NCBI GenBank assembly: GCA_024398435.1
Contig: JAKSJD010000012.1
Location: 1-63,529 of the forward strand
Source: Bacteroidaceae bacterium
GTDB taxonomy: Bacteria; Bacteroidota; Bacteroidia; Bacteroidales; Bacteroidaceae
Direction: 5' to 3'
DNA: 63,529 bases
This document shows positions 1 through 63,529 of the stretch, piece by piece (position 1 is the stretch's first letter; every line of letters begins with the position of its first letter). A program made the translations under genes and the position numbers. Below the pieces are notes generated by a model that was not told where the DNA came from, did not search any database, and saw only the letters and a program-made list of their open reading frames with translations.

Positions 1-937
1 CGAGGAAGCCCATCATTTCAACGTGTGCTGGAACTGATGAAGAACCTGCGAACTGAGCATCGCTGTGCATACGGCCGAGAGTATCTGTCATACCGTAGCT
101 TGCAGGACCTGCTGCCATGTTGTCTGGATGGAGTGTACGACCTGTACCACCACCTGAAGCAACTGAGAAGTAAGGCTTGCCAGCGAGAACGCGTTCCTTC
201 TTGTAAGTACCTGCAACTGGGTGCTGGAAGCGAGTAGGGTTGGTTGAGTTACCAGTGATAGAAACGTCAACATCTTCCATCCACATGATAGCAACGCCTT
301 CGCGAACATCGTCAGCTCCGTAGCAGTTAACCTTTGCGCGAGGTCCGTCGCTATATGGAGTGCGCTTTACAACTTCTACCTTACCAGTGTAGTAGTCGAA
401 CTTAGTCTGAACGTATGTGAAACCATTGATACGGCTGATGATCATAGCAGCATCCTTGCCGAGACCGTTGAGGATGACGCGGAGAGGGTTCTTGCGAACC
501 TTGTTAGCCATCTCAGCAATCTTGATTGCACCTTCAGCAGCAGCGAATGACTCGTGACCTGCGAGGAATGCAAAGCACTGAGTTTCTTCGCGGAGAAGAC
601 GTGCAGCGAGGTTACCGTGTCCGAGACCTACCTTACGGTCGTCAGCTACGCTACCAGGAATACAGAATGCCTGAAGTCCGATACCGATTGCTTCAGCTGC
701 GTCTGCTGCTACCTTGCAACCCTTCTTGATTGCGATAGCACAACCGCATACGTATGCCCACTTAGCATTTTCGAAGCAAATCATTTGAGTTTCTTCACAT
801 GTCTTATAAGGATCGAGACCTGCCTTGTCGCAGATTTCGTTTGCTTCTTCGATTGAAGAAATGCCGTTTTCGTTGAGAGCAGCAAGAATCTGCTTCATTC
901 GACGGTCTTGTGATTCGAATTTAACTTCTCTTATCAT
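1..937 (-). CDS. GGGtGRT family protein (3' end outside window)
   Basis: The minus-strand frame opens at 937 with MIREVKFESQDRRMKQIL and stays open to the window edge for 312 codons, so the C-terminus is missing. The family is named for a glycine-rich motif, seen here as SGGGTGRTLHPDNMAAG. Two CxxC-like cysteines sit in the YVCGCAIAIKKGCK stretch. I recall that members are usually encoded next to a NifU-like Fe-S scaffold, and such a gene lies upstream here, now separated by an inserted four-helix-bundle gene. The biochemical role is not established. A link to Fe-S metabolism is inferred only from this pairing. Short plus-strand frames over this region are shadows. Confidence 0.85.
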   Translation of the reverse strand, partial: MIREVKFESQDRRMKQILAALNENGISSIEEANEICDKAGLDPYKTCEETQMICFENAKWAYVCGCAIAIKKGCKVAADAAEAIGIGLQAFCIPGSVADDRKVGLGHGNLAARLLREETQCFAFLAGHESFAAAEGAIKIAEMANKVRKNPLRVILNGLGKDAAMIISRINGFTYVQTKFDYYTGKVEVVKRTPYSDGPRAKVNCYGADDVREGVAIMWMEDVDVSITGNSTNPTRFQHPVAGTYKKERVLAGKPYFSVASGGGTGRTLHPDNMAAGPASYGMTDTLGRMHSDAQFAGSSSVPAHVEMMGFL

Positions 938-1024
938 ATTCTTATTTACTATTTTACGATTTACTATTTACTAATTATTATATTGAACGATTTACTATCT
1001 ACTACTATTTATCTATTGACATAT
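938..1024. repeat. Heptad repeats TTTACTA/TTTACGA between genes
   Basis: Units TTTACTA, TTTTACGA, TTTACTA and TTTACTA run head to tail from 945 to 973, with looser copies to about 1015. The block fills the gap between the GGGtGRT gene and the broken four-helix-bundle gene. Similar units recur at 3655-3683 and 29917-29953, each time at a gene boundary. Confidence 0.75.
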
Positions 1025-1403
1025 TCAATGCTGATTCAGTTCATTGTCTTGCATTTTCTTTTTTGTAGTGACAATAGAAGCAACGATTATTTTCAGAAGT
1101 TCTATATTTTCCTTGTAGAGCTCTTCCAGTAATTCTTTTCTCTTTATGCCACTGTCACCAATCAGTTCAATCCAATGCGATGTTTCGTCGAGTTCTTCTT
1201 CTACTATCTTAAGTTTGTTTATGAAATCTTTATCAGATTTGGCCAAACATGCTGCACAATAATTTGCGTAAGGTGAAGTTCCTGAACGCATTATTTGATT
1301 AGCAAGAGCTTTTGAAGAAGTATTATAGGGCATTTCATCTACTAAATGTATAATTCGCAGAGCAAATTGCTTTTAACCTATATTTTAATTCGACTTCTGT
1401 CAT
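1025..1403 (-). pseudogene. Four-helix-bundle (23S rRNA intervening-sequence type) protein, frameshifted
   Basis: The open frame from 1333 (MPYNTSSKALANQIMRSGTS) lacks the first helix. The missing N-terminus is present upstream in another frame: ATG at 1403 gives MTEVELKYRLK, and the downstream frame continues KQFALRIIHLVDEMPYN. Removing one A from the AAAA run (minus strand, 1374-1371) joins them into a normal member of about 125 residues. Family marks are RSGTSPYANYCAACLAKS, DFINKLKIVEEELDET and HWIELIGDSG. These proteins are known from intervening sequences in 23S rRNA genes and as free genes in Bacteroidetes; their function is unknown. A sequencing error or programmed slippage could also explain the shift. 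Confidence 0.8.
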
Positions 1404-1448
1404 CTTATAAACTAATAAACAAATTATTAATTGCTAAATGTCTGAAAA

Positions 1449-1483
1449 ATAGTCAATTGTAAATTGTCCAATAGTAAATGAGA
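1449..1483. repeat. Heptad-like A/T repeat downstream of scaffold gene
   Basis: Degenerate seven-base units (AATAGTC, AATTGTA, AATTGTC, CAATAGTA) lie between the scaffold stop codon and the four-helix-bundle gene. With the block at 945-973 they bracket that gene on both sides. Confidence 0.5.
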
Positions 1484-2185
1484 CTATTCTTTGCGTGGGT
1501 CAATTGATTTAACTGCGCCCTGTTCTGGCTTTGTACGTCCGTATGTACCTGTAACGCTCTTGAGAGCTTCGTCAGCAGGAACACCCTTCTTGATAGCATC
1601 CATGAACTTGCCCATGTGAACGAATTCATATCCGCAAACCTGATTGTCAGAGTCGAGATACATCTTTGTGATGTAACCTTCTGTGAGCTGGAGATAGCGA
1701 GTGCCCTTAGCCTTTGTACCATAAAGAGTACCAACTTGGCTTACGAGACCCTTACCGAGATCTTCAAGACCTGAACCGATAACGAGACCACCTTCAGAGA
1801 AAGCTGACTGTGTACGTCCGTAAACGATTTGGAGGAAGAGTTCGCGCATTGCTGTGTTGATGGCGTCGCAAACGAGGTCAGTGTTGAGAGCTTCAAGGAT
1901 TGTCTTACCTGGGAGGATTTCAGATGCCATTGCAGCTGAGTGAGTCATACCTGAGCAACCGATAGTTTCGATAAGGCACTCTTCGATGATACCTTCCTTT
2001 ACGTTAAGACTCAACTTGCATGTTCCCTGCTGAGGAGCACACCAGCCAATTCCGTGAGTCATACCTGAGATGTCTTTAATTTCTTTTGCCTGAATCCACT
2101 TACCTTCTTCTGGTATTGGAGCTGGTCCGTGATTTGGGCCTTTGGCAACGCAGCACATTTCCTGTACTTCTTTTGAATAAACCAT
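1484..2185 (-). CDS. NifU-like iron-sulfur cluster assembly scaffold protein
   Basis: This 233-residue protein resembles the IscU/NifU N-terminal scaffold. Candidate cluster cysteines are C46 in GIGWCAPQQGTCKL, C54, and the ETIGCSGMTHSA motif around residue 75. The C-terminal third carries YGRTQSAF and TGTYGRTKPEQGA segments that plain IscU lacks. This is the long variant that I know as a partner of GGGtGRT proteins. It would hold transient Fe-S clusters in the cytoplasm. It is the first gene of the unit and has a promoter box at 2238-2245. Scaffold function is inferred from similarity; the client protein is unknown. Confidence 0.85.
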   Translation of the reverse strand: MVYSKEVQEMCCVAKGPNHGPAPIPEEGKWIQAKEIKDISGMTHGIGWCAPQQGTCKLSLNVKEGIIEECLIETIGCSGMTHSAAMASEILPGKTILEALNTDLVCDAINTAMRELFLQIVYGRTQSAFSEGGLVIGSGLEDLGKGLVSQVGTLYGTKAKGTRYLQLTEGYITKMYLDSDNQVCGYEFVHMGKFMDAIKKGVPADEALKSVTGTYGRTKPEQGAVKSIDPRKE

Positions 2186-2237
2186 AATAATTACTTTTTT
2201 TATTTAATAATTACAATATATGTATATTTTCAATCTG

Positions 2238-2267
2238 CAAAGATACGAAAAAAACTAAAAAGATGAC
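2238..2267 (-). promoter_or_regulatory. Bacteroidales-type promoter of the scaffold gene
   Basis: The minus strand carries TATCTTTG (2245-2238), matching the TAnnTTTG -7 box, about 50 bp before the start codon. The -33 box is not clear. Confidence 0.6.
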
Positions 2268-2342
2268 TGCCGAATGGGGAATTATTTTACGATTTTCGTT
2301 GGTTGCCATGCCTTTTGATTGAATTTGCTCTGTCAAGATAAC

Positions 2343-2373
2343 AAAAAAGCCACTGCCTTGTGTGGCAATGGCT
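2343..2373 (-). terminator. Rho-independent terminator of the exporter operon
   Basis: On the minus strand a perfect stem GCCATTGCC/GGCAGTGGC with one G-U pair and a six-base loop is followed by TTTTTT. It lies about 60 bp past the permease stop. Confidence 0.85.
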
Positions 2374-2435
2374 TATTATTGCATGTCTGTCGTTAATCCT
2401 TTCCAAAGGAAAGAATCACTGAACCGATTTTTGCA

Positions 2436-3650
2436 TTATTCGTATCTGATAGCTTCGATTGGGTCGAGACTTGCTGCCTTCTGAGCTGGGAAATATCCGA
2501 AACCTACACCGATGACTGTACATACGGCAAAGCTTACGAAGATACTCCATGCTGGGATGCTGGTAGGCAAGCCTAACGGTTCGCATGCCAACGTACCGGC
2601 CCATCCAAGCAGGATTCCCAGAACGCCTCCTGTGAGCGAAATCATGATTGATTCGATAAGGAACTGGTTGCTGATGTCGATGCCTCTTGCACCTACTGAC
2701 ATACGCAGACCGATTTCCTTCGTACGTTCTGTCACGCTGACGAGCATGATGTTCATGATGCCGATACCTGCTACGAGGAGTGAGAAGGCTGCAGCAACAA
2801 CGAGAATCACTGTGATGGTGTCCATGGTTGACGACATTGTGTCCATCATTTCGGCTTGTGAACTGATGCGGAAGTCATTTTCAACACCGTCTGCCAATTT
2901 GTGGTTGCGGCGGATGATTTCGGTAAGTTCGTCGATGGCATTGTCGGTCAGTTCCTCGGTGATGGCAGAGCAACTGATTGTGCTAAGATGAGTCTGTGCA
3001 TTCAGACGCTTCATAACAGTTGTGAAAGGAGCTATGAGCAAGTTGTCTTGGTCCATTCCCCAGCTGTTTTCACCTTTCGACTTCAGTACACCGATTACCT
3101 TGAATGGAATGGATTTGAATCGGATGTTCTTGCCTACAGGGTCGGCTCCGTCGAAGAGTTCGTTGACAACAGTCTTACCGATGACACAGACTTTTGAACC
3201 TTTCTTTATGTCATTGTCGGTGAAGTATTCACCATCTTCGAGTGTCCACTGCTTGATGTCGAGATATTCAATGCCTTCGCCATACATTGTGGTGGATGTG
3301 TTCTTCGCACCGAAAATGCATTGTCCGCTGGCCGTTACTTCTGGACTGACATAGGTTACATATTTCTTCTCTCTTACGATGGATTCATAGTCCTCCATCT
3401 TCAGTGTACGCATGGCTGAAGGGTCGAGACGCACACCTCCTCTTCGTTCGGCACCCGGACGAATGGTGATGATATTCGTACCCATCTTGGATATTTCGGC
3501 ACGAATGCTTTCCTTTGAGCCTTGACCGATAGCCATCATGATGATGACAGCAGCAACGCCGATGATGATTCCGAGCATTGAAAGGAACGAACGGAATGCA
3601 TTGCTTGCAATGGCTGTGATTGCTACTTTTATAAGATTGAGAAAACTCAC
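2436..3650 (-). CDS. MacB-type ABC transporter permease (FtsX fold)
   Basis: A 404-residue inner-membrane protein with the MacB/FtsX plan. An N-terminal helix (SMLGIIIGVAAVIIMMAIGQG, residues 24-44) precedes a periplasmic MacB_PCD domain of about 220 residues. Three C-terminal helices follow, beginning with VILVVAAAFSLLVAGIGIMN and the cytoplasmic TERTKEIGLRMSVGAR loop. E. coli MacB carries its ATPase in the same chain; here the ATPase is a separate gene (3708-4466), a common arrangement in this phylum. With the adaptor and TolC genes upstream it would form a tripartite exporter. The substrate cannot be read from sequence; macrolides, peptides, lipopeptides or siderophores are possible. Confidence 0.9.
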   Translation of the reverse strand: MSFLNLIKVAITAIASNAFRSFLSMLGIIIGVAAVIIMMAIGQGSKESIRAEISKMGTNIITIRPGAERRGGVRLDPSAMRTLKMEDYESIVREKKYVTYVSPEVTASGQCIFGAKNTSTTMYGEGIEYLDIKQWTLEDGEYFTDNDIKKGSKVCVIGKTVVNELFDGADPVGKNIRFKSIPFKVIGVLKSKGENSWGMDQDNLLIAPFTTVMKRLNAQTHLSTISCSAITEELTDNAIDELTEIIRRNHKLADGVENDFRISSQAEMMDTMSSTMDTITVILVVAAAFSLLVAGIGIMNIMLVSVTERTKEIGLRMSVGARGIDISNQFLIESIMISLTGGVLGILLGWAGTLACEPLGLPTSIPAWSIFVSFAVCTVIGVGFGYFPAQKAASLDPIEAIRYE

Positions 3651-3654
3651 GATA

Positions 3655-3690
3655 TTTACTGTTTGACTATTTACGATTTACTATTTTCTG
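3655..3690. repeat. Heptad repeats between permease and ATPase genes
   Basis: Units TTTACTG, TTTGACTA, TTTACGA, TTTACTA and TTTTCTG fill most of the 57-bp gap between these two cotranscribed genes. They are the same units as at 945-973 and 29917-29953. Confidence 0.75.
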
Positions 3691-3707
3691 TTCTTGTCAA
3701 CGATGCC

Positions 3708-4466
3708 TTAATCGTCGTTGGCGACTGGCAGGGCATCGAGTGCGGCCTGAGCCGACTTGATGTTGGTGTTGACAGTGTCTTCCCTTATCTTTCCATCGCG
3801 CAGCATGATGTTGCGGCTGCTGTATTGTGCGATTTCTGGGTTGTGGGTAACGAATATGATTGTACGTCCTTCTGCATGCAGTTTTTGGAAGAGTACGAGC
3901 ATTTCGTAGGATGTTCTTGTGTCGAGGTTACCTGTAGCTTCGTCGGCAAGGATTACGGCTGGGTCGTTTACCAAAGCTCTGGCAATAGCTACACGCTGCA
4001 TCTGGCCACCCGACATCTGGTTGCTCTTGTGTTCCAAACGGTCGGCAAGTCCAACGGCCTTGAGTGCATTGATTGCAGCTTCTCGACGTTGACGGGCATT
4101 GTATTTCGTGTTGTACATCAAAGGCAGGGCTACGTTGTCGACAGCAGTGGTCTTGGCCAGAAGATTGTAGCTCTGGAACACGAAACCAATCTTTCTGTTG
4201 CGCAGTTTTGCTCTCTGAGATTTCGACATTGTACGAACTGCCACTCCGTCGAGATAGTATTCTCCCTTGGTTGGAGTGTCGAGGCATCCGAGTTGGTTGA
4301 GGAGGGTAGACTTACCCGAACCTGAAGTACCCATGATGGTGACGAACTCTCCCTCGTAGATTTTGAAAGAGATGCCTCTCAATGCATGGACTACTTCGCT
4401 ACCGACTTGGAAGTCGCGGCGAACGTCTTGCAGTTCGATTACTACTTTTCTGTTATCTTCGCTCAT
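3708..4466 (-). CDS. ABC transporter ATP-binding protein (MacB/LolD type)
   Basis: The start at 4466 ([13 protein letters not shown]) gives 252 residues. A longer frame reaches 4562 but overlaps the adaptor gene and adds no conserved sequence. Visible motifs are Walker [11 protein letters not shown]-loop VFQSYNLL, signature [15 protein letters not shown], Walker [15 protein letters not shown] and H-loop VTHNPE. The N-terminus matches the LolD/MacB/FtsE class. It would power the permease encoded just downstream, with the adaptor gene ending 14 bp upstream of its start. The C-terminal 30 residues are unlike the core and probably disordered. Confidence 0.92.
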
Positions 4467-4479
4467 AGTGTGTCTTGTT

Positions 4480-5721
4480 CTATCTTTGTCCACCGAATCC
4501 GCCTGGACGGTTGCCGCCGGCATTAGGTCCGCCTTGTCCTGGTGCTCCTTGTCCTGCTGCACTGCCAGTTGTATTTCTCTGGTTTCTGTTGCGTGGTCCT
4601 GGCATGAATGGGTTAGAAGGCTGGTTGTCTTCTACTTCTGGCAAAATCATCTCGAATTCTGTTACGACTTCCGTGCCTGCCTTTAATCCGGAAACGATTT
4701 CTGTGTATGTGCCGTTTGATGTGCCAATCTCTACTGGGATAGCCTTGAAATTCTTTCCTTCGCGAATCCATACCTTGTTCATGCCTTCGCAGTTGATAAC
4801 CTTTTCATCGTCCTTGAGAAGAAGTTCGTTTGGAGTGAAACGGAGAGCCTTTGATGGCACTGCAAGCACACCGCTGCGTTCCATTGTGAAAATTGTTACA
4901 TTTGCTGTCAGGCCTGGCTTGAGCTTAAGGTCTTCGTTTGGTGCAGAGATGACTACCTGATATGTTACGACGTTGCTTTCTGTTGTTGCTTGCTGACGAA
5001 CCTGAGTTACAGAACCTTCAAACACATCATCAGGATATGCATCGACTGTGAAAGTGACGCGCTGGTTTTCTTCCACTCCACCTATATCAGCTTCGTCGAT
5101 GTCGGCAATCACGCGCATGTTGGTGAGGTCTTGTGCGATGATGAAGAGAGTAGGGGTTGACATTGAAGATGCAACGGTCTGTCCTTCTTCCACTTCGCGA
5201 CTGAGCACGATACCGTCGATTGGTGATGTGATGGTAGCATAGCCGAGATTGGTCTGTGCTTCCTGTACGTTCTGGCGCTGAACAGCTACTTGCTGCTGAG
5301 CCTGCTCATAGCTGAGGCGTGCGTTTTCATAGTCGTTTGCACTGACAAGTCCCTTATCGTAGAGCGACTTGTAGCGATTATAGTTCGACTGCTGGTAGTT
5401 GAGGTTGCTCTGGGCATTGATGAGGTTGCTCTTTGCAGAAGCCAGCTTACTGAGAAGGTTTGTCTTGTCGAGTTCGGCAATCACGTCGCCTCTGTGTACT
5501 TCGCTGTTGTAGTCGACATAGATTCTGTCGATGATACCTGAAACCTGAGTACCGACTTCCACCTTTGTCACTGGTTCGATTGTACCTGTGGCTGTGATGC
5601 TTGTTGATAAGTCTTGCATTTCCACAACAGCAGTGTTGTAGTTTACTTTTGAATCCTCTGAACAAGCAGCGAGAACTGCCATGGAGATGATTGCAACGAT
5701 GTTAAGAATTTTTTTGTTCAT
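4480..5721 (-). CDS. MacA/HlyD-family periplasmic adaptor lipoprotein
   Basis: The 413-residue protein begins with a lipoprotein signal (MAVLAACSEDSK, lipobox LAAC). A biotinyl-lipoyl half motif follows (TGTIEPVTKVEVGTQVSG), then a coiled-coil hairpin at about residues 90-160 rich in Q, N and S, the second lipoyl half (TSPIDGIVLSREVEEGQTV) and beta-barrel domains. The last 45 residues are a low-complexity Gly/Pro/Asn/Gln tail with unusual composition. It should bridge the MacB-like permease and the TolC channel. It lies between tolC and the ATPase gene in one operon. Confidence 0.92.
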   Translation of the reverse strand: MNKKILNIVAIISMAVLAACSEDSKVNYNTAVVEMQDLSTSITATGTIEPVTKVEVGTQVSGIIDRIYVDYNSEVHRGDVIAELDKTNLLSKLASAKSNLINAQSNLNYQQSNYNRYKSLYDKGLVSANDYENARLSYEQAQQQVAVQRQNVQEAQTNLGYATITSPIDGIVLSREVEEGQTVASSMSTPTLFIIAQDLTNMRVIADIDEADIGGVEENQRVTFTVDAYPDDVFEGSVTQVRQQATTESNVVTYQVVISAPNEDLKLKPGLTANVTIFTMERSGVLAVPSKALRFTPNELLLKDDEKVINCEGMNKVWIREGKNFKAIPVEIGTSNGTYTEIVSGLKAGTEVVTEFEMILPEVEDNQPSNPFMPGPRNRNQRNTTGSAAGQGAPGQGGPNAGGNRPGGFGGQR

Positions 5722-5746
5722 ATCTTTGTCTTATTATTGTTTCCGA

Positions 5747-7084
5747 TTAGAGTTGGATTGGTTCGCCCTGATAGAATCTCAGCATGGCGAGGTTGTAGAG
5801 TGTTGTATATTTGCTTTGCAGCAACTGCTGTTCGGCCTGCAGCAGATTTGTCTTGCCTGTAGTGAGTTCCACGATGTTCTTGAGTCCGAGGCGGAACTGC
5901 TCGCTTACGAGGTCGTAGCTTGCCTGCATGCTCTCTACGTTCTTCTTGGCATAGATGTATTGCTGCTGTGAGGTAGTTGCATTGAGCCAGTAGTTCTCGA
6001 TTGTGCTGTAGAGGGTTTGCTGAGCATCCTGCAACTGAAGTTCGCTGTTGAGCTTTGTGAGCTTAGCCTTCTTCACTGCTGTTGAATTTTGCTTCTGGTC
6101 GAAAATAGGAACAGAAACAGAAAGTCCGAGTGTGTTGCTGAGGTTGGTCTTTACCTGCTTGCCGAAATTTGTGTGTGTACCGCTCGAATTGTTTGTGCCG
6201 ATGCCTGCGTTGAGGTTGACGTTTGGCATGTAGCCAGCCTTTGCAATGTCAATACCGAGTTCGCTCGATTCTACATTGAGCTTGCTGCTCTTGATTTCAG
6301 GGCGTTGGTTGACTGCCACGTTGTAGACGTCGCTCTTTGATGGGATAGGCGACAGAACCTGTGATTCGGCTACATTGCTTGTTGCCACTCCGAAATTTTC
6401 CGAACCTACAATCTGAAGAAGTTGCTTCAGCTGGAGAATATTGTTCTCAAGTTGTGCCTTGCTGTTGACGATGCTGTATTCGTCCTGCGAAGTCTGTGCC
6501 TCGAGTTGTGCGAGGTCGACCTTTGCCAAGCTTCCGATTTCCACCATCACCTTTGCGCGGTCTCTCTGCTGTTCCGATGCCTTGAGAATTTCCTCGTTCA
6601 CCTTCACTGCCTCTGTCTGATAGAGAATCTGCACGTAGAGTTGTGTGATTTGTTCTTGGATGGAGTTTGCAGTGCGCTCGATGTCGAGTTCCGACATTTG
6701 CTCTGTGTATTGGTTGCGCTTGATGTTCTTTGTGTTTCGTCCGCCATTCCATACGGTCATGCTTGCGTTGAGTCCGTAGCTTCCGTTGTAGTTGACGGTT
6801 GATTTCGTCGTTGTCATAGCACCGTTTGTGAGGTTAACGGTTGATATGCTGTTAGGACGCCACGATGCATTTTGGTTCGTACTGAACGAGAGGGAAGGGA
6901 AAAGTGCAGCTTTCGACTGCTTCACATCAAGGTCGTTCTGTTCGTTAGTGATTTTGCTTTGCTGCAATTGAATGTTGTTTTTCAATGCGTAGTCGATACA
7001 CTCTTGCAGTGTCCATTTGTTTTGGGCATTTGCACTCAGAGAAATGAGACATGTGCCAAGAGTCAAAATGAGGATTTTTTTCAT
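5747..7084 (-). CDS. TolC-family outer membrane efflux protein
   Basis: The 445-residue protein has a Sec signal ending at SANAQ. It then shows the duplicated OEP pattern of long helices separated by strands: WTLQECIDYALKNNIQLQQS at the mature N-terminus and the second-half counterpart NTLGLSVSVPIFDQ. The length is usual for TolC. It is the first gene of a four-gene unit with an adaptor, ATPase and permease, 25 bp before the adaptor start, so it is the outer-membrane channel of that exporter. Confidence 0.92.
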   Translation of the reverse strand: MKKILILTLGTCLISLSANAQNKWTLQECIDYALKNNIQLQQSKITNEQNDLDVKQSKAALFPSLSFSTNQNASWRPNSISTVNLTNGAMTTTKSTVNYNGSYGLNASMTVWNGGRNTKNIKRNQYTEQMSELDIERTANSIQEQITQLYVQILYQTEAVKVNEEILKASEQQRDRAKVMVEIGSLAKVDLAQLEAQTSQDEYSIVNSKAQLENNILQLKQLLQIVGSENFGVATSNVAESQVLSPIPSKSDVYNVAVNQRPEIKSSKLNVESSELGIDIAKAGYMPNVNLNAGIGTNNSSGTHTNFGKQVKTNLSNTLGLSVSVPIFDQKQNSTAVKKAKLTKLNSELQLQDAQQTLYSTIENYWLNATTSQQQYIYAKKNVESMQASYDLVSEQFRLGLKNIVELTTGKTNLLQAEQQLLQSKYTTLYNLAMLRFYQGEPIQL

Positions 7085-7213
7085 CTTTTTTTATATGTTA
7101 TTTTAAATTTCCTTTTTATATTATAATAATCTTTTATTAGACTGTCTTTCTTTTAGAAAGTTTAATTTGAATGTGCTTTTTTTGTTGCTTTTTATAAAAT
7201 GGTGTTGGAAAAA

Positions 7214-7570
7214 AGCAGTTGGCCTATAAGCCGGGTTCTGTACTTCCGAAGGGAAGCGTCTGCCATTTATCTACGACCAATGTCACCATTGGCCTCAAGC
7301 GTTCTACCCTGTAGCTTGGGCGAGCTACCCTCAAGCGCTACTATACATGAACTTGCAGCTTCCAAGATGCACAGCCGAAGTGTCGCCACTCCGCTGGTGG
7401 GCTCTTGCCCCACCTTCTCACCCTTACCTCCGGGGAGGCGGTTGTTTTCTTCTGCATTACTCAACCCTCGCGGACTGCTACCATTTTCAGTAGTGGAATG
7501 CTCTGTGCTGCCCGGACTTTCCTCTTCCGTATTCATAAAGAATGCGTCAGCGGCAGACCGTCCAACTGCT
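7214..7570 (-). ncRNA. rnpB: RNase P RNA (class A)
   Basis: On the minus strand the RNA starts in AGCAGTTGG (7570-7562) and ends in CCAACTGCT (7222-7214), which pair as helix P1. Inside are conserved elements: the GAGGAAAGTCCGGGC core near the 5' end and ACAGAACCCGGCTTATAGGC near the 3' end. The length of about 357 nt is normal. A T-run follows P1 directly and may terminate it. A TATCTTTG promoter box lies 10 bp upstream. The 113- and 147-codon frames over this region are spurious. Confidence 0.96.
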
Positions 7571-7579
7571 TTTGAACTG

Positions 7580-7608
7580 CAAAGATACACCTTTTTTTCC
7601 AAACACAA
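7580..7608 (-). promoter_or_regulatory. Promoter of rnpB
   Basis: The minus strand reads TATCTTTG (7587-7580), about 10 bp before the RNA 5' end. A TTG lies 18 bp further upstream. Spacing fits the Bacteroidales sigma factor. Confidence 0.75.
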
Positions 7609-7780
7609 TCATACATGGCTAAAAAATGCAGTATTATATTAAAAATATATTTGTGCATTCAATTGTTTTTCCCACAAAACATCATTCAAAAATTTGCACA
7701 AAAATCCCCATCCCCATCTTTCACATATCATCCCCATTCTTGCCATCCCCACTTTGCAATTTGCCCCTTTCTGAAAAAAA

Positions 7781-7850
7781 AATCTTTTATAAATATTAAA
7801 AAATATTTATAAAAAAGTTTGGTTAATTCAAAAAATTGTTGTATCTTTGT
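7781..7850 (+). promoter_or_regulatory. Plus-strand promoter with palindromic A/T upstream element
   Basis: A TTTG at 7818-7821 and TATCTTTG at 7842-7849 are separated by 20 bp. Upstream lies an A/T palindrome (ATAAATATT..AATATTTAT). A near-identical arrangement occurs at 60196-60261. No plus-strand gene follows before prs, so it may drive a small RNA. Confidence 0.6.
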
Positions 7851-7854
7851 AGTG

Positions 7855-7955
7855 TGTTTATGAAAAATATCGCGAATAATGACCTCTTATATCGCTAAAC
7901 TCGGGCCAAAACATTGCGAGAAATGAGGTCGAGAACCGCAGTCTTTTCTCACATA
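7855..7955 (+). ncRNA. Possible small RNA with GACCTC/GAGGTC stem
   Basis: Downstream of the promoter at 7842, GACCTC (7881-7886) can pair with GAGGTC (7925-7930), and inner TCGC with GCGA. No open reading frame of note is present. The transcript would run toward the prs terminator from the opposite side. I do not recognise the RNA, and its 3' end is not defined. Confidence 0.35.
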
Positions 7956-7997
7956 AAAAGAACTACCCATTCACATGTGAGGGGTGAACAGGTAGTT
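7953..7997 (-). terminator. Terminator downstream of prs
   Basis: On the minus strand AACTACC (7997-7991) pairs with GGTAGTT (7967-7961), with an inner TTCAC/GTGAA stem. CTTTTTAT follows. It lies about 30 bp after the prs stop codon. Confidence 0.8.
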
Positions 7998-8027
7998 GTG
8001 TGAAAACATAAGATAATGTGGAACGGA

Positions 8028-9011
8028 TTAATCGTCCAACGGAATCTTGTTCTTTATCTTTGTGTTGACAAGGTCGAAATCGAGTTGAGTGCTGACCGAT
8101 TCATTAGCTTCGATACACTCAATGGCACGTGCAAACATGGCTGCAATGGAGAGCTGTTTCACCTTCTTGCTTGTGCCGCGATAAGGGATTGAGTTTGTGA
8201 AAACCATTTCCTCGAGTGGCGACTCGTCGACTCTCTCCGATGCCTTTCCGCTCATGATGCAGTGGCTGGCAACTGCACGTACCGAACTGGCACCTGCCTT
8301 CTTCATCTCTTCGGCTGCTTTGGTGATTGTACCTGCTGTGTCGACCATGTCGTCGACGATGACAACGTTCTTGCCTTCTACGTTACCGATAATCTGAATT
8401 GATTCAACAACATTGGCCTTGGCGCGGGTCTTGTTGCAAAGTACGAGAGGCACATTGAACTTCTTGGAGAAGAGGGCAGCACGCTTTGAAGCGCCGACAT
8501 CAGGGGCTGCTATGACGAGATTCTCAAGTTGAAGACTGTTGATGTATGGCACAAGTTCGAGCGAACCATAGAGGTGGTCGACTGGTACATTGAAGAATCC
8601 CTGAATTTGGTCGGCATGGAGGTCCATCGTGATAAGGCGGTCGATTCCGGCAACGCTTAGCATGTCGGCTACGAGCTTTGCACCTATTGGAACACGTGGT
8701 TTGTCCTTTCTGTCCTGACGAGCCCATCCGAAATATGGCACTACTGCGATGATGCTCTTTGCTGATGCGCGCTTTGCAGCGTCGATCATCAGAAGCAGTT
8801 CCATAAGATTGTCGGTGTTGGGGAATGTGGATTGTACGAGGAATACGTCGCAACCGCGTACTGATTCTTCGAATGAAACAACGAACTCTCCGTCGGCGAA
8901 ATCTGTACGAACGAGGTTGCCGAGTGGATAGCCGAGTTCTTTACAGATACTTTCTGCAAGATACTTGCTGTTGGTACCTGAAAATACTTTGAAAGAAGTC
9001 TTTTTGCTCAT
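8028..9011 (-). CDS. prs: Ribose-phosphate pyrophosphokinase (PRPP synthetase)
   Basis: The 327-residue enzyme makes PRPP from ribose 5-phosphate and ATP. It has FSGTNSKYLAESI at the N-terminus, the metal/ATP segment PYFGWARQDRK, the DLHADQIQGFF flexible region, and the PRPP loop VIVDDMVDTAGT. It is somewhat longer than usual, with a C-terminal extension ending NKIPLDD. PRPP is the substrate of the PurF-like protein encoded about 0.7 kb upstream, though this gene has its own promoter at 9043-9050. Confidence 0.96.
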   Translation of the reverse strand: MSKKTSFKVFSGTNSKYLAESICKELGYPLGNLVRTDFADGEFVVSFEESVRGCDVFLVQSTFPNTDNLMELLLMIDAAKRASAKSIIAVVPYFGWARQDRKDKPRVPIGAKLVADMLSVAGIDRLITMDLHADQIQGFFNVPVDHLYGSLELVPYINSLQLENLVIAAPDVGASKRAALFSKKFNVPLVLCNKTRAKANVVESIQIIGNVEGKNVVIVDDMVDTAGTITKAAEEMKKAGASSVRAVASHCIMSGKASERVDESPLEEMVFTNSIPYRGTSKKVKQLSIAAMFARAIECIEANESVSTQLDFDLVNTKIKNKIPLDD

Positions 9012-9042
9012 GAGAATAATGTATGATGCTTGAATTTGAGTG

Positions 9043-9075
9043 CAAAGTTACGAAAAAATGCAGTATGCCGAATGC
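9043..9075 (-). promoter_or_regulatory. Promoter of prs
   Basis: The minus strand has TAACTTTG (9050-9043) about 32 bp before the prs start codon. It matches the TAnnTTTG -7 box. Confidence 0.6.
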
Positions 9076-9167
9076 AGAATTCGAGATTTTTTTGAAAAAA
9101 GCGAATTTATTTCCAATGCAGCATTTGTGTTGATGCTTACTTTGATATATCCACTTTGCAATTCGTG

Positions 9168-9731
9168 CTATTCTGCTGCCTTCTTCAGTTCGCGGAACCA
9201 GTCCACGAGATCTTTGTAGTTTGACGATTCGTGGAAATCGAACTGGTCCCAAATAATGTCCTCAAGTACCACGCCTCCGAAACCATATTCCTTAGCCAGC
9301 AGGATGTCGTCGATGGAACGTATGTCCTTTGCATAGACATTGCGGCTGATATGGTGGTCGGCTTGGGCACGGTGCAACACAGCTGGGTTGATGTCGAGGA
9401 ACACGTAGCCACACTTGTCCTTCCATTCGTCTATGTTGTAGAGGTCGCACGAACGTGTGTAGAAGCCCTTGTATCCACGTGGCAATTCAGGATTCCGACT
9501 GCTGAGATGTATGCCTTTGAGGTTGTATTCGTTCTTCAGATAGAAGTGGTCGTTGACGATAATTCGGTCGTACCATTTGTGGTCGAGCAATGTCAGCAAG
9601 CGCTCGCAGAATATAGGCTCGGAATCGGGCTTACGTATGTGCAAGGTGTTGAGCCCTTCCTCAAACATGGCGTTGAGAATGGCATTTTCCTCGACGAAGA
9701 AATGGGGCGATGTGATGACGGCTACTTTCAT
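9168..9731 (-). CDS. TenI/ThiE-like TIM-barrel protein
   Basis: The 187-residue protein resembles thiamine phosphate synthase and TenI: an LHIRKPDSEP strand-helix near residue 30, IIVNDHFYL near 57, GIHLSSRNPELP near 73, and a TRSCDLYNIDEW segment where ThiE has its SxHxxxE region. It is shorter than ThiE (about 210 residues), and the VHLGQ motif is replaced by HLSSR, so synthase activity is doubtful. No other thiamine gene is nearby. Its start codon overlaps the end of the PurF-like gene by 4 bp, indicating coupled translation. Annotation pipelines would probably call it thiamine phosphate synthase. Confidence 0.75.
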   Translation of the reverse strand: MKVAVITSPHFFVEENAILNAMFEEGLNTLHIRKPDSEPIFCERLLTLLDHKWYDRIIVNDHFYLKNEYNLKGIHLSSRNPELPRGYKGFYTRSCDLYNIDEWKDKCGYVFLDINPAVLHRAQADHHISRNVYAKDIRSIDDILLAKEYGFGGVVLEDIIWDQFDFHESSNYKDLVDWFRELKKAAE

Positions 9732-11161
9732 TCCTGAGTGTTTTCTTCTTCAAGTGTGAACTGACTGCTGCCGTCGAAGCAATGCGTACAAACGTTGCAT
9801 TTAGGCAATCCGATGCAGTCGATGAGTGTCTCGAGTTTGCTGAACTTCAATGAGGAAAGTCCGAATCGCTTGCCGATTTCCTCCACCATGCGCTGATATT
9901 CTGGTGAGTCGGTCTTGATATACTTTTCGAGGTTCTTGTCTTCCTCGCCTTCCAATTCGGCAATCACGCGGCGTGTGATGAGTTCCATATCACTTTGTGA
10001 ACGGGTGAAATTGAGGAATGGACATCCATAAACGAGTGGTGGACACGAAATGCGCATGTGAACTTCCTTTGCTCCGCACTTGTACAATGCTTCTGTATTG
10101 TCCTTGAGCTGTGTACCGCGAACAATTGAGTCGTCGCAGAAGAGCATACGGCGGTCTTTCAGCATGTCCTTGTTGGCGATGAGTTTCATCTTGGCAACGA
10201 GGCTGCGGCGTTCCTGACTGCTAGGAGTGAACGAGCGTGGCCAAGTAGGGGTGTACTTCGAAATGGCACGGCGGTAGTCGGTCTTGTGACCAGCTGCATA
10301 GCCAATGGCCATACCTGTACCCGAATCAGGAATTGCAGAAACAGCATCAACCTCTGTAGGGTCGGTCTCTCCCATGGCCTTGCCACAGGCATAGCGAACA
10401 TCCTCTACATTGATTCCCTCGTATGTAGATGTAGGGAAACCGTAATATACCCATAGGAACGAACAAATCTGCATGCGCTTGTTTGGCTTTCGAAGTTGCT
10501 CAATTCCGTTGTCGCGAAGGCGGAGAATCTCTCCCGGACCTACATAACTGTCGATTTCATATCCTAAATTGTGGAATGCAGTGGATTCGCTTGCCACTGC
10601 ATAGGCACCTTTCTTCTTACCGATTACGATAGGGGTGCGTCCCCAAGCATCACGTGCTGCAATGATTCCGTCTTCAGTGAGCAAAAGCAATGAGCAAGAA
10701 CCTTTCACCTCACGGAACACGTTCTCAATACCTTCCACAAATGTCTTACCCTTGATGATCAGCAGACCGATGAGTTCTGTCTGGTTGATCTTGCCGGAAC
10801 TGAATTCCGACAGATGCATGTTCTCATTCAACAGTTTTTCCGCAAGTTCTTCCTTGTTGTTCACTCTTGCCACTGTGACGATGGCAAAGCGTCCGAGATG
10901 GGAATTCATCAGCAATGGCTGTGCATCCGTGTCGCTGATGATGCCGATGCCTGAATTGCCCTGGAACTTGTTGAGTTTTTCCTCAAAGACACTTCTGAAG
11001 TAGCTTGACTCCAGATTGTGGATTGAACGTGAGAATCCTTTCTCTTCACTGTATGTGGCCATACCGCCACGCATTGTTCCGAGATGTGAGTTGTAGTCAG
11101 TACCATAGAACAGGTCGTTGATACATTTGTGTTTTGATACTGTACCGAAAAAACCACCCAT
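9728..11161 (-). CDS. PurF-like amidophosphoribosyltransferase lacking the glutaminase cysteine
   Basis: The 477-residue protein follows PurF along its whole length: LGTMRGGMATYSEE, DAWGRTPIVIGKK, YVGPGEILRL, PDSGTGMAIGYA, and the PRPP loop MLFCDDSIVRGTQLK. The catalytic N-terminal cysteine (normally MCGIFG) is missing; the chain starts MGGFFGTVSK. The glutaminase NG motif is also replaced (VARVNNKEE). The four cysteines that bind the 4Fe-4S cluster in Bacillus PurF appear retained (QICSF, VYGCPF, CTHCFDG). It would bind PRPP but should not hydrolyse glutamine. An ammonia-dependent or regulatory role is possible. The functional purF is presumably elsewhere. Confidence 0.88.
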   Translation of the reverse strand: MGGFFGTVSKHKCINDLFYGTDYNSHLGTMRGGMATYSEEKGFSRSIHNLESSYFRSVFEEKLNKFQGNSGIGIISDTDAQPLLMNSHLGRFAIVTVARVNNKEELAEKLLNENMHLSEFSSGKINQTELIGLLIIKGKTFVEGIENVFREVKGSCSLLLLTEDGIIAARDAWGRTPIVIGKKKGAYAVASESTAFHNLGYEIDSYVGPGEILRLRDNGIEQLRKPNKRMQICSFLWVYYGFPTSTYEGINVEDVRYACGKAMGETDPTEVDAVSAIPDSGTGMAIGYAAGHKTDYRRAISKYTPTWPRSFTPSSQERRSLVAKMKLIANKDMLKDRRMLFCDDSIVRGTQLKDNTEALYKCGAKEVHMRISCPPLVYGCPFLNFTRSQSDMELITRRVIAELEGEEDKNLEKYIKTDSPEYQRMVEEIGKRFGLSSLKFSKLETLIDCIGLPKCNVCTHCFDGSSQFTLEEENTQE

Positions 11162-11192
11162 GATTTAAATTGATTATATATTGAATTTATAC

Positions 11193-13718
11193 TTATTTAT
11201 TGTCGATTCTGAAGCATACCTTGTCGTCGGCAAGATAAGCTGTGATAGTGTCGCCCTCGTGGATTTCTGACTCTACAATCAACTCCGAAATGCCGTCTTC
11301 AAGATGTTGCTGAATGGCACGGCGAAGCGGACGTGCACCGAACTGACGGTCATATCCTTTGTTGGCAATGAAGTTCTTTGCCTCAGGCTCGATGACGAGC
11401 TTATAGCCAAGTGACTCGATGCGCTGATAAACGCTTGTGAGTTCCACGTCGATTATCTTCAGTATGGCATCAATGTCCAACTGGTCGAATGTGATTATCT
11501 CATCGATTCGGTTGAGGAATTCAGGTGAGAACTGCTTGTTGAGAGCCTTTTGGATGACACTGCGGCTGACTTCCTTGTCATTCATGCCTGCCATTGCAGA
11601 GAAACCAACACCGCGGCCAAAGTCCTTCAGTTGACGGGTACCTACATTTGATGTCATGATGAGCACTGTATTACGGAAATCGACTGTACGGCCATTTGAA
11701 TCAGTCAATCGGCCGTCATCCATTACTTGAAGCAAGATATTGAACACATCAGGATGTGCCTTTTCAATCTCGTCGAGCAAAACAATTGAATAAGGTTTTC
11801 TGCGTACCTTTTCTGTGAGCATTCCACCTTCTTCGTAACCTACATATCCAGGAGGAGCACCTACCAAACGGCTGACTGTGAACTTCTCCATATATTCCGA
11901 CATGTCGATACGCACAAGGGCATCCGACGAACCGAACATGTGTTCTGCCAACTTCTTGGCAAGATATGTCTTTCCAACTCCTGTAGGACCGAGGAACATG
12001 AATGTGCCGATAGGGCGGTTAGGGTCCTTTAAGCCAATACGGCTTCGCTGAATGGCACTGACAAGCTTGTCGATGGCAGCATCTTGTGCTATCACCTTGC
12101 CCTTCAACTCCTGACGCATACCTTTCATGCGAATGCCTTCGTCCTGTGCCATCTTCCGAACTGGAATGCCCGTCATCATCGAAACGGTTTCTGCCACCTT
12201 GTCAGCATCCACAGTCTCTCTGTTCTCGACGAGTGTAGCTTCCCATTCAGCCTTCATGCGGTCGAGCTCTTCTTTCAAGTTCTTTTCCGTATCACGGAAT
12301 TCTGCAGCCTTTTCATAATCCTGATTCTTCACTGCAGCCTCCTTATTTGCGATAGCTTCGTCGATGAGAGCTTCCTGTTCTTCTATTTCCTTTGGAACAT
12401 TTATGTTGCATACATGAACTCTCGAACCAGATTCGTCGAGTGCATCAATAGCCTTATCAGGGAATGAGCGGTCGGTCACATACCTTTCAGTCAGTCTGAC
12501 GCAAGCTGCCAAAGCCTCTTCGGTGTATGTAACATTATGATGAGCCTCATATCTGTCCTTAATGTTGTGAAGGATAGTGAGGGTTTCTTCCTGAGTGGTG
12601 GGTTCCACGATAATCTTCTGGAATCGGCGTTCGAGGGCACCGTCCTTTTCGATGCTCTTACGATATTCATCGAGTGTGGTAGCACCGATGCACTGGAGTT
12701 CGCCTCGTGCAAGTGCAGGTTTCATCATATTCGCAGCATCCATTTGTCCAGCTTGATTGCCGGCTCCTACAATACTGTGAATCTCGTCGATAAATATGAT
12801 GATATCAGGATTTTCTCTCAGTTCGTTGATGATTGAACGCATGCGCTCCTCAAACTGACCTCTGTATTTTGTGCCAGCTACGACACTTGACATGTCGAGG
12901 GATACAATTCGCTTGTTGAAGAGGATGCGTGATACCTTTCTTTCTATGATACGAATTGCAAGACCTTCAACGATTGCACTCTTGCCGACTCCTGGTTCAC
13001 CGATAAGGACAGGGTTGTTCTTCTTTCTGCGAGAGAGAATCTGGGCAATGCGTTCAATTTCCTTTTCACGTCCTACAACTGGGTCGAGTTTTCCTTCACG
13101 TGCAGCCTTCGTTATGTCCACTCCAAACATGTCAATGGCAGGAGTGTCAGTCATCTGCTGACGGCGTTCAGTCGTGCGAGTACTTGCAGTCTTGTTGTCG
13201 CTACGGTTTGAAGGAGGAGCATCTTCCTCGTCTTCGTCTTCATCATCGTCGAAATCAATATCCGACTTAGGTATCTGCGTCTTTTTCGATACTGATGCAA
13301 ACACCTTATCATAGTCTATTCCGTTTTCTGTCAGAATGTTCATGGATTCCGTTGTTGTGTGTTTAAGCATACCGAGCAAAAGATGTTCGGCATCGATGCA
13401 GTCGCTCTTCAGCAACTTGGCTTCAAGCATGCCCAAACGCAATATGTTGGATGCTTCTTCTCCTACAGCCAAATCAGTGGCAGTACCATTGACTGCATTG
13501 TTTCGTGAGAGAATGTCTTCCAACTTTTGCTTGTAGTCGCGTATGTTCAGGAAAAACTTGTCGCGCAGCAATTGGTAGGCATGGTTCTCTCCGTCGCGAA
13601 TGATTCCGAGCATTATATGTTCGGGTTCAATGCTTTGATTGTTCAGTCGGAGTGCTTCCTCACGACTGTATGATAGTATTTGTTTTACCTTCTCTGAGAA
13701 GGGGAGTGATAATTTCAT
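11193..13718 (-). CDS. clpC: ATP-dependent Clp protease ATP-binding subunit ClpC
   Basis: Starting at [10 protein letters not shown] (13718; a frame-consistent ATG also lies at 13730) gives 841 residues. Two Clp N repeats span residues 1-145. An acidic linker ([10 protein letters not shown]) follows, then AAA-1 with GEPGVGKSA and DEIHSIVG, a middle region with a UVR-like [17 protein letters not shown], and AAA-2 with [21 protein letters not shown] and the arginine-finger region. This Hsp100 unfoldase would feed ClpP. The acidic insert is longer than in Bacillus ClpC. Confidence 0.95.
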
Positions 13719-13777
13719 TTTCTTGTACAATTAATAATTTATGTACAGATTGTTTCTGCAAACATCATGCCAAGCAA

Positions 13778-15412
13778 TTACTTCAGTTGTCCGGGACCAT
13801 CCACCTTGTATGTGAAGTCGTCGAAGAAGGCATTGCCGCCATTATTCTCTTTTGTGGTGTAGGAATATAGTCCTACGCGGCAGCCTTTCCATCCCGAACT
13901 CTTTTCACTGAATTCCTTTCCAATGGCAGTAAATGTCTTACCATCAGTACTATAACTGAATTGTTGCTTATTGTTTACGCCATCGATATTCAGACGAATC
14001 CAAATGGCTTTTGTCTTCGATTTCAGTTGGGCAATAGCGGTTGTCATTCCGTTCATTTCAATATAAACCTCAGGAATATCCTTTGTATCACCGTTGTTCT
14101 TCATCTCAATGCCAGCACCTGCCATCATGCTGCCAAGACACGACAATCCGGCACGTTGGCCATTAGTCATATCACGAAGTTCAAGTTTGACTGTGACTTC
14201 GCCCTTGTAACCCATTGTCTTTTGTGTGAGTTGATTGTGGGCATCGTAGAGGTTGTGTGCCGTAGTTGCCTTGATGGCAAGTTTGCCTTTACGGATAGAT
14301 GTTGATATACAACCATCTTGTGGATTATGGTTTGTCTGCCACTGAATGCCAAGTTTACCTCCATTGAAGTTGTCGTCAGTTTGTGGATGGTGAGGTTTCT
14401 CGCTTGTTCCCGTATTTGGTTTGCTGACAATCTTCATTGGTTCTCCGATTCCATTGCCGTCAACGTCTTCTCCAATTGTAGGGAAACCATCTGATTGCCA
14501 CTTTACAGGCTGTAGATGAACAACTCTGCCTTGAGGATTACGATCTTGGAAATGATAGAACCACCATTCACCATCTGGAGTGTCGACCAAAGCACCTTGA
14601 TGAGGTCCGTTTACATTAGTAGAACCTTGTTCAAGTACTCGTTTGCCTTCGTATGGCCCATAAATATTCTTACTGCGAAGAACCATCTGCCAACCAGTGC
14701 CAACTCCACCTTCCGGTATGCTGAGGTAATAGTAGCCATCACGTTTTAAGAACTTTGTTCCTTCTGCCACTGGTCCTTCGTAGACAACCTTTCCATCATC
14801 AAGGATTTGCTTCCCGTCAGGACTCATACGATGAATTATGATAGCACCGGCACCGACTTTACCACGTCCAAGCCATGCATTTCCATCTTCATCCCAAAGT
14901 GGGCAAGGGTCTTCCCATCCTTTTATGTTCTTTACTTGGTAAAGAGGTTCCCATGGACCTTCGGCATGTTCGGCTGATGTCATGAACAGTCCATCGTTTG
15001 GCATACATACAAAGATATAGAATCTGCCATTATGATAACGAAGGGCAGGGGCCCAAGTTCCGTCGCCATAGCCTTGCATTGTGCGGAACTTATCCATGTT
15101 AATCTGGTCGTACACTTGAGCCACGATAGTCCAATTGACCATGTCTGTGGATTCAAGTATTGGCATTCCCATATAATGGAATTCAGAACAAGTCATATAG
15201 TATTTGTTGCCTACTCGGATGATGTCAGGGTCAGAATAGTCGGCATGAAGCACAGGGTTGGCAAAGGTTCCGTTGCCTAAGTCGCCCCAGCGAGTGTCCG
15301 TGTCATTCTGAGCCATTGAAAACAGTGGCATCATGCAGGCAATCAGGAGTACTATGAATTTCTTGTTCACGTTGTGTTGTATTGCTTTTTGTTTGTATTC
15401 AGTGTTATTCAA
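13778..15412 (-). CDS. Glycoside hydrolase family 43 (xylosidase/arabinofuranosidase type)
   Basis: A secreted 544-residue enzyme with signal sequence ending PLFSMAQ. The five-bladed propeller carries the GH43 acids: base Asp in ADYSDPDIIR, the pKa-modulating Asp in WEDPCPLW, and acid Glu in PVAEGTKFL. After about residue 350 comes a C-terminal beta-sandwich (DDNFNGGKLGIQWQTNH, FDDFTYKV). Likely substrates are xylan or arabinan side chains. The ATG at 15412 overlaps the upstream gene by 8 bp. A GTG at 15370 (VNKKFIVLL) would give a tidier signal peptide and may be the true start. Confidence 0.9.
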   Translation of the reverse strand: MNNTEYKQKAIQHNVNKKFIVLLIACMMPLFSMAQNDTDTRWGDLGNGTFANPVLHADYSDPDIIRVGNKYYMTCSEFHYMGMPILESTDMVNWTIVAQVYDQINMDKFRTMQGYGDGTWAPALRYHNGRFYIFVCMPNDGLFMTSAEHAEGPWEPLYQVKNIKGWEDPCPLWDEDGNAWLGRGKVGAGAIIIHRMSPDGKQILDDGKVVYEGPVAEGTKFLKRDGYYYLSIPEGGVGTGWQMVLRSKNIYGPYEGKRVLEQGSTNVNGPHQGALVDTPDGEWWFYHFQDRNPQGRVVHLQPVKWQSDGFPTIGEDVDGNGIGEPMKIVSKPNTGTSEKPHHPQTDDNFNGGKLGIQWQTNHNPQDGCISTSIRKGKLAIKATTAHNLYDAHNQLTQKTMGYKGEVTVKLELRDMTNGQRAGLSCLGSMMAGAGIEMKNNGDTKDIPEVYIEMNGMTTAIAQLKSKTKAIWIRLNIDGVNNKQQFSYSTDGKTFTAIGKEFSEKSSGWKGCRVGLYSYTTKENNGGNAFFDDFTYKVDGPGQLK

Positions 15413-16703
15413 GCCACTTTGTGATGCGGCTGATGATTTCGTTCTTTACGTCTTCTGGCATTGTGACAATGCTAGAACCGTGGTCGCCTCCAGGCTTTAC
15501 ATATACTCTCATGTTCTGCTTCTTTGAGCAATCAAGCCATGTACATACACCACTAGCACTCCAAGGGTCGTTCGAACCATAAATGAATATGTGTGTTGGG
15601 TCTTCTTCTTTCAAGAACTTTACTGTACGGTTGTAGAGAGTAGGGTCGAACTTGATGCTGCGAAGACTTGGTGGAAGCATTATCTTGTTGAGGTAACCCT
15701 TTGTATCCTTGACTACAGTCCATTTCTTCAAGCCCTTGAGCGAATAGCCATAATATCCAAGTTCTCGAGCTGCCTGAACATCAAATGAGAGATATTTGCT
15801 TGGATAGGCAAAGTAGTCGGGACCAGATACGTTGAGGAAGTGGTTGAGAAGTTCCTCGTCGGATGCTGTGACAGGTGGAATCTGTGAAGTAGGAGTTCCG
15901 TACTGCCAATGAGCGAATGAGTATTCCATCACAACATAATCGAATATTTCCTCAATTGGAAGATAGAAGTTGTAGTTGTGTTTCTTGCAATATTCCTCAA
16001 ACATAGGAACCAGACGGTCTCTGCGCTTCAGCATTTCCTGTTGTGCCTTGAGAATGATTTTGCGGTCAGCCTTTGTGCCAGCTTGCTTTGCTATGAATTT
16101 CTCATGGCGTCCGTCTTCTACACTTGCATTCAAAGGAGCTACATAGCTTACGCTTACATCAACATCGTTTGGATAGAATACGCGATAGAACATTGTTGTT
16201 TGTCCGCCTTTGCTTGTTCCAGTACTAATCCATTTGCCTTTCAGCAGTTGACCGATTGTTTGGCGCACATTATGAAGGTCGGCAAGTGAGTTCTCCACAG
16301 TGAGGAAATCCCAATTGCAAGGGTCAGGAGTTGACTCATCGAAGAAACGATATTCGCAGAGCACGATGTTTGCATTGAACAGTCTGCTGAGTTCCTCTTC
16401 ATATCCCTGACTGAATCCATATCCAGCCTGATAGCCTTCTGTAACAATGACAGTAGGGCGGTCGAGACCTTTGAGGCCTACGAAGATTCTCTGTGTGAAT
16501 GTTCCGTCACTTGCATCGTGGCCATTCACGTTTTGCTGAATCTTCATGACATACTTTTCCTTGAATCGTGTTGATTGCAGAGGCTTTACGTCGCTAATGC
16601 CTTTGAGGGCACTGAGGTCACGCATGAACTGTGTGGTCTCTTGTTGTGCTATTGCTGCCAATGAGAGTATGCAGCAAAGGATGGAAACAATCAGCTTTTT
16701 CAT
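15405..16703 (-). CDS. Secreted S37-type (PS-10) peptidase
   Basis: Starting at MKKLIVSIL (16703) gives 432 residues with a Sec signal ending AAIAQ. The fold is alpha/beta hydrolase. The nucleophile elbow is STGTSKGGQT, an acidic residue is likely in IYGSNDPWSASG, and a histidine in KPGGDHGSS. The closest family I recognise is PS-10/S37 tripeptidyl aminopeptidase, which removes N-terminal tripeptides. It sits between ProS and GH43 genes, an unrelated context, and overlaps GH43 by 8 bp. Substrate is not visible from sequence. Confidence 0.8.
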   Translation of the reverse strand: MKKLIVSILCCILSLAAIAQQETTQFMRDLSALKGISDVKPLQSTRFKEKYVMKIQQNVNGHDASDGTFTQRIFVGLKGLDRPTVIVTEGYQAGYGFSQGYEEELSRLFNANIVLCEYRFFDESTPDPCNWDFLTVENSLADLHNVRQTIGQLLKGKWISTGTSKGGQTTMFYRVFYPNDVDVSVSYVAPLNASVEDGRHEKFIAKQAGTKADRKIILKAQQEMLKRRDRLVPMFEEYCKKHNYNFYLPIEEIFDYVVMEYSFAHWQYGTPTSQIPPVTASDEELLNHFLNVSGPDYFAYPSKYLSFDVQAARELGYYGYSLKGLKKWTVVKDTKGYLNKIMLPPSLRSIKFDPTLYNRTVKFLKEEDPTHIFIYGSNDPWSASGVCTWLDCSKKQNMRVYVKPGGDHGSSIVTMPEDVKNEIISRITKWLE

Positions 16704-16775
16704 ATACATTATATATTATATAATAATGGTCATGCACCACGATTCGACAAGGTCGAAGGGCAGTGCATGAATGGT

Positions 16776-18257
16776 TTAGTAGGCACGTGCAATGAGCACT
16801 CTACACTTGGAAGGCTTTCCGCTTACCATATCTGTTCCAGGAGTTTGCTCGAACATATAAGGCACGCATCGGATGGTAGCCTGAGTTTCTTCCTTGATTT
16901 GAGCCTCCGTCTCTGGAGTGCCGTCCCAATGGCAAAGGAAGAAGCCACCGTCTTTAATCTTCTCCTTGAACTCTTCGTAGTTGTCGCACTCATAGATGTG
17001 GGCATTGCGGTAGTCGAGAGCCTTCTTGTAGATGTTGGTCTGAATATCGTCGAGAAGGTTCTTTACGTATTCTTCGATTCCTTCAATGCTAACGGTTTCT
17101 TTCTCAAGAGTATCACGACGCATAACTTCCACTGTGCCGTTTTCCATATCTCTTGCTCCAATCACGAGACGAACAGGAACACCCTTGACTTCATAGTCGG
17201 CAAACTTGAATCCAGGACGCTTCTGGTCGTCGTTGTCGTACTTGACGCTGATACCCATTGCCTTGAGGTTTTGGCAGATTTCTGCAGCTTTGTTGTTGAT
17301 GGCTTCGAGTTGTTCGTCAGTCTTCCAGATTGGTACGATTACAACCTGAGTAGGTGCAAGGCGTGGAGGAAGAACAAGTCCGTTGTCATCTGAGTGGGTC
17401 ATGATGAGAGCACCCATGAGTCGGGTTGAAACTCCCCAACTTGTAGCCCATGCATAGTCTTGCTTCTGGTCCTTATCGAGGAATGTAACTCCGAATGCCT
17501 TACCGAAGTTCTGACCGAGGAAGTGGCTTGTACCGCTTTGGAGAGCCTTTCCGTCCTGCATCATTGCTTCTATTGTGTAAGTGTCGAGAGCACCTGCAAA
17601 TCGTTCAGTTTCGCTCTTTACACCTTGAATCACTGGTACTGCCATGTATTGCTCTGCAAAGTCGGCATAAACCTTGAGCATCATCTTTGCACGTTCTTCA
17701 GCTTCTTCACGAGTGGCATGAGCTGTGTGGCCTTCCTGCCAAAGGAATTCTGAAGTACGAAGGAAAAGGCGGGTACGCATTTCCCAACGCATTACGTTAC
17801 ACCACTGATTGCAGAGGATAGGGAGGTCGCGATACGACTTGACCCAATTCTTGTATGTGTTCCAAATGATAGTTTCTGAAGTAGGGCGGATGATGAGTTC
17901 TTCTTCGAGTTTAGCTTCTGGGTCTACTACAACTCCGTCGTGAGTTTCGTTTGTCTTCAGACGATAGTGTGTTACAACGGCACATTCCTTTGCAAAGCCT
18001 TCTACGTGTTCTGCTTCCTTGCTGAGGAACGACTTTGGGATAAGCAGTGGGAAGTAAGCGTTTTGTACGCCTGTTTCCTTGAACTTAGCATCAAGCACGC
18101 TCTGAATCTTCTCCCAGATAGCATAGCCATAAGGACGGATAACCATACATCCACGCACATCTGCTTGCTCTGCCAATTCAGCTTTTACCACTAACTCATT
18201 GTACCATTGAGAGTAGTTCACACTTCTCTTTGTCAAACCTTTTAATTCTGTTGCCAT
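16776..18257 (-). CDS. proS: Prolyl-tRNA synthetase (archaeal/eukaryotic type)
   Basis: The 493-residue class II synthetase lacks the editing insertion of the bacterial type. Motif 2 is [22 protein letters not shown] and motif 3 is [22 protein letters not shown]. The anticodon-binding domain follows from about residue 290, then a C-terminal zinc-domain-like region ending in VLIARAY with the terminal tyrosine typical of this type. It charges tRNA-Pro. Its promoter box faces the OmpA-like gene promoter in the divergent 272-bp gap. Confidence 0.96.
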
Positions 18258-18325
18258 ATTGTTTGTTTTATCCTTTGTTCCTAAAAATAATACTAGCTTT
18301 CAATCAGCTTTTTCGAAATCGACTA

Positions 18326-18333
18326 CAAATGTA
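18326..18333 (-). promoter_or_regulatory. Promoter -7 box of proS
   Basis: The minus strand reads TACATTTG, matching TAnnTTTG, about 70 bp before the proS start codon. Confidence 0.5.
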
Positions 18334-18449
18334 CGAATTTTATTTGGTATGAGTGCTTCTTTATATAAAGAAAATGGCGAATTAATGTTAATTTAATAAA
18401 AAATTATAAATATTTTCACATTATGCATTCAAGTTTTTACAATATTTTG

Positions 18450-18457
18450 TATCTTTG
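18450..18457 (+). promoter_or_regulatory. Promoter -7 box of the OmpA-like gene
   Basis: TATCTTTG followed by CAGCG lies 73 bp before the start codon. The 5' leader is A/T rich. Confidence 0.65.
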
Positions 18458-18529
18458 CAGCGCAAAATCATTTAATGGTTGATGCAAGACATTACAAATA
18501 TTTTATAAACTAATAAACAAAACAAAATT

Positions 18530-19249
18530 ATGAAGAATTCAAAATTCGTAGCTGTTGCACTTAGTGCAATCATGCTTCTTTCAGCTTGTGGTATGAACAA
18601 CACAACTAAGGGTGGCCTCATCGGTGGTGGTGGCGGTGCAGCTCTTGGTGCATTGGTTGGTAATCTTATTGGTAAGGATGCAAAGGGTACTGCTATTGGT
18701 GCTGCTATCGGTGCTGGTGTTGGTACAGGTGCTGGTATTCTTATCGGTAAGAAGATGGATAAGGCTAAGGCTGCTGCTGAAGCTGTAAAGAATGCTCAGG
18801 TTGAATCTATCACAGATGCTAACGGTCTTCAGGCTGTTAAGGTTACATTCGATTCTGGTATCCTCTTCGCTACAAGCAGTTCAACTCTCAATAAGGACGC
18901 TAAGGCTTCTCTTGATCAGTTTGCTAACCAGGTATTGAAGGTTAACACTGACATGGACGTTGCTATCCAGGGCTACACTGACAATGATCCTTGGAAGAAC
19001 AGTACAGCTGAGCAGAGTGTTCAGAAGAATCTCCAGCTTTCTCAGCAGCGTGCTGATGCTGTTTCTTCTTATTTGAAGTCAATTGGTGTTCAGGCATCAC
19101 AGGTTAAGACTTGTGAAGGTCTTGGTGAAGCTAACCCAGTAGCTGACAACTCAACTGCAGCTGGTAAGGCTCAGAACCGTCGTGTTGAAGTATATCTCTA
19201 TGCTTCAAAGGCTATGATTGATGCTGCTAATGCTGGTACTCTTCAGTAA
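18530..19249 (+). CDS. OmpA-family outer membrane lipoprotein
   Basis: The 239-residue protein has a lipobox (MLLSACGM), then a glycine-zipper region (LIGGGGGAALGALVGNLIG, AIGAAIGAGVGTGAGILIG) of two hydrophobic hairpin-like segments. A C-terminal OmpA domain follows: VTFDSGILFATSSSTLNKDA, IQGYTDNDP, LSQQRADAVSSYL and the NRRVEVYLY end. The domain binds peptidoglycan, anchoring the outer membrane. Codon use is strongly skewed to GCT, GGT and AAG, suggesting high expression. It is monocistronic, with its own promoter and terminator. Confidence 0.93.
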   Translation: MKNSKFVAVALSAIMLLSACGMNNTTKGGLIGGGGGAALGALVGNLIGKDAKGTAIGAAIGAGVGTGAGILIGKKMDKAKAAAEAVKNAQVESITDANGLQAVKVTFDSGILFATSSSTLNKDAKASLDQFANQVLKVNTDMDVAIQGYTDNDPWKNSTAEQSVQKNLQLSQQRADAVSSYLKSIGVQASQVKTCEGLGEANPVADNSTAAGKAQNRRVEVYLYASKAMIDAANAGTLQ

Positions 19250-19276
19250 TAGGCATTGAGACCAACAGGACAAACA

Positions 19277-19314
19277 AAGATGTGTGGCACAGTGTGTGTG
19301 CTGCGCATCTTTTT
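19277..19314 (+). terminator. Terminator of the OmpA-like gene
   Basis: An imperfect stem AAGATGTGTGGCAC / GTGCTGCGCATCTT is followed by TTTTGTTTG. It lies 28 bp after the stop codon. Confidence 0.8.
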
Positions 19315-19365
19315 GTTTGAAACACATTTTTATATTAATAAAGAACTGTAAAACAATTGGTTGGT

Positions 19366-20070
19366 ATGAAAGTGATTAGATGGATTGGAAAGGCAATTAT
19401 GTGGATAGTCATTCTTTTCTTGGGATTGACGGTTGGTCTGACTGTGCTTTATCGCTTTGTACCAGTGCCAATCTCTCCATTGATGGTGATGCGCTTGGTG
19501 GAACAAGTGGAGGATGGAGAACAGCTGAAACTGGCTCACAAGTGGGTGAGCATGGATGAAATCAGCAAATCATTGCCTCATGCTGTGTGGGCTTCTGAGG
19601 ATGAGAACTTCTTTGAGCATAATGGTTTTGACTTTGAGGCTATTGAACGGGCCATGAAGGAGAATGAGAAGCGTGGATACAATGCTTTTGGAGCCAGTAC
19701 GATTAGTCAGCAAACTGCCAAGAATGTGTTTCTTTGGCCAAGTTCTACATGGACAAGAAAGGCTTTTGAGGTGTATTTCACTGTGTTGATTGAGACGTTT
19801 TGGCCGAAACAAAGGATTATGGAAGTGTATCTCAATACGATTGAAATGGGTGATGGGATATATGGTGCTGAGGCTGTTGCATTGGAGCATTTTGGCTGTC
19901 ATGCAAAGGACTTGAACGATAATCAGGCAGCTCTGATTGCTGCTTCATTGCCTAATCCAAGGGTGATGAACAGTGGTCGGCCAAGTAGTTATATGTATAA
20001 GCGTCAGAGTTTCATACTACGTATGATGAGGAATTTGGGTGCTTATCCTGTGGAAGAACCAGAGGAGTAA
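19366..20070 (+). CDS. mtgA: Monofunctional peptidoglycan glycosyltransferase
   Basis: Starting at the ATG 19366 (MKVIRWIGK; a TTG at 19357 is less likely) gives 234 residues. One N-terminal membrane helix (IMWIVILFLGLTVGLTVLY) precedes a GT51 domain. Its motifs are ASEDENFFEHNGFD with the catalytic Glu, GASTISQQTAKN, KAFEVYFTVLIETFWPKQRIMEVYLN with the second Glu region, and YGAEAVALEHFG. It polymerises lipid II into glycan strands at the periplasmic face. It precedes a set of envelope and peptidoglycan-salvage genes, though a 308-bp gap with its own promoter follows. Confidence 0.95.
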   Translation: MKVIRWIGKAIMWIVILFLGLTVGLTVLYRFVPVPISPLMVMRLVEQVEDGEQLKLAHKWVSMDEISKSLPHAVWASEDENFFEHNGFDFEAIERAMKENEKRGYNAFGASTISQQTAKNVFLWPSSTWTRKAFEVYFTVLIETFWPKQRIMEVYLNTIEMGDGIYGAEAVALEHFGCHAKDLNDNQAALIAASLPNPRVMNSGRPSSYMYKRQSFILRMMRNLGAYPVEEPEE

Positions 20071-20117
20071 ATGAAAAACATTATAAGGAATGAGGTGAAA
20101 CATCAATAGAAAAGACC

Positions 20118-20227
20118 TTATTTCTATAGAGAAATGACCTTGAGTTTAGCAAGAAATAGGGTTGAGTTTAGCAAGAAATTACCTTACGGACAGCAAGAAG
20201 TGGGTTTGAGTTTAGCTGTTCGTTTTT
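20118..20227. repeat. Five-unit tandem array, 22-bp period
   Basis: Units start at 20118, 20140, 20162, 20184 and 20206 with consensus TTGAGTTTAGCAAGAAATnnCC. The outer units are degenerate. It lies in the gap between mtgA and the DUF4836 gene. No coding frame explains it. Two other arrays in the window (36351-36438 and 60356-60443) have the same period. Confidence 0.8.
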
Positions 20228-20323
20228 TGAAGGAAACAGGTCCTTTATAATAATATGTAATGTGTGGATTTCCTGTCAATCAGGATTTCTTCGTGAAAGA
20301 TGTTGAAGATTTTCGATGTTTTT

Positions 20324-20355
20324 CTTTGTGATTAGGTTAATATTTACTACTTTTG
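20324..20355 (+). promoter_or_regulatory. Promoter of the DUF4836 operon
   Basis: TTTG at 20324-20327 and TACTTTTG at 20348-20355 are 20 bp apart. The start codon is 23 bp downstream. It would drive the DUF4836, ABC transporter and kinase genes. Confidence 0.7.
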
Positions 20356-20378
20356 CAGAATAATTTAGATTGGATAAT

Positions 20379-21821
20379 ATGAAACAGAGAACAATACTTG
20401 CAGTTGTGGCTCTTGCTACTCTGCTGTTGGTGGCTTGTGATAAGGTGGAACAAGGTTCCACAGCTGTACCAAAAGAGGCTTCAGTGGTTGTGAGCACCAA
20501 CATTATCAACCTTACAAAGAAGAGTGATTTCAGCAATTCGCCTCTCTACAAGATGTTGCAGACAGGAGTGGGTGCTGTGGTTTCCTCAGATGTGAATGGT
20601 AAGCTTGATATGATTGCCAAGGATCCATCTGTTACAGGTCTTAATCTTGAAGCTCTAGCGTATGCTTTCATCACTCCAAGTCAGCATGCAGGATTGGCAT
20701 TGAGAGTGGATGATGAATCGTTGCTTGAGGAGTTCGTGGCTGAATTGGCAGAGCAAGCAGTATGTACGAGGATGAAGGAGCATGATGGGCTGAAATGGGT
20801 GAGATTGTTGGATGACTTTGATGTTTGTTTTGATGATAATACGCTGCTTATATTCACTCCTCTGGATGGCAATGTGAACCATCAGCAAGATGAGCAGATG
20901 ATGTTGGCCTTGATGAATCAGGATTATGATGAGTCGTTTGCTTCCACTTCTCATGCTCAACATATGACGGAGACTGGTTGTGAGGATATTGCCGTGTATG
21001 CCAATATGGGTGCCTTGCCAAAGGAATTGGTGGATCAATACAAGCAAGTGCTGCCTAAGGGAGCAAAGTATTCGGATATCAGTTTGGTGGCTGGAGTGGA
21101 TTTCAAGAAGGGCAGTGTGAGTTTCAAGTCGCTTTGCTATAGTGAGAACGAGAAGGTTCAGGCTATGATTGATGAGGCTGGCAGTGCTTTCCAGACTGTA
21201 AGTGGAGAGTTTCTGAACAAGATACCTCGCAGTGCTAAGGCTTGGATGTGTATGGGCCTTCATGGAGATAAGGCTCTGGAGAAGCTGAAGCAGATTCCAC
21301 AGGTGAAGGAGTTGCTTATTGGTGCCAATCTGGGAATGGATATCGACAATATGATCCGTGCTATTGATGGTGATGTGTTGCTGTTTACTTATCAAACAGA
21401 GATGCTCAGTGACAATTTCTACATTGTGGCTCAGCTTGATAATACTGATTTCCTTGATGATGTGGACTATTGGATTAGTTCGGCAAAGGAATATGGATTG
21501 ACTCTTGCTCCATGTGGAGAAGGCTATAAGCTCTCTGGTGGTGAGAGTTCTAGAGGTGATTTGTATTGGATGGTGAACGATAAGAATCTCTATATATCAT
21601 CTATGCCTTGTGATCCACTTACAGACCAAGGTACGAATGCATTCTATGACCAGGCAAAGGAGAACCAGATGTTTGCTTTGGTTGATTTATCTACTGCAAT
21701 ACCTATCTTCTCATCAGTAAGCTTGAGTTCTACTCGTGCTGGAGAACTGAATGTGGAACTGAAGTCGGAGAGTATTGCTGAAAACATATTGAAACTATTG
21801 ATTCGCTCATGGAACAAATAA
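20379..21821 (+). CDS. DUF4836-family lipoprotein
   Basis: Starting at ATG 20379 gives 480 residues with a lipobox (LLLVACDKVE). The rest is a soluble domain with repeated blocks such as LYKMLQTGVGAVVSSDVNG, LALRVDDESLLEEFVAEL and DGDVLLFTYQTEM, consistent with DUF4836, whose function is unknown. Its final codons overlap the ABC ATPase start (ATG at 21809), so the two are translationally coupled. A role beside the transporter in the envelope is inferred from that linkage. Confidence 0.82.
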   Translation: MKQRTILAVVALATLLLVACDKVEQGSTAVPKEASVVVSTNIINLTKKSDFSNSPLYKMLQTGVGAVVSSDVNGKLDMIAKDPSVTGLNLEALAYAFITPSQHAGLALRVDDESLLEEFVAELAEQAVCTRMKEHDGLKWVRLLDDFDVCFDDNTLLIFTPLDGNVNHQQDEQMMLALMNQDYDESFASTSHAQHMTETGCEDIAVYANMGALPKELVDQYKQVLPKGAKYSDISLVAGVDFKKGSVSFKSLCYSENEKVQAMIDEAGSAFQTVSGEFLNKIPRSAKAWMCMGLHGDKALEKLKQIPQVKELLIGANLGMDIDNMIRAIDGDVLLFTYQTEMLSDNFYIVAQLDNTDFLDDVDYWISSAKEYGLTLAPCGEGYKLSGGESSRGDLYWMVNDKNLYISSMPCDPLTDQGTNAFYDQAKENQMFALVDLSTAIPIFSSVSLSSTRAGELNVELKSESIAENILKLLIRSWNK

Positions 21822-22453
21822 CGCTTCAACATACCTTGCCAAAGGTTTTCGTAGGTCAGGACCATGCTGAGAGTGGTGTATGGATGAAGGACATTGCTTT
21901 CAGGAAGGGGCTTGTATATCTTGTGGAGGCCAATTCCGGAACTGGCAAGTCTTCTCTTTGCAGCTATATATTCGGCTACAGAAAGGATTATGAGGGCAGG
22001 ATACTCTTTGATGATAAGGATATTTCTCTGCTCAAGACAAATGATTGGGTAAGTATTCGTCAGAAGTCGCTTTCATTGCTTTGGCAGGAGTTGAGACTCT
22101 TCCCAGAACTGACTGCAATGGAGAATATCCAGATAAAGAACAAGCTCACAGGCTTTCAGACTCAAGAACAGATTGACAGGTGGTTTGACATGCTTGGCAT
22201 TACGGATAGGAAGAATACTTTGATAGGCCGTATGTCATTTGGGCAGCAACAGCGTGTAGCCCTTATCCGTGCTCTTTGTCAACCATTTGACTTTGTGTTT
22301 GTGGATGAACCTATAAGCCATCTTGATGATGCCAACAGCCAGATAGTTGGTCGGATTCTGCTTGAAGAGGCTAAGCGTCAGGGAGCAGGAATTGTGGTTA
22401 CGAGCATTGGCAAGCATATAGAGATGAAATATGATGAAATACTGAAACTATAA
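21809..22453 (+). CDS. ABC transporter ATP-binding protein with atypical motifs
   Basis: This 214-residue ATPase has a degenerate Walker A (EANSGTGKSS), Q-loop LLWQELRLFPELT, signature MSFGQQQRVALIRAL instead of LSGGQ, and Walker B FDFVFVDEPISHLDD. The H-loop histidine appears missing: the expected VTHD position reads VVTSIGKH. It is followed 20 bp later by an FtsX-like permease, so the pair forms a MacB/LolCDE-class mechanotransmitter. The motif drift suggests slow or altered ATP hydrolysis. The upstream overlap with the DUF4836 gene suggests a shared complex. Confidence 0.88.
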   Translation: MEQITLQHTLPKVFVGQDHAESGVWMKDIAFRKGLVYLVEANSGTGKSSLCSYIFGYRKDYEGRILFDDKDISLLKTNDWVSIRQKSLSLLWQELRLFPELTAMENIQIKNKLTGFQTQEQIDRWFDMLGITDRKNTLIGRMSFGQQQRVALIRALCQPFDFVFVDEPISHLDDANSQIVGRILLEEAKRQGAGIVVTSIGKHIEMKYDEILKL

Positions 22454-22472
22454 ATAAGAAGAAGATACGACA

Positions 22473-23672
22473 ATGCAATTAGTTTGGAAACTACTCAGAC
22501 AGCATATAAGCATACCACAGTTTGCAGGTTTCTTTCTTGCCAATCTTGTGGGAATGACCATCATATTGCTTGGTCTTCAGTTCTATACTGACATTCAGTC
22601 GGTGTATGAAGGAGAGGACAGCTTCATGAAGGCCGACTATTTCATCATCAACAAGAAGATAAGTGCTGTGACAACGCTTACGGGTAAGTCGAATGCTTTC
22701 TCTGCAGGTGAGATGGAGGAATTGGCCTCTCAGCCATTCATTGAAAAGCTTGGTAAGTTCACTTCTTCTGCCTATGATGTGAAGGCTACATTCAATCTTG
22801 AGGAGGGAACAAGCTTCTCAACGGAGATGTTCTTTGAATCAGTGCCAGATGAGTTTGTGGATGTGAAGTCGGAAGACTGGAAGTTCCAGAAGGGCTCAAA
22901 GGATATACCTATCATCTTGCCACGCAACTATCTTGATCTCTACAACTTTGGTTATGCACAGAGTCGTAGTCTGCCAAAGCTTTCAGAAGGTATTCTGGGT
23001 ATGATTCGCCTAAAGATAAACATAGACGGAATGGGTATGCATGATGTGTATGAGGGTAGGATAGTGGGGTTCAGCAGTAGGTTGAACACGATTCTTGTGC
23101 CTCAGGAGTTTATGGATTGGGCCAATGCCACTTATGCTGCTGATAAGGCTTCTCCTGCCACTCGCTTGATTATGCAGGTGAACAATCCTACAGATGACCG
23201 CATCACAAGTTATCTTCAGGACAATGGCTATGAGACTGATCAGGACAAGCTCTCTGCCAGCAAGACTACATTCATTCTCCGACTTGTTGTGGGCATAGTG
23301 ATGACGATTGGTCTTGTGATATGTATTCTCTCGTTCTACATACTGATGCTGAGCGTCTATTTGCTTGTGGAGAAGAATATGACGAAGCTTGAGAACTTGT
23401 TGCTCATTGGCTATTCTCCTCGTAAGGTGTCAATGCCATACCAAGTGCTGACGGTAGGTCTGAATGTCCTTGTGTTCATCATTGCTGTGGTGGTGTTGAT
23501 GATTGCCAGAGGTCAGTATTTGACTATGTTTGAATCGTTCTTCCCAGAAATGCAGACACCAAGCATGATGCCTACAATGGGTGTTGGTATTGGTTTGCTT
23601 GTTGTTGTGTCTGTAGTCAATATAATCGTAGTATATACTAAAGTAATGTCGATATGGAAAAGGAAAGATTAG
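22473..23672 (+). CDS. FtsX/LolC-like ABC transporter permease
   Basis: The 399-residue protein has one N-terminal helix (FAGFFLANLVGMTIILLGLQF), a periplasmic domain of about 230 residues, and three C-terminal helices (LVVGIVMTIGLVICILSFYILM; VLTVGLNVLVFIIAVVVLMI; VGIGLLVVVSVVNIIVVYT). The loop LVEKNMTKLENLLLIGYSPRKV matches the cytoplasmic loop of FtsX/MacB permeases. Substrate is unknown; lipoprotein release or envelope regulation are possible. It overlaps the next gene by 19 bp. It differs from the MacB pair at 2.4-4.5 kb in having no adaptor or TolC partner nearby. Confidence 0.85.
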   Translation: MQLVWKLLRQHISIPQFAGFFLANLVGMTIILLGLQFYTDIQSVYEGEDSFMKADYFIINKKISAVTTLTGKSNAFSAGEMEELASQPFIEKLGKFTSSAYDVKATFNLEEGTSFSTEMFFESVPDEFVDVKSEDWKFQKGSKDIPIILPRNYLDLYNFGYAQSRSLPKLSEGILGMIRLKINIDGMGMHDVYEGRIVGFSSRLNTILVPQEFMDWANATYAADKASPATRLIMQVNNPTDDRITSYLQDNGYETDQDKLSASKTTFILRLVVGIVMTIGLVICILSFYILMLSVYLLVEKNMTKLENLLLIGYSPRKVSMPYQVLTVGLNVLVFIIAVVVLMIARGQYLTMFESFFPEMQTPSMMPTMGVGIGLLVVVSVVNIIVVYTKVMSIWKRKD

Positions 23673-25111
23673 TCCAGTTGTTTGAGAGCAGTCTTGGCAA
23701 GAGAGTGGCAAAGATTGAGCATCTCTTTGGAGGAGGAGGCAGCAGCAGGAAGTATTTTGTTATCACTGCTACTGATGGAAGTTCGGTGTATGGAGTGACA
23801 AGCAAGTCACCAGAAGAGAATCTTGCATTCTACAATCTCTCTCAGCAGTTTGGGCAGAAGGGACTTCCTGTTCCAAAGGTGTATGGCATCAGTGAGGACC
23901 ATCTTTGCTATCTTCAGGAGAATCTTGGTACCACCACTCTCATGCAGTATATCAAGGCCAGAAGGAATGCAGATGGAAGCTATAATGAGGAGGCTGTCAG
24001 CATGCTGAAACGTGTAATCAGCCAGTTGCCCGATTTTCAGTTTAAGGGAGCCAGTGGATATATCTTCCAGTTGTGTTATCCTGTGCCTGCAATGGATGCC
24101 ATGTCCATCATGTTCGACTTGAACTACTTCAAGTATTGCTTCGTGAAGTTGCTTGGCATAGAGTTCAATGAAGTACATCTTCAGGAAGACTATGAGAAGC
24201 TTACAGTTGACCTTCTTGCTGAATGTAAGAACAATTTCCTTTATCGTGATTTCCAGTCACGCAATGTGATGATACATAATGGAGAGCCACGCTATATTGA
24301 CTATCAGGGAGGCAGACGTGGTCCAATCTATTATGATGTGGCCTCTTTCCTTTGGCAGGCATCAGCCAACTACAGTGACAGTTTGCGTGAAGAATTGGTG
24401 GATGTCTACTTGCAGTTGTTGGCAAAGTATCAGGATGTGAGGAAAGAAGACTTCCTGAGACATCTTCGCTTGTTTGTGTTGTTCCGTACAATGCAAGTAC
24501 TTGGTGCCTATGGATTCCGTGGATTGTGGGAGAAGAAGCAACACTTCATAGATAGCATTCCTCAGGCAATGAAGAATCTGGAGATGCTTGTGGAGAAGGG
24601 AGTGGTGAACGAATATCCTTATCTGAAGGAAGTGTGCCAGCAGTTGGTGAGAGAGTATGCAAGCAATTCTGCATTCAGCATTTTGAATCCTGCTTTTAGA
24701 ACTCCAAGTTTGGTTGTTACCGTTTATAGCTTCTCATACAAGAAAGGCATTCCAGTTGACAACAGTGGACATGGAGGTGGCTATATCTTTGATTGCCGTG
24801 GTACAAACAATCCTGGCCGTTATGAGGAGTACAAGCATCTTACTGGACTTGACAAGCCAGTGATTGACTTCCTTGAGAATGATGGAGAGATACTGCGGTT
24901 CCTCAACAATGTGTATGAGATAGTTGATTTCCATGCCAAGCGATTTATTGAGCGTGATTTCACTCATCTCATGGTAGCCTTTGGATGTACTGGAGGTCAG
25001 CATCGGAGTGTATATTGTGCCCAACATATGGCCCAGCATCTTCATGATAAGTTTGGTGTGAAGGTCATTGTATGCCACAGAGAACAGGCAATGGAAGAGG
25101 TGATTGGATAG
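23654..25111 (+). CDS. AmgK-like sugar kinase fused to RapZ C-terminal domain
   Basis: A 485-residue two-domain protein. Residues 1-330 form an APH/AmgK-type kinase: glycine-rich loop HLFGGGGSSRKYF, catalytic loop NFLYRDFQSRNVM, metal-binding IDYQGGRRGPIYYDVASFLW. AmgK phosphorylates MurNAc and GlcNAc at C1 in peptidoglycan recycling. Residues 340-485 match the RapZ C-terminal domain: VYSFSYKKGIPV, YIFDCRGTNNPG, LTGLDKPVIDFL and MVAFGCTGGQHRSVYCA. In E. coli this domain binds glucosamine 6-phosphate. The RapZ N-terminal P-loop part is absent. A MurU-like gene follows. A self-sensing salvage kinase is inferred, not shown. Confidence 0.88.
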   Translation: MEKERLVQLFESSLGKRVAKIEHLFGGGGSSRKYFVITATDGSSVYGVTSKSPEENLAFYNLSQQFGQKGLPVPKVYGISEDHLCYLQENLGTTTLMQYIKARRNADGSYNEEAVSMLKRVISQLPDFQFKGASGYIFQLCYPVPAMDAMSIMFDLNYFKYCFVKLLGIEFNEVHLQEDYEKLTVDLLAECKNNFLYRDFQSRNVMIHNGEPRYIDYQGGRRGPIYYDVASFLWQASANYSDSLREELVDVYLQLLAKYQDVRKEDFLRHLRLFVLFRTMQVLGAYGFRGLWEKKQHFIDSIPQAMKNLEMLVEKGVVNEYPYLKEVCQQLVREYASNSAFSILNPAFRTPSLVVTVYSFSYKKGIPVDNSGHGGGYIFDCRGTNNPGRYEEYKHLTGLDKPVIDFLENDGEILRFLNNVYEIVDFHAKRFIERDFTHLMVAFGCTGGQHRSVYCAQHMAQHLHDKFGVKVIVCHREQAMEEVIG

Positions 25112-25112
25112 A

Positions 25113-25195
25113 AGCCCCCCTCCTGTCCCCCCATGGGGGGATGATGGATTACGGATTACAGATTACGGGTTACATTGTAAATAGTACTTGATTAG
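25113..25195. repeat. C/G-rich palindromic element plus GATTACR heptads
   Basis: The 84-bp gap between the kinase and nucleotidyltransferase genes consists largely of repeats. First comes a C-run/G-run block (CCCCCCATGGGGGG, 25127-25140). Then heptads GATTACG, GATTACA, GATTACG and GGTTACA follow at 25147-25174. The heptads match those inside the TPR gene at 28017-28051 in reverse complement. Confidence 0.75.
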
Positions 25196-25963
25196 ATGAA
25201 CGTATTTATTCTTGCAGCAGGACTGGGTACTCGGCTCAAACCACTTACCAACACCATGCCAAAGGCTTTGGTCAGAGTAGGGGGTAAGCCACTATTGCAA
25301 CATCTGCTTGATAAACTCAATCGCCAGTGCAATGGCGAGCCACTCAATATCGTGGTGAATGTCCATCATTTTGGAGAACAGATAATCGACTATCTGAAGG
25401 ATACTGACATACGTATAAGTGATGAACGCTCACAGTTGCTCGATACTGGTGGTGCTCTGCGTCAGGCATTGCCAATGTTCTTTTCAATGCAGGATGCAGG
25501 ATGCAGGATGCAGGATTCTGTTTTGGTGCACAATGTGGATATCTTCAGTAATGAGAATCTACACGATTTCTACCATGAAGCTTCAGCTGATGAGGAGGCC
25601 ATGGTAGTGATGCTCGTGAGTGAAAGGCAGACATCGAGATACCTTTTGTTTGATGATGCGAATCGTTTGGTTGGATGGACCAACATACAGACAGGAGAGG
25701 TGAAGAGCCCATACTCGGACTTGAATGTGGAAGCTTGCCACAGATATGCTTTTTCAGGCATACAGGTAGTGAAGTCGTCACTCATGCCATATCTTGAAAG
25801 GCAGACCGAACCAAAGTTCTCAGTCATCGATTTCTACCTCAGTATCTGTCATGAAGTGTGCATACGAGCAGCTGTAAGACCTTCTCTCCAACTGCTTGAT
25901 GTGGGCAAGATGGATGCCCTTGAGTCAGCAGAAGCTGTTAGTGGGAAGCTGGTGGAGGGGTAA
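25196..25963 (+). CDS. MurU-like sugar-1-phosphate nucleotidyltransferase
   Basis: The 255-residue protein has the Rossmann-type NTP transferase signature: FILAAGLGTRLKPLTNTMPKAL, then VRVGGKPLLQHLL, a DTGGALRQAL base/sugar site and a metal-binding VHNVDIF. MurU converts MurNAc-1-phosphate to UDP-MurNAc, the step after AmgK, bypassing de novo UDP-MurNAc synthesis; adjacency to the AmgK-RapZ gene supports this. Other sugar nucleotidyltransferases cannot be excluded. Residues 98-107 (MQDAGCRMQD) are encoded by four perfect ATGCAGG repeats, placed just before the metal-site strand. Confidence 0.82.
   Translation: MNVFILAAGLGTRLKPLTNTMPKALVRVGGKPLLQHLLDKLNRQCNGEPLNIVVNVHHFGEQIIDYLKDTDIRISDERSQLLDTGGALRQALPMFFSMQDAGCRMQDSVLVHNVDIFSNENLHDFYHEASADEEAMVVMLVSERQTSRYLLFDDANRLVGWTNIQTGEVKSPYSDLNVEACHRYAFSGIQVVKSSLMPYLERQTEPKFSVIDFYLSICHEVCIRAAVRPSLQLLDVGKMDALESAEAVSGKLVEG
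25487..25514 (+). repeat. Perfect 4 x 7 bp repeat (ATGCAGG) inside the murU-like gene
   Basis: Four identical ATGCAGG units run from 25487 to 25514 within the coding frame. Seven is not a multiple of three, so gain or loss of one unit would shift frame and truncate the protein. The frame is open with the present number. Confidence 0.92.
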
Positions 25964-25985
25964 ATCGATACTTAAAATAATTAAG

Positions 25986-26007
25986 AAAAGCGTTTACTTA
26001 CGCTTTG
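25986..26007 (+). terminator. Possible terminator after the murU-like gene
   Basis: AAAGCG (25987-25992) can pair with CGCTTT (26001-26006) across an eight-base loop, followed by GTGTTTG. The stem is short, so this is tentative. Confidence 0.4.
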
Positions 26008-26090
26008 TGTTTGACTCTGTCTAATCTCGTAAAAAGCTCGATTCCATCGTTGTTTGGAGACCATTGTTTACTTTTTCTCTTCAAAAAAAT

Positions 26091-26120
26091 TGGTAAAAAT
26101 AATAATATGATTTAGCTTTG
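26091..26120 (+). promoter_or_regulatory. Promoter of the LRR lipoprotein gene
   Basis: TAGCTTTG at 26113-26120 fits the -7 box, with TTGG at 26091 as a possible -33 box. The start codon lies 25 bp downstream. Confidence 0.6.
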
Positions 26121-26144
26121 CAATGTTTTTTTAAAGATATAACT

Positions 26145-27143
26145 ATGAGGAAAATCAGTTATTTAATGATTATGCTCATGATTGGTTTCGTGGCCATTTC
26201 ATGCAGCAAAGACGATGAAGAAAAAGTCGAGGAGGAAGAGATAGATAGTTCGATTATCGCCAAAGGCACATGCGGTGAGAATATTGATTGGGTGTTGGAC
26301 CGCGATAGTGTTCTGACTATTTCCGGAACCGGCAAAATGACAGATTATATAGATATGGCCGACCCTTGGTATCCGCATAAAACAGATATCAAAGCCATAA
26401 AGATTGAGCAAGGGGTGACAAGTATTGGCAATTGTGCATTCTCTGATTGTTCAAGCATGACATCAATAGAGATACCCAATACAGTCGCTTCTATTGGCAG
26501 TGGGGCGTTTGTTGGTTGTTCTGCCCTGACATCAATCACAATCCCCAATTCCGTAACAGATATTGGAGTGTATGCATTTTCTGGTTGCAGTGGTTTGACT
26601 GCTATCGAAATACCACAGTCGGTCACTAATATTGAGAATATGGCATTTGCTGGTTGTACGGGTTTGACTTCTGTCACTATCCCTAAATCGGTAACGAAAT
26701 TTGGAACGAGAGTTTTCATTGAGTGCGATAAGTTGGCAGAGCTCATCGTTGAAGATGGCAATAGGAACTACGATTCGCGAAACAACTGCAATGCAATCAT
26801 AGAAACAGCATCCAACACTTTGATGGCTGGGTGTATGAATACTTCGATACCTAATACCGTTTCAACGATAGAATTTGGTGCATTTTGGGGGTGTGATGGA
26901 ATGAATGCCATCAAGATACCGAGTTCGGTATCAGATATCAAATCATTGGCATTTTTCGATTGTAGGTCGCTCAAGTCAATTTCAGTAGCATGGGAAACTC
27001 CGTTGAATGTACCAGATGATATCTTCAATAGTGTGCCAAAAGCCAAATGCACACTTTATGTTCCTAATGGTACATCGAATGCATACCAATCAGCGAAAGT
27101 GTGGAATGAATTCCAGAACATAGAGGAATATCCTGTAAAATAG
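26145..27143 (+). CDS. BspA-like LRR_5 surface lipoprotein
   Basis: The start at ATG 26145 gives 332 residues with a lipobox (GFVAISCSKDDEE); a longer frame from 26118 only adds promoter-proximal sequence. After an acidic spacer, a short domain (GTCGENIDWVLDRDSVLTISGTG) leads into about seven LRR_5 repeats of the form xxIGxxAFxGCxxLTSITIPNSV. The C-terminus (LYVPNGTSNAYQSAKVWNEF) is typical of BspA-like proteins. Such proteins sit on the cell surface and may bind host or microbial ligands. The ligand cannot be told from sequence. It is monocistronic. Confidence 0.9.
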   Translation: MRKISYLMIMLMIGFVAISCSKDDEEKVEEEEIDSSIIAKGTCGENIDWVLDRDSVLTISGTGKMTDYIDMADPWYPHKTDIKAIKIEQGVTSIGNCAFSDCSSMTSIEIPNTVASIGSGAFVGCSALTSITIPNSVTDIGVYAFSGCSGLTAIEIPQSVTNIENMAFAGCTGLTSVTIPKSVTKFGTRVFIECDKLAELIVEDGNRNYDSRNNCNAIIETASNTLMAGCMNTSIPNTVSTIEFGAFWGCDGMNAIKIPSSVSDIKSLAFFDCRSLKSISVAWETPLNVPDDIFNSVPKAKCTLYVPNGTSNAYQSAKVWNEFQNIEEYPVK

Positions 27144-27440
27144 CATACAAAAGTAAGGAAATGGCTCCGTATTGGAAATACACAGATATTTCTCAGTGAT
27201 GTACTCTATAGAAACTTTTAGTAGCCATCGAAGCAATGCGAAGGATATTTCAAAGTTTCTACGACAGCTGCAAAACCGAAACGCCAATCTATCAGATTAA
27301 ATATTTGACAGCAAACTTACGAACACTCAACTGCTGACGCAGTAAAAAAATAGAAGCCTCTCGGTCACAATCAAAGACTGGGAGGCTTTATCTGTATCCT
27401 GTAATCCATCTTTCCCCCTGGGGGAACAGGAAAGGGACTC
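27144..27440. other. Gene-free gap with terminator and C/G-rich element
   Basis: No convincing gene is visible. A 33-codon plus-strand frame (MYSIETFSSHRSNAKDIS, from 27200) has no recognisable relatives and may be a remnant. The right end holds a terminator at 27343-27388 and a TTCCCCCTGGGGGAACAGG element at 27412-27430. Confidence 0.5.
27343..27388 (-). terminator. Terminator of the TPR/efflux operon
   Basis: On the minus strand AAGCCTCCCAGTC pairs with GACCGAGAGGCTT (27388-27354), followed after two bases by ATTTTTTTAC. It lies about 50 bp past the TPR gene stop. It could also stop plus-strand transcription. Confidence 0.75.
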
Positions 27441-29348
27441 CTATTTCTTCTTCCTTTGTGCCTGCTTAATCATACTATACGAAGAGATGATGCCCAGTTC
27501 ACCTGAGCGTGAGAAATCACTTATGGCTTCCTTTGTATGACCAAGACGGAGATGGATGATTCCTCGATTGTAGTAGGCTGGAGCAAGGGTAGGACTCTGT
27601 GAAATGGCTTGATTCAGAGCCTCCAGAGCTTCCTGGTCCTTACCAAGCATGGCAAGGCAGTAGGCATAGTTGTAGTGGGCCTCAGCAAAACGAGGAGCTG
27701 TACTTATGAGTTTGCTGAATCGTTCTGATGCTTGCTGGTAGATAGGGGCAGAAACATCCATATTGCTCAAAGTTCCAGGTTCCAGGCTCAATGTCTTATT
27801 TGCTGGTTGACCTGTTGACGGTTTCTCCGAAGCATAGACAATCTCCTCTGCCTGCTTACATAGCTTTGTGGCTTCAATGAATTCTGTGAGTTGGGCGGCT
27901 GTAAGTCCGTAAGCCTCAATCTTGAATGATTGCAGATAGTGTTGGTCTGATTGGTCGAAGTAGTCATCAAGTGGTTGATGGCCATTAGCTGTTGGCTGTT
28001 GGCTGTTGGCTTTCCCCTGTAATCTGTTATCCGTAACCTGTAATCTTTTATCTCCTTCTTCCTGATATACAATGACTGGCAGAAGCTTGGCTTCAGTAGT
28101 CTTGTTCTGTATCTTGCCACGATAGTTGTCAGCAAATTCAGGTGTTTCCTCCTCATCTTCTTCCACCAGTTGTTGATAGTCGTTAGGGTCAATCTGTGAT
28201 TTCTTTCTGGTCTTGTTGGCCATACGGCTTGTAGGAGTAGAGTAGCCATAATGATGGGCTACATTTTCACGCAGTATGTGTTCCTCATCCTTCATGGCAC
28301 CTTTTATGTCTCCCATCTTCCTCTTGGCCTCAGCCCTGAGTTGGTAGCCATATAGAAACTTTGGAAATTCCTTGATGACAGTGGTATAGTCGCGTATGGC
28401 ACCTTCATAATCTCCAATTTGATCAAGCAGACGTGCCCTGTTGAAGAGTGTCATGATATCATCAGGATCAATCTGGAGAATGTAGTTGAAGTCTTCGATA
28501 GCCTTGTTGTCCTCACCCACAGCAGCAAGCAGAAGTCCTCTGTTGTAGTGGGCAATGAAGTTGTTAGGGTCGATCTGAATGGCAAGGTTGTAGTCGGACA
28601 TAGCTCCACGATAGTTGTCCTGACTGTAGCGACTCAAAGCACGGTTGATGATATTCCTTGTGTCAAGAGGTTTCAGTCGGATAGCCTCATTGAGGAATGT
28701 CTCAGCATCTGCATAAGCCTCTCTGTGCATCAGCATGGCTGCTTTCATGGATAGGGCAGACACATTGAACTTATCAGCATCAAGGGCCTTGTCAACACAC
28801 ATCTCTGCTGCAATAGTGTCCCCTTGCTTCAATCGTACATCAGCCATCATGGTGTGACCGTCAGAATAGGTAGGCCATCTGTTCACAATCTTGTTGGCTA
28901 CAGAGTCGGCATTGGTCAAGCTGTCAATCTCAAGATAGCAAAGCAAGAGATTGTGGAGAGCTGTCTTGTTGTCGAACTCCATACTTGCCATCTGTTCATA
29001 GTCCTCAGCTGCCTCTGCATATTTCTTTTGATTGATGCGTGAAAGGCCTCTAAGCTCAAACACAGATGAATTGAATGGATTGAGGTCAATCGACTTGGTA
29101 CAGTCTATCTCACTGCCCACAAAGTCCTCAAGATAGAACTTGGCTATTGCACGGTAGTAATATGGTTCACTCAGGTATGGCTTACTGGCCACCACAAGAT
29201 TGAAATACTGGATGGATAGGGCATAATCACTGTAGTAGATGGCATTACGACCAATAATCATCATCCTGTCGGTATTGATCTGAGCCATACCGGAAGAACA
29301 ATGAACCATCATCATTGCCACCAATATTATCCTGATTATGCGTTGCAT
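27441..29348 (-). CDS. Secreted tetratricopeptide-repeat protein
   Basis: The 635-residue protein has a signal peptide (ILVAMMMVHCSSGMAQ) and about eight to ten TPR units, for example AKFYLEDFVGSEIDCTKSID, AHYNRGLLLAAVGEDNKAI and ALNQAISQSPTLAPAYYN. Between residues 375 and 530 the repeats are interrupted by a polar linker. Part of that linker (RLQVTDNRLQGKANSQQPTA region) is encoded by heptad repeats GATTACR and AGCCAAC, so it looks like an in-frame insertion. TPRs bind peptides or proteins; partners are unknown. It is the last gene after def and ruvX. Confidence 0.9.
   Translation of the reverse strand: MQRIIRIILVAMMMVHCSSGMAQINTDRMMIIGRNAIYYSDYALSIQYFNLVVASKPYLSEPYYYRAIAKFYLEDFVGSEIDCTKSIDLNPFNSSVFELRGLSRINQKKYAEAAEDYEQMASMEFDNKTALHNLLLCYLEIDSLTNADSVANKIVNRWPTYSDGHTMMADVRLKQGDTIAAEMCVDKALDADKFNVSALSMKAAMLMHREAYADAETFLNEAIRLKPLDTRNIINRALSRYSQDNYRGAMSDYNLAIQIDPNNFIAHYNRGLLLAAVGEDNKAIEDFNYILQIDPDDIMTLFNRARLLDQIGDYEGAIRDYTTVIKEFPKFLYGYQLRAEAKRKMGDIKGAMKDEEHILRENVAHHYGYSTPTSRMANKTRKKSQIDPNDYQQLVEEDEEETPEFADNYRGKIQNKTTEAKLLPVIVYQEEGDKRLQVTDNRLQGKANSQQPTANGHQPLDDYFDQSDQHYLQSFKIEAYGLTAAQLTEFIEATKLCKQAEEIVYASEKPSTGQPANKTLSLEPGTLSNMDVSAPIYQQASERFSKLISTAPRFAEAHYNYAYCLAMLGKDQEALEALNQAISQSPTLAPAYYNRGIIHLRLGHTKEAISDFSRSGELGIISSYSMIKQAQRKKK
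27987..28051 (-). repeat. Two heptad arrays inside the TPR gene
   Basis: On the plus strand AGCTGTT, GGCTGTT, GGCTGTT and GGCTTTC run from 27987 to 28014. CTGTAAT, CTGTTAT, CCGTAAC, CTGTAAT and CTTTTAT run from 28017 to 28051. The second array is the reverse complement of the GATTACR heptads at 25147-25174. Both are read through in frame. Confidence 0.85.
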
Positions 29349-29354
29349 CTGTTC

Positions 29355-29909
29355 CTACCTATTCACCTTAGTCTTATAGCCACAGTTGTACTGGCCCTTA
29401 GTCATGGCAAGCAGTTTCTTCTTGATGAGTTGCTTGCGAAGAGCAGATATATGGTCGATAAAGAGTTTGCCCTCAAGATGATCATACTCATGCTGGAATA
29501 CACGAGCTGCATAGCCTTCAATCCATTCATCATGAAGAGCACGATTCTCATCCATATATGTGGCATGTACAGATATAGGTCTGCGCACACTCTCATGAAT
29601 GCCAGGTACACTGAGGCAACCTTCTTCCATGGTTTCAGTCTCCTCACTTGTCTCGATTATCTGTGGATTGATATATGCATGGAGGAAACCCTTATACTCA
29701 GGCAAATCCTCACTCAATACATCGAGATCTACTACAAACAGACGGATTGGCAATCCTACCTGTGGAGCAGCCAGACCAACTCCCTCTGCCTTCTGCATTG
29801 TTTCAAACATGTTGGCAATCAACTCGTCCAGACCTTCATAGTCGGCACTGATTTCTTCTGTTTCCTTCCTCAATACTGGCTGACCCAGTATGTACATTGG
29901 TAATACCAT
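29355..29909 (-). CDS. def: Peptide deformylase
   Basis: Starting at MVLPMYILGQPVLR (29909) gives 184 residues. The frame extends to 29960, but the extra 17 residues (MKIVNSRIVNRQIVNNN) come from the heptad repeat. The three family motifs are present: GVGLAAPQVG, EGCLSVPG with the metal-binding Cys, and QHEYDHLEGKLF with the HExxH histidines. The enzyme removes the formyl group from nascent proteins. The gap to ruvX is 34 bp and repeat-filled. Confidence 0.96.
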   Translation of the reverse strand: MVLPMYILGQPVLRKETEEISADYEGLDELIANMFETMQKAEGVGLAAPQVGLPIRLFVVDLDVLSEDLPEYKGFLHAYINPQIIETSEETETMEEGCLSVPGIHESVRRPISVHATYMDENRALHDEWIEGYAARVFQHEYDHLEGKLFIDHISALRKQLIKKKLLAMTKGQYNCGYKTKVNR

Positions 29910-29916
29910 ATTATTA

Positions 29917-29953
29917 TTTACTATTTGACGATTTACTATTCTGCTATTTACTA
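29917..29953. repeat. Heptad repeats at the ruvX-def junction
   Basis: Units TTTACTA, TTTGACGA, TTTACTA, TTCTGCTA and TTTACTA lie head to tail. The ruvX stop codon falls inside the array, so the array overlaps the 3' end of that gene. Confidence 0.75.
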
Positions 29954-30378
29954 TTTTCACCCTTCATCCTCAAACTCTCAAGGTAGTCCTCAAGAATGAT
30001 GGTGGCACTGATCTTATCCACAAGAGCCTTGTCCTGACGAGCTTTACGGTTGATTCCACTCTCAAGCATAGCACGGTGTGCCATCACAGATGTGAACCTC
30101 TCATCATACATCTCAATAGGAATGGCAGGATAAAGCTTCTTCATACGGTTGACAAAAGGAGTGATTCGCTTCATGTTCTCCGAATACTCACCATTAGTCT
30201 GCCTTGGCTCTCCTACAATAATGCGCTCCACATCCTCCTTCTCCATATATTGCTTCAGATAGTCGAATAGGGTGACAGTGTCAACAGTGGTCAACCCTCC
30301 TGCAATCATCTTCAGAGGATCAGTCACAGCAATACCTGTGCGCTTCTTTCCGTAGTCAATTGATAGTATTCTGCCCAT
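29944..30378 (-). CDS. ruvX: YqgF/RuvX-family Holliday junction resolvase or 16S rRNA pre-processing nuclease
   Basis: The 144-residue protein has an RNase H-like fold with MGRILSIDYGKKRTGIAVTD, the middle strand ERIIVGEPRQTNGEYS, and the C-terminal YDERFTSVMAHRAML and DKISATIILEDYL. These give the conserved acidic residues D7, E and D. Homologues act in 16S rRNA 5' maturation and may cleave Holliday junctions. It starts one base from the tolC-like stop codon, so it belongs to the same transcript. Confidence 0.93.
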   Translation of the reverse strand: MGRILSIDYGKKRTGIAVTDPLKMIAGGLTTVDTVTLFDYLKQYMEKEDVERIIVGEPRQTNGEYSENMKRITPFVNRMKKLYPAIPIEMYDERFTSVMAHRAMLESGINRKARQDKALVDKISATIILEDYLESLRMKGENSK

Positions 30379-31805
30379 TATTGATGCTTTACTGAATTGC
30401 TTATCTGTCCCAACGACTTCTGATACTTTACCTGAGCAAGACGATACTGACAGTTGGCATCCACCCTGTCAGCATAAGCCTTCTGCCATATTGCCTGTGA
30501 TTCAAGATGATCGGAGAGAGTTTCATATCCTACTTCATATTGTTGACGAGAGAGCTTCACATTCTCTTCAGCCTGATCAAAGGCATTCTTTGTGAGTTCC
30601 ACTTCCTTGGCAGCCTCCTCAAGATTGTTTCTTGCCTGTTGCTGCTCAAGCATCATCTTCTCAGTCATGTCCTCTTGCTCAAGTTGAGCTATCTGTTGCT
30701 TTGCCTTAGCAGAACGAACCTTGCTTGAACCTTCACCAAAATTGAGAATCGGCACTTTTACACCAACTCCAACAGTAGCCTGACCACCATTGATGAGTCT
30801 CTTGCCTGCAAGTTCAAGACCATTGGTATATGTGTAGCCACCTGTCAGTACTACATTTGGCATATAGTCGCTCTTTGTGAGTCGGACCTGATTCTTAGCC
30901 ATCTCCACCTGCATCTCAAGCAACTTGTGCTCAAGACGATTGCTTACATCTATTTCATTGCTTGCAATACTCTCCTGTGGTCCTGAAATGATGGCTTCTC
31001 CAGCCTCCACATCTATATCGCTTGTGATAGGCAAACCAATATAGTGGCAGAGATTCATCTTGGCAAGACGGAAAGCATTCTCGGCCTTTGTGATATTGAG
31101 CTCGGCTTCATTGAGCTTCACCTGCACCTTCATCTTGTCGTTTCTTGTCTTCAAGCCATGACGGAAAGCACTGTCCACATTCTTCATCAACTCATCAAGC
31201 AAAGCCTTGTACTTCTGTGCCACCTGAATCATCTCCTTTGCCTTGATAACAAGGATATAAGCCTCGTCAGTCTTCACGATAATATCATCTTCTGTAAGGG
31301 CTACATTGAGTTCTGCCATCCTTTGACCTATCTTTGACATTTCATAAGCAGTAGTAATCTTACCACCCATATATAAAGGCTGATTGAGCATGATACCACC
31401 CATAAACACATTCTTCACCTTCAAGTCAAGCTTCTGAGAAGGGAAGTCAGCATACTGGGATAGGGTATAGCTGCCATCAGGATTCACAATCACATTAGGA
31501 ACATACGAACCTGCTGCCTCACTATAGGAATAGATTGGCAGATGACCACCTTCAAGAGTGAAGTTGCCCTTGCCTGTAGAATAGATATCAGTGGCAATGA
31601 TAGATATGCGTGGATAGAAGTTCGACTTATACGACTCCACATCACTCGCAATCTGGTCCATCTGTGTCTTTGCCTTCGTTATCTCCTTATTGTTCTGCAA
31701 GGCCATTTCACGGCATTGTTGCCATGAAAGAGTCTGTGCTTCCACAGCTACACACATCTGCAGCAAAAGACCTATCAATAACGTTCTATATATGTTTTTA
31801 TTCAT
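30378..31805 (-). CDS. TolC-family outer membrane efflux protein
   Basis: The 475-residue protein (start 31805; a second ATG at 31808) has a signal peptide ending AVEAQ. Two OEP repeats follow: LSWQQCREMALQNNKEITKAK and LKMEVEMAKNQVRLTKSDYMPNV-like segments. A glutamine-rich coiled region (AKQQIAQLEQEDMTEKMML) precedes the C-terminus. It is the outer-membrane channel for the RND pump encoded 7 bp upstream. It differs in sequence from the TolC at 5747-7084, so the two exporters have separate channels. Confidence 0.93.
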   Translation of the reverse strand: MNKNIYRTLLIGLLLQMCVAVEAQTLSWQQCREMALQNNKEITKAKTQMDQIASDVESYKSNFYPRISIIATDIYSTGKGNFTLEGGHLPIYSYSEAAGSYVPNVIVNPDGSYTLSQYADFPSQKLDLKVKNVFMGGIMLNQPLYMGGKITTAYEMSKIGQRMAELNVALTEDDIIVKTDEAYILVIKAKEMIQVAQKYKALLDELMKNVDSAFRHGLKTRNDKMKVQVKLNEAELNITKAENAFRLAKMNLCHYIGLPITSDIDVEAGEAIISGPQESIASNEIDVSNRLEHKLLEMQVEMAKNQVRLTKSDYMPNVVLTGGYTYTNGLELAGKRLINGGQATVGVGVKVPILNFGEGSSKVRSAKAKQQIAQLEQEDMTEKMMLEQQQARNNLEEAAKEVELTKNAFDQAEENVKLSRQQYEVGYETLSDHLESQAIWQKAYADRVDANCQYRLAQVKYQKSLGQISNSVKHQ

Positions 31806-31811
31806 CATGTT

Positions 31812-34800
31812 CTATACTTTGAAGAAGATTGAATACAATACAGGAATGAAGATAAGCGTGATGAGTGTACCCACAAACAAGCCACCCATGATTGTCACAG
31901 CCAACGAACCAAACAAAGCATCAGTAATCAATGGCAACATACCGAGAATAGTTGTGAACGATGCCATCATCACAGGACGAAGCCTGCTCTTACTACTGTT
32001 GATAAGAGCTTCACGAGGATCCATTCCACTGCCAATCTCAAGCGTTATCTCATCCATCAACACTATTCCGTTCTTTATCATCATACCTATCAGTCCAAGT
32101 ACACCCACTATAGCTACAAATCCGAATGCCTTGCCTGAAACAAGTACGGAAGGAATGACTCCCACAAGAATCACAGGAATACAGCAGAGAATGATTGTTG
32201 GCTTCTTGTAGTCCTTGAACAGCATGATAAGTATGCAGATCATCATCATGACAGCAAGAGGGAAGTTGGCAAACAAGTATTTCATTGAGTCGTCACTTGC
32301 TTTCTTTTCTCCTTGCCATGAGAGTGTGTAGCCTTCAGGCAATTCAATCTGCTTGAGGGCTTCCTCAAGTTCTTGCCTAGCTTCCTCAGTACCGACACCA
32401 GGACGAGGACTGCACTGCAGACGTTGGCTTCTCTGGCCATTGTATCTCATCACTGTAGGGTCTTCCCATTCCACATTGATTGACTTCACAATCTGACGGA
32501 GTGGAGTGGTACCAGTGAGTTCTTCGATAAGGTCGTCCATTGAGTATCCACCTGCCATCAACTTACTTACAAACTCTGGATTTGTGAGTCGGTTTACGTT
32601 AGGCATCATACCGAATACCTCCACATTCTGAAGGTCATCAATGTTTCGGCCATCTTTGTCAATACATTTAATATATATATTCTCTGCATCGATGCCATCA
32701 TAGAATGTACCGATAGGAATACCACCTGTATATGCAAGGATGGATGTACCAACTTCACTTCTACTCAAACCACTGCTACGGGCTGCAGATTGGTTGTAGT
32801 CAACTGTAAGTACAGGACAACGAGGTTCCCAATCGGTTGTAGGCAGATAGAGTTTATTGCTTGCACGTACTATAGCCATAGCTGAATCCGTCAACTGATG
32901 CAATACATCTGGGTCAGGACCACGGAACATGGCCTCAATAGGGTACTTCTTGAACATGAGGTTGTAGCGCTTCAGTTTGATATAGGCCTGTGGATAGCGC
33001 TTCATCAGTTCAGATTGTATCTCATCAATGTTATTGACAAGTGCACGAGGAGAGGTGAAGTCGATGATGAGTTCACCATAAGCCAATGAAGGAGTGGCAA
33101 TACTTCTCACAAGGTTGTAGCGACTTGGAGTACCACCAACAGAGGCTGTGATGTGAGTGATTTCCTCTCTTGTGCGGAGGTATTCCTCTATTTCGTTCAG
33201 GTCCTTATCCACTTGTGTTGAGTTGGTTCCTTCAGGCAACTTGTATTCCATATAGAGTTGGTCGTACTCCATATCAGGGAAGAATGCCTTATCTACAAAT
33301 CGATAGCCAAACACACTCAACAGAACCAATCCAATGGCTCCAAGCACAACAGTGAAACGATGCTTGAGCCCGAATTGGAGAATGCTTTCAAGAATCTTGT
33401 ACGACTTGCCTATATAGAGTGCTTCCTGTTCGTTGTTGTCGGTTTCATCCTTCTTGTCCTTCTTCTTGATAAGGTATCTGTCGCACATGATAGGCACATG
33501 AGTGAGGGCAAGCAGCCAACTGAGAAGCAGAGACACTGCAATGACGATGAAGAGGTCGCGCACATATACTCCGGCTGTGTCAGGACTAAGGAAGATAGGC
33601 AAGAATGCAAGGATTGCTATCAGAGTGGCTCCCAATAGCGGCATTGATGTCTTCTTTCCAATATCTGTCAGTGCTTGCAGATGAGGTTTTCCTTTCTTTT
33701 TGTCGATAAGTATACCATCCACTATCACTATGGCATTATCTACAAGCATACCCATTGCAAGGATAAAAGCACCGAGACTTACACGTTGGAGTGTTCCGTC
33801 GAAACAATTCAAGACGAGGAACGAGCCAAACACAATGGTCACAAGGCTCACTCCAATGATGATTCCGCTTCGGAGACCCATCGTGAAGATAAGCACTATC
33901 ACAACGATAAGAACGGATTCAACCAGATTCAAGAGGAATGTGTTGAGTGCATTGGATACGCGTTCTGGCTGGAAGAACACCTTATGATATTCCACTCCGG
34001 CTGGCATTCTGTATTCCAAGTCTTCGAGTTTGTTTTCCACAATCTTGCCAACCTGTGTGATGTCTTTTGATGCAAGACAGGAGATGGAAATACCGATTGC
34101 CTTTTTTCCGTCATATTTCATGGCATTGCGGGTAGGGGCTTCGTAGGCTGTAACCACCTTTGCAATATCTCTTATTCGGAGTTGCTCGTCGTGATGACCC
34201 TGAATAAGCATCTCGCCGATATCGGTTGTGTTGTTGAACTTATCGTTGACACTTACACGGATTCGGTTGTTTCCGTTGTCGTAATAACCGGAATATACAG
34301 TCTTGTTCTGTCCATTGAGCGTCTGCAACACCTCAACTGGCATCACACCGAGATTGGCCATCTTATCGGGCATCAACTCAATATTGATACAGAGTTTGCG
34401 TCTTCCATAGATGTCCACACGACTGATTCCGTCTATTTCCATCAGTTCGCGCTTGATGAGTTCGGCATAGTCGGACAGTTCCTTATCGCTGAGGCCTTCT
34501 CCTGTAAGAGCATAGAACATACCATATACATCGCCAAAGTCGTCGCGTACAATAGGTGTGGCTGCATCGGCAGGAAGTGATGGAACCGTGTTGTCCACCT
34601 TTCTGCGAAGCAAGTCCCATACCTGCTCAATGTCCTTTGTTGTGGTTTGGAGTTCCACGGTGATTATGCTCATATCGTTCATCGACTGACTCTGAACATT
34701 ATCAACGTCAGGAATCTCGCGAATGGCCTTCTCGAGTTTGTCGGTCACTTCAAGTTCCACCTGATGGGCAGAAGCACCCGGATAGGTGGTGACAATCATT

Positions 34801-34937
34801 GCCTGGCGCACCTTTATGGCAGGGTCTTCCAGTTTACTCATATCCAGATAGCTGACGAAGCCACCAATTATGAGTACGGCAATGATGAATGTGATGAGCT
34901 TGGTGTTGCCAAGCGCCCATTTACTCCAATCTATCAT
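31812..34937 (-). CDS. RND-family efflux pump inner-membrane protein
   Basis: The 1041-residue protein has the RND plan: TM1 (LITFIIAVLIIGGFVSYL), a large periplasmic loop with the YPGASAHQVELEVTDKLE porter start, and TM2-6 with the proton-relay Asp in LAMGMLVDNAIVIVDGI. A second loop and TM7-12 follow, with LGLIGMMIKNGIVLMDEI. It resembles the HAE1 drug-efflux class more than heavy-metal CusA types, as no Met-rich motif is seen. Substrate is not predictable. It overlaps the adaptor gene by 4 bp. Confidence 0.94.
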   Translation of the reverse strand: MIDWSKWALGNTKLITFIIAVLIIGGFVSYLDMSKLEDPAIKVRQAMIVTTYPGASAHQVELEVTDKLEKAIREIPDVDNVQSQSMNDMSIITVELQTTTKDIEQVWDLLRRKVDNTVPSLPADAATPIVRDDFGDVYGMFYALTGEGLSDKELSDYAELIKRELMEIDGISRVDIYGRRKLCINIELMPDKMANLGVMPVEVLQTLNGQNKTVYSGYYDNGNNRIRVSVNDKFNNTTDIGEMLIQGHHDEQLRIRDIAKVVTAYEAPTRNAMKYDGKKAIGISISCLASKDITQVGKIVENKLEDLEYRMPAGVEYHKVFFQPERVSNALNTFLLNLVESVLIVVIVLIFTMGLRSGIIIGVSLVTIVFGSFLVLNCFDGTLQRVSLGAFILAMGMLVDNAIVIVDGILIDKKKGKPHLQALTDIGKKTSMPLLGATLIAILAFLPIFLSPDTAGVYVRDLFIVIAVSLLLSWLLALTHVPIMCDRYLIKKKDKKDETDNNEQEALYIGKSYKILESILQFGLKHRFTVVLGAIGLVLLSVFGYRFVDKAFFPDMEYDQLYMEYKLPEGTNSTQVDKDLNEIEEYLRTREEITHITASVGGTPSRYNLVRSIATPSLAYGELIIDFTSPRALVNNIDEIQSELMKRYPQAYIKLKRYNLMFKKYPIEAMFRGPDPDVLHQLTDSAMAIVRASNKLYLPTTDWEPRCPVLTVDYNQSAARSSGLSRSEVGTSILAYTGGIPIGTFYDGIDAENIYIKCIDKDGRNIDDLQNVEVFGMMPNVNRLTNPEFVSKLMAGGYSMDDLIEELTGTTPLRQIVKSINVEWEDPTVMRYNGQRSQRLQCSPRPGVGTEEARQELEEALKQIELPEGYTLSWQGEKKASDDSMKYLFANFPLAVMMMICILIMLFKDYKKPTIILCCIPVILVGVIPSVLVSGKAFGFVAIVGVLGLIGMMIKNGIVLMDEITLEIGSGMDPREALINSSKSRLRPVMMASFTTILGMLPLITDALFGSLAVTIMGGLFVGTLITLIFIPVLYSIFFKV

Positions 34938-36013
34938 AACAGACCTCCTACATTTGATTTCGACTTAGGTGGCAGTGGGGCTACCTTTTGTCCGTCGCTG
35001 ATATAGTGAACTCCAGCGCTTACGACTGTCTCGCCATCTGCCAATCCGCTTTCAATCTCTGCAACTCCGTCTCTGTGGAGCTTCTTCACCATCACGTTGC
35101 GAAGGCTTACAGTGCTTGTCTTCTTGTCGAATACGAACACATGTTGCTGGCCTTGCTTCTCAAAGATTGCAGTTGATGGTATTATAACGTTATTGCCGAT
35201 GCTGTCGGTGTCGATATCCACATATACCATTGTGGTCATTCCCGGAGTAATCTTCGAACGGTCATAAGGTCCCGTGAATCTCAGACGAATGGTATACAAC
35301 TGGCTTGCATTGGCTTCAGGACTTATGCTTGATATCTGCATAGGGAAGCGTTCTCCTGGCATGAGGTCGAACTCACAATACACTTTATTGAGGCGTTCAC
35401 GGTTGGCATAATCGTAGGCTGAGATGTTCACTTCCACTTCCACTGCCTTGCTTCCAAACATCGAAACCACTGGCATTCCTGCTCCTACGGTTTCGCCTGC
35501 CTCATGAAGGATGGTCTCGATATAGCCATCAGTAGGGGCGTAAAGGCGAGTGTCGGCCAATTGGTTGCGATGGTTGCTGAGTTTCTGCTCAATCTGCTGA
35601 AGTCCATAACGGGCCTTATCATAATTGCTCGCAGTGGTGTTGCCTTCCTGATACATTGCGATAATTCGTTCGGCATCAGCCTTTATCTGCTCATATTCAG
35701 CCTTTGTGGCATTGAGTTGTACTTGATAGTCGCGTGAATCCATAGTTGCGATGAGCTGACCTTTCCTTACATGGTCGCCCTCTTTCACGCAAATCTGACT
35801 GATAGGACCGCTAACACGGAAAGCCATATTCACGTCTTCGGTGGATTTCGTACGGCCAGGATAGTTCACGCTATTGACTCTGTTCATGCTCACAGCCTCA
35901 ACCGTCTTCACGTATTGAAGCTTCTCCTTGCTCGAATCTTTATCCTTGCATCCAGTCGTTACAGCCATCAAGGCCATAGCCACCAATGCGAATATCATCT
36001 TGTGATTGTTCAT
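34934..36013 (-). CDS. RND efflux periplasmic adaptor lipoprotein
   Basis: Starting at MNNHKMIFALVAMALM (36013) gives 359 residues with lipobox AVTTGCKD. The frame stays open to 36139, but that extension includes the promoter and has no family similarity. Features are the barrel-sandwich halves MAFRVSGPISQICVKEGDHV and LYAPTDGYIETILHEAGETV, a short helical hairpin between them, and MP-domain strands ending VSAGVHYISDGQKV. It links the RND pump and TolC channel. It is the first gene of the transcript running down to the TPR gene. Confidence 0.93.
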   Translation of the reverse strand: MNNHKMIFALVAMALMAVTTGCKDKDSSKEKLQYVKTVEAVSMNRVNSVNYPGRTKSTEDVNMAFRVSGPISQICVKEGDHVRKGQLIATMDSRDYQVQLNATKAEYEQIKADAERIIAMYQEGNTTASNYDKARYGLQQIEQKLSNHRNQLADTRLYAPTDGYIETILHEAGETVGAGMPVVSMFGSKAVEVEVNISAYDYANRERLNKVYCEFDLMPGERFPMQISSISPEANASQLYTIRLRFTGPYDRSKITPGMTTMVYVDIDTDSIGNNVIIPSTAIFEKQGQQHVFVFDKKTSTVSLRNVMVKKLHRDGVAEIESGLADGETVVSAGVHYISDGQKVAPLPPKSKSNVGGLL

Positions 36014-36087
36014 ATCTTTATTAATTTGTTTGCTTTTAGTTGTTTCGGGCAGCCTTTCGTTGTCGTAGGGCCTTGCCTTTGAATCTG

Positions 36088-36095
36088 CAAAAATA
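36088..36095 (-). promoter_or_regulatory. Promoter -7 box of the RND operon
   Basis: The minus strand reads TATTTTTG (36095-36088), 75 bp before the adaptor start. It fits TAnnTTTG. Confidence 0.55.
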
Positions 36096-36305
36096 CTAAA
36101 AAATGATGAATCTCGGCTCGATATTTTGCATTTATTCACATTTTGGCATTGTTTTTTATGAATATTTCACACCTTTACTGCCTATAAAGGCAAGTAACCC
36201 ATCGGATATCTGCCGATTCGTCACTCCAAAATTGCGGAATATACATTATAAATTTATAAATATTGGCTGCAACAAAACTTTTTCTGAACTTTTAGCTTAA
36301 AAACA

Positions 36306-36337
36306 TTTGGAATTCAGAATAATTTGTTGTAACTTTG
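36306..36337 (+). promoter_or_regulatory. Promoter of the HU-like gene
   Basis: TTTGG at 36306-36310 and TAACTTTG at 36330-36337 have 20-bp spacing. The start codon lies 187 bp downstream, leaving a long leader that begins with the 22-bp tandem array. Confidence 0.75.
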
Positions 36338-36350
36338 CAGAAAATTAATC

Positions 36351-36438
36351 GTACCAAACCCTAAGTACGATTGTACCAAACGCTGAGTACGATTGTACTC
36401 AACCCTAAGTACGATTGTACCAAACCCAAAGTACGAAG
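36351..36438 (+). repeat. Four-unit tandem array, 22-bp period, in HU-like gene leader
   Basis: Units start at 36351, 36373, 36395 and 36417 with consensus GTACCAAACCCTAAGTACGATT. Each boundary forms a stem: AATCGTAC and GTACGATT are perfect complements around a ten-base loop. It begins about 14 bp after the -7 box, so it would be the 5' end of the mRNA. Confidence 0.9.
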
Positions 36439-36524
36439 AATTGTGCTTGAAGTTTTGACAAATGTTCAGCGGTTCGGAAACAAATTAAAGTAGAAGTTTA
36501 ATAAAATTAAAATAAGTATCTGAT

Positions 36525-37148
36525 ATGAAGTATGTTAAGTATGAAATCCCCGATTTAAGGGGCGAAGGTAAAAATCCTTTCGGATTGCGTCCATTGACTG
36601 AAGGCCACATCAGTTGGCAGGAACTGAGAAAAAGAATGTGTTTCCACAATCAACGTCTCTCCGACGGAGATATCGTGAGTGTAGTCGACCAGCTTCAGAA
36701 CACTCTTCTCGAACTCATGGCCGAAGGTTATTCCGTTGAAGTAGGTCAACTCGGCAATTTCTCAGCCACTCTCGGCTTGAAGGAAGGCAAGAAGATGGAT
36801 TCGCTCGATGGCACCGACTCAAAGCGAAATGCCCAGAGCATAAAGGTGGATGGCATCAATATCAATGTGCGCAACAAGTTTGTTGACCGACTCGACAAGA
36901 TGACACACCTTGAATATGGAGGTACGGTTCGTCTCCGTCGCCAGGAACTTACGAAGGAACAGCGACTTGCAAAGGCTCTCGAATTCATCCAGGCAAACGG
37001 ATACATGACTGTTGGCGACTATTGTGAGCTCGTCAATATGACTCACACTCCAGCAGCAAAGGAATTGCGTGCATTCTCCGACGACCCTCAAAGCGGAATC
37101 GCAAGAAAGGATAGGGGAGTAGCGCTCAAATACGTTGCAAGCAATTAA
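36525..37148 (+). CDS. HU-related DNA-binding protein with C-terminal extension
   Basis: The 207-residue protein starts MKYVKYEIPDLRGEGKNPFG. Residues 30-125 match the HU/IHF-like fold of the Bacteroidetes HU-related family (ISWQELRKRMCFHNQRLSDGDI, YSVEVGQLGNFSATLGLKEGK). The C-terminal 65 residues (LTKEQRLAKALEFIQANGYMTV, CELVNMTHTPAAKELRAF) look like a winged-helix segment. Members are thought to be nucleoid-associated. The 22-bp arrays in its leader could be targets for autoregulation; that is speculation. Confidence 0.85.
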   Translation: MKYVKYEIPDLRGEGKNPFGLRPLTEGHISWQELRKRMCFHNQRLSDGDIVSVVDQLQNTLLELMAEGYSVEVGQLGNFSATLGLKEGKKMDSLDGTDSKRNAQSIKVDGININVRNKFVDRLDKMTHLEYGGTVRLRRQELTKEQRLAKALEFIQANGYMTVGDYCELVNMTHTPAAKELRAFSDDPQSGIARKDRGVALKYVASN

Positions 37149-37237
37149 GTTTGGCTCCGAATTGTTGCCATTGTGTGGCATTTGACAGCTTTGTCCAAGG
37201 CTTTTTCCCATATTATATATAAATATAATGTAAAAAG

Positions 37238-37269
37238 TTTGGGCACGTGGAAAACTTTGCGTACTTTTG
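37238..37269 (+). promoter_or_regulatory. Promoter of the metalloprotease gene
   Basis: TTTG at 37238-37241 and TACTTTTG at 37262-37269 are 20 bp apart, 48 bp before the start codon. Confidence 0.7.
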
Positions 37270-37317
37270 CGGCCAAGAAGATTTAGTCGTATCAAATCAA
37301 TACAAAATAGAAAAGAA

Positions 37318-38988
37318 ATGAAACTGAATAGAATTAGCATATTAGTCGGCATGTTGGCAGTGGCTCTTTCAGCTATGGCCGACGTGAAACCTCGTCCAAT
37401 CCTCAACGGAAAGCAAGGTCTTGAAGCTCGTGAAGCAATGGGAATTGCAATGCCTGACCCAAACCGCCGAATGAACGAAGCTGCAAGAATGGCAGCAGCA
37501 AAAGCCCTCGAACGCCCAATGGCCACAGTGGGATTGCATGCATTGGCTCCACTTGCAAGTCAGGGAACACCAAAGGTTCCGGTGGTTCTCGTAGAGTTCA
37601 GCGACCTTCATTTCACAGCCAATGGCGAAGGAATGGATGCTAATTCTTACTTTGATTTGTATTGTAACGGTACTCGAAATGGCGAAAACTATACCGGAGC
37701 AGGCAGTTATGGTTCGGTTCGCGACTATTTCATCTATCAAAGCGACAGCATCTTCCAACCAGAATTTGTCATCATCGGCCCTGTTGTCCTCAGCGAATCA
37801 TACAAATACTACGGAAAGAACAGCGGCTCAAGGAAAGACGTCAATATCAAGCAGTTCTATTCTGATGCCATCAAGAAAGCTCAGGAACTCATTCCTAACT
37901 GGAACGTCTTCGACAACAACAACGACGGAATCATCGATATGGCTTACTTCATCTATGCCGGAGAAGGTGAGAACGGATGCGACGACGACTACACAATCTG
38001 GCCAAAGGAATCGAGTTCGGGCGACTATATCAATGGTATCGAATATGGTGCCTTTGCTTGTTGCAACGAACTCTATGGCGATGTAGCCGACGGAATCGGA
38101 GTGATGTGCCATGAACTCAGTCATGCTCTCGGACTTCCCGACTTGTACGACACCAACTATAAGATGTTCGGAATGGACTATTGGGACATAATGGACTCTG
38201 GTTGCTATTGCAAGAACGGTTATCAGCCATGTGGCTACAGTGCCTATGAGAAGGACTTCATGCAATGGACCTCCCTCATCACACTCGACCCAACCGAAGG
38301 CCAAGACCTCACACTCCGTCCAATCAGTGAGGGCGGACAAGGCTACAAACTCGTAAATCCGGAGAATTCAAACGAATACTATATTATCGAAAACCGTCAA
38401 AACACCAGTTGGGACGAATACATTGGCCGAGGCTCAAAGAATCTGAAGCATCATGGAATGCTTGCAATTCATGTCGACTACAGCCAGATGAATTGGACAA
38501 ACAATACAGTCAATACAAGTGCCAACCATCAGCGCTTCACGATTGTCCCAGCCGACAGCATACTCCATTCATATATGTTCGTAGATTCTCAGGAGAAATA
38601 CAACGAGTTCATGTACTCAATCAATGCCGATCCATATCCAGGAAGAAACAATACTACATCACTCCTTCCTGACCGTATGACGGTTTACACCACAACAGGC
38701 GAAACTCCAGGACAACTGAATCAGCCTCTTACAGAGATAACCGAACACGAAGACGGCACAATAACATTGAAGTATTGCGGTGGTGCTCCTGCTCCAATCG
38801 AATATGCAGCGGAAGACGTCAATAGGGATGGCAAGGTGAATGCAACAGATGTGATGCTTATCTACAACTACATCCTCGCATCATCATCGCCGGAAGTAGC
38901 AACCGACGAACCATGTGACGTCAATAAGGATGGCAAGGTGAATGCAACCGATGTGATGATAATCTACAACTACATCCTCGCACACTAA
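37318..38988 (+). CDS. Secreted M6-type metalloprotease with C-terminal dockerin-like repeats
   Basis: Starting at ATG 37318 gives 556 residues with signal LAVALSAMA. The catalytic domain has VPVVLVEFSDLHF near residue 85 and the zinc site MCHELSHALGLPDLYD with a downstream MDYWDIMDSGC Met-turn, as in immune inhibitor A-like M6 peptidases. The C-terminus has two dockerin-like EF-hand repeats: DVNRDGKVNATDVMLIYNYI and DVNKDGKVNATDVMIIYNYI. These bind calcium and may dock to cohesin or mediate surface attachment. No cohesin gene is in the window. A single copy of the same repeat ends the LRR protein at 61490-62869. Confidence 0.9.
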   Translation: MKLNRISILVGMLAVALSAMADVKPRPILNGKQGLEAREAMGIAMPDPNRRMNEAARMAAAKALERPMATVGLHALAPLASQGTPKVPVVLVEFSDLHFTANGEGMDANSYFDLYCNGTRNGENYTGAGSYGSVRDYFIYQSDSIFQPEFVIIGPVVLSESYKYYGKNSGSRKDVNIKQFYSDAIKKAQELIPNWNVFDNNNDGIIDMAYFIYAGEGENGCDDDYTIWPKESSSGDYINGIEYGAFACCNELYGDVADGIGVMCHELSHALGLPDLYDTNYKMFGMDYWDIMDSGCYCKNGYQPCGYSAYEKDFMQWTSLITLDPTEGQDLTLRPISEGGQGYKLVNPENSNEYYIIENRQNTSWDEYIGRGSKNLKHHGMLAIHVDYSQMNWTNNTVNTSANHQRFTIVPADSILHSYMFVDSQEKYNEFMYSINADPYPGRNNTTSLLPDRMTVYTTTGETPGQLNQPLTEITEHEDGTITLKYCGGAPAPIEYAAEDVNRDGKVNATDVMLIYNYILASSSPEVATDEPCDVNKDGKVNATDVMIIYNYILAH

Positions 38989-39002
38989 TCCACCCGTATT
39001 GT

Positions 39003-39026
39003 GTTGTGCCGCTCTGTGGCACAATA
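39003..39026 (+). terminator. Hairpin after the metalloprotease gene
   Basis: TTGTGCC (39004-39010) pairs with GGCACAA (39018-39024), followed by A/T-rich TATAATATT rather than a clean T-run. Tentative. Confidence 0.45.
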
Positions 39027-39056
39027 TAATATTGAAATGTTAAAAGGCAAAAAAGA

Positions 39057-39088
39057 TTTGGTCAATTGAATAAATTGCATTATCTTTG
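39057..39088 (+). promoter_or_regulatory. Promoter of the 6S-like RNA
   Basis: TTTG at 39057-39060 and TATCTTTG at 39081-39088 are 20 bp apart, placing the start near 39095. Confidence 0.75.
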
Positions 39089-39098
39089 CAGCAAATAA

Positions 39099-39287
39099 AC
39101 AATAGCGGGGCTTCGGATCGATTGGGATACTCATCAAATTATATCGAAAACCGAGACAAGCTTCATGCTCTAATGGCGGGCCACGCCTGGCAACAGGTAA
39201 CCTTAGAGTCGGTGGATTACAAAGGGGTATGAGCACTCAAATCTTATTCACTCGGAGTTTCATCACATCTCCACCCCGCTTTTTTTA
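39099..39287 (+). ncRNA. ssrS: Structured RNA, probably 6S RNA
   Basis: GCGGGG (39105-39110) pairs with CCCCGC (39274-39279), which is directly followed by TTTTTTT and acts as closing stem and terminator. Inside, CTCAT pairs with ATGAG, ACCGA with TCGGT and CTCTAA with TTAGAG, nested in order, giving one long interrupted rod about 185 nt in length. That shape, a strong own promoter and no reading frame fit 6S RNA, which binds RNA polymerase holoenzyme. The identity rests on architecture; another unknown structured RNA is possible. Confidence 0.65.
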
Positions 39288-39374
39288 TTGATTCTCAATC
39301 ATTCTCAAATACCAAATAGGGATTTCCCTATCATAAATAGGAATTTCTACCATTCCTCTTTCAATAAATTGCAT

Positions 39375-39382
39375 TACCTTTG
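39375..39382 (+). promoter_or_regulatory. Promoter -7 box of the aromatic-rich protein gene
   Basis: TACCTTTG lies 48 bp before the start codon at 39430. Two similar 21-bp segments (AAATAGGnATTTC at 39314 and 39335) lie upstream. Confidence 0.55.
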
Positions 39383-39429
39383 CAACGTGATATAATGAAA
39401 TCATGTAGAATTTATAAAAATTGAAAGGT

Positions 39430-40587
39430 ATGAACAAGAAATTAACTTTAGCATTAACACTCGCCTTTGCAGCATCAATTGCTATGCAAGCACAGGACGA
39501 TGACCTCTACTTCACTCCTTCAAAGAAGAAGAGTACACCTGCTGTAGTAACTTCAAGCCAGAGATACCAACCAATCGATACCGAGGCCGCTAGACCATCT
39601 GTTGAGGTTTACAACAACAGCAGCAGAACTGATGATGATTACAACCGTCGTTATTCCAACTATGCAGGTAGTTGGCAAACTGGAGGTGGTGCAACAACTG
39701 ACACACTTACAACTGATTCACTTCTTTCAGAGGTTGAACCAATTGAAAACGGATACGATGTCAACGATCCAGAAAACGACTTCACTTATTCTCGTCGCAT
39801 TCTCCGCTTCCACAGCCCACGCTTTGGATATGCTTTGAGCAGCCCATTCTATTGGGATCTTGTTTATGGCTACGGAATCTACGACTATCTCTACGACCCA
39901 TTCTTCTACGATCCATTCTATTGGGATTATGGATGGGGCTACGGTTGGTCATGGGGACCTTGGAATAGTTGGTACGGACCATTATGGGGATGGAGCCATC
40001 CTTATCATTGGGACTACTGGGGATATGGTCCAACATGGCATCACAGCCACATAATTATCAGTCCTAACTATGCAAGTCGCTCTTGGAACAGAGGTTCGTT
40101 CACACAGAATCGTTTCGGAAATGGTGGTTCTGCTATCCGTACAAGTGCTTTAGCATCAAATGGTGTCACTCGTTCAGGCAATGGCGTTACACTTGCACGC
40201 ACTTCAGCCCGTACAAATATTTCTCAGCAACTCCAGGATCGTACAGCTCCTCAATCACGTACATCAGCTAACAGAACAGCATACGATCGTCAGAGCAGCA
40301 CTCGAACTACTGTAAACAATCGTACTACTGTAGATGCACGCAATGCAAGTCGCACTCAGTCACAGGTACAGACTCAGACTCAGCAGGTACAGACTCCAAC
40401 TCGTACGCAGCAAAACGTTTCAACTCCGACTCGTACACAGTCGCAGTCATATACTCCAACAACTACAACACGTTCATCTTCAAGCAGCTTCAGCAGCGGA
40501 GCAAGCCGTAGTAGTGGCAGTAGCTTCGGAGGTGGTGGAAGCTTCAGCGGAGGCGGCGGTAGCCGTAGCTCTGGTGGCAGACGTTAA
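39430..40587 (+). CDS. Secreted Trp/Tyr-rich protein with Gly/Ser tail, unknown function
   Basis: Starting at MNKKLTLALTLAFAASIAMQAQ (39430) gives 385 residues. After a Ser/Thr-rich N-terminal region, residues 120-215 are extraordinarily aromatic (WDYGWGYGWSWGPWNSWYG, YDPFFYDPFYWDYG). The next 110 residues are Arg/Thr/Gln/Asn rich, and the tail is SSFGGGGSFSGGGGSRSSGG. The composition suggests a disordered or self-associating surface material. I recall Bacteroidetes secreted proteins of this style but no function. An outer-membrane barrel gene follows 69 bp later. Confidence 0.8.
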   Translation: MNKKLTLALTLAFAASIAMQAQDDDLYFTPSKKKSTPAVVTSSQRYQPIDTEAARPSVEVYNNSSRTDDDYNRRYSNYAGSWQTGGGATTDTLTTDSLLSEVEPIENGYDVNDPENDFTYSRRILRFHSPRFGYALSSPFYWDLVYGYGIYDYLYDPFFYDPFYWDYGWGYGWSWGPWNSWYGPLWGWSHPYHWDYWGYGPTWHHSHIIISPNYASRSWNRGSFTQNRFGNGGSAIRTSALASNGVTRSGNGVTLARTSARTNISQQLQDRTAPQSRTSANRTAYDRQSSTRTTVNNRTTVDARNASRTQSQVQTQTQQVQTPTRTQQNVSTPTRTQSQSYTPTTTTRSSSSSFSSGASRSSGSSFGGGGSFSGGGGSRSSGGRR

Positions 40588-40656
40588 ACGGAGACTCTCT
40601 CTATATATATTATATAATAAATAATGTATTGTGAAACAATTAAAACGAAATACGCA

Positions 40657-42150
40657 ATGAAAAGATTTATCATATCGATGGCATTGACCATCACAGCAAG
40701 CACAGTTGCATTTGCTCAGGATTCATACGATGCAGCACGTTATGCAACATCTGACCTCAATGGTACAGCAAGATATGTAGGTATGGGTGGAGCGCTCAGC
40801 GCACTTGGAGGAGATATCTCTGTGATGGGAACAAACCCTGCAGGTACAGCAATGTTCCGCAAGAGCGACGCTACATTTACATTCAGTGGAGTGTTTGGAG
40901 ACAAGGGTACTCTCGGCCACGATGGTTCAAGAGCATCTATCGACAATGTTGGTATCGTGGTTTCTATGCCAACTGACGAGGGAAAGCTTCGCAACGTAAA
41001 CTTTGGTATCAACTATGTTAAGAATAAGAACTTCCTTTCTAACGTAAACACACCTGTAGAGAATCTTGACGGTATCTTCTCACAGACTTTCCAGGCAGCA
41101 AATCTTGCTAATCAGAGTTATAACAACGAGTATTGGGGAACACTTGCCGACATGGCAGCACCTCGTTTCAACGACGATGGTAGCGTAAGCAAGGAAGGTC
41201 TTGTTTATGACATGTACGACAACAACACAGGTGACTTCTTAGGCTACTTCGGTTGCGGTGCAAACCAGGCAAACTATCAGAGAAGTACATTCGGAAGCAT
41301 CTCACAAGTTGATGCCAACGTATCATTCAATGTACTCGACAAGTATTTCTTTGGAGCATCTGTAGGCTTCTATGATATCGACTACAATCGTGAGTCATTC
41401 TATGAGGAACTTGGTAGCGACGGAGTATTCTACGACTTCTCAAACTGGTACAGCACTCGTGGTGATGGTGTTGACTTCAAGTTAGGTTTCATCTGCCGTC
41501 CAATCGACGATTCTCCATTCCGTTTCGGTCTCTCTGTTCACACGCCAACATGGTATCAGATGGAAGATGCAAACGGTTCTGTTCTCTACATCAACGACCA
41601 GTATGTAACTGAAGCTTATGGCGATCCATACGATTACGACTATCGTACTCCTTGGAAGTTTGGTCTCAGCCTTGGTTATACAGTTGACAACTATTTCGCA
41701 ATCGGTGCAGAATATGAATATCAGGACCTCAGCACATGCAAGTATTCTGAAGATGGATACGAAACAAGTTACTTCATCGCTCAGAACAACTTCATGAAGG
41801 ACAACCTTGCAGGTCAGAGTACATTCAAGATTGGTATCGAAGCAAAGCCATCCGATGCATTCAGCATCCGCGCTGGTTACAACTTCATCTCAGCTCCATT
41901 CAAGGACAATGCCTACAGAGTTATTGCATACGACAGCCCATTCGCTGACACAGACTTCACAAACTGGAAGGCTACAAACCGCTTCACAGTAGGTCTTGGT
42001 TACAGATATAAGGGTGGTTACATCGACTTGGCATATCAATATTCTGCTACAAAGGGTGACTTCTACGCATTTGATGAAGTTGACCTCAAGCCAACAAGCA
42101 TTGAGAACAACCGCAGCCAACTCATGTGTACATTCGGTTTCCGCTTCTAA
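40657..42150 (+). CDS. Outer-membrane beta-barrel protein (OmpP1/FadL-like)
   Basis: Starting at MKRFIISMALTITASTVAFAQ (40657) gives 497 residues. The mature N-terminus DSYDAARYATSDLNGTARYVGMGGALSALGGDISVMGTNPAG matches the Bacteroidetes FadL/TodX-like group. Alternating strands with aromatic girdles follow, and the chain ends with the barrel signature LMCTFGFRF. Transport of hydrophobic compounds is the family theme; the actual ligand is unknown. It is followed by a strong terminator and may be cotranscribed with the aromatic-rich gene. Confidence 0.85.
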   Translation: MKRFIISMALTITASTVAFAQDSYDAARYATSDLNGTARYVGMGGALSALGGDISVMGTNPAGTAMFRKSDATFTFSGVFGDKGTLGHDGSRASIDNVGIVVSMPTDEGKLRNVNFGINYVKNKNFLSNVNTPVENLDGIFSQTFQAANLANQSYNNEYWGTLADMAAPRFNDDGSVSKEGLVYDMYDNNTGDFLGYFGCGANQANYQRSTFGSISQVDANVSFNVLDKYFFGASVGFYDIDYNRESFYEELGSDGVFYDFSNWYSTRGDGVDFKLGFICRPIDDSPFRFGLSVHTPTWYQMEDANGSVLYINDQYVTEAYGDPYDYDYRTPWKFGLSLGYTVDNYFAIGAEYEYQDLSTCKYSEDGYETSYFIAQNNFMKDNLAGQSTFKIGIEAKPSDAFSIRAGYNFISAPFKDNAYRVIAYDSPFADTDFTNWKATNRFTVGLGYRYKGGYIDLAYQYSATKGDFYAFDEVDLKPTSIENNRSQLMCTFGFRF

Positions 42151-42178
42151 CTACAAGAACATTTCAAATAGACTCTGG

Positions 42179-42215
42179 ATGAGGACTTTTTATGAGAAAG
42201 TCCTCATTTTTTTTG
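42179..42215 (+). terminator. Terminator after the barrel gene
   Basis: ATGAGGACTTT (42179-42189) pairs perfectly with AAAGTCCTCAT (42197-42207), followed by a T-run. Confidence 0.92.
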
Positions 42216-42222
42216 TTAATTA

Positions 42223-42253
42223 TTTGAATATTAGAAAAAAAGTGCTTACTTTG
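42223..42253 (+). promoter_or_regulatory. Promoter of the GH51 gene
   Basis: TTTG at 42223-42226 and TTACTTTG at 42246-42253 are 19 bp apart, 23 bp before the start codon. Confidence 0.6.
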
Positions 42254-42276
42254 CAAACGAATCAATATTAACAATT

Positions 42277-45200
42277 ATGAGAAAACTTCAAGTAAAACTT
42301 TCAATCATACTGATCCTGATATCAGTATCGTTTTCGTTTGCACAAGTAAATGTCAATATCGACCCAAGGAAGAAGGGTTCTGATATCAGTCCTCGTATGT
42401 ATGGAATATTCTTCGAAGAGATAAATCATGCAGGAGATGGAGGCCTATATGCCGAATTGATTCAAAACCGTTCGTTTGAGGATAATGCAAGCAAGCCAGA
42501 TTGTTGGAATGTAGTCGGCAATTGTACTGCAAGCATTTCTTCCGATATTCCTTTAAATGAAGTTAACCCACATTGTGTTAAAGTTGTGATGAAGTCTATC
42601 AACACAGGAATAAAGACAAATGGATGGTGGGGAATAAAGGTCGTTAAGGGAACCAAGTATAAGCTGACCTTTTGGACTCGTTCGGGAGAAACACCATATG
42701 CCGGAAACATAAAGGCAGCGTTACAGAGTACAAGCGGAGCCAATCTGGGAAGTGTAACTATAGACAACTCAGAATTGTCGTCCACTACAGAGTGGAAGAA
42801 GATAACAGCAGAAATAACGGCTACAGGTACTGACAATGAAGGTTGGTTTGCTTTGTTGGGAACAAAGGCAGGTACAGTCTATTTTGATATGGTGTCATTA
42901 TTCCCACCTACTTACAAAAACAGGGAAAATGGTTGTCGTGTCGACTTGGCAGAGATGTTGGAAGCAATACATCCAAAGTTCCTTCGCTTCCCAGGAGGAT
43001 GCGTTGTTGAAGGTAAGGGAACGGTTGAAGTGCCAAATCGTTTTGAGTGGAAGAAGAGTCGTGGACCTATCGAGGAACGCCCAGGCCACTACAACAACAA
43101 TTGGGGCTATCCAGTGACTGACGGTCTTGGCATGCTCGAATATCTTCAGTTGGCAGAAGACCTCGGAGCCGAACCTTTGTTTGTGGTGAACATGGGAATG
43201 GGACATGATTGGGAAGACCCGAATGTAGATGTATATATTCAGGAAGCCCTCGATGCCATAGAGTATTGCAATGGCGATTCAACCACATATTGGGGTAAGC
43301 TGCGAATCGAAGACGGTCATCCCGAACCATTCAATCTGAAATTGATGGAGATAGGAAATGAAAACTATTGGTTCGGTCCGTACGGAACAAGATACGGAAT
43401 GTTCTATAAAGCCATTTCTGCTAAATATCCTTACATTGAATTTGTGGGCGATGGCGAAGGTATTGGATGGGGACTGCAATGGCCTCTCAACCTTATCGAC
43501 CATCATTTCTACGAATCTCCTTCTTGGTTCTTGAATTCCTACAACAAGTATGATTCTTTCGACCGTTCATCCTCGTACAGAGTATATGTAGGCGAATATG
43601 CTGTCACCAAGGCATGTGGTAGCTATGGCAACATGAATGCTGCCCTAAGTGAGGCCGCATTTATGTGTGGAATGGAAAACAACAGTGATGTGGTCCGTAT
43701 GGCAAGCTATGCTCCTATATTCGTGAATGAAGAGTCATCCGGCTATCGTTGGCATCCAGATATGATACGATTCAATAATAATATGAGTTACGGAACTCCT
43801 TCGTATCATGTCCAGCAACTGATGGGTGAGAATGTGGGCACAAAGAATATTAAATGGACTATAGCAGGCAATGAAGCCGAAAACTACCACACGATAGCCC
43901 TTTCTTCATGGTCGACATCCGTTAAATACGACAATATAGTTGTCAAATCATCGAATCAGACAGTGTATGAAAACGACTTTACATCAACCGACATAAGCAA
44001 TTGGACCAAATCTGGTTCAGGAGCAGTGTGGTCAGTACGTAGCGGAGAACTGTGTCAGACATCTGCAACCATGCAGGGCAGTCTGCTCATACTCGACGAT
44101 TTGAAACTCGGCGACAACTATCAGTTGGAACTTGATGCAACCAAGGTAAGCGGTTCGGAAGGTTTCCTGATAGGCTTCAATGTACAGGATGCGCAGAATT
44201 TCATTTGGTGGAATATCGGAGGATGGGGAAACACCAAACATGCATTGGAACAAACTTCCGGCAACAACCGTTATTCTGTAGGTGATCAAGTGAACGGAAC
44301 TATCGTAACAAGACAGACTTACCACATAAAGATAGTCGTCAACGGAAGTAATGTACAATGTTTCATCGACGGAACCCTCATTCATAATGTCACCATTGAC
44401 ACGGCTTTCAAGCAAAAACTGTATATGTCTGCAAGCACTGATGAAGAACAGGGCTTGATGTATATAAAGGTGGTAAATCCAGGAAGCGAGTCACAAAACA
44501 CTACTTTCAATATATCAAATGCCCAATGGACTTCAGGTGAAGTGGTGAGTCTTTCAAGCAAATATGGAAGTGATGAAAACACTACAAGCTCACCTCGGAA
44601 TATCGTTCCAAAAGTTAATCAGTTGGACGATTTGAACGAAACTTCAACTTTCGTCTATGATGTGCCAGCATATAGTTTCCAGATATTCCGCCTTCGCTAT
44701 GAAGAAATCAAGCCCGAGGCCGACCCTAATCTGCCAACCCCATTGATTAGCTATCAGTTTGATGCCAATGGTACTGACGATTCAGGCACATATCCATACA
44801 ATTTGAAACTGAATTCCAAGATAAGTCTGATGGACGATGGCAACCGAGTGTTCTGGTCTGGTCCTAAAGGATATATTGACCTCAAATACACGATGGCCCG
44901 CGATATCTGTCCTCTCCTCACGTCTGACTATGCCATAAGTCTCGATCTCTACATTCCTACAGAAACCAACTTGTCAGCAGCTAGTTGGGCTTTCTCTATA
45001 GCAATGAGTTCAGTGGGCTATATGGGAATCATCCACAGCGGAGGCAATAACGACTGGAGCTACGAACTGAAGCGAGGAACGAAAATCACATCCACTCACA
45101 GCGAGTCTGGACTCAATGTTGGCCAATGGAACAATATAGTATATAGTCAGACCGATAGCGTAGGCACTCTATATGTCAATGGCTATTCTATGGCTACTAC

Positions 45201-45522
45201 GGAAGTGAAAAACAATCCTTCGGATATCACACGCCCTACATCAGTCTATTTAGCCAAGTCGTCAATATCTGACGTGGCCACTATGAGCAATGTTTACTTT
45301 GACAATCTTAAGATATACACCCAGTCGCTCAGTGCAGGCAACGCAGCATATCTCTATCAGTGTGCCAGTCAGCAAAGTACGGAAGTATCTGCAGTTGATG
45401 CCATCCCAGCGATAGAATATAATGCTCCAGTGCTTTCCCGCTATAACTTACAAGGTCAACAAGTTGGTCCCGATTATCGTGGAATAATTATTGTTGACGG
45501 AAAGAAAATGTTTGTGAAATAA
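42277..45522 (+). CDS. GH51 alpha-L-arabinofuranosidase with inserted and C-terminal carbohydrate-binding modules
   Basis: A secreted 1081-residue enzyme (signal ending SFSFAQ). Residues 25-200 form a CBM4/9-like sandwich. The GH51 barrel has acid/base Glu in LMEIGNENYW and nucleophile Glu in YVGEYAV. The GH51 C-terminal sandwich is split: a concanavalin-like module (NDFTSTDISNWTKSGSGAVW to MYIKVVNPG) interrupts it before it resumes (TTFNISNAQWTSGEVV). A LamG-like domain follows from about residue 810, and the chain ends with a sorting-type tail (YNLQGQQV, GIIIVDGKKMFVK). It would release arabinose from arabinoxylan or arabinan. Confidence 0.92.
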   Translation: MRKLQVKLSIILILISVSFSFAQVNVNIDPRKKGSDISPRMYGIFFEEINHAGDGGLYAELIQNRSFEDNASKPDCWNVVGNCTASISSDIPLNEVNPHCVKVVMKSINTGIKTNGWWGIKVVKGTKYKLTFWTRSGETPYAGNIKAALQSTSGANLGSVTIDNSELSSTTEWKKITAEITATGTDNEGWFALLGTKAGTVYFDMVSLFPPTYKNRENGCRVDLAEMLEAIHPKFLRFPGGCVVEGKGTVEVPNRFEWKKSRGPIEERPGHYNNNWGYPVTDGLGMLEYLQLAEDLGAEPLFVVNMGMGHDWEDPNVDVYIQEALDAIEYCNGDSTTYWGKLRIEDGHPEPFNLKLMEIGNENYWFGPYGTRYGMFYKAISAKYPYIEFVGDGEGIGWGLQWPLNLIDHHFYESPSWFLNSYNKYDSFDRSSSYRVYVGEYAVTKACGSYGNMNAALSEAAFMCGMENNSDVVRMASYAPIFVNEESSGYRWHPDMIRFNNNMSYGTPSYHVQQLMGENVGTKNIKWTIAGNEAENYHTIALSSWSTSVKYDNIVVKSSNQTVYENDFTSTDISNWTKSGSGAVWSVRSGELCQTSATMQGSLLILDDLKLGDNYQLELDATKVSGSEGFLIGFNVQDAQNFIWWNIGGWGNTKHALEQTSGNNRYSVGDQVNGTIVTRQTYHIKIVVNGSNVQCFIDGTLIHNVTIDTAFKQKLYMSASTDEEQGLMYIKVVNPGSESQNTTFNISNAQWTSGEVVSLSSKYGSDENTTSSPRNIVPKVNQLDDLNETSTFVYDVPAYSFQIFRLRYEEIKPEADPNLPTPLISYQFDANGTDDSGTYPYNLKLNSKISLMDDGNRVFWSGPKGYIDLKYTMARDICPLLTSDYAISLDLYIPTETNLSAASWAFSIAMSSVGYMGIIHSGGNNDWSYELKRGTKITSTHSESGLNVGQWNNIVYSQTDSVGTLYVNGYSMATTEVKNNPSDITRPTSVYLAKSSISDVATMSNVYFDNLKIYTQSLSAGNAAYLYQCASQQSTEVSAVDAIPAIEYNAPVLSRYNLQGQQVGPDYRGIIIVDGKKMFVK

Positions 45523-45541
45523 TCAGATGACGAAAAAGATA

Positions 45542-45575
45542 AAGGGGCATAATTTCTATGCCCCTTGTTTTTTTC
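45542..45575. terminator. Bidirectional terminator between GH51 and GH29 genes
   Basis: AAGGGGCATA (45542-45551) pairs with TATGCCCCTT (45557-45566), followed by GTTTTTTT on the plus strand. On the minus strand it is followed by ATCTTTTTC. Confidence 0.9.
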
Positions 45576-47536
45576 TATTTAACCACTAATGCATCTATTC
45601 CTATTGTGCCCTCATGATTTGTCAAAGTAAGGGTATGCTTTCCTTTCCCGAGTTTCTTCAGAGAGAATATTGCTTGCTGTTGCTTTGGCTCCGTATTCTT
45701 CTTGAATACAATCATTCCGCTTTCGTGCCCATCTACCATGACATCCATTCTTCCTTCCCAAAGACCTATAGGTGCTATGATTGTGAATTCCGATCCTTTG
45801 AATTCTACCGACCATGTGTCGCCAGGAGTACTACTGAAAGACAAATCATTGTTGAATGCTCCGTTACCTAAATTGCATTGACGGTCCCATCCGAATGTCT
45901 TTACCCCAGGGTCATCATCGTTGAACCAAGTCTTTGTGTGAGTTATTCTCAATACTTTGAAACCCTTAGCCAAGTCGTTGTCCACAATACCGTCAGTTGT
46001 TTCGGGCATTCCCACCGAAACGAGAAGACCATTATCATCTTGCGTGAAGTCGATAGGACGGTTGGTTTCTATCATTTCCACCTTTTCAATCTTACCAACT
46101 GATGGAGATGTGGTGTTCAATGCAGACAAGTTAACCTTATCACCTTTCCATTTTGTCAGCACAGCATATATGTTTCCGTTGTTTCTCGTATAGATGATAC
46201 TGTCGTTTCCCCACACATCGAATGGGCGGGAACTATATATGGCTTCTTTGTTGATGTCAATCCATTTACCGATATCAAGACAAGTCTGGCGGGCTTCATC
46301 TTCTATATTTCCCCGTCCGCGTTGTGTCACGTTGAGAAGCAGACAACCATTCCTCGATACATTCTGCATCAATCTCGTAATGATTTCGGCAGCACTTCTA
46401 TAGTGACCACCTTTCTGATAGTGCCATTCCTGCAGACTTACTTCCGTTTGGAATGGGAATGCCATGATGTTGTCTTCGGTATATAGTTCTGTACTCTTTA
46501 CCAGGGACCTGTCAACGAGTGGCAGAAGTTCAGGATTGTGTTGGAAACTATTATATCTTCCGCCCACACCCTTGAATGTAGCCACAACCTGTTTGTTGCC
46601 AGTCTTTCGTTTGGCGGCAATATTGTAGAAGTTGGCAATTATCTGTGGCGTGAGTTTGCCCAAACCCATATTGATGCCGAGGTCGATTTGAGAGTCACCT
46701 GCATGGTCGTCGAAATATATCATATCAGGCTGGTACTTCCTTATGACATCATCTACTCTCCACATGAACTGATTGGCAAAAGGCGATTCGAGAGAATTCC
46801 TGCCGTCACGATGTTCGAGACCGTAGAGGTCTTTGGGATCGAGACCTTCCCACCATTTTCCTTTTCCGTCTTCTTTCGTGAGCATCGCATCATATGGTAC
46901 ACCCTTATAATCTCCGTTCCTGTCGCTCGTAAACCTCACGGGCATAAACTGTCCCCATGTGCGAGCCGGAGTGTTGTGAAAACCAATGCCGAAAGGCATC
47001 TTATACTTCTTTGCAGTTTTCTTCCAAATGCCTACAATATCTTTCTTCGGTCCGACATTTACCGAATTCCAAGGCTGATACTTTGAGTCCCAGCAATCGA
47101 AGTTGTCGTGATGGTTACCCATGGCAAGGAAATACTTAGCACCCATCTTTATATAGAGTTGCATCAGTTCGTCTGGATTCCATAGGTCTATCTTCCAATC
47201 GTTGCAAAGGTCTTTGTAGCCATACTCCGAAGGATGTCCGTAATGTTCAGTATGGTATTTATATTGCCCGTGTCCTTCCTGATACATTCCACGTGAATAC
47301 CAGTCACCGTCTTCAGCAGCTGATTGAGGGTCCCAATGCGACCACGCTCCCAATTTCGCTTCTCTCCACCATACAGGTACATTATATCTATGGCTGAGGT
47401 TGTTCCAGTCGGTAGTGTAGGGACCTTCCTCTATTGTGAGTTCGGGAAGATTCCAAATATCGATGTCGTCCTGCGCGTTTGATTGTATGGAATATACTAT
47501 AGCACAGAATGCGAGAGTGATTGTTGCTTTATTCAT
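45575..47536 (-). CDS. GH29-type alpha-L-fucosidase
   Basis: Starting at MNKATITLAFCAIVYS (47536) gives 653 residues with signal ending SNAQ. The frame is open to 47674, but that part overlaps the bcp gene in another frame. GH29 marks include WWREAKLGAWSHWDPQS near the N-terminus, GAKYFLAMGNHHDNFDCWDS and the nucleophile region PDMIYFDDHAGDS. The C-terminus is a beta-sandwich (FIIAPIGLWEGRMDVMVDGH-like). It removes fucose from glycans. The start is 8 bp past the bcp stop, so the two could be coupled. Confidence 0.88.
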   Translation of the reverse strand: MNKATITLAFCAIVYSIQSNAQDDIDIWNLPELTIEEGPYTTDWNNLSHRYNVPVWWREAKLGAWSHWDPQSAAEDGDWYSRGMYQEGHGQYKYHTEHYGHPSEYGYKDLCNDWKIDLWNPDELMQLYIKMGAKYFLAMGNHHDNFDCWDSKYQPWNSVNVGPKKDIVGIWKKTAKKYKMPFGIGFHNTPARTWGQFMPVRFTSDRNGDYKGVPYDAMLTKEDGKGKWWEGLDPKDLYGLEHRDGRNSLESPFANQFMWRVDDVIRKYQPDMIYFDDHAGDSQIDLGINMGLGKLTPQIIANFYNIAAKRKTGNKQVVATFKGVGGRYNSFQHNPELLPLVDRSLVKSTELYTEDNIMAFPFQTEVSLQEWHYQKGGHYRSAAEIITRLMQNVSRNGCLLLNVTQRGRGNIEDEARQTCLDIGKWIDINKEAIYSSRPFDVWGNDSIIYTRNNGNIYAVLTKWKGDKVNLSALNTTSPSVGKIEKVEMIETNRPIDFTQDDNGLLVSVGMPETTDGIVDNDLAKGFKVLRITHTKTWFNDDDPGVKTFGWDRQCNLGNGAFNNDLSFSSTPGDTWSVEFKGSEFTIIAPIGLWEGRMDVMVDGHESGMIVFKKNTEPKQQQAIFSLKKLGKGKHTLTLTNHEGTIGIDALVVK

Positions 47537-47543
47537 ATATTTG

Positions 47544-47999
47544 TTAGATGACTTCCAATATTTGTTCGGCATGAATCTTAGTCTTGATTTCCTTAGGTGT
47601 GAAGATCTTTTCGATGATTCCTTCTTCGTTGACAAGATATGTTGTGCGAAGAATACCAATAGTCCTGTGTCCACAAGTTACCTTTTCACCCCAGCAGCCG
47701 AGAGCTTGGAGAAGGGTAGTGTCGGTATCTGCGATAAGAGGGAACTCGAGATTGTTGTTTGCTGCGAATTTAGCCTGCAGTTCCTGCTTGTCTTTGCTCA
47801 CACCTATGATTGCATATCCCTTAGCTTCGAGTTCTGCCTTATGGGCTTGAAGCGAACAAGCCTCAGCTGTGCATCCGCTTGTATTGGCCTTTGGATAACT
47901 GTAGAGTACGATTTTTCTACCGCGATAATCGCTGGCTTTGATTTCTTTTCCGTTCTGGTCTTTTCCGAGAATTTCTGGAATTCTGTCACCTACGTTCAT
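47544..47999 (-). CDS. bcp: Thiol peroxidase (Bcp/PrxQ peroxiredoxin)
   Basis: The 151-residue protein has the peroxiredoxin active site YPKANTSGCTAEACSLQ. The peroxidatic Cys is in GCT and the resolving Cys is five residues later, as in atypical 2-Cys PrxQ. The usual TPGCT reads TSGCT, so the Pro is replaced by Ser, a modest change. It reduces hydroperoxides with thioredoxin in the cytoplasm. The gene sits between a cupin gene and a fucosidase gene, an unusual mix. Confidence 0.95.
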   Translation of the reverse strand: MNVGDRIPEILGKDQNGKEIKASDYRGRKIVLYSYPKANTSGCTAEACSLQAHKAELEAKGYAIIGVSKDKQELQAKFAANNNLEFPLIADTDTTLLQALGCWGEKVTCGHRTIGILRTTYLVNEEGIIEKIFTPKEIKTKIHAEQILEVI

Positions 48000-48022
48000 A
48001 CTGTCTGAATATTATGTTTTTT

Positions 48023-48352
48023 TTATTGTTCTGGTACAACTGCCACGAATTTCAGTTCTGCCTCGCTGTCGTTGATGAGAGTGTGGCTATGGCCTTTCGG
48101 ACAATAGTGACACTGTCCTTCCCCGATGGCAATTCTTTCTCCGTCAAAGATGACATATCCACAACCTTGGGTTACGAACAGAACCTCACAGTTGGTTTCG
48201 TGTGTGTGGAGACCTATACTTGCTCCGGGTACGAGTCGTCCGTTCATTATTCGGACACTCCCGTCGAAGAACATCTTTGCATTGAATGCCTTTTCACCAC
48301 CCTTAAAGTGGGCGAGTTCCTGTTCTTCTATGTTGTTGAAGTCGATAATCAT
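48023..48352 (-). CDS. Small cupin-domain protein
   Basis: The 109-residue single-domain cupin has motif 1 GASIGLHTHETNCEVLFVTQG, with metal ligands H-H-E, and motif 2 CHYCPKGHSHTLIN with a further His. It would bind one divalent metal. Small cupins act as sugar isomerases, dioxygenases or sensors; nothing here chooses among them. The downstream bcp start is 23 bp away, and the GH35 gene ends 13 bp upstream. Confidence 0.85.
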   Translation of the reverse strand: MIIDFNNIEEQELAHFKGGEKAFNAKMFFDGSVRIMNGRLVPGASIGLHTHETNCEVLFVTQGCGYVIFDGERIAIGEGQCHYCPKGHSHTLINDSEAELKFVAVVPEQ

Positions 48353-48365
48353 ACTAATCGGTTTA

Positions 48366-50849
48366 TTAATACTCGAAATCTTTTTCGCTCACATATACAT
48401 TATATGTATGGATTGCACCCACTGGATTTGATTCCATGCGAGGGAGGCATTCGATTGCGGTGAGAGTGTGAACCTTTCCGAGGTCGATAACAACGAAATG
48501 CTCGAAGTTTACACCCTTCTGAGTCTGCCAATAGGTTGATTCCTGAAGGTCGAACATCTTGTCGGCACTATGGTTTCCTGTTTGGATATCCTCACTGTCG
48601 GCATATCTTACCTTCCATGGTTCGCGGCTCAGTCGTTCTCCATTCTCGTCGAGAAGATAAAGTTCTGCAATACTTGCTATCTCATCGTTGTTTTGGTTGC
48701 TGACAGCGTCAAAGCATACATATCTTCCACGAACTGGCTGTTTGAATTCCTGCTTCTGCCAACCGTTGCCGGGCTTAAACCTACCAATCTTTATGGCTTC
48801 CGTGGTTTTGCGAAGGGCATCAAGATTGAGAGTTTCTCCTGCTTTACGATGGATAGGAGGTTCCTCGTCTTGAAGTTTGTCGATGATAGGCTTTGAGAGA
48901 CCTGCTGTCTTTTGTCCCTTAGGTCCGACGATGTCGAGGATGATAATCTCGTTCTCGCCTTTCTTCAACCAACAGCCAGGACAGTAAAGTGTCTGCTGAG
49001 GACCAATGTTCCAGAAGCGACCCAAAGCATGTCCGTTGACATATACCATACCTTTGCCCCAAGTACTCATGTCGAAGAAAGTGTCGCCCGTTTTCTTTAT
49101 ATTGAATGTGGCACGATAGTAGCCTCTGCCGAAAATAAGGTCTTCGCTTGCTCTGCAATAGCGCATAGAGCGTCCGAGGCGGGCTGCATTGATATAGCTG
49201 AGAATCTTTTCTTTGTCGAGTTCGTGTGTGAATGCATCTACAGCCGCTTCATAGCTTTCAAAGATAGGAGTGTTTTGCCACATCTTTGGAGTCCAGGTGA
49301 TTTCTGTTTCGTCGATTCCTTCGAGATGGGCATTGATTCCAGCCGAAGATGAAGCCACAATCTGTGGTTCGCCTATGATACCCTTATAGTCTTTGATAGC
49401 GCGTCCGAAATTGATTCGTCCCATAGCCTCGACGAGGATTTCGAGTTCCTGTCCCTTCTGGATTGGTGGAAGCATGAGTTCCTTATCTCCCATACGGCGG
49501 TCGAGTGTACCGACATAGGCTCCGTCGATGAATACCTGAGCATAGTCGTGGGCATCGAGTTTGAGAGTGCTCTGACTTGGAATCTCCGGCAGACGAGTCT
49601 CATAGAGCATCGAGCCCCAACCGAATCCCATCTCTTCGAAAGTCTTGGCAGTGCCATATATCAAATCGTTGCCTTCCTTTTTGATGTGACCGTCGGAATC
49701 AAAGAAGAAATCATATCTGAATCCGTTAAAGATAGGTGCAAACTCTTTAACCTCAAACTCTGGAATGGCTATTACAGGCATTGGTGCAGGAGGGTTAGGG
49801 AGTTTCTTGTCGGAGAAGGTCTGGAGCATCTTTCTGAGTTCCCAGAATTTCTCTGTAGTCTGTCCGTATTCGTTGATAGGGGCATCGTAGTCGTAACTTG
49901 TTACATCAGGTGCAAAACCTGGAGAGTTGGCACCTGCCCAATGGCCGAAACTTGTTCCTCCGTGGGTCATATAGAGTGAGAACGATATGTTCTTATCAAG
50001 CATTTCCTTAAGTCCTGCCACCATATCGCTTGCTGGTCGGGTTTCATGTTTTCCTCCCCATTTGTCGAACCATCCGCTCCAGAATTCGCTACACATGAGA
50101 GGACTGTCTGGACGCAGTTGTTTCAGTCGGCGGAACTGGTCGTCGATGTTGGCACCCGTACCGAAGTTCATGGTCCAGAGCATATCGTCGAGTCCGTTTT
50201 TCTCGAAGTTGCTGTTCCAGTCGCATTGGAAGAGGGTAGTGTTCTTGCCGAAGTTCTTGCGGACTATATCTCGGATGGCACTGACGTAAGCCTTGTCTTC
50301 GCCATAGCTACCATATTCGTTCTCCACCTGAACCATGATGATAGGGCCACCGTTCTCGATTGTGAGAGGAGCCAGTTGTTCAGCTACCTTTTCTTCGAAG
50401 ATGCCTACACGTTCCATGAAGTAAGGGTCTTGTTCGCGAAGTCGGATGTCTTTCTTTTTCAGGAGCCACCAAGGAAGTCCTCCCATTTCCCATTCTGCAC
50501 AAACATAGGGACCTGGACGTACGATGACGTACATTCCGTTCTTTTGTGCCACTCGGCAAAATTCGGCTATATCCTGATTGCCTGTGAAGTCAAACTGTCC
50601 TTCCTGCTGTTCGTGGATATTCCAGAAGATGTAGATGCAGACGGTGTTCATACCGAGCGGCTTACACATCTTGATTCTGTGGTCCCAGTATTCTCTTGGG
50701 ATGCGGGGATAGTGGATTTCGGCTGCCTTCACTACGAATGGCTTTCCGTTGAGTAGGAATGTACCTTTACCTGCCTCGAATGTTCCTTTCTGTGCCGACA
50801 CCCAAATGGTTGCCAGCAATGCGATGATCAGTAATGAGATTCTTTTCAT
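48366..50849 (-). CDS. GH35 beta-galactosidase with discoidin-like C-terminal domain
   Basis: The 827-residue enzyme has signal ALLATIWVSAQ. The GH35 barrel shows the N-terminal AEIHYPRIPREYWDHRIKM, acid/base Glu in IIMVQVENEYGSYG and nucleophile Glu in LMCSEFWSGWFDKWG. Jelly-roll domains follow at about residues 430-660, including WGKGMVYVNGHALGRFWNIG. The last 150 residues form an F5/8-type (discoidin) domain (RYVCFDAVSNQNNDEIASIAEL, FEHFVVIDLGKVHTLTAIE). It would remove terminal beta-galactose in the periplasm or on the surface. Confidence 0.94.
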   Translation of the reverse strand: MKRISLLIIALLATIWVSAQKGTFEAGKGTFLLNGKPFVVKAAEIHYPRIPREYWDHRIKMCKPLGMNTVCIYIFWNIHEQQEGQFDFTGNQDIAEFCRVAQKNGMYVIVRPGPYVCAEWEMGGLPWWLLKKKDIRLREQDPYFMERVGIFEEKVAEQLAPLTIENGGPIIMVQVENEYGSYGEDKAYVSAIRDIVRKNFGKNTTLFQCDWNSNFEKNGLDDMLWTMNFGTGANIDDQFRRLKQLRPDSPLMCSEFWSGWFDKWGGKHETRPASDMVAGLKEMLDKNISFSLYMTHGGTSFGHWAGANSPGFAPDVTSYDYDAPINEYGQTTEKFWELRKMLQTFSDKKLPNPPAPMPVIAIPEFEVKEFAPIFNGFRYDFFFDSDGHIKKEGNDLIYGTAKTFEEMGFGWGSMLYETRLPEIPSQSTLKLDAHDYAQVFIDGAYVGTLDRRMGDKELMLPPIQKGQELEILVEAMGRINFGRAIKDYKGIIGEPQIVASSSAGINAHLEGIDETEITWTPKMWQNTPIFESYEAAVDAFTHELDKEKILSYINAARLGRSMRYCRASEDLIFGRGYYRATFNIKKTGDTFFDMSTWGKGMVYVNGHALGRFWNIGPQQTLYCPGCWLKKGENEIIILDIVGPKGQKTAGLSKPIIDKLQDEEPPIHRKAGETLNLDALRKTTEAIKIGRFKPGNGWQKQEFKQPVRGRYVCFDAVSNQNNDEIASIAELYLLDENGERLSREPWKVRYADSEDIQTGNHSADKMFDLQESTYWQTQKGVNFEHFVVIDLGKVHTLTAIECLPRMESNPVGAIHTYNVYVSEKDFEY

Positions 50850-50876
50850 ATTGTATTCGTTTTGGTTTGTCTACTA

Positions 50877-52121
50877 TTAGAAACTATATTTCAGACCGAG
50901 GGTCATGAATTCCTTGAACTGGAAGTAACCTAAGTTGTCGTCGTAGTACTTCTTAGGACGGTTGTCGTCGAATCGCCACAAAGTGTTCACTTCGCTACTA
51001 ATATACTTCGAGAATGTGAAGCTAAACACGTTTTCAAGTTCGGCCTCGGCATATTCATACGATGTGAAGTAGTAGCTGCGGCACTTCCATTTGAGGTTCT
51101 TCACGATGGTGATATTGCTGTTGAGTTCGATTCGCGAACCATAGTCTTGACGTACGTGTCGGCCCACGAAGTTGTTCGTCTTCTTGATGTTCTCATCGTG
51201 CGACCCCACATATCTCAACTTGTATGAGAGTGGAAGGATGGCGATAGAGAGTGTGTTGCCGTTCTTGAATGAAGGCTTGAAGTCCATACCGGTAGAGACG
51301 GATACGTCGAGCGGAGCACAGAAAGCCGAGAATTTCAGTCGGTTGTTGTTTCTGTAGCCAGGCAGGAACTGTGTCTTTGCTTCTCCCGAGATGGTATAGT
51401 TCCACGATTTGATGGCCTTGATGCCTATCTTTGTGTTGAGTTGGAGTTTATCGTTGTTGGTGAGGAAAGTATGACAAGTGTCGGAAGTGGTGGTGACGAA
51501 TCCCAGACGCATGTCGAGAGTATTTTCCCAAGTGACGTATTTCGTGTCGTTGTAGTTGGCCTTGAGGTTGATTTGCGCAAGCATAGTACCGTTGTTGTTT
51601 CCTCCCTTATACCAGTTTTCGGAGAAGTAGTTTTGTGTGAACTGGAGTTGGAACGTACCGTTAAACTTCCAGAAGTTAGGTCGTTTCACCTTGAGACCGA
51701 TATCTATATCTTCTGCAATCTGTTCGTTCGGAGTGTCCTTGGCCGTGTCCAACACCTTCTTGATGTCCTCCGAGTTTTCGCTTGTTGTCTGTTCGAGCAG
51801 AGTCTCGGCCTTCATGCTGTTGTCGTGGTACGAAACTGCCGAAGGTCGGTTGGCATACAGTTTCATGAGGTAGTAGCTCACGGGTATGTCAGTATTGCCA
51901 CGGTCGAGTCGGAACACGTTCTTTGCTGCGTCGGAATAGTATGTGTTTGGGTAGAACATCTGAAAGAGGTAGGGACTTGTGTCGCCTACGGTCCTGGTGG
52001 TGTTCTTTGCCACATTGAGCGAGTCGATATATTTCGCGACGATGCTGCTGTTCTGTGCCATGAGAGATAACGGACACAGAGTCATCACAACCATCATTAC
52101 GCATCTGATATTCTTTATCAT
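50877..52121 (-). CDS. DUF3078-family predicted outer-membrane barrel
   Basis: The ATG at 52121 (MIKNIRCVMMVVMTLCPLSLMAQ) gives 414 residues. The open frame to 52472 is only antisense-like sequence within the transporter gene. The protein has FWKFNGTFQLQFTQNYFSENWYKGGNN, typical of DUF3078, then alternating strands with ends such as GYRNNNRLKFSAFCAPLDVS and the barrel-like C-terminus MTLGLKYSF. Function is unknown. It overlaps the BASS gene stop as ATGA, so the two are translationally coupled. Confidence 0.85.
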   Translation of the reverse strand: MIKNIRCVMMVVMTLCPLSLMAQNSSIVAKYIDSLNVAKNTTRTVGDTSPYLFQMFYPNTYYSDAAKNVFRLDRGNTDIPVSYYLMKLYANRPSAVSYHDNSMKAETLLEQTTSENSEDIKKVLDTAKDTPNEQIAEDIDIGLKVKRPNFWKFNGTFQLQFTQNYFSENWYKGGNNNGTMLAQINLKANYNDTKYVTWENTLDMRLGFVTTTSDTCHTFLTNNDKLQLNTKIGIKAIKSWNYTISGEAKTQFLPGYRNNNRLKFSAFCAPLDVSVSTGMDFKPSFKNGNTLSIAILPLSYKLRYVGSHDENIKKTNNFVGRHVRQDYGSRIELNSNITIVKNLKWKCRSYYFTSYEYAEAELENVFSFTFSKYISSEVNTLWRFDDNRPKKYYDDNLGYFQFKEFMTLGLKYSF

Positions 52122-53062
52122 TGTCTTTCTTTCCATAACTGATACGAGTTTACTATGTTGTGCCAGACGGCATAGAAACCGCCTGCAAGAGCTGTTACGG
52201 GGTTCATGAATGTATATGCCATCCAAATGGCGAAGGCCGTATTTTTCTGTCCAAGACTTTGAGCTCCGGCTATCTTGTCGCCGTGGTGACGACCTATGAG
52301 TCGGCCGAGATAGAACTGGAGTACACACGTCGCTGCCGAAATCACTGCGATGAGTATGAAGTCTATGATGCTTATATTGCTGTGTACGATGGCTTTGGTC
52401 GTGATTCCGATGGCGAGCATCAGAGCCACTGCCCACATATAGAATGCCCATCCGCTCACACTGACAAACCATGCATGGAGGCGAGGGGAGAGGTATCTGA
52501 CGATGAAGGCCAGAAACAATGGCATCATGAGCAGAGGGAACACACGGCCTATGATCATCGTGAATGATGTGACGAAGTCCATGCCTTCAGCTCCGTCGGG
52601 TAGCGACGACACCACGAGTGGGATGAGTATGGCTGCCGCGAGGTTTATGACGCACGTATAACTTATCACATAACTCGAATTGCCATGTAGTTTCGTGGTT
52701 ACTACAGCTGCTGCCGTTGCTGTAGGGCATATCATGCAGACCATCGCACTCTCTATGAACACTCGTCCCGGCATATCCGGCCAACAAATCACTGGCAATG
52801 CCATACCCACGAACGAGAGTGTTTGTATGGCCAGCAGTTTGAGTTGCCATCTGTGGGGCTTGAGTTCGGTTGGCTTCACCTTACAGAACGACAGGAACAG
52901 CATACAGAATATGAGTGCGGGTTGTAGGAAACCTATGAAGTCGTTCATGAAGGCGTGAGTATGGTCGAGTGAGTGAATGCTGACATACACAAAGTAGCCG
53001 ACCACACCGAGTGTCATCGATATGGGCAGTGTCCAGTTCTTTATGAATGTCAATATTCTCAT
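52118..53062 (-). CDS. Bile acid:sodium symporter-family (BASS) transporter
   Basis: The start MRILTFIKNWTLPISM (53062) gives 314 residues. Upstream codons to 53104 translate a CTAGGGGCT tandem repeat and are not part of the protein. Nine to ten hydrophobic helices are visible, with the paired motifs typical of the fold: MVCMICPTATAAAVVTTKLHGNSSYV and AGAQSLGQKNTAFAIWMAYTFMNPVTAL, which mark the two crossover helices. Substrates in this family range from bile acids to organic anions; here it is not known. A 4-bp overlap couples it to the DUF3078 gene. Confidence 0.85.
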   Translation of the reverse strand: MRILTFIKNWTLPISMTLGVVGYFVYVSIHSLDHTHAFMNDFIGFLQPALIFCMLFLSFCKVKPTELKPHRWQLKLLAIQTLSFVGMALPVICWPDMPGRVFIESAMVCMICPTATAAAVVTTKLHGNSSYVISYTCVINLAAAILIPLVVSSLPDGAEGMDFVTSFTMIIGRVFPLLMMPLFLAFIVRYLSPRLHAWFVSVSGWAFYMWAVALMLAIGITTKAIVHSNISIIDFILIAVISAATCVLQFYLGRLIGRHHGDKIAGAQSLGQKNTAFAIWMAYTFMNPVTALAGGFYAVWHNIVNSYQLWKERQ

Positions 53063-53067
53063 TTGTT

Positions 53068-53112
53068 CTAGGGGCTCTAGGGGCTCTAGGTTATCTAGGG
53101 GCACTAGAGGGG
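53068..53112. repeat. Five 9-bp units (CTAGGGGCT) between uvrB and the transporter gene
   Basis: CTAGGGGCT, CTAGGGGCT, CTAGGTTAT, CTAGGGGCA and CTAGAGGGG run from 53068 to 53112, filling almost the whole gap. The repeat explains the false N-terminal extension of the transporter frame. Confidence 0.85.
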
Positions 53113-55128
53113 CTATGATTTTTCTTTTAGGAAATCTTCGAGTTTCAGCATCTCGTCGCGGTACTGCATGGCGAGGACGAAGTCGAGACGCTTGGCAGCC
53201 TCCTCCATCAGTTTTCGAGTATGTTCGATGGCATGTTGCAGTTGTTCGCGGTCCATCTTCCTGACGATAGGGTCCTCGGCAGCTTTCTGGAAAGCTTCGT
53301 CGATATACACCTTGCCCACATAGTCGATATGGTTGCCTTCCTCGAGGTCGCGCTGTACCTTCTTGATTTGTGTAGGCGTGATATGGTGCTCCTCGTTGTA
53401 TTTCAGTTGCTTTGCCCTTCGGCGTTCAGTTTCCTCGATGGTTTCCCTCATGCTGCGAGTGATGGTGTCGGCATAGAGGATGGCCTTTCCGTTCACGTTT
53501 CGTGCGGCACGTCCGATGGTCTGTGTGAGCGAGCGGTAACTTCTGAGGAATCCTTCCTTGTCGGCATCGAGTATGGCCACAAGCGACACTTCTGGCAAGT
53601 CGAGACCTTCCCTCAGGAGGTTCACACCCACCAACACATCGTATTCGCCCGTTCTGAGTTTTTTCAGTATTTCCACTCTCTCGAACGTGTCCACGTCGCT
53701 GTGGATGTAGTTGCAGCGGATGTCGTTTCGGAGGAAGTATTCGGTCAGTTCCTCGGCTGTACGCTTGGTGAGGGTAGTGACGAGCACTCTCTCGTCCTGT
53801 TCCACTCTCTGCTGAATCTCTTCCATGAGGTCGTCTACCTGTGAACCCACTGGCCTGACCTCGATTACGGGGTCGAGCAATCCGGTAGGACGGATGACCT
53901 GTTCGGCTATCACACCCTCCGAACGTTCGAGTTCGTAGTCGGCAGGAGTGGCACTCATATAGATGGTCTGATGCGTCATCTCCTCAAATTCCTCAAACGT
54001 GAGCGGACGGTTGTCGAGGGCAGCGGGCAGACGGTATCCATATTCCACGAGAGTTTGTTTTCTCTTTCGGTCGCCTCCATACATGGCTCGTATTTGAGGG
54101 ATGGATTCGTGACTTTCGTCCACCACGAGCAAGAAGTCGTCGGGGAAGAAGTCGAGCAGGCAGTAGGGGCGTTCCCCTGGTTGTCGTCCGTCGAAATATC
54201 TCGAATAGTTCTCGATGCCCGAACAGTGGCCCAGTTCCTTAATCATCTCGAGGTCGTTCGTCACTCGGGTTTCGATGAGGTTTCGTTTCGGTGTGTCGCC
54301 CAAGTCCTCATAGAATCGTATGCGCTCCATCAGGTCGTCCTGAATCTGTTCCACGGCCGTCATCGTTCGTTCCTTCGAGGTCATGAAGAGGTTGGCGGGA
54401 TATATGCGGTATTCGTCGTACGAGTCGATATGGCAGAGAGTGTTGGAGTCGAGTTCCTCGATACTTTCAATCTCGTCCCATCCGAAGCATACGCGGAGCA
54501 CCCTCTCGTCGTAGGCAAGAGCAATGTCCACCGTCTCGCCCTTCACTCGGAAGTTGCCTCGGGTCAGTTCGATGTCGTTCCTCACGTACAGACTGTCCAC
54601 CAGTTTTCTCAGCAGCGAGTTGACATCCATCGCCATTCCCACCTTTATCGTGATCACGTTCTCGGCAAAGTCCACAGGCGAGCCCATTCCGTAGATACAC
54701 GAAACCGAACTCACCACGATCACGTCTTTTCTGCCCGAGAGCAGCGAACGAGTGGCAGCAATTCGGAGTCGGTCCACATCCTCGTTTATGGCGAGGTCCT
54801 TCTCGATGTAGGTATCCGTCGAAGGCAGGTAAGCCTCAGGCTGATAGTAGTCGTAGTAGCTTACGTAGTATTCCACGGCGTTGTCGGGGAAGAAGTGTTT
54901 CATCTCCGTATAGAGCTGATGTGCGAGGGTCTTGTTGTGGCTGAGGATGAGGGTGGGGCGTCCGATGTTGTTGATTACGTTGGCGATGGTGAATGTTTTA
55001 CCCGACCCGGTTACACCCACCAACACCTGAGCGGGCAGTCCTTCCTTCACTCCATCCGTCAATTGCTTGATGGCTTCCGGTTGGTCTCCCGTTGGTTGGT
55101 ATTCCGATGTCAAGTTGTATACACTCAT
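53113..55128 (-). CDS. uvrB: Excinuclease ABC subunit B
   Basis: The start MSVYNLTSEYQPTGDQP (55128) gives 671 residues, the usual length; the frame to 55239 runs through a C/G-rich repeat and the next gene's end. Helicase motifs are present: GVTGSGKTFT, the beta-hairpin YYVSYYDYYQPEAYLP, DESHESIPQI, the VGVNLLREGLDLPEVSLVAILD and QTIGRAARN boxes. A C-terminal UVR domain follows (LRKLMEEAAKRLDFVLAMQYRDE region). It verifies DNA damage and loads UvrC in nucleotide-excision repair. Confidence 0.97.
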   Translation of the reverse strand: MSVYNLTSEYQPTGDQPEAIKQLTDGVKEGLPAQVLVGVTGSGKTFTIANVINNIGRPTLILSHNKTLAHQLYTEMKHFFPDNAVEYYVSYYDYYQPEAYLPSTDTYIEKDLAINEDVDRLRIAATRSLLSGRKDVIVVSSVSCIYGMGSPVDFAENVITIKVGMAMDVNSLLRKLVDSLYVRNDIELTRGNFRVKGETVDIALAYDERVLRVCFGWDEIESIEELDSNTLCHIDSYDEYRIYPANLFMTSKERTMTAVEQIQDDLMERIRFYEDLGDTPKRNLIETRVTNDLEMIKELGHCSGIENYSRYFDGRQPGERPYCLLDFFPDDFLLVVDESHESIPQIRAMYGGDRKRKQTLVEYGYRLPAALDNRPLTFEEFEEMTHQTIYMSATPADYELERSEGVIAEQVIRPTGLLDPVIEVRPVGSQVDDLMEEIQQRVEQDERVLVTTLTKRTAEELTEYFLRNDIRCNYIHSDVDTFERVEILKKLRTGEYDVLVGVNLLREGLDLPEVSLVAILDADKEGFLRSYRSLTQTIGRAARNVNGKAILYADTITRSMRETIEETERRRAKQLKYNEEHHITPTQIKKVQRDLEEGNHIDYVGKVYIDEAFQKAAEDPIVRKMDREQLQHAIEHTRKLMEEAAKRLDFVLAMQYRDEMLKLEDFLKEKS

Positions 55129-55156
55129 TGTCAAAAATAACACTTCAGACCCCATC

Positions 55157-55190
55157 ATTCCCCCTTGGGGGAACAGGAAGGGGGCTTTAA
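55157..55190. repeat. C/G-rich palindromic element between lacI-type gene and uvrB
   Basis: CATTCCCCCTTGGGGGAACA begins the block and an AGGAAGGGGGCTTTAA tail ends it. The same arrangement occurs at 61036-61069, and shorter forms at 25113, 27412 and 60449. The lacI-type stop codon lies at its edge. Confidence 0.75.
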
Positions 55191-56257
55191 TCCTTATAAA
55201 AATCCATATTCTCAGGCATGATGAGCTCGATGCCCACATAGTGCACCACCTGTTGCTTCATTTGCAGTACACACGAATTGAAGATACTGCGGAAACAGTT
55301 CAAACCCTGATGCTGTGGATGCTGACCCACGAGGAAATCCACGTATCCATCCTTCATGCACTGAATATTCTTGTCGATGGCATCGTAGCCCAACAGCGTC
55401 ACGTGAGGATGTTTCGGCATCTCCTCCTTCAGGAAGTTGCCAATCACGTTGATCGACGAGTTGAACGACAATCCATATCGTATGTCCTTGTTCTCCGTGA
55501 AGAACGTCTTCATCGTCTCCTTCATTCCCTCCTTGTCGTAGGCATAGAGGTTGAGGTCCACCACCTCGGTGTTCGGACTGTGCTTCGTCAGATAGTCCCT
55601 GAATCCGCGTTCGCGTTCCAACTGCTGACGACTGGCCACACGTCCTTCGCCCAACATCTTGAACAGCACGAGTCGTTTCGCTTTCTGAGCGGCCATGAGG
55701 ATAATCTTGGCCGAGAACTCACCGCTTCGTCGCGCGTCCTGTCCGTAGAAAGTCACGGGGTTCAAGTCGGGCCAATAGGAGTCGAGTAGGGAGTAAGGGA
55801 TTCCGCGGTCCTCCAGTTTTGCTGTGAACTTCGACATGATTCTATGGTTGAAGATAGGGCCGATGATTACGGCACACGGATTGTAGGCGAGCAAGTTGCG
55901 GCACTGCGACTCGAACGATTCGTCGTTGAACTGGTCGTAGCTGAACACCTTGAACGAGAGTTTGAAATCGCTGTAGCGCTGCACACCCTCATACAGTCCC
56001 TTCTCCACACGGGCCCAATACGAGTCGGTCTCGTGCAATGGCAGGATGGCAGCAAAGTTATACACCTTGTTGCTGGCGAGCGCACTCGCATAGTGGTTTG
56101 GTACATAGTTGATTTCCTCCAACACCTTCTGTACCTTTTCCAGACTGAGTTTCGACACGTTCGAACGGCCGTGCAGCACACGGTCCACAGTTCCGACGCT
56201 CACTCCGGCCATCTCTGCGATATCCTTAATTCTTACTTTTGGTTGTAAATCAATCAT
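55187..56257 (-). CDS. LacI-family transcriptional regulator
   Basis: The 356-residue protein has an N-terminal helix-turn-helix (VRIKDIAEMAGVSVGTVDRVLHG) with the LacI hinge helix region (INYVPNHYASALAS). A periplasmic-binding-like sensor domain follows: FAAILPLHETDSYWARVEKG, AVIIGPIFNH, LLGYDAIDKNIQCMKDG. It resembles the Bacteroidetes group linked to hexuronate or sugar operons. No carbohydrate operon is directly downstream, because uvrB follows 58 bp later. Its target is unknown. Confidence 0.92.
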   Translation of the reverse strand: MIDLQPKVRIKDIAEMAGVSVGTVDRVLHGRSNVSKLSLEKVQKVLEEINYVPNHYASALASNKVYNFAAILPLHETDSYWARVEKGLYEGVQRYSDFKLSFKVFSYDQFNDESFESQCRNLLAYNPCAVIIGPIFNHRIMSKFTAKLEDRGIPYSLLDSYWPDLNPVTFYGQDARRSGEFSAKIILMAAQKAKRLVLFKMLGEGRVASRQQLERERGFRDYLTKHSPNTEVVDLNLYAYDKEGMKETMKTFFTENKDIRYGLSFNSSINVIGNFLKEEMPKHPHVTLLGYDAIDKNIQCMKDGYVDFLVGQHPQHQGLNCFRSIFNSCVLQMKQQVVHYVGIELIMPENMDFYKD

Positions 56258-56291
56258 TGTCGTATTTGTTTATGTCTATGGTTGTGATAAT

Positions 56292-56368
56292 TCTGCATTG
56301 ACTCCGTCGAACTGAAGTTTCTGCATTTAATCCTGCATTGACTCCGTCGAACTGAAGTTTCTGCATTA
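56292..56368. repeat. 40-bp tandem duplication
   Basis: CTGCATTGACTCCGTCGAAC and the following 16 bases occur twice, beginning at 56293 and 56333, almost without change. The copies lie upstream of the LacI-type gene and beside the 3' end of the 49-codon gene. The GACTCCGTCGAACTGAAGTT core could be an operator, but this is not shown. Confidence 0.85.
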
Positions 56369-56369
56369 A

Positions 56370-56519
56370 TCAAAGTTCTTCCCAAGCATTGCGTTCCTTT
56401 GCAACACGTGGTTCCACTGGATCGTCGGTGATAGGCAGTTCGTTGCTGCCTGTGAGCAGAGTGTCGGTTGCGAGCAAATCCACTACCGTTTGCTCTGGTG
56501 ATATATATTCTTTTTTCAT
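56370..56519 (-). CDS. 49-residue protein coupled to the large surface protein gene
   Basis: A minus-strand frame from ATG 56519 reads MKKEYISPEQTVVDLLATDT and ends in WEEL. The start lies one base after the stop of the 1054-codon gene, which argues for translational coupling. The sequence has no signal peptide; the N-terminus resembles small Prevotella/Bacteroides proteins of the MKKxYxxPxxxVVxL type that I have seen beside surface-protein genes. Function is unknown. It is too short for most gene finders. Confidence 0.7.
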   Translation of the reverse strand: MKKEYISPEQTVVDLLATDTLLTGSNELPITDDPVEPRVAKERNAWEEL

Positions 56520-56520
56520 G

Positions 56521-59500
56521 TTATCTTACCAAATATTTCTTTCCGTTCTTGATGATGATACCCTTGTAGTTGTTGCCAACGCTGCGGCCACTGAGGTCGT
56601 AGATTTCCTCACTTACCTTGCGGTCGGCATAGCGAGTGACAATGCCAGTAGCATCGTCCTCTTCACCTACAACACGTATACTGATGCTCTTCACCTCAGC
56701 TGGAATTTCATCGAATGGAGAGTCTTTCGGTGTGATGTTGAGATACCAGTCGAGAGCAGGAACATGACTTGTGGTGAGTCCGAGTGAGTTGTTGTTGCCC
56801 ACGATATAGTATTTACCGGCAGCTTCCGTGTCAGGAATCTTTACGAATGTAGGGATGAAGTCAAACTCAGCGAGCATTGTCTCGGTGTGTCCTGGTTGGA
56901 TGTCTTTCTCCGACTTGAAGGCAGCATCCGTGAGGTTGAGTTCAATCTTTTTCTCCGTACCCTTTGGATGGATGAGGTAAGGAGTGCCGGCGCGGAGTCG
57001 TCCGTTCTTTATTCGGATCACTTCGAGAGTGGTGCGGTCGATTTGTCCGTCGTCGTCAGTGTCGTAGCGGTGGATACCTTCGATATATGCAGCCTCGAAA
57101 CCAGCATTGGCAAGGTCGGTGGTAGTCACTTCGAATGGTACTCCCCAGCTGTTCCAAACGCCCGAATATGTTGGAGCCGAATAGGTGAGGGTAGGAGCAG
57201 TGAATGCCACAGGCACAGTGTAGTTGTTGCCGAGAGCAAGGTTGATATCTTCGTCGGTGGTGAATCCGTCAGAGTCGTTGCCAGTGAGGTGAAGGTCCTC
57301 TCCGTTGATGGCCTCCTTGGCTACCCAACTATCCGTGTCGATATAGTTGCAACGGTCGCAATTGTCGGCATAGAGTCCGTTAGGTTGCTGAGCAAATGAG
57401 AAGAGATGGCTCTCATAGGCAGGACGATGCAACTCGTCTTCTGTGACAACGTATTCGTCGGTCTTGAAGCGTTCCGTGTCGGTTTCCTTCGGATTGTCGG
57501 CATCTGCTGCAAAGAGGGCACCACAGCGTTCACACTGGAAGTGATGAAGCAATCCTTCGTGAAGGCAGTTGTCGCCCGCAATGTAAGTGACCGATTCGTG
57601 TTCGGCTGTTGTTGGTTCTACAATCTTGTCCACGCCGATGGTGATGTAAGCATTATTTTCAAAAGTGCGGATCTGCACACCTTCAAATACAACGTCAATC
57701 TCCAGTTGGTCGTTCAAGCTGATATCTTCCAACTTGATGGTGTTGTCAACACAATTTTGTATATTAGCCACTAGACGATATTCCGTGAGTTCCACCTTGT
57801 TGACAAATACCTTCAGCGTAATCTTTCCACTTTTTACGCGCTTCATATCGACTTGGCAGAATAAATTCGCACCATTTACCAAAAGCCATGTTGGATAAAG
57901 CACAGAGTAGGTGCCATTTGATTCTGGATACTGGTTCAATGTCAAGCTCATGGTGTTGTAGTAAACATTTGAGTTTACGACCTTTTGGTCGGCTCTAGTC
58001 CATCTATATCCATCTTTGTCTTTAATGACGGCAGGGGTCGTATCTCCCACTCTGAATAAGCCGACCTCATTGGTTGTCGTTTTCACAGAACCAGGGAAAT
58101 CGGCATAGTATGCCTTGCATGCAGGGTGGTCGCAGTAGAAGTAGGCGATGCGTCCCTCATTGACGCAAGTAGAAGGCTGGAGAGGAGATTCTTGGGTTCT
58201 GAATACGTGAGGACATTGGTTGGTGTAGCCGCCATCAGATGTGCGGAACACATAGTTGTTCGTGTTGTCGTCCTTGAATTTAGGATACTTGTCGGTGCCG
58301 ATTCTCTGGCGGAACGGTTCCTCGCCCGTCTCCACTTGGTGGTTGAGGCGACTAGCCACTTCGCCCGAGGCAAATTGGGCAGATGTCATGGCGGTGATAC
58401 CGCTCGCAGATGTGGTGCTGCCGAAGACGTCGCTGTCGTAGTAGCAATTTGTTTGAGTGCCATATCCAAGTTCGCCGAGGATGCCGCCGAAATTAGTTTT
58501 CTTGTTTAGCGTAAGTACACGGGCATAGCAATTAGAGATGAGCGTGCCATTGCCACAACTGCCGGCAATGCCTCCGCAATATGCAGTTCCGGAAAGTGTA
58601 CCCTGGAAGAAGCACTCTTTGATAGTGCTTGTGGCTGTATTATTTTTCATAAAGACCTCACCGATTATGCCGCCCACAAAACGTCTGCCGGCAATGTAGG
58701 AGTCAGTCACGCCGATGCGAGTGATTGTGGCAGCAACTCCATAGCCCACGAGGCCCGTGTAGATGTCTGTCTCCGAATCATTGTAATAGAGACCGCTGAC
58801 CGTGTGTCCGTCGCCCATCAACTTTCCCCTGAAGACATGGTTGCTATTGTGGCCGATAGGGTACCAAGGCTTGAGATTGGTCTTGCTGCTGAGCGAACCG
58901 TCGCTGTTGAGCACGCCCTCATTCACCGTGATGTCCGTCGTGAGTTTTCCGCAGATGTTTTCGTTGCCAGTAGCCACCATGTATGAGAACCAGTAGAGAT
59001 GACCGGCAGTGGAGATCAGGTAAGGGTCGTCCTCAGTGCCGCTGCCCTCAGTGCAGTTCTCCTTGTATATTGCAGGATATGCCTCATAGCTGATGGTGGT
59101 GTATGTAGGCTTCAGATATACATAAAACTTGCTTTCTGTTTCATTTTTCAAGTTGTTGTTGCCATAAGGGATGGCGGTTCCATCGCTGCACTCCATCACT
59201 GGCACATAGTCGCCAGATGTTTGTGCACTCTCGCATATTTCCACATCAATCCCGGTAAGCACTTTATCTCCGAGTGCAGGGATAGCTTTGGCTACATACA
59301 GACAGAGACTGGGGGCATCCTTACCATTATATTTCAATTCAAAATTCATGTTACCCTTTCCACCTCCTTGGTATTCAGCCTTATAGTAAGTCACCCCATT
59401 GTATGTGATGGTTGATTCCGAATAGTTTCTTACGGCAATGATGTCGGTAATAATCTTATTATGCAGGAAATCATCTGTTATTTTATACATGATCTTGTTT

Positions 59501-59685
59501 GCAAAACGATCTTTAATCCCCTCATTGAGATTTTTGTTAATAACTATGTCACCTGTGCCAGGAGTCACATTGTTATAAGCCGATTTTACTTCAGTGATGT
59601 AGGTGAGGGCATCCTGAGCCGAAGCATTGAGGGAGCCAAGCAAGGCCATGACAGCCATTGCAGAAAGAATCAATAATTTTTTCAT
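56521..59685 (-). CDS. Large GLUG-motif surface protein with sorting-type C-terminus
   Basis: The 1054-residue protein has signal ending LNASAQ. Residues 215-430 contain GLUG-type repeats (GTEDDPYLISTAGHLYWFSYM, YTGLVGYGVAATITRIGVTDSYIAGRRFVGGIIGEV, CGGIAGSCGNGTLISNCYA), like those in adhesins. Cys-rich Zn-ribbon-like stretches occur around residues 505 and 760 (FYCDHPACKAYY, HFQCERCGALF). The C-terminus ends YDLSGRSVGNNYKG then KNGKKYLVR, resembling the type IX secretion sorting tails. It is probably surface exposed. Binding partners are unknown. Confidence 0.85.
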   Translation of the reverse strand: MKKLLILSAMAVMALLGSLNASAQDALTYITEVKSAYNNVTPGTGDIVINKNLNEGIKDRFANKIMYKITDDFLHNKIITDIIAVRNYSESTITYNGVTYYKAEYQGGGKGNMNFELKYNGKDAPSLCLYVAKAIPALGDKVLTGIDVEICESAQTSGDYVPVMECSDGTAIPYGNNNLKNETESKFYVYLKPTYTTISYEAYPAIYKENCTEGSGTEDDPYLISTAGHLYWFSYMVATGNENICGKLTTDITVNEGVLNSDGSLSSKTNLKPWYPIGHNSNHVFRGKLMGDGHTVSGLYYNDSETDIYTGLVGYGVAATITRIGVTDSYIAGRRFVGGIIGEVFMKNNTATSTIKECFFQGTLSGTAYCGGIAGSCGNGTLISNCYARVLTLNKKTNFGGILGELGYGTQTNCYYDSDVFGSTTSASGITAMTSAQFASGEVASRLNHQVETGEEPFRQRIGTDKYPKFKDDNTNNYVFRTSDGGYTNQCPHVFRTQESPLQPSTCVNEGRIAYFYCDHPACKAYYADFPGSVKTTTNEVGLFRVGDTTPAVIKDKDGYRWTRADQKVVNSNVYYNTMSLTLNQYPESNGTYSVLYPTWLLVNGANLFCQVDMKRVKSGKITLKVFVNKVELTEYRLVANIQNCVDNTIKLEDISLNDQLEIDVVFEGVQIRTFENNAYITIGVDKIVEPTTAEHESVTYIAGDNCLHEGLLHHFQCERCGALFAADADNPKETDTERFKTDEYVVTEDELHRPAYESHLFSFAQQPNGLYADNCDRCNYIDTDSWVAKEAINGEDLHLTGNDSDGFTTDEDINLALGNNYTVPVAFTAPTLTYSAPTYSGVWNSWGVPFEVTTTDLANAGFEAAYIEGIHRYDTDDDGQIDRTTLEVIRIKNGRLRAGTPYLIHPKGTEKKIELNLTDAAFKSEKDIQPGHTETMLAEFDFIPTFVKIPDTEAAGKYYIVGNNNSLGLTTSHVPALDWYLNITPKDSPFDEIPAEVKSISIRVVGEEDDATGIVTRYADRKVSEEIYDLSGRSVGNNYKGIIIKNGKKYLVR

Positions 59686-59693
59686 ATCTTTAA

Positions 59694-59735
59694 TCTTTTA
59701 ATCTTTAATCATTAATCGTTTCATCTATTAATCGT
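59694..59735. repeat. ATCTTTA heptad-like leader repeat
   Basis: Units ATCTTTA, ATCTTTTA, ATCTTTA and ATCATTA lie between the promoter box at 59760 and the surface-protein start codon. They are A/T-rich relatives of the heptads elsewhere. Confidence 0.5.
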
Positions 59736-59759
59736 TCATCGAACGATCGTATCAGGTTG

Positions 59760-59767
59760 CAAAGATA
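59760..59767 (-). promoter_or_regulatory. Promoter -7 box of the large surface protein gene
   Basis: The minus strand reads TATCTTTG, 74 bp before the start codon. Confidence 0.6.
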
Positions 59768-60195
59768 CGAAAAAAAAATGAATATGCAAACCTTAACCAT
59801 CAACTTTTTTATCGTCAACACCTATTTTTTTATTAATAATGTGGAAATGTGCGGTAGAGAAAAATCAAAATGCATAATTTTTGTGTTAATTAATAATGTG
59901 TCAGTTGTACATGAAACAATTAAAACAATAGAAATAATACTAGTTTACTTTAGCTGTATGAAGTTTCTTGAAACGGTCTGCCATAAAATGTTAAGAATTG
60001 TTAAATAGATACTTTTAGATTAATATATAATTATATTATATATTAATCTAACACATATTACACTAGGCACTACTATTTTTTTTATTGTTTTTATTGTTTG
60101 AACTCGCTTTATATTTCATATAATTTAACATTTTTCATTTTTTATGTTAAAGCAAAAGATATACACAAAAGTGCAATTCCGTACTCGAAACAGAT

Positions 60196-60261
60196 AATCT
60201 TTATAAATATTAAAAATATTTATAAAAAAGTTTGGTAGTTACATAAAAAAACGTATCTTTG
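60196..60261 (+). promoter_or_regulatory. Promoter nearly identical to that at 7781-7850
   Basis: ATAAATATT..AATATTTAT, then TTTGG at 60231-60235 and TATCTTTG at 60254-60261, spaced 19 bp. The next 1.2 kb has no gene. Confidence 0.65.
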
Positions 60262-60276
60262 CTGTCGCTTAGGTAA

Positions 60277-60331
60277 GCTGCATCTCGGGATTAAAAGTAA
60301 AAAGTTTTACTTTGTACTCCTCTCGATTTGC
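60277..60331 (+). ncRNA. Large imperfect hairpin downstream of the orphan promoter
   Basis: GCTGCATCTCGGGATTAAAA pairs imperfectly with the reverse of TACTCCTCTCGATTTGC around an AGTAAAAAGTTTTACT core. It starts about 15 bp after the -7 box. A second box, TTACCTTTG (60333-60341), follows directly. Unknown RNA element or repeat. Confidence 0.5.
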
Positions 60332-60355
60332 ATTACCTTTGTCAGTGAGTTTAGA

Positions 60356-60443
60356 AAAGCTAGCAAGGAATGAGTGCATTTCTAGCAAGAAAGAGGCCTA
60401 TTTCTAGCAAGAAACTACCTCACTTCTAGCAAGAGTTTTTCAA
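60356..60443. repeat. Four-unit tandem array, 22-bp period
   Basis: Units start at 60356, 60378, 60400 and 60422 with consensus ATTTCTAGCAAGAAAnnnnCC. The TAGCAAGAAA core is shared with the array at 20118-20227. The period is exact across all units. Confidence 0.85.
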
Positions 60444-60448
60444 CTCAA

Positions 60449-60482
60449 AAGCCCCTCTCTTATCCCCCAAGGGGGGAAGATG
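60449..60482. repeat. C/G-rich palindromic element
   Basis: GCCCCTCTCTTATCCCCCAA followed by GGGGGGAAGATGA. Same family as 55157-55190 with a diverged left arm. Confidence 0.55.
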
Positions 60483-60493
60483 AAAACACAATC

Positions 60494-60991
60494 AAAAAAT
60501 TTGGGACTGACTTACATATTGACACTAACTTATTGACTATGATTTTCTCTCCATAAATTATCATTAATTATTCGATTGACTTCGTCTTATTCCTCCTTGC
60601 ACGGCATAACTCAAACAAGTTTGGCTCTGCTCATGCTTCGTTCGTCATTTGACAGCCCAGAGTCTTCTGCTCATTCCCATTTCCTTGCAAGCAAGCTCGC
60701 AGATAAATGGTCAGAGCAAATCCTCTAAGTCTTGTGCCAAGCCTTCTACTTGGCTGACAATATTAGAAGCAAATTACCATCCGGATGGAATTTGTTTTTA
60801 ATTTACGAATAATTTTGAGCGCAAGGCCGATTAGGCCGACTTGGAAGATGGGGAGTCTTTCGATGGGAACTCGTTCGCAATAGAAAGGAATCACAGCTTC
60901 AAAGGAAGCGAAGCGATGCGCTCAACGATAATTAGCGGAGGAAGAAGAAATCCTTTGGTGTCATTATGTTAGTCACTACCAAAAATTTAGA
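60494..60991. mobile_element. MITE-like or decayed insertion element with 34-bp inverted ends
   Basis: The left end (60496-60529, GGGACTGACTTACATATTGA core) and the right end (60956-60989, reverse complement GGTAGTGACTAACATAATGA) match at about 27 of 34 positions in inverted orientation. The roughly 430 bp between them has stops in all frames, yet parts look like degraded coding sequence. No transposase motif is visible and no target duplication is obvious. It could be a non-autonomous element or the remains of an IS. Confidence 0.6.
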
Positions 60992-61035
60992 GGGGGCACA
61001 GTTAACCAAATTATTAACCACACCCCATTATCCAC

Positions 61036-61069
61036 AAGTCGCCCCCTTGGGGGAACAGGAAGGGGGCCT
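61036..61069. repeat. C/G-rich palindromic element
   Basis: GCCCCCTTGGGGGAACAGGA followed by AGGGGGCCT. It is almost identical to the element at 55157-55190. Confidence 0.75.
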
Positions 61070-61111
61070 AAACTTAATCTATTAACCAATCCCCATCATC
61101 CCCCTTTGGGG

Positions 61112-61187
61112 TTTCTGTCCCCCGATAACGTTTCTGTCCCCCGATAACGTTTCCGTCACCCGATAACGTTTCCGTCCCCCGATAACG
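61112..61187. repeat. Four 19-bp tandem units
   Basis: TTTCTGTCCCCCGATAACG occurs at 61112 and 61131. TTTCCGTCACCCGATAACG and TTTCCGTCCCCCGATAACG follow at 61150 and 61169. Confidence 0.95.
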
Positions 61188-61189
61188 GG

Positions 61190-61260
61190 GGAACCGAAGG
61201 GGGTGTAAAGACCATTGAGGAACCGAAGGGGGTGTAAAGACCATTGAGGAACCGAATGGG
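61190..61260. repeat. 29-bp tandem duplication with partial third copy
   Basis: AACCGAAGGGGGTGTAAAGA and the following nine bases start at 61192 and 61221; a partial third copy begins at 61250. It abuts the 19-bp array. Confidence 0.92.
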
Positions 61261-61290
61261 GCTTTCAACCGAAATTAGGCAGCCTATAAT

Positions 61291-61325
61291 TGTACATTTT
61301 ACATTGTACATTATACATTATATAA
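61291..61325. repeat. Five heptads (TGTACAT family)
   Basis: TGTACAT, TTTACAT, TGTACAT, TATACAT and TATATAA run head to tail. They end about 120 bp before the promoter of the LRR gene at 61490. Confidence 0.8.
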
Positions 61326-61442
61326 GATCTGCCCTTTTTTCGTTACCTCTTATCTCCCGATGTTTTGATGCTTTTTGCCATGATTTTGCAAATATATTCG
61401 TTGTTTATTTATATTTTGCACCATACTTTCAAAATATTTCAC

Positions 61443-61450
61443 TATCTTTG
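61443..61450 (+). promoter_or_regulatory. Promoter -7 box of the LRR gene pair
   Basis: TATCTTTG followed by CATCGG lies 39 bp before the start codon at 61490. Confidence 0.65.
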
Positions 61451-61489
61451 CATCGGAATTCAAAACAAAACAAATTAAATTCAAACAAA

Positions 61490-62869
61490 ATGAAAAAATT
61501 ACTGAGTTGTACATTTTTGATGTTATTGTGCGCATGCGCATATGCTTATGATTTCGTCGTAGCTAACGATGACAGTGTGAATATCTATTTCAACAAGGTG
61601 TCGAGCAATACCGTGGCTGTCACTTCAGGTCCTGAACTGTATAAGGGACGTGTGAAAATCCCTGCCTTCGTCATTGAGGAAGTTGATGGGAAAAAAGAGA
61701 GATTTAATGTGACTACTATCGGGGAACAGGCATTCTTCGGCTGTAGGGAACTGACATCGGTGGAACTGCCTATATCGATTGTGACGATTGGCGATTATGC
61801 GTTTGGCGATTGCATCAACCTGAAATCTATCCAGATTCCGGAACTCGTGGTAAACATCAACGAAGGTGCGTTCGTGGGTTGCGACGAATTGACGAATATC
61901 TACATCCTGGCTGCTTTTGCTCCTTCTGCCGTATATTCGGCTTTCAATTCAGTGGACAAGAGCGCATGCAAGGTGTGGGTGCGCGAGGGCTTAAAGAGCG
62001 AATTCAGAGCCGACCCTGTTTGGGATAAGTTTGAAAATATCATTGAATATCCATTTGGCGAATGTGGTCCTATGGCTACATGGACATTGATCGACAGTTG
62101 CCTCACTATCTGGGGCTCGGGCGAAACATACAACTACGATCCTTGCACCACTGCTTCGGGAGAACCTTCGTATCCTTGGTATGAATGGTGGCGCCAAATA
62201 GATAGAATCATAGTAAGCGAAGGCATCACATCGCTGGGTGAAGGTATTTTTATCTGGTGTAAATCTGCCACGAAACTTACGTTGCCTTCTACTTTGACTT
62301 ATATCCACCAGTATGCATTTGCTTACTGCTCACTCCTGCAGGATATTGTCATACCTAATTCCGTAAAAGCGATTGAGGAAGGAGTTTTCTGCAGTGCCAC
62401 AAAGGCAAAATCCATAATCATCCCACCTTCAGTGGAATCAATCGGATACGCAAGTTTCTGGAATTGCCATTCTGCCAAGATGATTTATATCCCTGCATCA
62501 GTGAAGAAAATCGAAAAGGATGCGTTCGTCAGATGCTATGAAGTGGAGAACGTATATGCAAGAGCCAAAACCCCTTGCCAAGCAGCTGACTACTCATTCG
62601 GCGACAGCAACAACGAAGTGTGTGTGCTTCATGTGCCAGAAGGTTCGGAAGAAGCTTACAGAAATGCCGAGGGATGGAATGATTTCAAGAATATCGTCGG
62701 CGACTTGCCTACTGATGAGGATTATGACTATGCTGGCTACTTCACAGGTGGAGGTGGTAACAACAACGACGACGATGACGACGACGCTAAGAAGTATGAC
62801 TTGAACGACGACGGCAATGTCAACGCCACCGACGTGATGATGCTCTACAACTACATCCTCTCACACTAA
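61490..62869 (+). CDS. BspA-like LRR_5 surface protein with one dockerin-like repeat
   Basis: The start at ATG 61490 (MKKLLSCTFLMLLCACAYAY) gives 459 residues; the open frame back to 61244 crosses repeats and the promoter. LRR_5 units occur in two blocks (TTIGEQAFFGCRELTSVELP; KAIEEGVFCSATKAKSIIIP), separated by a spacer domain at about residues 190-240 (WTLIDSCLTIWGSGETYNYD). After an Asp/Asn/Gly-rich linker, the C-terminus is a single EF-hand-like repeat DLNDDGNVNATDVMMLYNYI. This is almost the same repeat as the pair in the metalloprotease at 37318-38988. Confidence 0.9.
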   Translation: MKKLLSCTFLMLLCACAYAYDFVVANDDSVNIYFNKVSSNTVAVTSGPELYKGRVKIPAFVIEEVDGKKERFNVTTIGEQAFFGCRELTSVELPISIVTIGDYAFGDCINLKSIQIPELVVNINEGAFVGCDELTNIYILAAFAPSAVYSAFNSVDKSACKVWVREGLKSEFRADPVWDKFENIIEYPFGECGPMATWTLIDSCLTIWGSGETYNYDPCTTASGEPSYPWYEWWRQIDRIIVSEGITSLGEGIFIWCKSATKLTLPSTLTYIHQYAFAYCSLLQDIVIPNSVKAIEEGVFCSATKAKSIIIPPSVESIGYASFWNCHSAKMIYIPASVKKIEKDAFVRCYEVENVYARAKTPCQAADYSFGDSNNEVCVLHVPEGSEEAYRNAEGWNDFKNIVGDLPTDEDYDYAGYFTGGGGNNNDDDDDDAKKYDLNDDGNVNATDVMMLYNYILSH

Positions 62870-62908
62870 ATCGATATTAAAAAAAAGACAAATAATAATT
62901 CAAACAAA

Positions 62909-63529
62909 ATGAAAAATTTTTTTTCACTTTTCGCAGCGATGTGCTGTATGATGGTGGCAAACGCCCAACAGTTTGTAGTTGACAACGTCAAATACAATGT
63001 AACCTCGACAGAGGATAACACCGTAGAGGTTATTGCTAATGTTTATCAGGGATATTCAGGTCGCATCAAGATTCCTGCTATAGTAGTCAATGAAGGAGTG
63101 ACTTATCATGTAACGAGAATTGGAGACCGGGCATTCTGTGATTGTGAAGATTTGACATCAGTCACCCTCCCGGAAGGTGTGGAAAGTATCGGAGAGGAAG
63201 CATTTGAATGTTGCTACGGCTTGAAATCAATCACGATTCCAAGCACCGTGAAAAGTATTGAGGAGGAAGCATTCTATGATTGTGAATATTTGGCATCAGT
63301 CACCCTTCCAGAAGGTTTGAAAACTATCGGAGAGGAAGCATTTGAATATTGCTACGAGTTGTCATCAGTCACTCTTCCAGAAGATTTGGAGAATATTGGG
63401 GAAGATGCATTCTATGATTGCGAAAGTCTGACATCAATCACCATTCCTAGTAGCGTGACGAGTATTGAAGGTAGTCCGTTCGGCGGTTGTTCGTCATTGG
63501 CCTCCATTAATGTAGCTGAAGGCAACACC
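62909..63529 (+). CDS. BspA-like LRR_5 protein (3' end outside window)
   Basis: ATG 62909 begins MKNFFSLFAAMCCMMVANAQ, a signal peptide, and 207 codons are open to the edge. The mature start (VDNVKYNVTSTEDNTVEVIA, GYSGRIKIPAIVV) parallels that of the gene just upstream. At least six LRR_5 repeats follow (RIGDRAFCDCEDLTSVTLPE, SIGEEAFECCYGLKSITIP). Successive repeats are more similar to each other than in the neighbour, suggesting recent internal duplication. It lies 39 bp after the upstream stop, and both start codons are preceded by TTCAAACAAA. Confidence 0.92.
   Translation, partial: MKNFFSLFAAMCCMMVANAQQFVVDNVKYNVTSTEDNTVEVIANVYQGYSGRIKIPAIVVNEGVTYHVTRIGDRAFCDCEDLTSVTLPEGVESIGEEAFECCYGLKSITIPSTVKSIEEEAFYDCEYLASVTLPEGLKTIGEEAFEYCYELSSVTLPEDLENIGEDAFYDCESLTSITIPSSVTSIEGSPFGGCSSLASINVAEGNT

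Follow-up and report, generated by a model that had tools for sequence, protein, structure and literature searches.

What does the C-terminal domain of RapZ do at the end of a sugar kinase? The question is raised by the window studied here (the whole 63,529-nucleotide stretch of Bacteroidaceae DNA that was analysed), in which a kinase resembling AmgK, the MurNAc/GlcNAc anomeric kinase of Pseudomonas and Caulobacter, runs on into a RapZ C-terminal domain (RapZ_C). A first-pass annotation had read both parts from one protein and placed it beside a MurU-like enzyme. Both observations hold: one frame (23654-25111) encodes the two domains, the Pfam search of the full protein that had been proposed as a check finds APH and PF22740, and the next gene, 25196..25963, is the MurU-like one. 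The features used below are:

20370..21821, + strand: DUF4836 protein, lineage-specific neighbour (PF16120, E 1.2e-60; at 6/14 named fusion loci)
21809..22453, + strand: ABC ATPase, FtsE-like, lineage-specific neighbour (PF00005; at 6/14 named fusion loci)
22473..23672, + strand: FtsX-like membrane protein, lineage-specific neighbour, overlapping the fusion start by 19 nt (23654-23672); no Pfam match at E 0.001
23654..25111, + strand: fusion gene, APH/AmgK-like kinase and RapZ C-terminal domain, 485 aa (single ORF; Pfam APH and PF22740; same architecture in homologues order-wide)
23654..24688, + strand: kinase part, about residues 1-345
24242..24265, + strand: YRDFQSRN catalytic loop, residues 197-204 (R198, D199, F200, R203 and N204 invariant, n = 36 fused sequences)
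24296..24313, + strand: IDYQGG metal-site motif, residues 215-220 (I215, D216 and Q218 invariant, n = 36 fused sequences)
24713..25087, + strand: RapZ C-terminal domain, residues 354-478
24806..24820, + strand: NNPGR, residues 385-389 (Gly for E. coli His190, Arg for Trp191)
24983..25009, + strand: GCTGGQHRS, residues 444-452, anion-pocket loop (conserved; equivalents of T248, G249, H252 and R253)
25196..25963, + strand: MurU-like sugar-1-phosphate nucleotidyltransferase, 255 aa (top NCBIfam matches NF045697, E 3.1e-27, and NF045761, E 7e-23, both sub-cut-off; solved MurU entries rank first)

PF22740 scores 116.9 bits on the fusion protein against a cut-off of 27, and the RapZ N-terminal domain (PF03668) is absent from the protein in the Pfam search and has no match in the window's own genome (77.6% complete). 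The kinase part has an APH-type fold with the Asp/Asn catalytic residues, and the named kinase matches for the protein and its relatives are AmgK models. We call it AmgK-like rather than AmgK because the NCBIfam equivalog cut-offs are missed (NF045759, 54.5/550 bits; NF045698, 22.1/500 bits), as they are by the Tannerella forsythia and P. distasonis fusions. A profile search with the kinase part recovered the AmgK-like frame in a Neisseria stretch (E 2.2e-25) and 0 of 308 other frames. A MurU profile built from the window's relatives detected no MurU in the 5.6 kb around this Neisseria gene; of all the searched frames it matched E. coli GlmU alone (E 4e-10). The predicted structure of the fusion protein (pTM 0.69) does not fix the mutual orientation of the domains. 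Its MurU-like neighbour also misses the NCBIfam MurU cut-offs (95.5/370 and 81.7/250 bits), and its nearest solved structures are MurU, ranked top by both programs used, with LicC and HddC among the near matches. A LicA/LicC (phosphocholine) reading is less likely: LicC is the second PDB sequence match, but Foldseek puts MurU well above it.

In both annotated records examined, NCBI names the fusion protein ‘RNase adapter RapZ’. The openly licensed PMC literature yielded no description of AmgK and RapZ together, or of RapZ with Bacteroides and fusion, and a prior description elsewhere is possible. One paper containing both RapZ and aminoglycoside phosphotransferase appears to concern protein-gene detection.

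The fusion is not a rarity but the usual form in Bacteroidales: among the matches listed, 148 of the 198 sampled genomes, an even draw from a larger group, have a single match running across both domains. Such matches across the order rule out an assembly error as its source; an internal stop is present in 8 of 150 listed fusion rows. A count of MurU neighbours, likewise proposed by the first-pass annotation, places a MurU-like gene at most 2.5 kb downstream of the fusion in 85 of these 150 rows and within 250 nt in 70 of those 85, taking the listed rows only and the best MurU match per genome, so that the 19 rows without a listed MurU match are not absences. Outside Bacteroidales, the kinase, RapZ_C and MurU may each have a gene of their own, the three lying side by side, and 9 of 13 split loci (L013, L113, L117-L123) keep the order of the fusion as separate genes. 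Other arrangements include a kinase without RapZ_C (7 of the 19 genomes with weaker matches), which in two of the seven directly adjoins MurU (L126 and L129), and a short stand-alone RapZ_C copy on a Streptomyces plasmid. At L124 and L125, RapZ_C is present but about 7.5 kb of sequence gives neither a kinase nor a MurU match. At L037, L038 and L134, the last a Prevotella record, the fusion is present but the 6-8 kb downstream of it lack a MurU-like match. A single origin of the fusion is not demonstrated: the kinase tree, whose rows are fused (68), split (13) or kinase-only (7), needs 12 changes, with 38 of 86 inner branches open and the bootstrap not settled.

The upstream genes are neighbours particular to the lineage. 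DUF4836 and the ABC pair, which the first-pass annotation thought might supply or sense muropeptides, occur at 6 of the 14 named fusion loci, all in the window's own lineage, and are absent at L041 and L131-L134, where 6-8 kb upstream is covered; a general role for these genes, or muropeptide supply by them, is not supported on this count. The 19-nt overlap of the FtsX-like gene with the fusion is repeated at L033, L034, L037, L038 and L042, and the FtsX-like gene is absent from the short flanks of L002-L030. Nor is mtgA part of a unit, being found at 0 of 14 named fusion loci, a count that is weak at L034, L035, L036, L039 and L040 (contigs <7 kb).

What the kinase would do is best seen in T. 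forsythia, which is reported to need outside MurNAc and to have no glmS (PMC5790795). MurA has no match in genome G523, assigned to the species by an exact match to a published T. forsythia primer. The sole kinase match in G523 is the fusion, adjoined by a MurU-like gene, and the window's fusion is 48% identical to it in the kinase part and 64% in RapZ_C. MurNAc probes reportedly label E. coli cells in which the AmgK and MurU of T. forsythia are expressed (PMC13041923). A MurNAc-salvage role for the window's fusion, as the first-pass annotation had suggested, gains support from the conserved MurU pairing, and appears likely because T. forsythia, without a MurA match, keeps the fusion and MurU and has an AmgK and a MurU that reportedly function. 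Deleting amgK in Caulobacter reportedly leads to build-up of MurNAc (PMC13046382). The kinase-MurU pair is nevertheless dispensable: G511, of the same genus as G523, 99% complete and with MurA present, has no fusion match.

As a whole explanation we narrowly favour a salvage kinase and MurU-like enzyme with RapZ_C as an attached regulator. The AmgK-type kinase would make MurNAc-1-phosphate, and perhaps GlcNAc-1-phosphate too, and the MurU-like neighbour would convert MurNAc-1-phosphate to UDP-MurNAc, so that wall sugar could be reused without MurA and MurB. RapZ_C would be a ligand-binding regulator: a phosphorylated amino sugar held in its retained anion pocket would tune the kinase, in cis where the two are joined and in trans when RapZ_C is encoded by a separate gene. 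Sequence and structure comparisons establish the domains, the catalytic and pocket residues, the pairing with MurU and, for T. forsythia, the fusion as sole kinase match beside a missing MurA match; we infer in addition that MurNAc is probably the kinase substrate and, with less assurance, that RapZ_C may sense a metabolite and regulate. Because T. forsythia keeps an intact RapZ_C though reported to lack glmS, the signal read by the domain less likely reflects a choice between GlmS synthesis and salvage than either product feedback or the way MurNAc is divided between catabolism (MurK/MurQ) and anabolism (AmgK/MurU). Against this reading, MurQ has no match in the window's own genome (77.6% complete). 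RapZ_C is also found fused, independently of the kinase, to YvcK, which binds UDP-GlcNAc (G096, L115), and this fits a metabolite-sensing module.

The pocket residues bear on this reading and on two others. Equivalents of T248, G249, H252 and R253 are each retained in 70 of 71 fused domains, rows that are not independent (the window is among them, as are some incomplete ORFs and the near-identical pair L035/L036), and in 13 of 13 split domains, a set that includes L013 and L116, where stop codons are flagged in the matches and which might be damaged fusions. The comparison excluded 18 duplicate loci and kept L043, L072, L073 and L115 out of the fused and split sets, L043 being used as canonical. 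It is unlikely, in our judgement, that RapZ_C is structural only, sensing nothing while it dimerises the kinase, docks to MurU or stabilises the protein. The RapZ C-terminal domain is reported to dimerise in E. coli (PMC5737377), kinase and MurU exist without RapZ_C (L126 and L129), and the separate-gene form would suit a docking subunit, but retention of the four residues seemingly goes beyond the needs of a dimer interface, and the one exception, L047, has lost all four together, as one functional site would. Far less probable is a kept RNA role like that known from E. coli, with RapZ_C controlling an amino-sugar mRNA or sRNA. In E. coli, the C-terminal domain alone is reported to suffice for RNA binding (PMC5737377), and the fused domains retain Arg184 (71/71) and Lys or Arg at position 170 (67/71). 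However, position 190, which is His or Tyr in all 8 canonical RapZ of the comparison, is Gly in 70/71 fused and 13/13 split domains, and alanine at His190 reportedly abolishes control of GlmZ cleavage in E. coli (PMC9841335); E. coli-type RNA control is therefore unlikely and the ligand may differ. Arg/Lys replaces Trp191, Phe stands at the Arg238 position in 66/71 fused domains, and the E. coli basic tail is not retained, although it also varies among the 8 canonical RapZ compared. The absence of a RapZ_N match from the window's incomplete genome points the same way. GlcN6P, the ligand put forward in the first-pass annotation, is carried over from E. coli only, where its site is called uncharacterised (PMC9841335), and the pocket differs at 190/191. 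The further suggestion of a small-molecule sensor working without GlmY/GlmZ is plausible from the residues kept.

That the kinase-MurU pair acts on another sugar instead of MurNAc, for example turning GlcNAc into UDP-GlcNAc or serving a surface-glycan sugar, strikes us as rather improbable. Pseudomonas AmgK also accepts GlcNAc, which is part of the NCBIfam AmgK model names, LicC and HddC lie near the MurU-like protein, and the window's own genome (77.6% complete) has neither a GlmU above cut-off nor a PF13562 enzyme, which leaves a UDP-GlcNAc role possible. Against this stand the MurU structures at the top in both programs, the AmgK models as named kinase matches, the fusion and MurU-like gene kept by MurNAc-requiring T. 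forsythia (PMC5790795), and the lack of an obvious trade-off between fusion and PF13562 when listed rows are compared by eye.

Returning to the attached regulator, we put forward tentatively, and at somewhat less than even confidence, that in Bacteroidota RapZ_C would be an allosteric domain controlling the committed step of MurNAc salvage; its altered pocket (Gly and Arg/Lys for His190-Trp191) would respond to a phosphorylated amino sugar and so set the share of MurNAc going to UDP-MurNAc versus catabolism. On this view the domain would be a transferable sensor of amino sugars, joined to an RNA adapter in E. coli, to AmgK here and to YvcK elsewhere. The likely kinase for MurNAc salvage in a major gut order carries the name of an RNA-degradation adapter in the annotated NCBI records examined. 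If the reading is true, the salvage step would bear its own sensor. MurNAc-dependent T. forsythia probably relies on a kinase that bears a second, conserved site, and what RapZ_C senses becomes a question for an enzyme assay, without the RNA machinery of E. coli.

Among known systems, T. forsythia AmgK and MurU are published as working in E. coli, from a construct that may or may not carry the fusion locus, and RapZ_C is unmentioned in the parts of that paper seen (PMC13041923). MurU (4y7t, 4y7u, 4y7v, 8hhd) is the best structural and family match for the window's neighbour, which is only 27-28% identical over VIA-aligned residues and below the curated cut-offs. With AmgK the fusion shares the APH fold, the catalytic motifs and a gene beside MurU, and probably catalyses the same step, but it adds a RapZ_C domain of about 125 residues and scores 54.5/550 bits on the NCBIfam model. 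RapZ (YvcJ) has the same fold in its C-terminal domain and a largely shared anion pocket, whereas the window protein is without RapZ_N, has Gly and Arg/Lys for His190/Trp191 and is attached to a different kinase fold. The RapZ_C-YvcK fusion likewise joins RapZ_C to an amino-sugar-linked protein, but with a canonical-type pocket (NPYW), an N-terminal RapZ_C and an adjoining GlmU-like gene.

The kinase-RapZ_C fusion (485 aa; window 23654..25111, + strand) that the first-pass annotation read from one open frame is a real, conserved feature, and a single listed match covers both domains in 148 of the 198 genomes of the Bacteroidales sample. The fusion protein is matched in 167 of these genomes and the MurU-like protein in 187; both domains are spanned in 148 of the 167, by 150 rows, eight with an internal stop. 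Re-examination of the remaining 19 matching genomes, plus one more, gave kinase and RapZ_C in one frame in four further genomes (G056, G071, G074, G112), a partial kinase joined to RapZ_C at a contig end in two (G124, G179), two separate genes in five (G045, G067, G099, G123, G163), a kinase without RapZ_C in seven (G002, G022, G096, G106, G108, G136, G178) and a fragment in G009. Carriers identified by name are Parabacteroides distasonis, Bacteroides finegoldii, Phocaeicola massiliensis and Prevotella oral taxon 299. Sampling the whole phylum gave the RapZ_C family PF22740 in 36 of 296 genomes. Where the fused protein is annotated (P. distasonis and B. finegoldii; L131, L132), its NCBI name, RNase adapter RapZ, is misleading; in P. 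distasonis the RapZ model covers residues 330-465 only, below its cut-off.

Features of the window around and beyond the fusion are as follows.
23654-23672, 19-nt overlap of an FtsX-like gene and the fusion gene
26118-27143, + strand, BspA-type leucine-rich-repeat protein, directly 3' of the MurU-like gene
7211-7569, - strand, RNase P RNA, reaching the Rfam gathering score
39106-39287, + strand, Bacteroidales-1 RNA (suggested 6S), reaching the Rfam gathering score

The same overlap is kept in five relatives (L033, L034, L037, L038, L042), which suggests coupled translation in the lineage of the window. DUF4836 and an ABC ATPase lie upstream of the fusion at 6 of 14 named loci. MtgA is found at none of the 14, five of which lie on contigs under 7 kb, and mtgA, which had been drawn into the fusion unit, is dropped from it; the gene also lies a few genes from rapZ in E. 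coli, a proximity taken as coincidence.

In the Bacteroidales sample, fusion and MurU-like gene are close together in 85 of the 150 fusion rows, where the best MurU-like match is on the same strand and no more than 2.5 kb downstream (no more than 250 nt in 70). It lies on another contig in 44 rows and farther off on the same contig in 2; 19 have no MurU-like row among the matches listed. No MurU-like match was found within 6 kb downstream of the fusion in the Prevotella record, or within 8 kb in L037 and L038. The three genes are consecutive at 9 of 13 split loci (L117-L122, L123, L113, L013). In L117-L122, from one family outside the order, and L123, from another family of the phylum, separate adjacent kinase, RapZ_C and MurU-like genes keep the order of the fusion. 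L110 has its MurU-like gene at a distance of 3.1 kb, and none was seen within the stretches L111, L112 and L116. In L126 and L129 kinase and MurU occur without an intervening RapZ_C, and nothing else matched in their genomes. A kinase tree (68 fused, 13 split and 7 kinase-only rows) requires 12 changes, with weak deep support; splitting or loss has therefore probably happened several times.

Evidence on the substrate comes from Tannerella forsythia, which reportedly has no murA, murB, glmS or glmU and depends on external MurNAc (PMC5790795). In the family of G105, 6 of the 118 sampled genomes show no MurA match, and only G523 among the six is >90% complete. G523 carries, without mismatch, the sequence of a primer applied to T. 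forsythia ATCC 43037; none of the six other genomes tested has an exact copy. Searched with the P. distasonis fusion protein, G523 gives a single match, a same-type fusion (76% identity) adjoined by a MurU-like gene. Seven of eight genomes searched with that protein have the fusion; the sole exception, G511, is of the same genus as G523 and has MurA. E. coli with T. forsythia AmgK and MurU served as positive control for MurNAc-probe labelling in a 2026 preprint (PMC13041923), and we infer that this AmgK construct is the G523-type fusion gene, since the fusion is the only kinase match. Together, the unmatched MurA, sole kinase match, MurU neighbour and published AmgK/MurU pair make it probable that the fusion functions as a MurNAc kinase. 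The own genome of the window (G000) has MurA. Against the MurNAc reading, neither MurQ nor a GlmU over cut-off was found in it (77.6% complete), so the window pair may play a part in UDP-GlcNAc supply. The PF13562 uridylyltransferase is found neither in G000 nor in the two other sampled genomes of its family (G059, G165), and in 147 of 198 of the order sample.

RapZ_C also occurs apart from the kinase, as in G096, whose AmgK-like kinase lacks it.
L115:1789-3207 (G096:C118), - strand, canonical-type (NPYW) RapZ_C fused to YvcK (TIGR01826, 303.6 bits; cut-off 196)
L115:579-1661, GlmU-like ORF after RapZ_C-YvcK (best NCBIfam hit 280 of 450 bits)
YvcK is a UDP-GlcNAc-binding protein, and its fusion to RapZ_C beside a GlmU-like gene fits a reusable amino-sugar sensor, without proving one; the contig could be foreign to G096. 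A Streptomyces plasmid encodes, close to a transfer gene, a short protein consisting of RapZ_C by itself (L136:3995-4381) and annotated RNase adapter RapZ; Streptomyces makes up 26 of 80 plasmid records that match E. coli RapZ.

A regulatory role of RapZ_C is an attractive, unproven reading. A signal arbitrating solely between GlmS-based synthesis and salvage is unlikely, because T. forsythia RapZ_C keeps the motifs. The pocket of the E. coli domain consists of His190, Thr248, Gly249, His252 and Arg253, and H190A, G249W and R253A are reported to abolish GlmZ control (PMC9841335, PMC5737377). Each of Thr248, Gly249, His252 and Arg253 is preserved in 70 of 71 fused and 13 of 13 split domains; the one fused domain that deviates, L047, has lost the entire pocket loop. 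At position 191, 68 of 71 fused domains have Arg or Lys. Arg238 is replaced by Phe in 66 of 71 and the basic tail is not kept, so several RNA contacts are gone. Position 190 is Gly in 70 of 71 fused and all 13 split domains, whereas all eight canonical RapZ proteins compared have His or Tyr. Judged from these residues, an anion site is under constraint, yet altered relative to that of E. coli. Overall, the fusion is a modified form of a known salvage enzyme, extended by a further domain.
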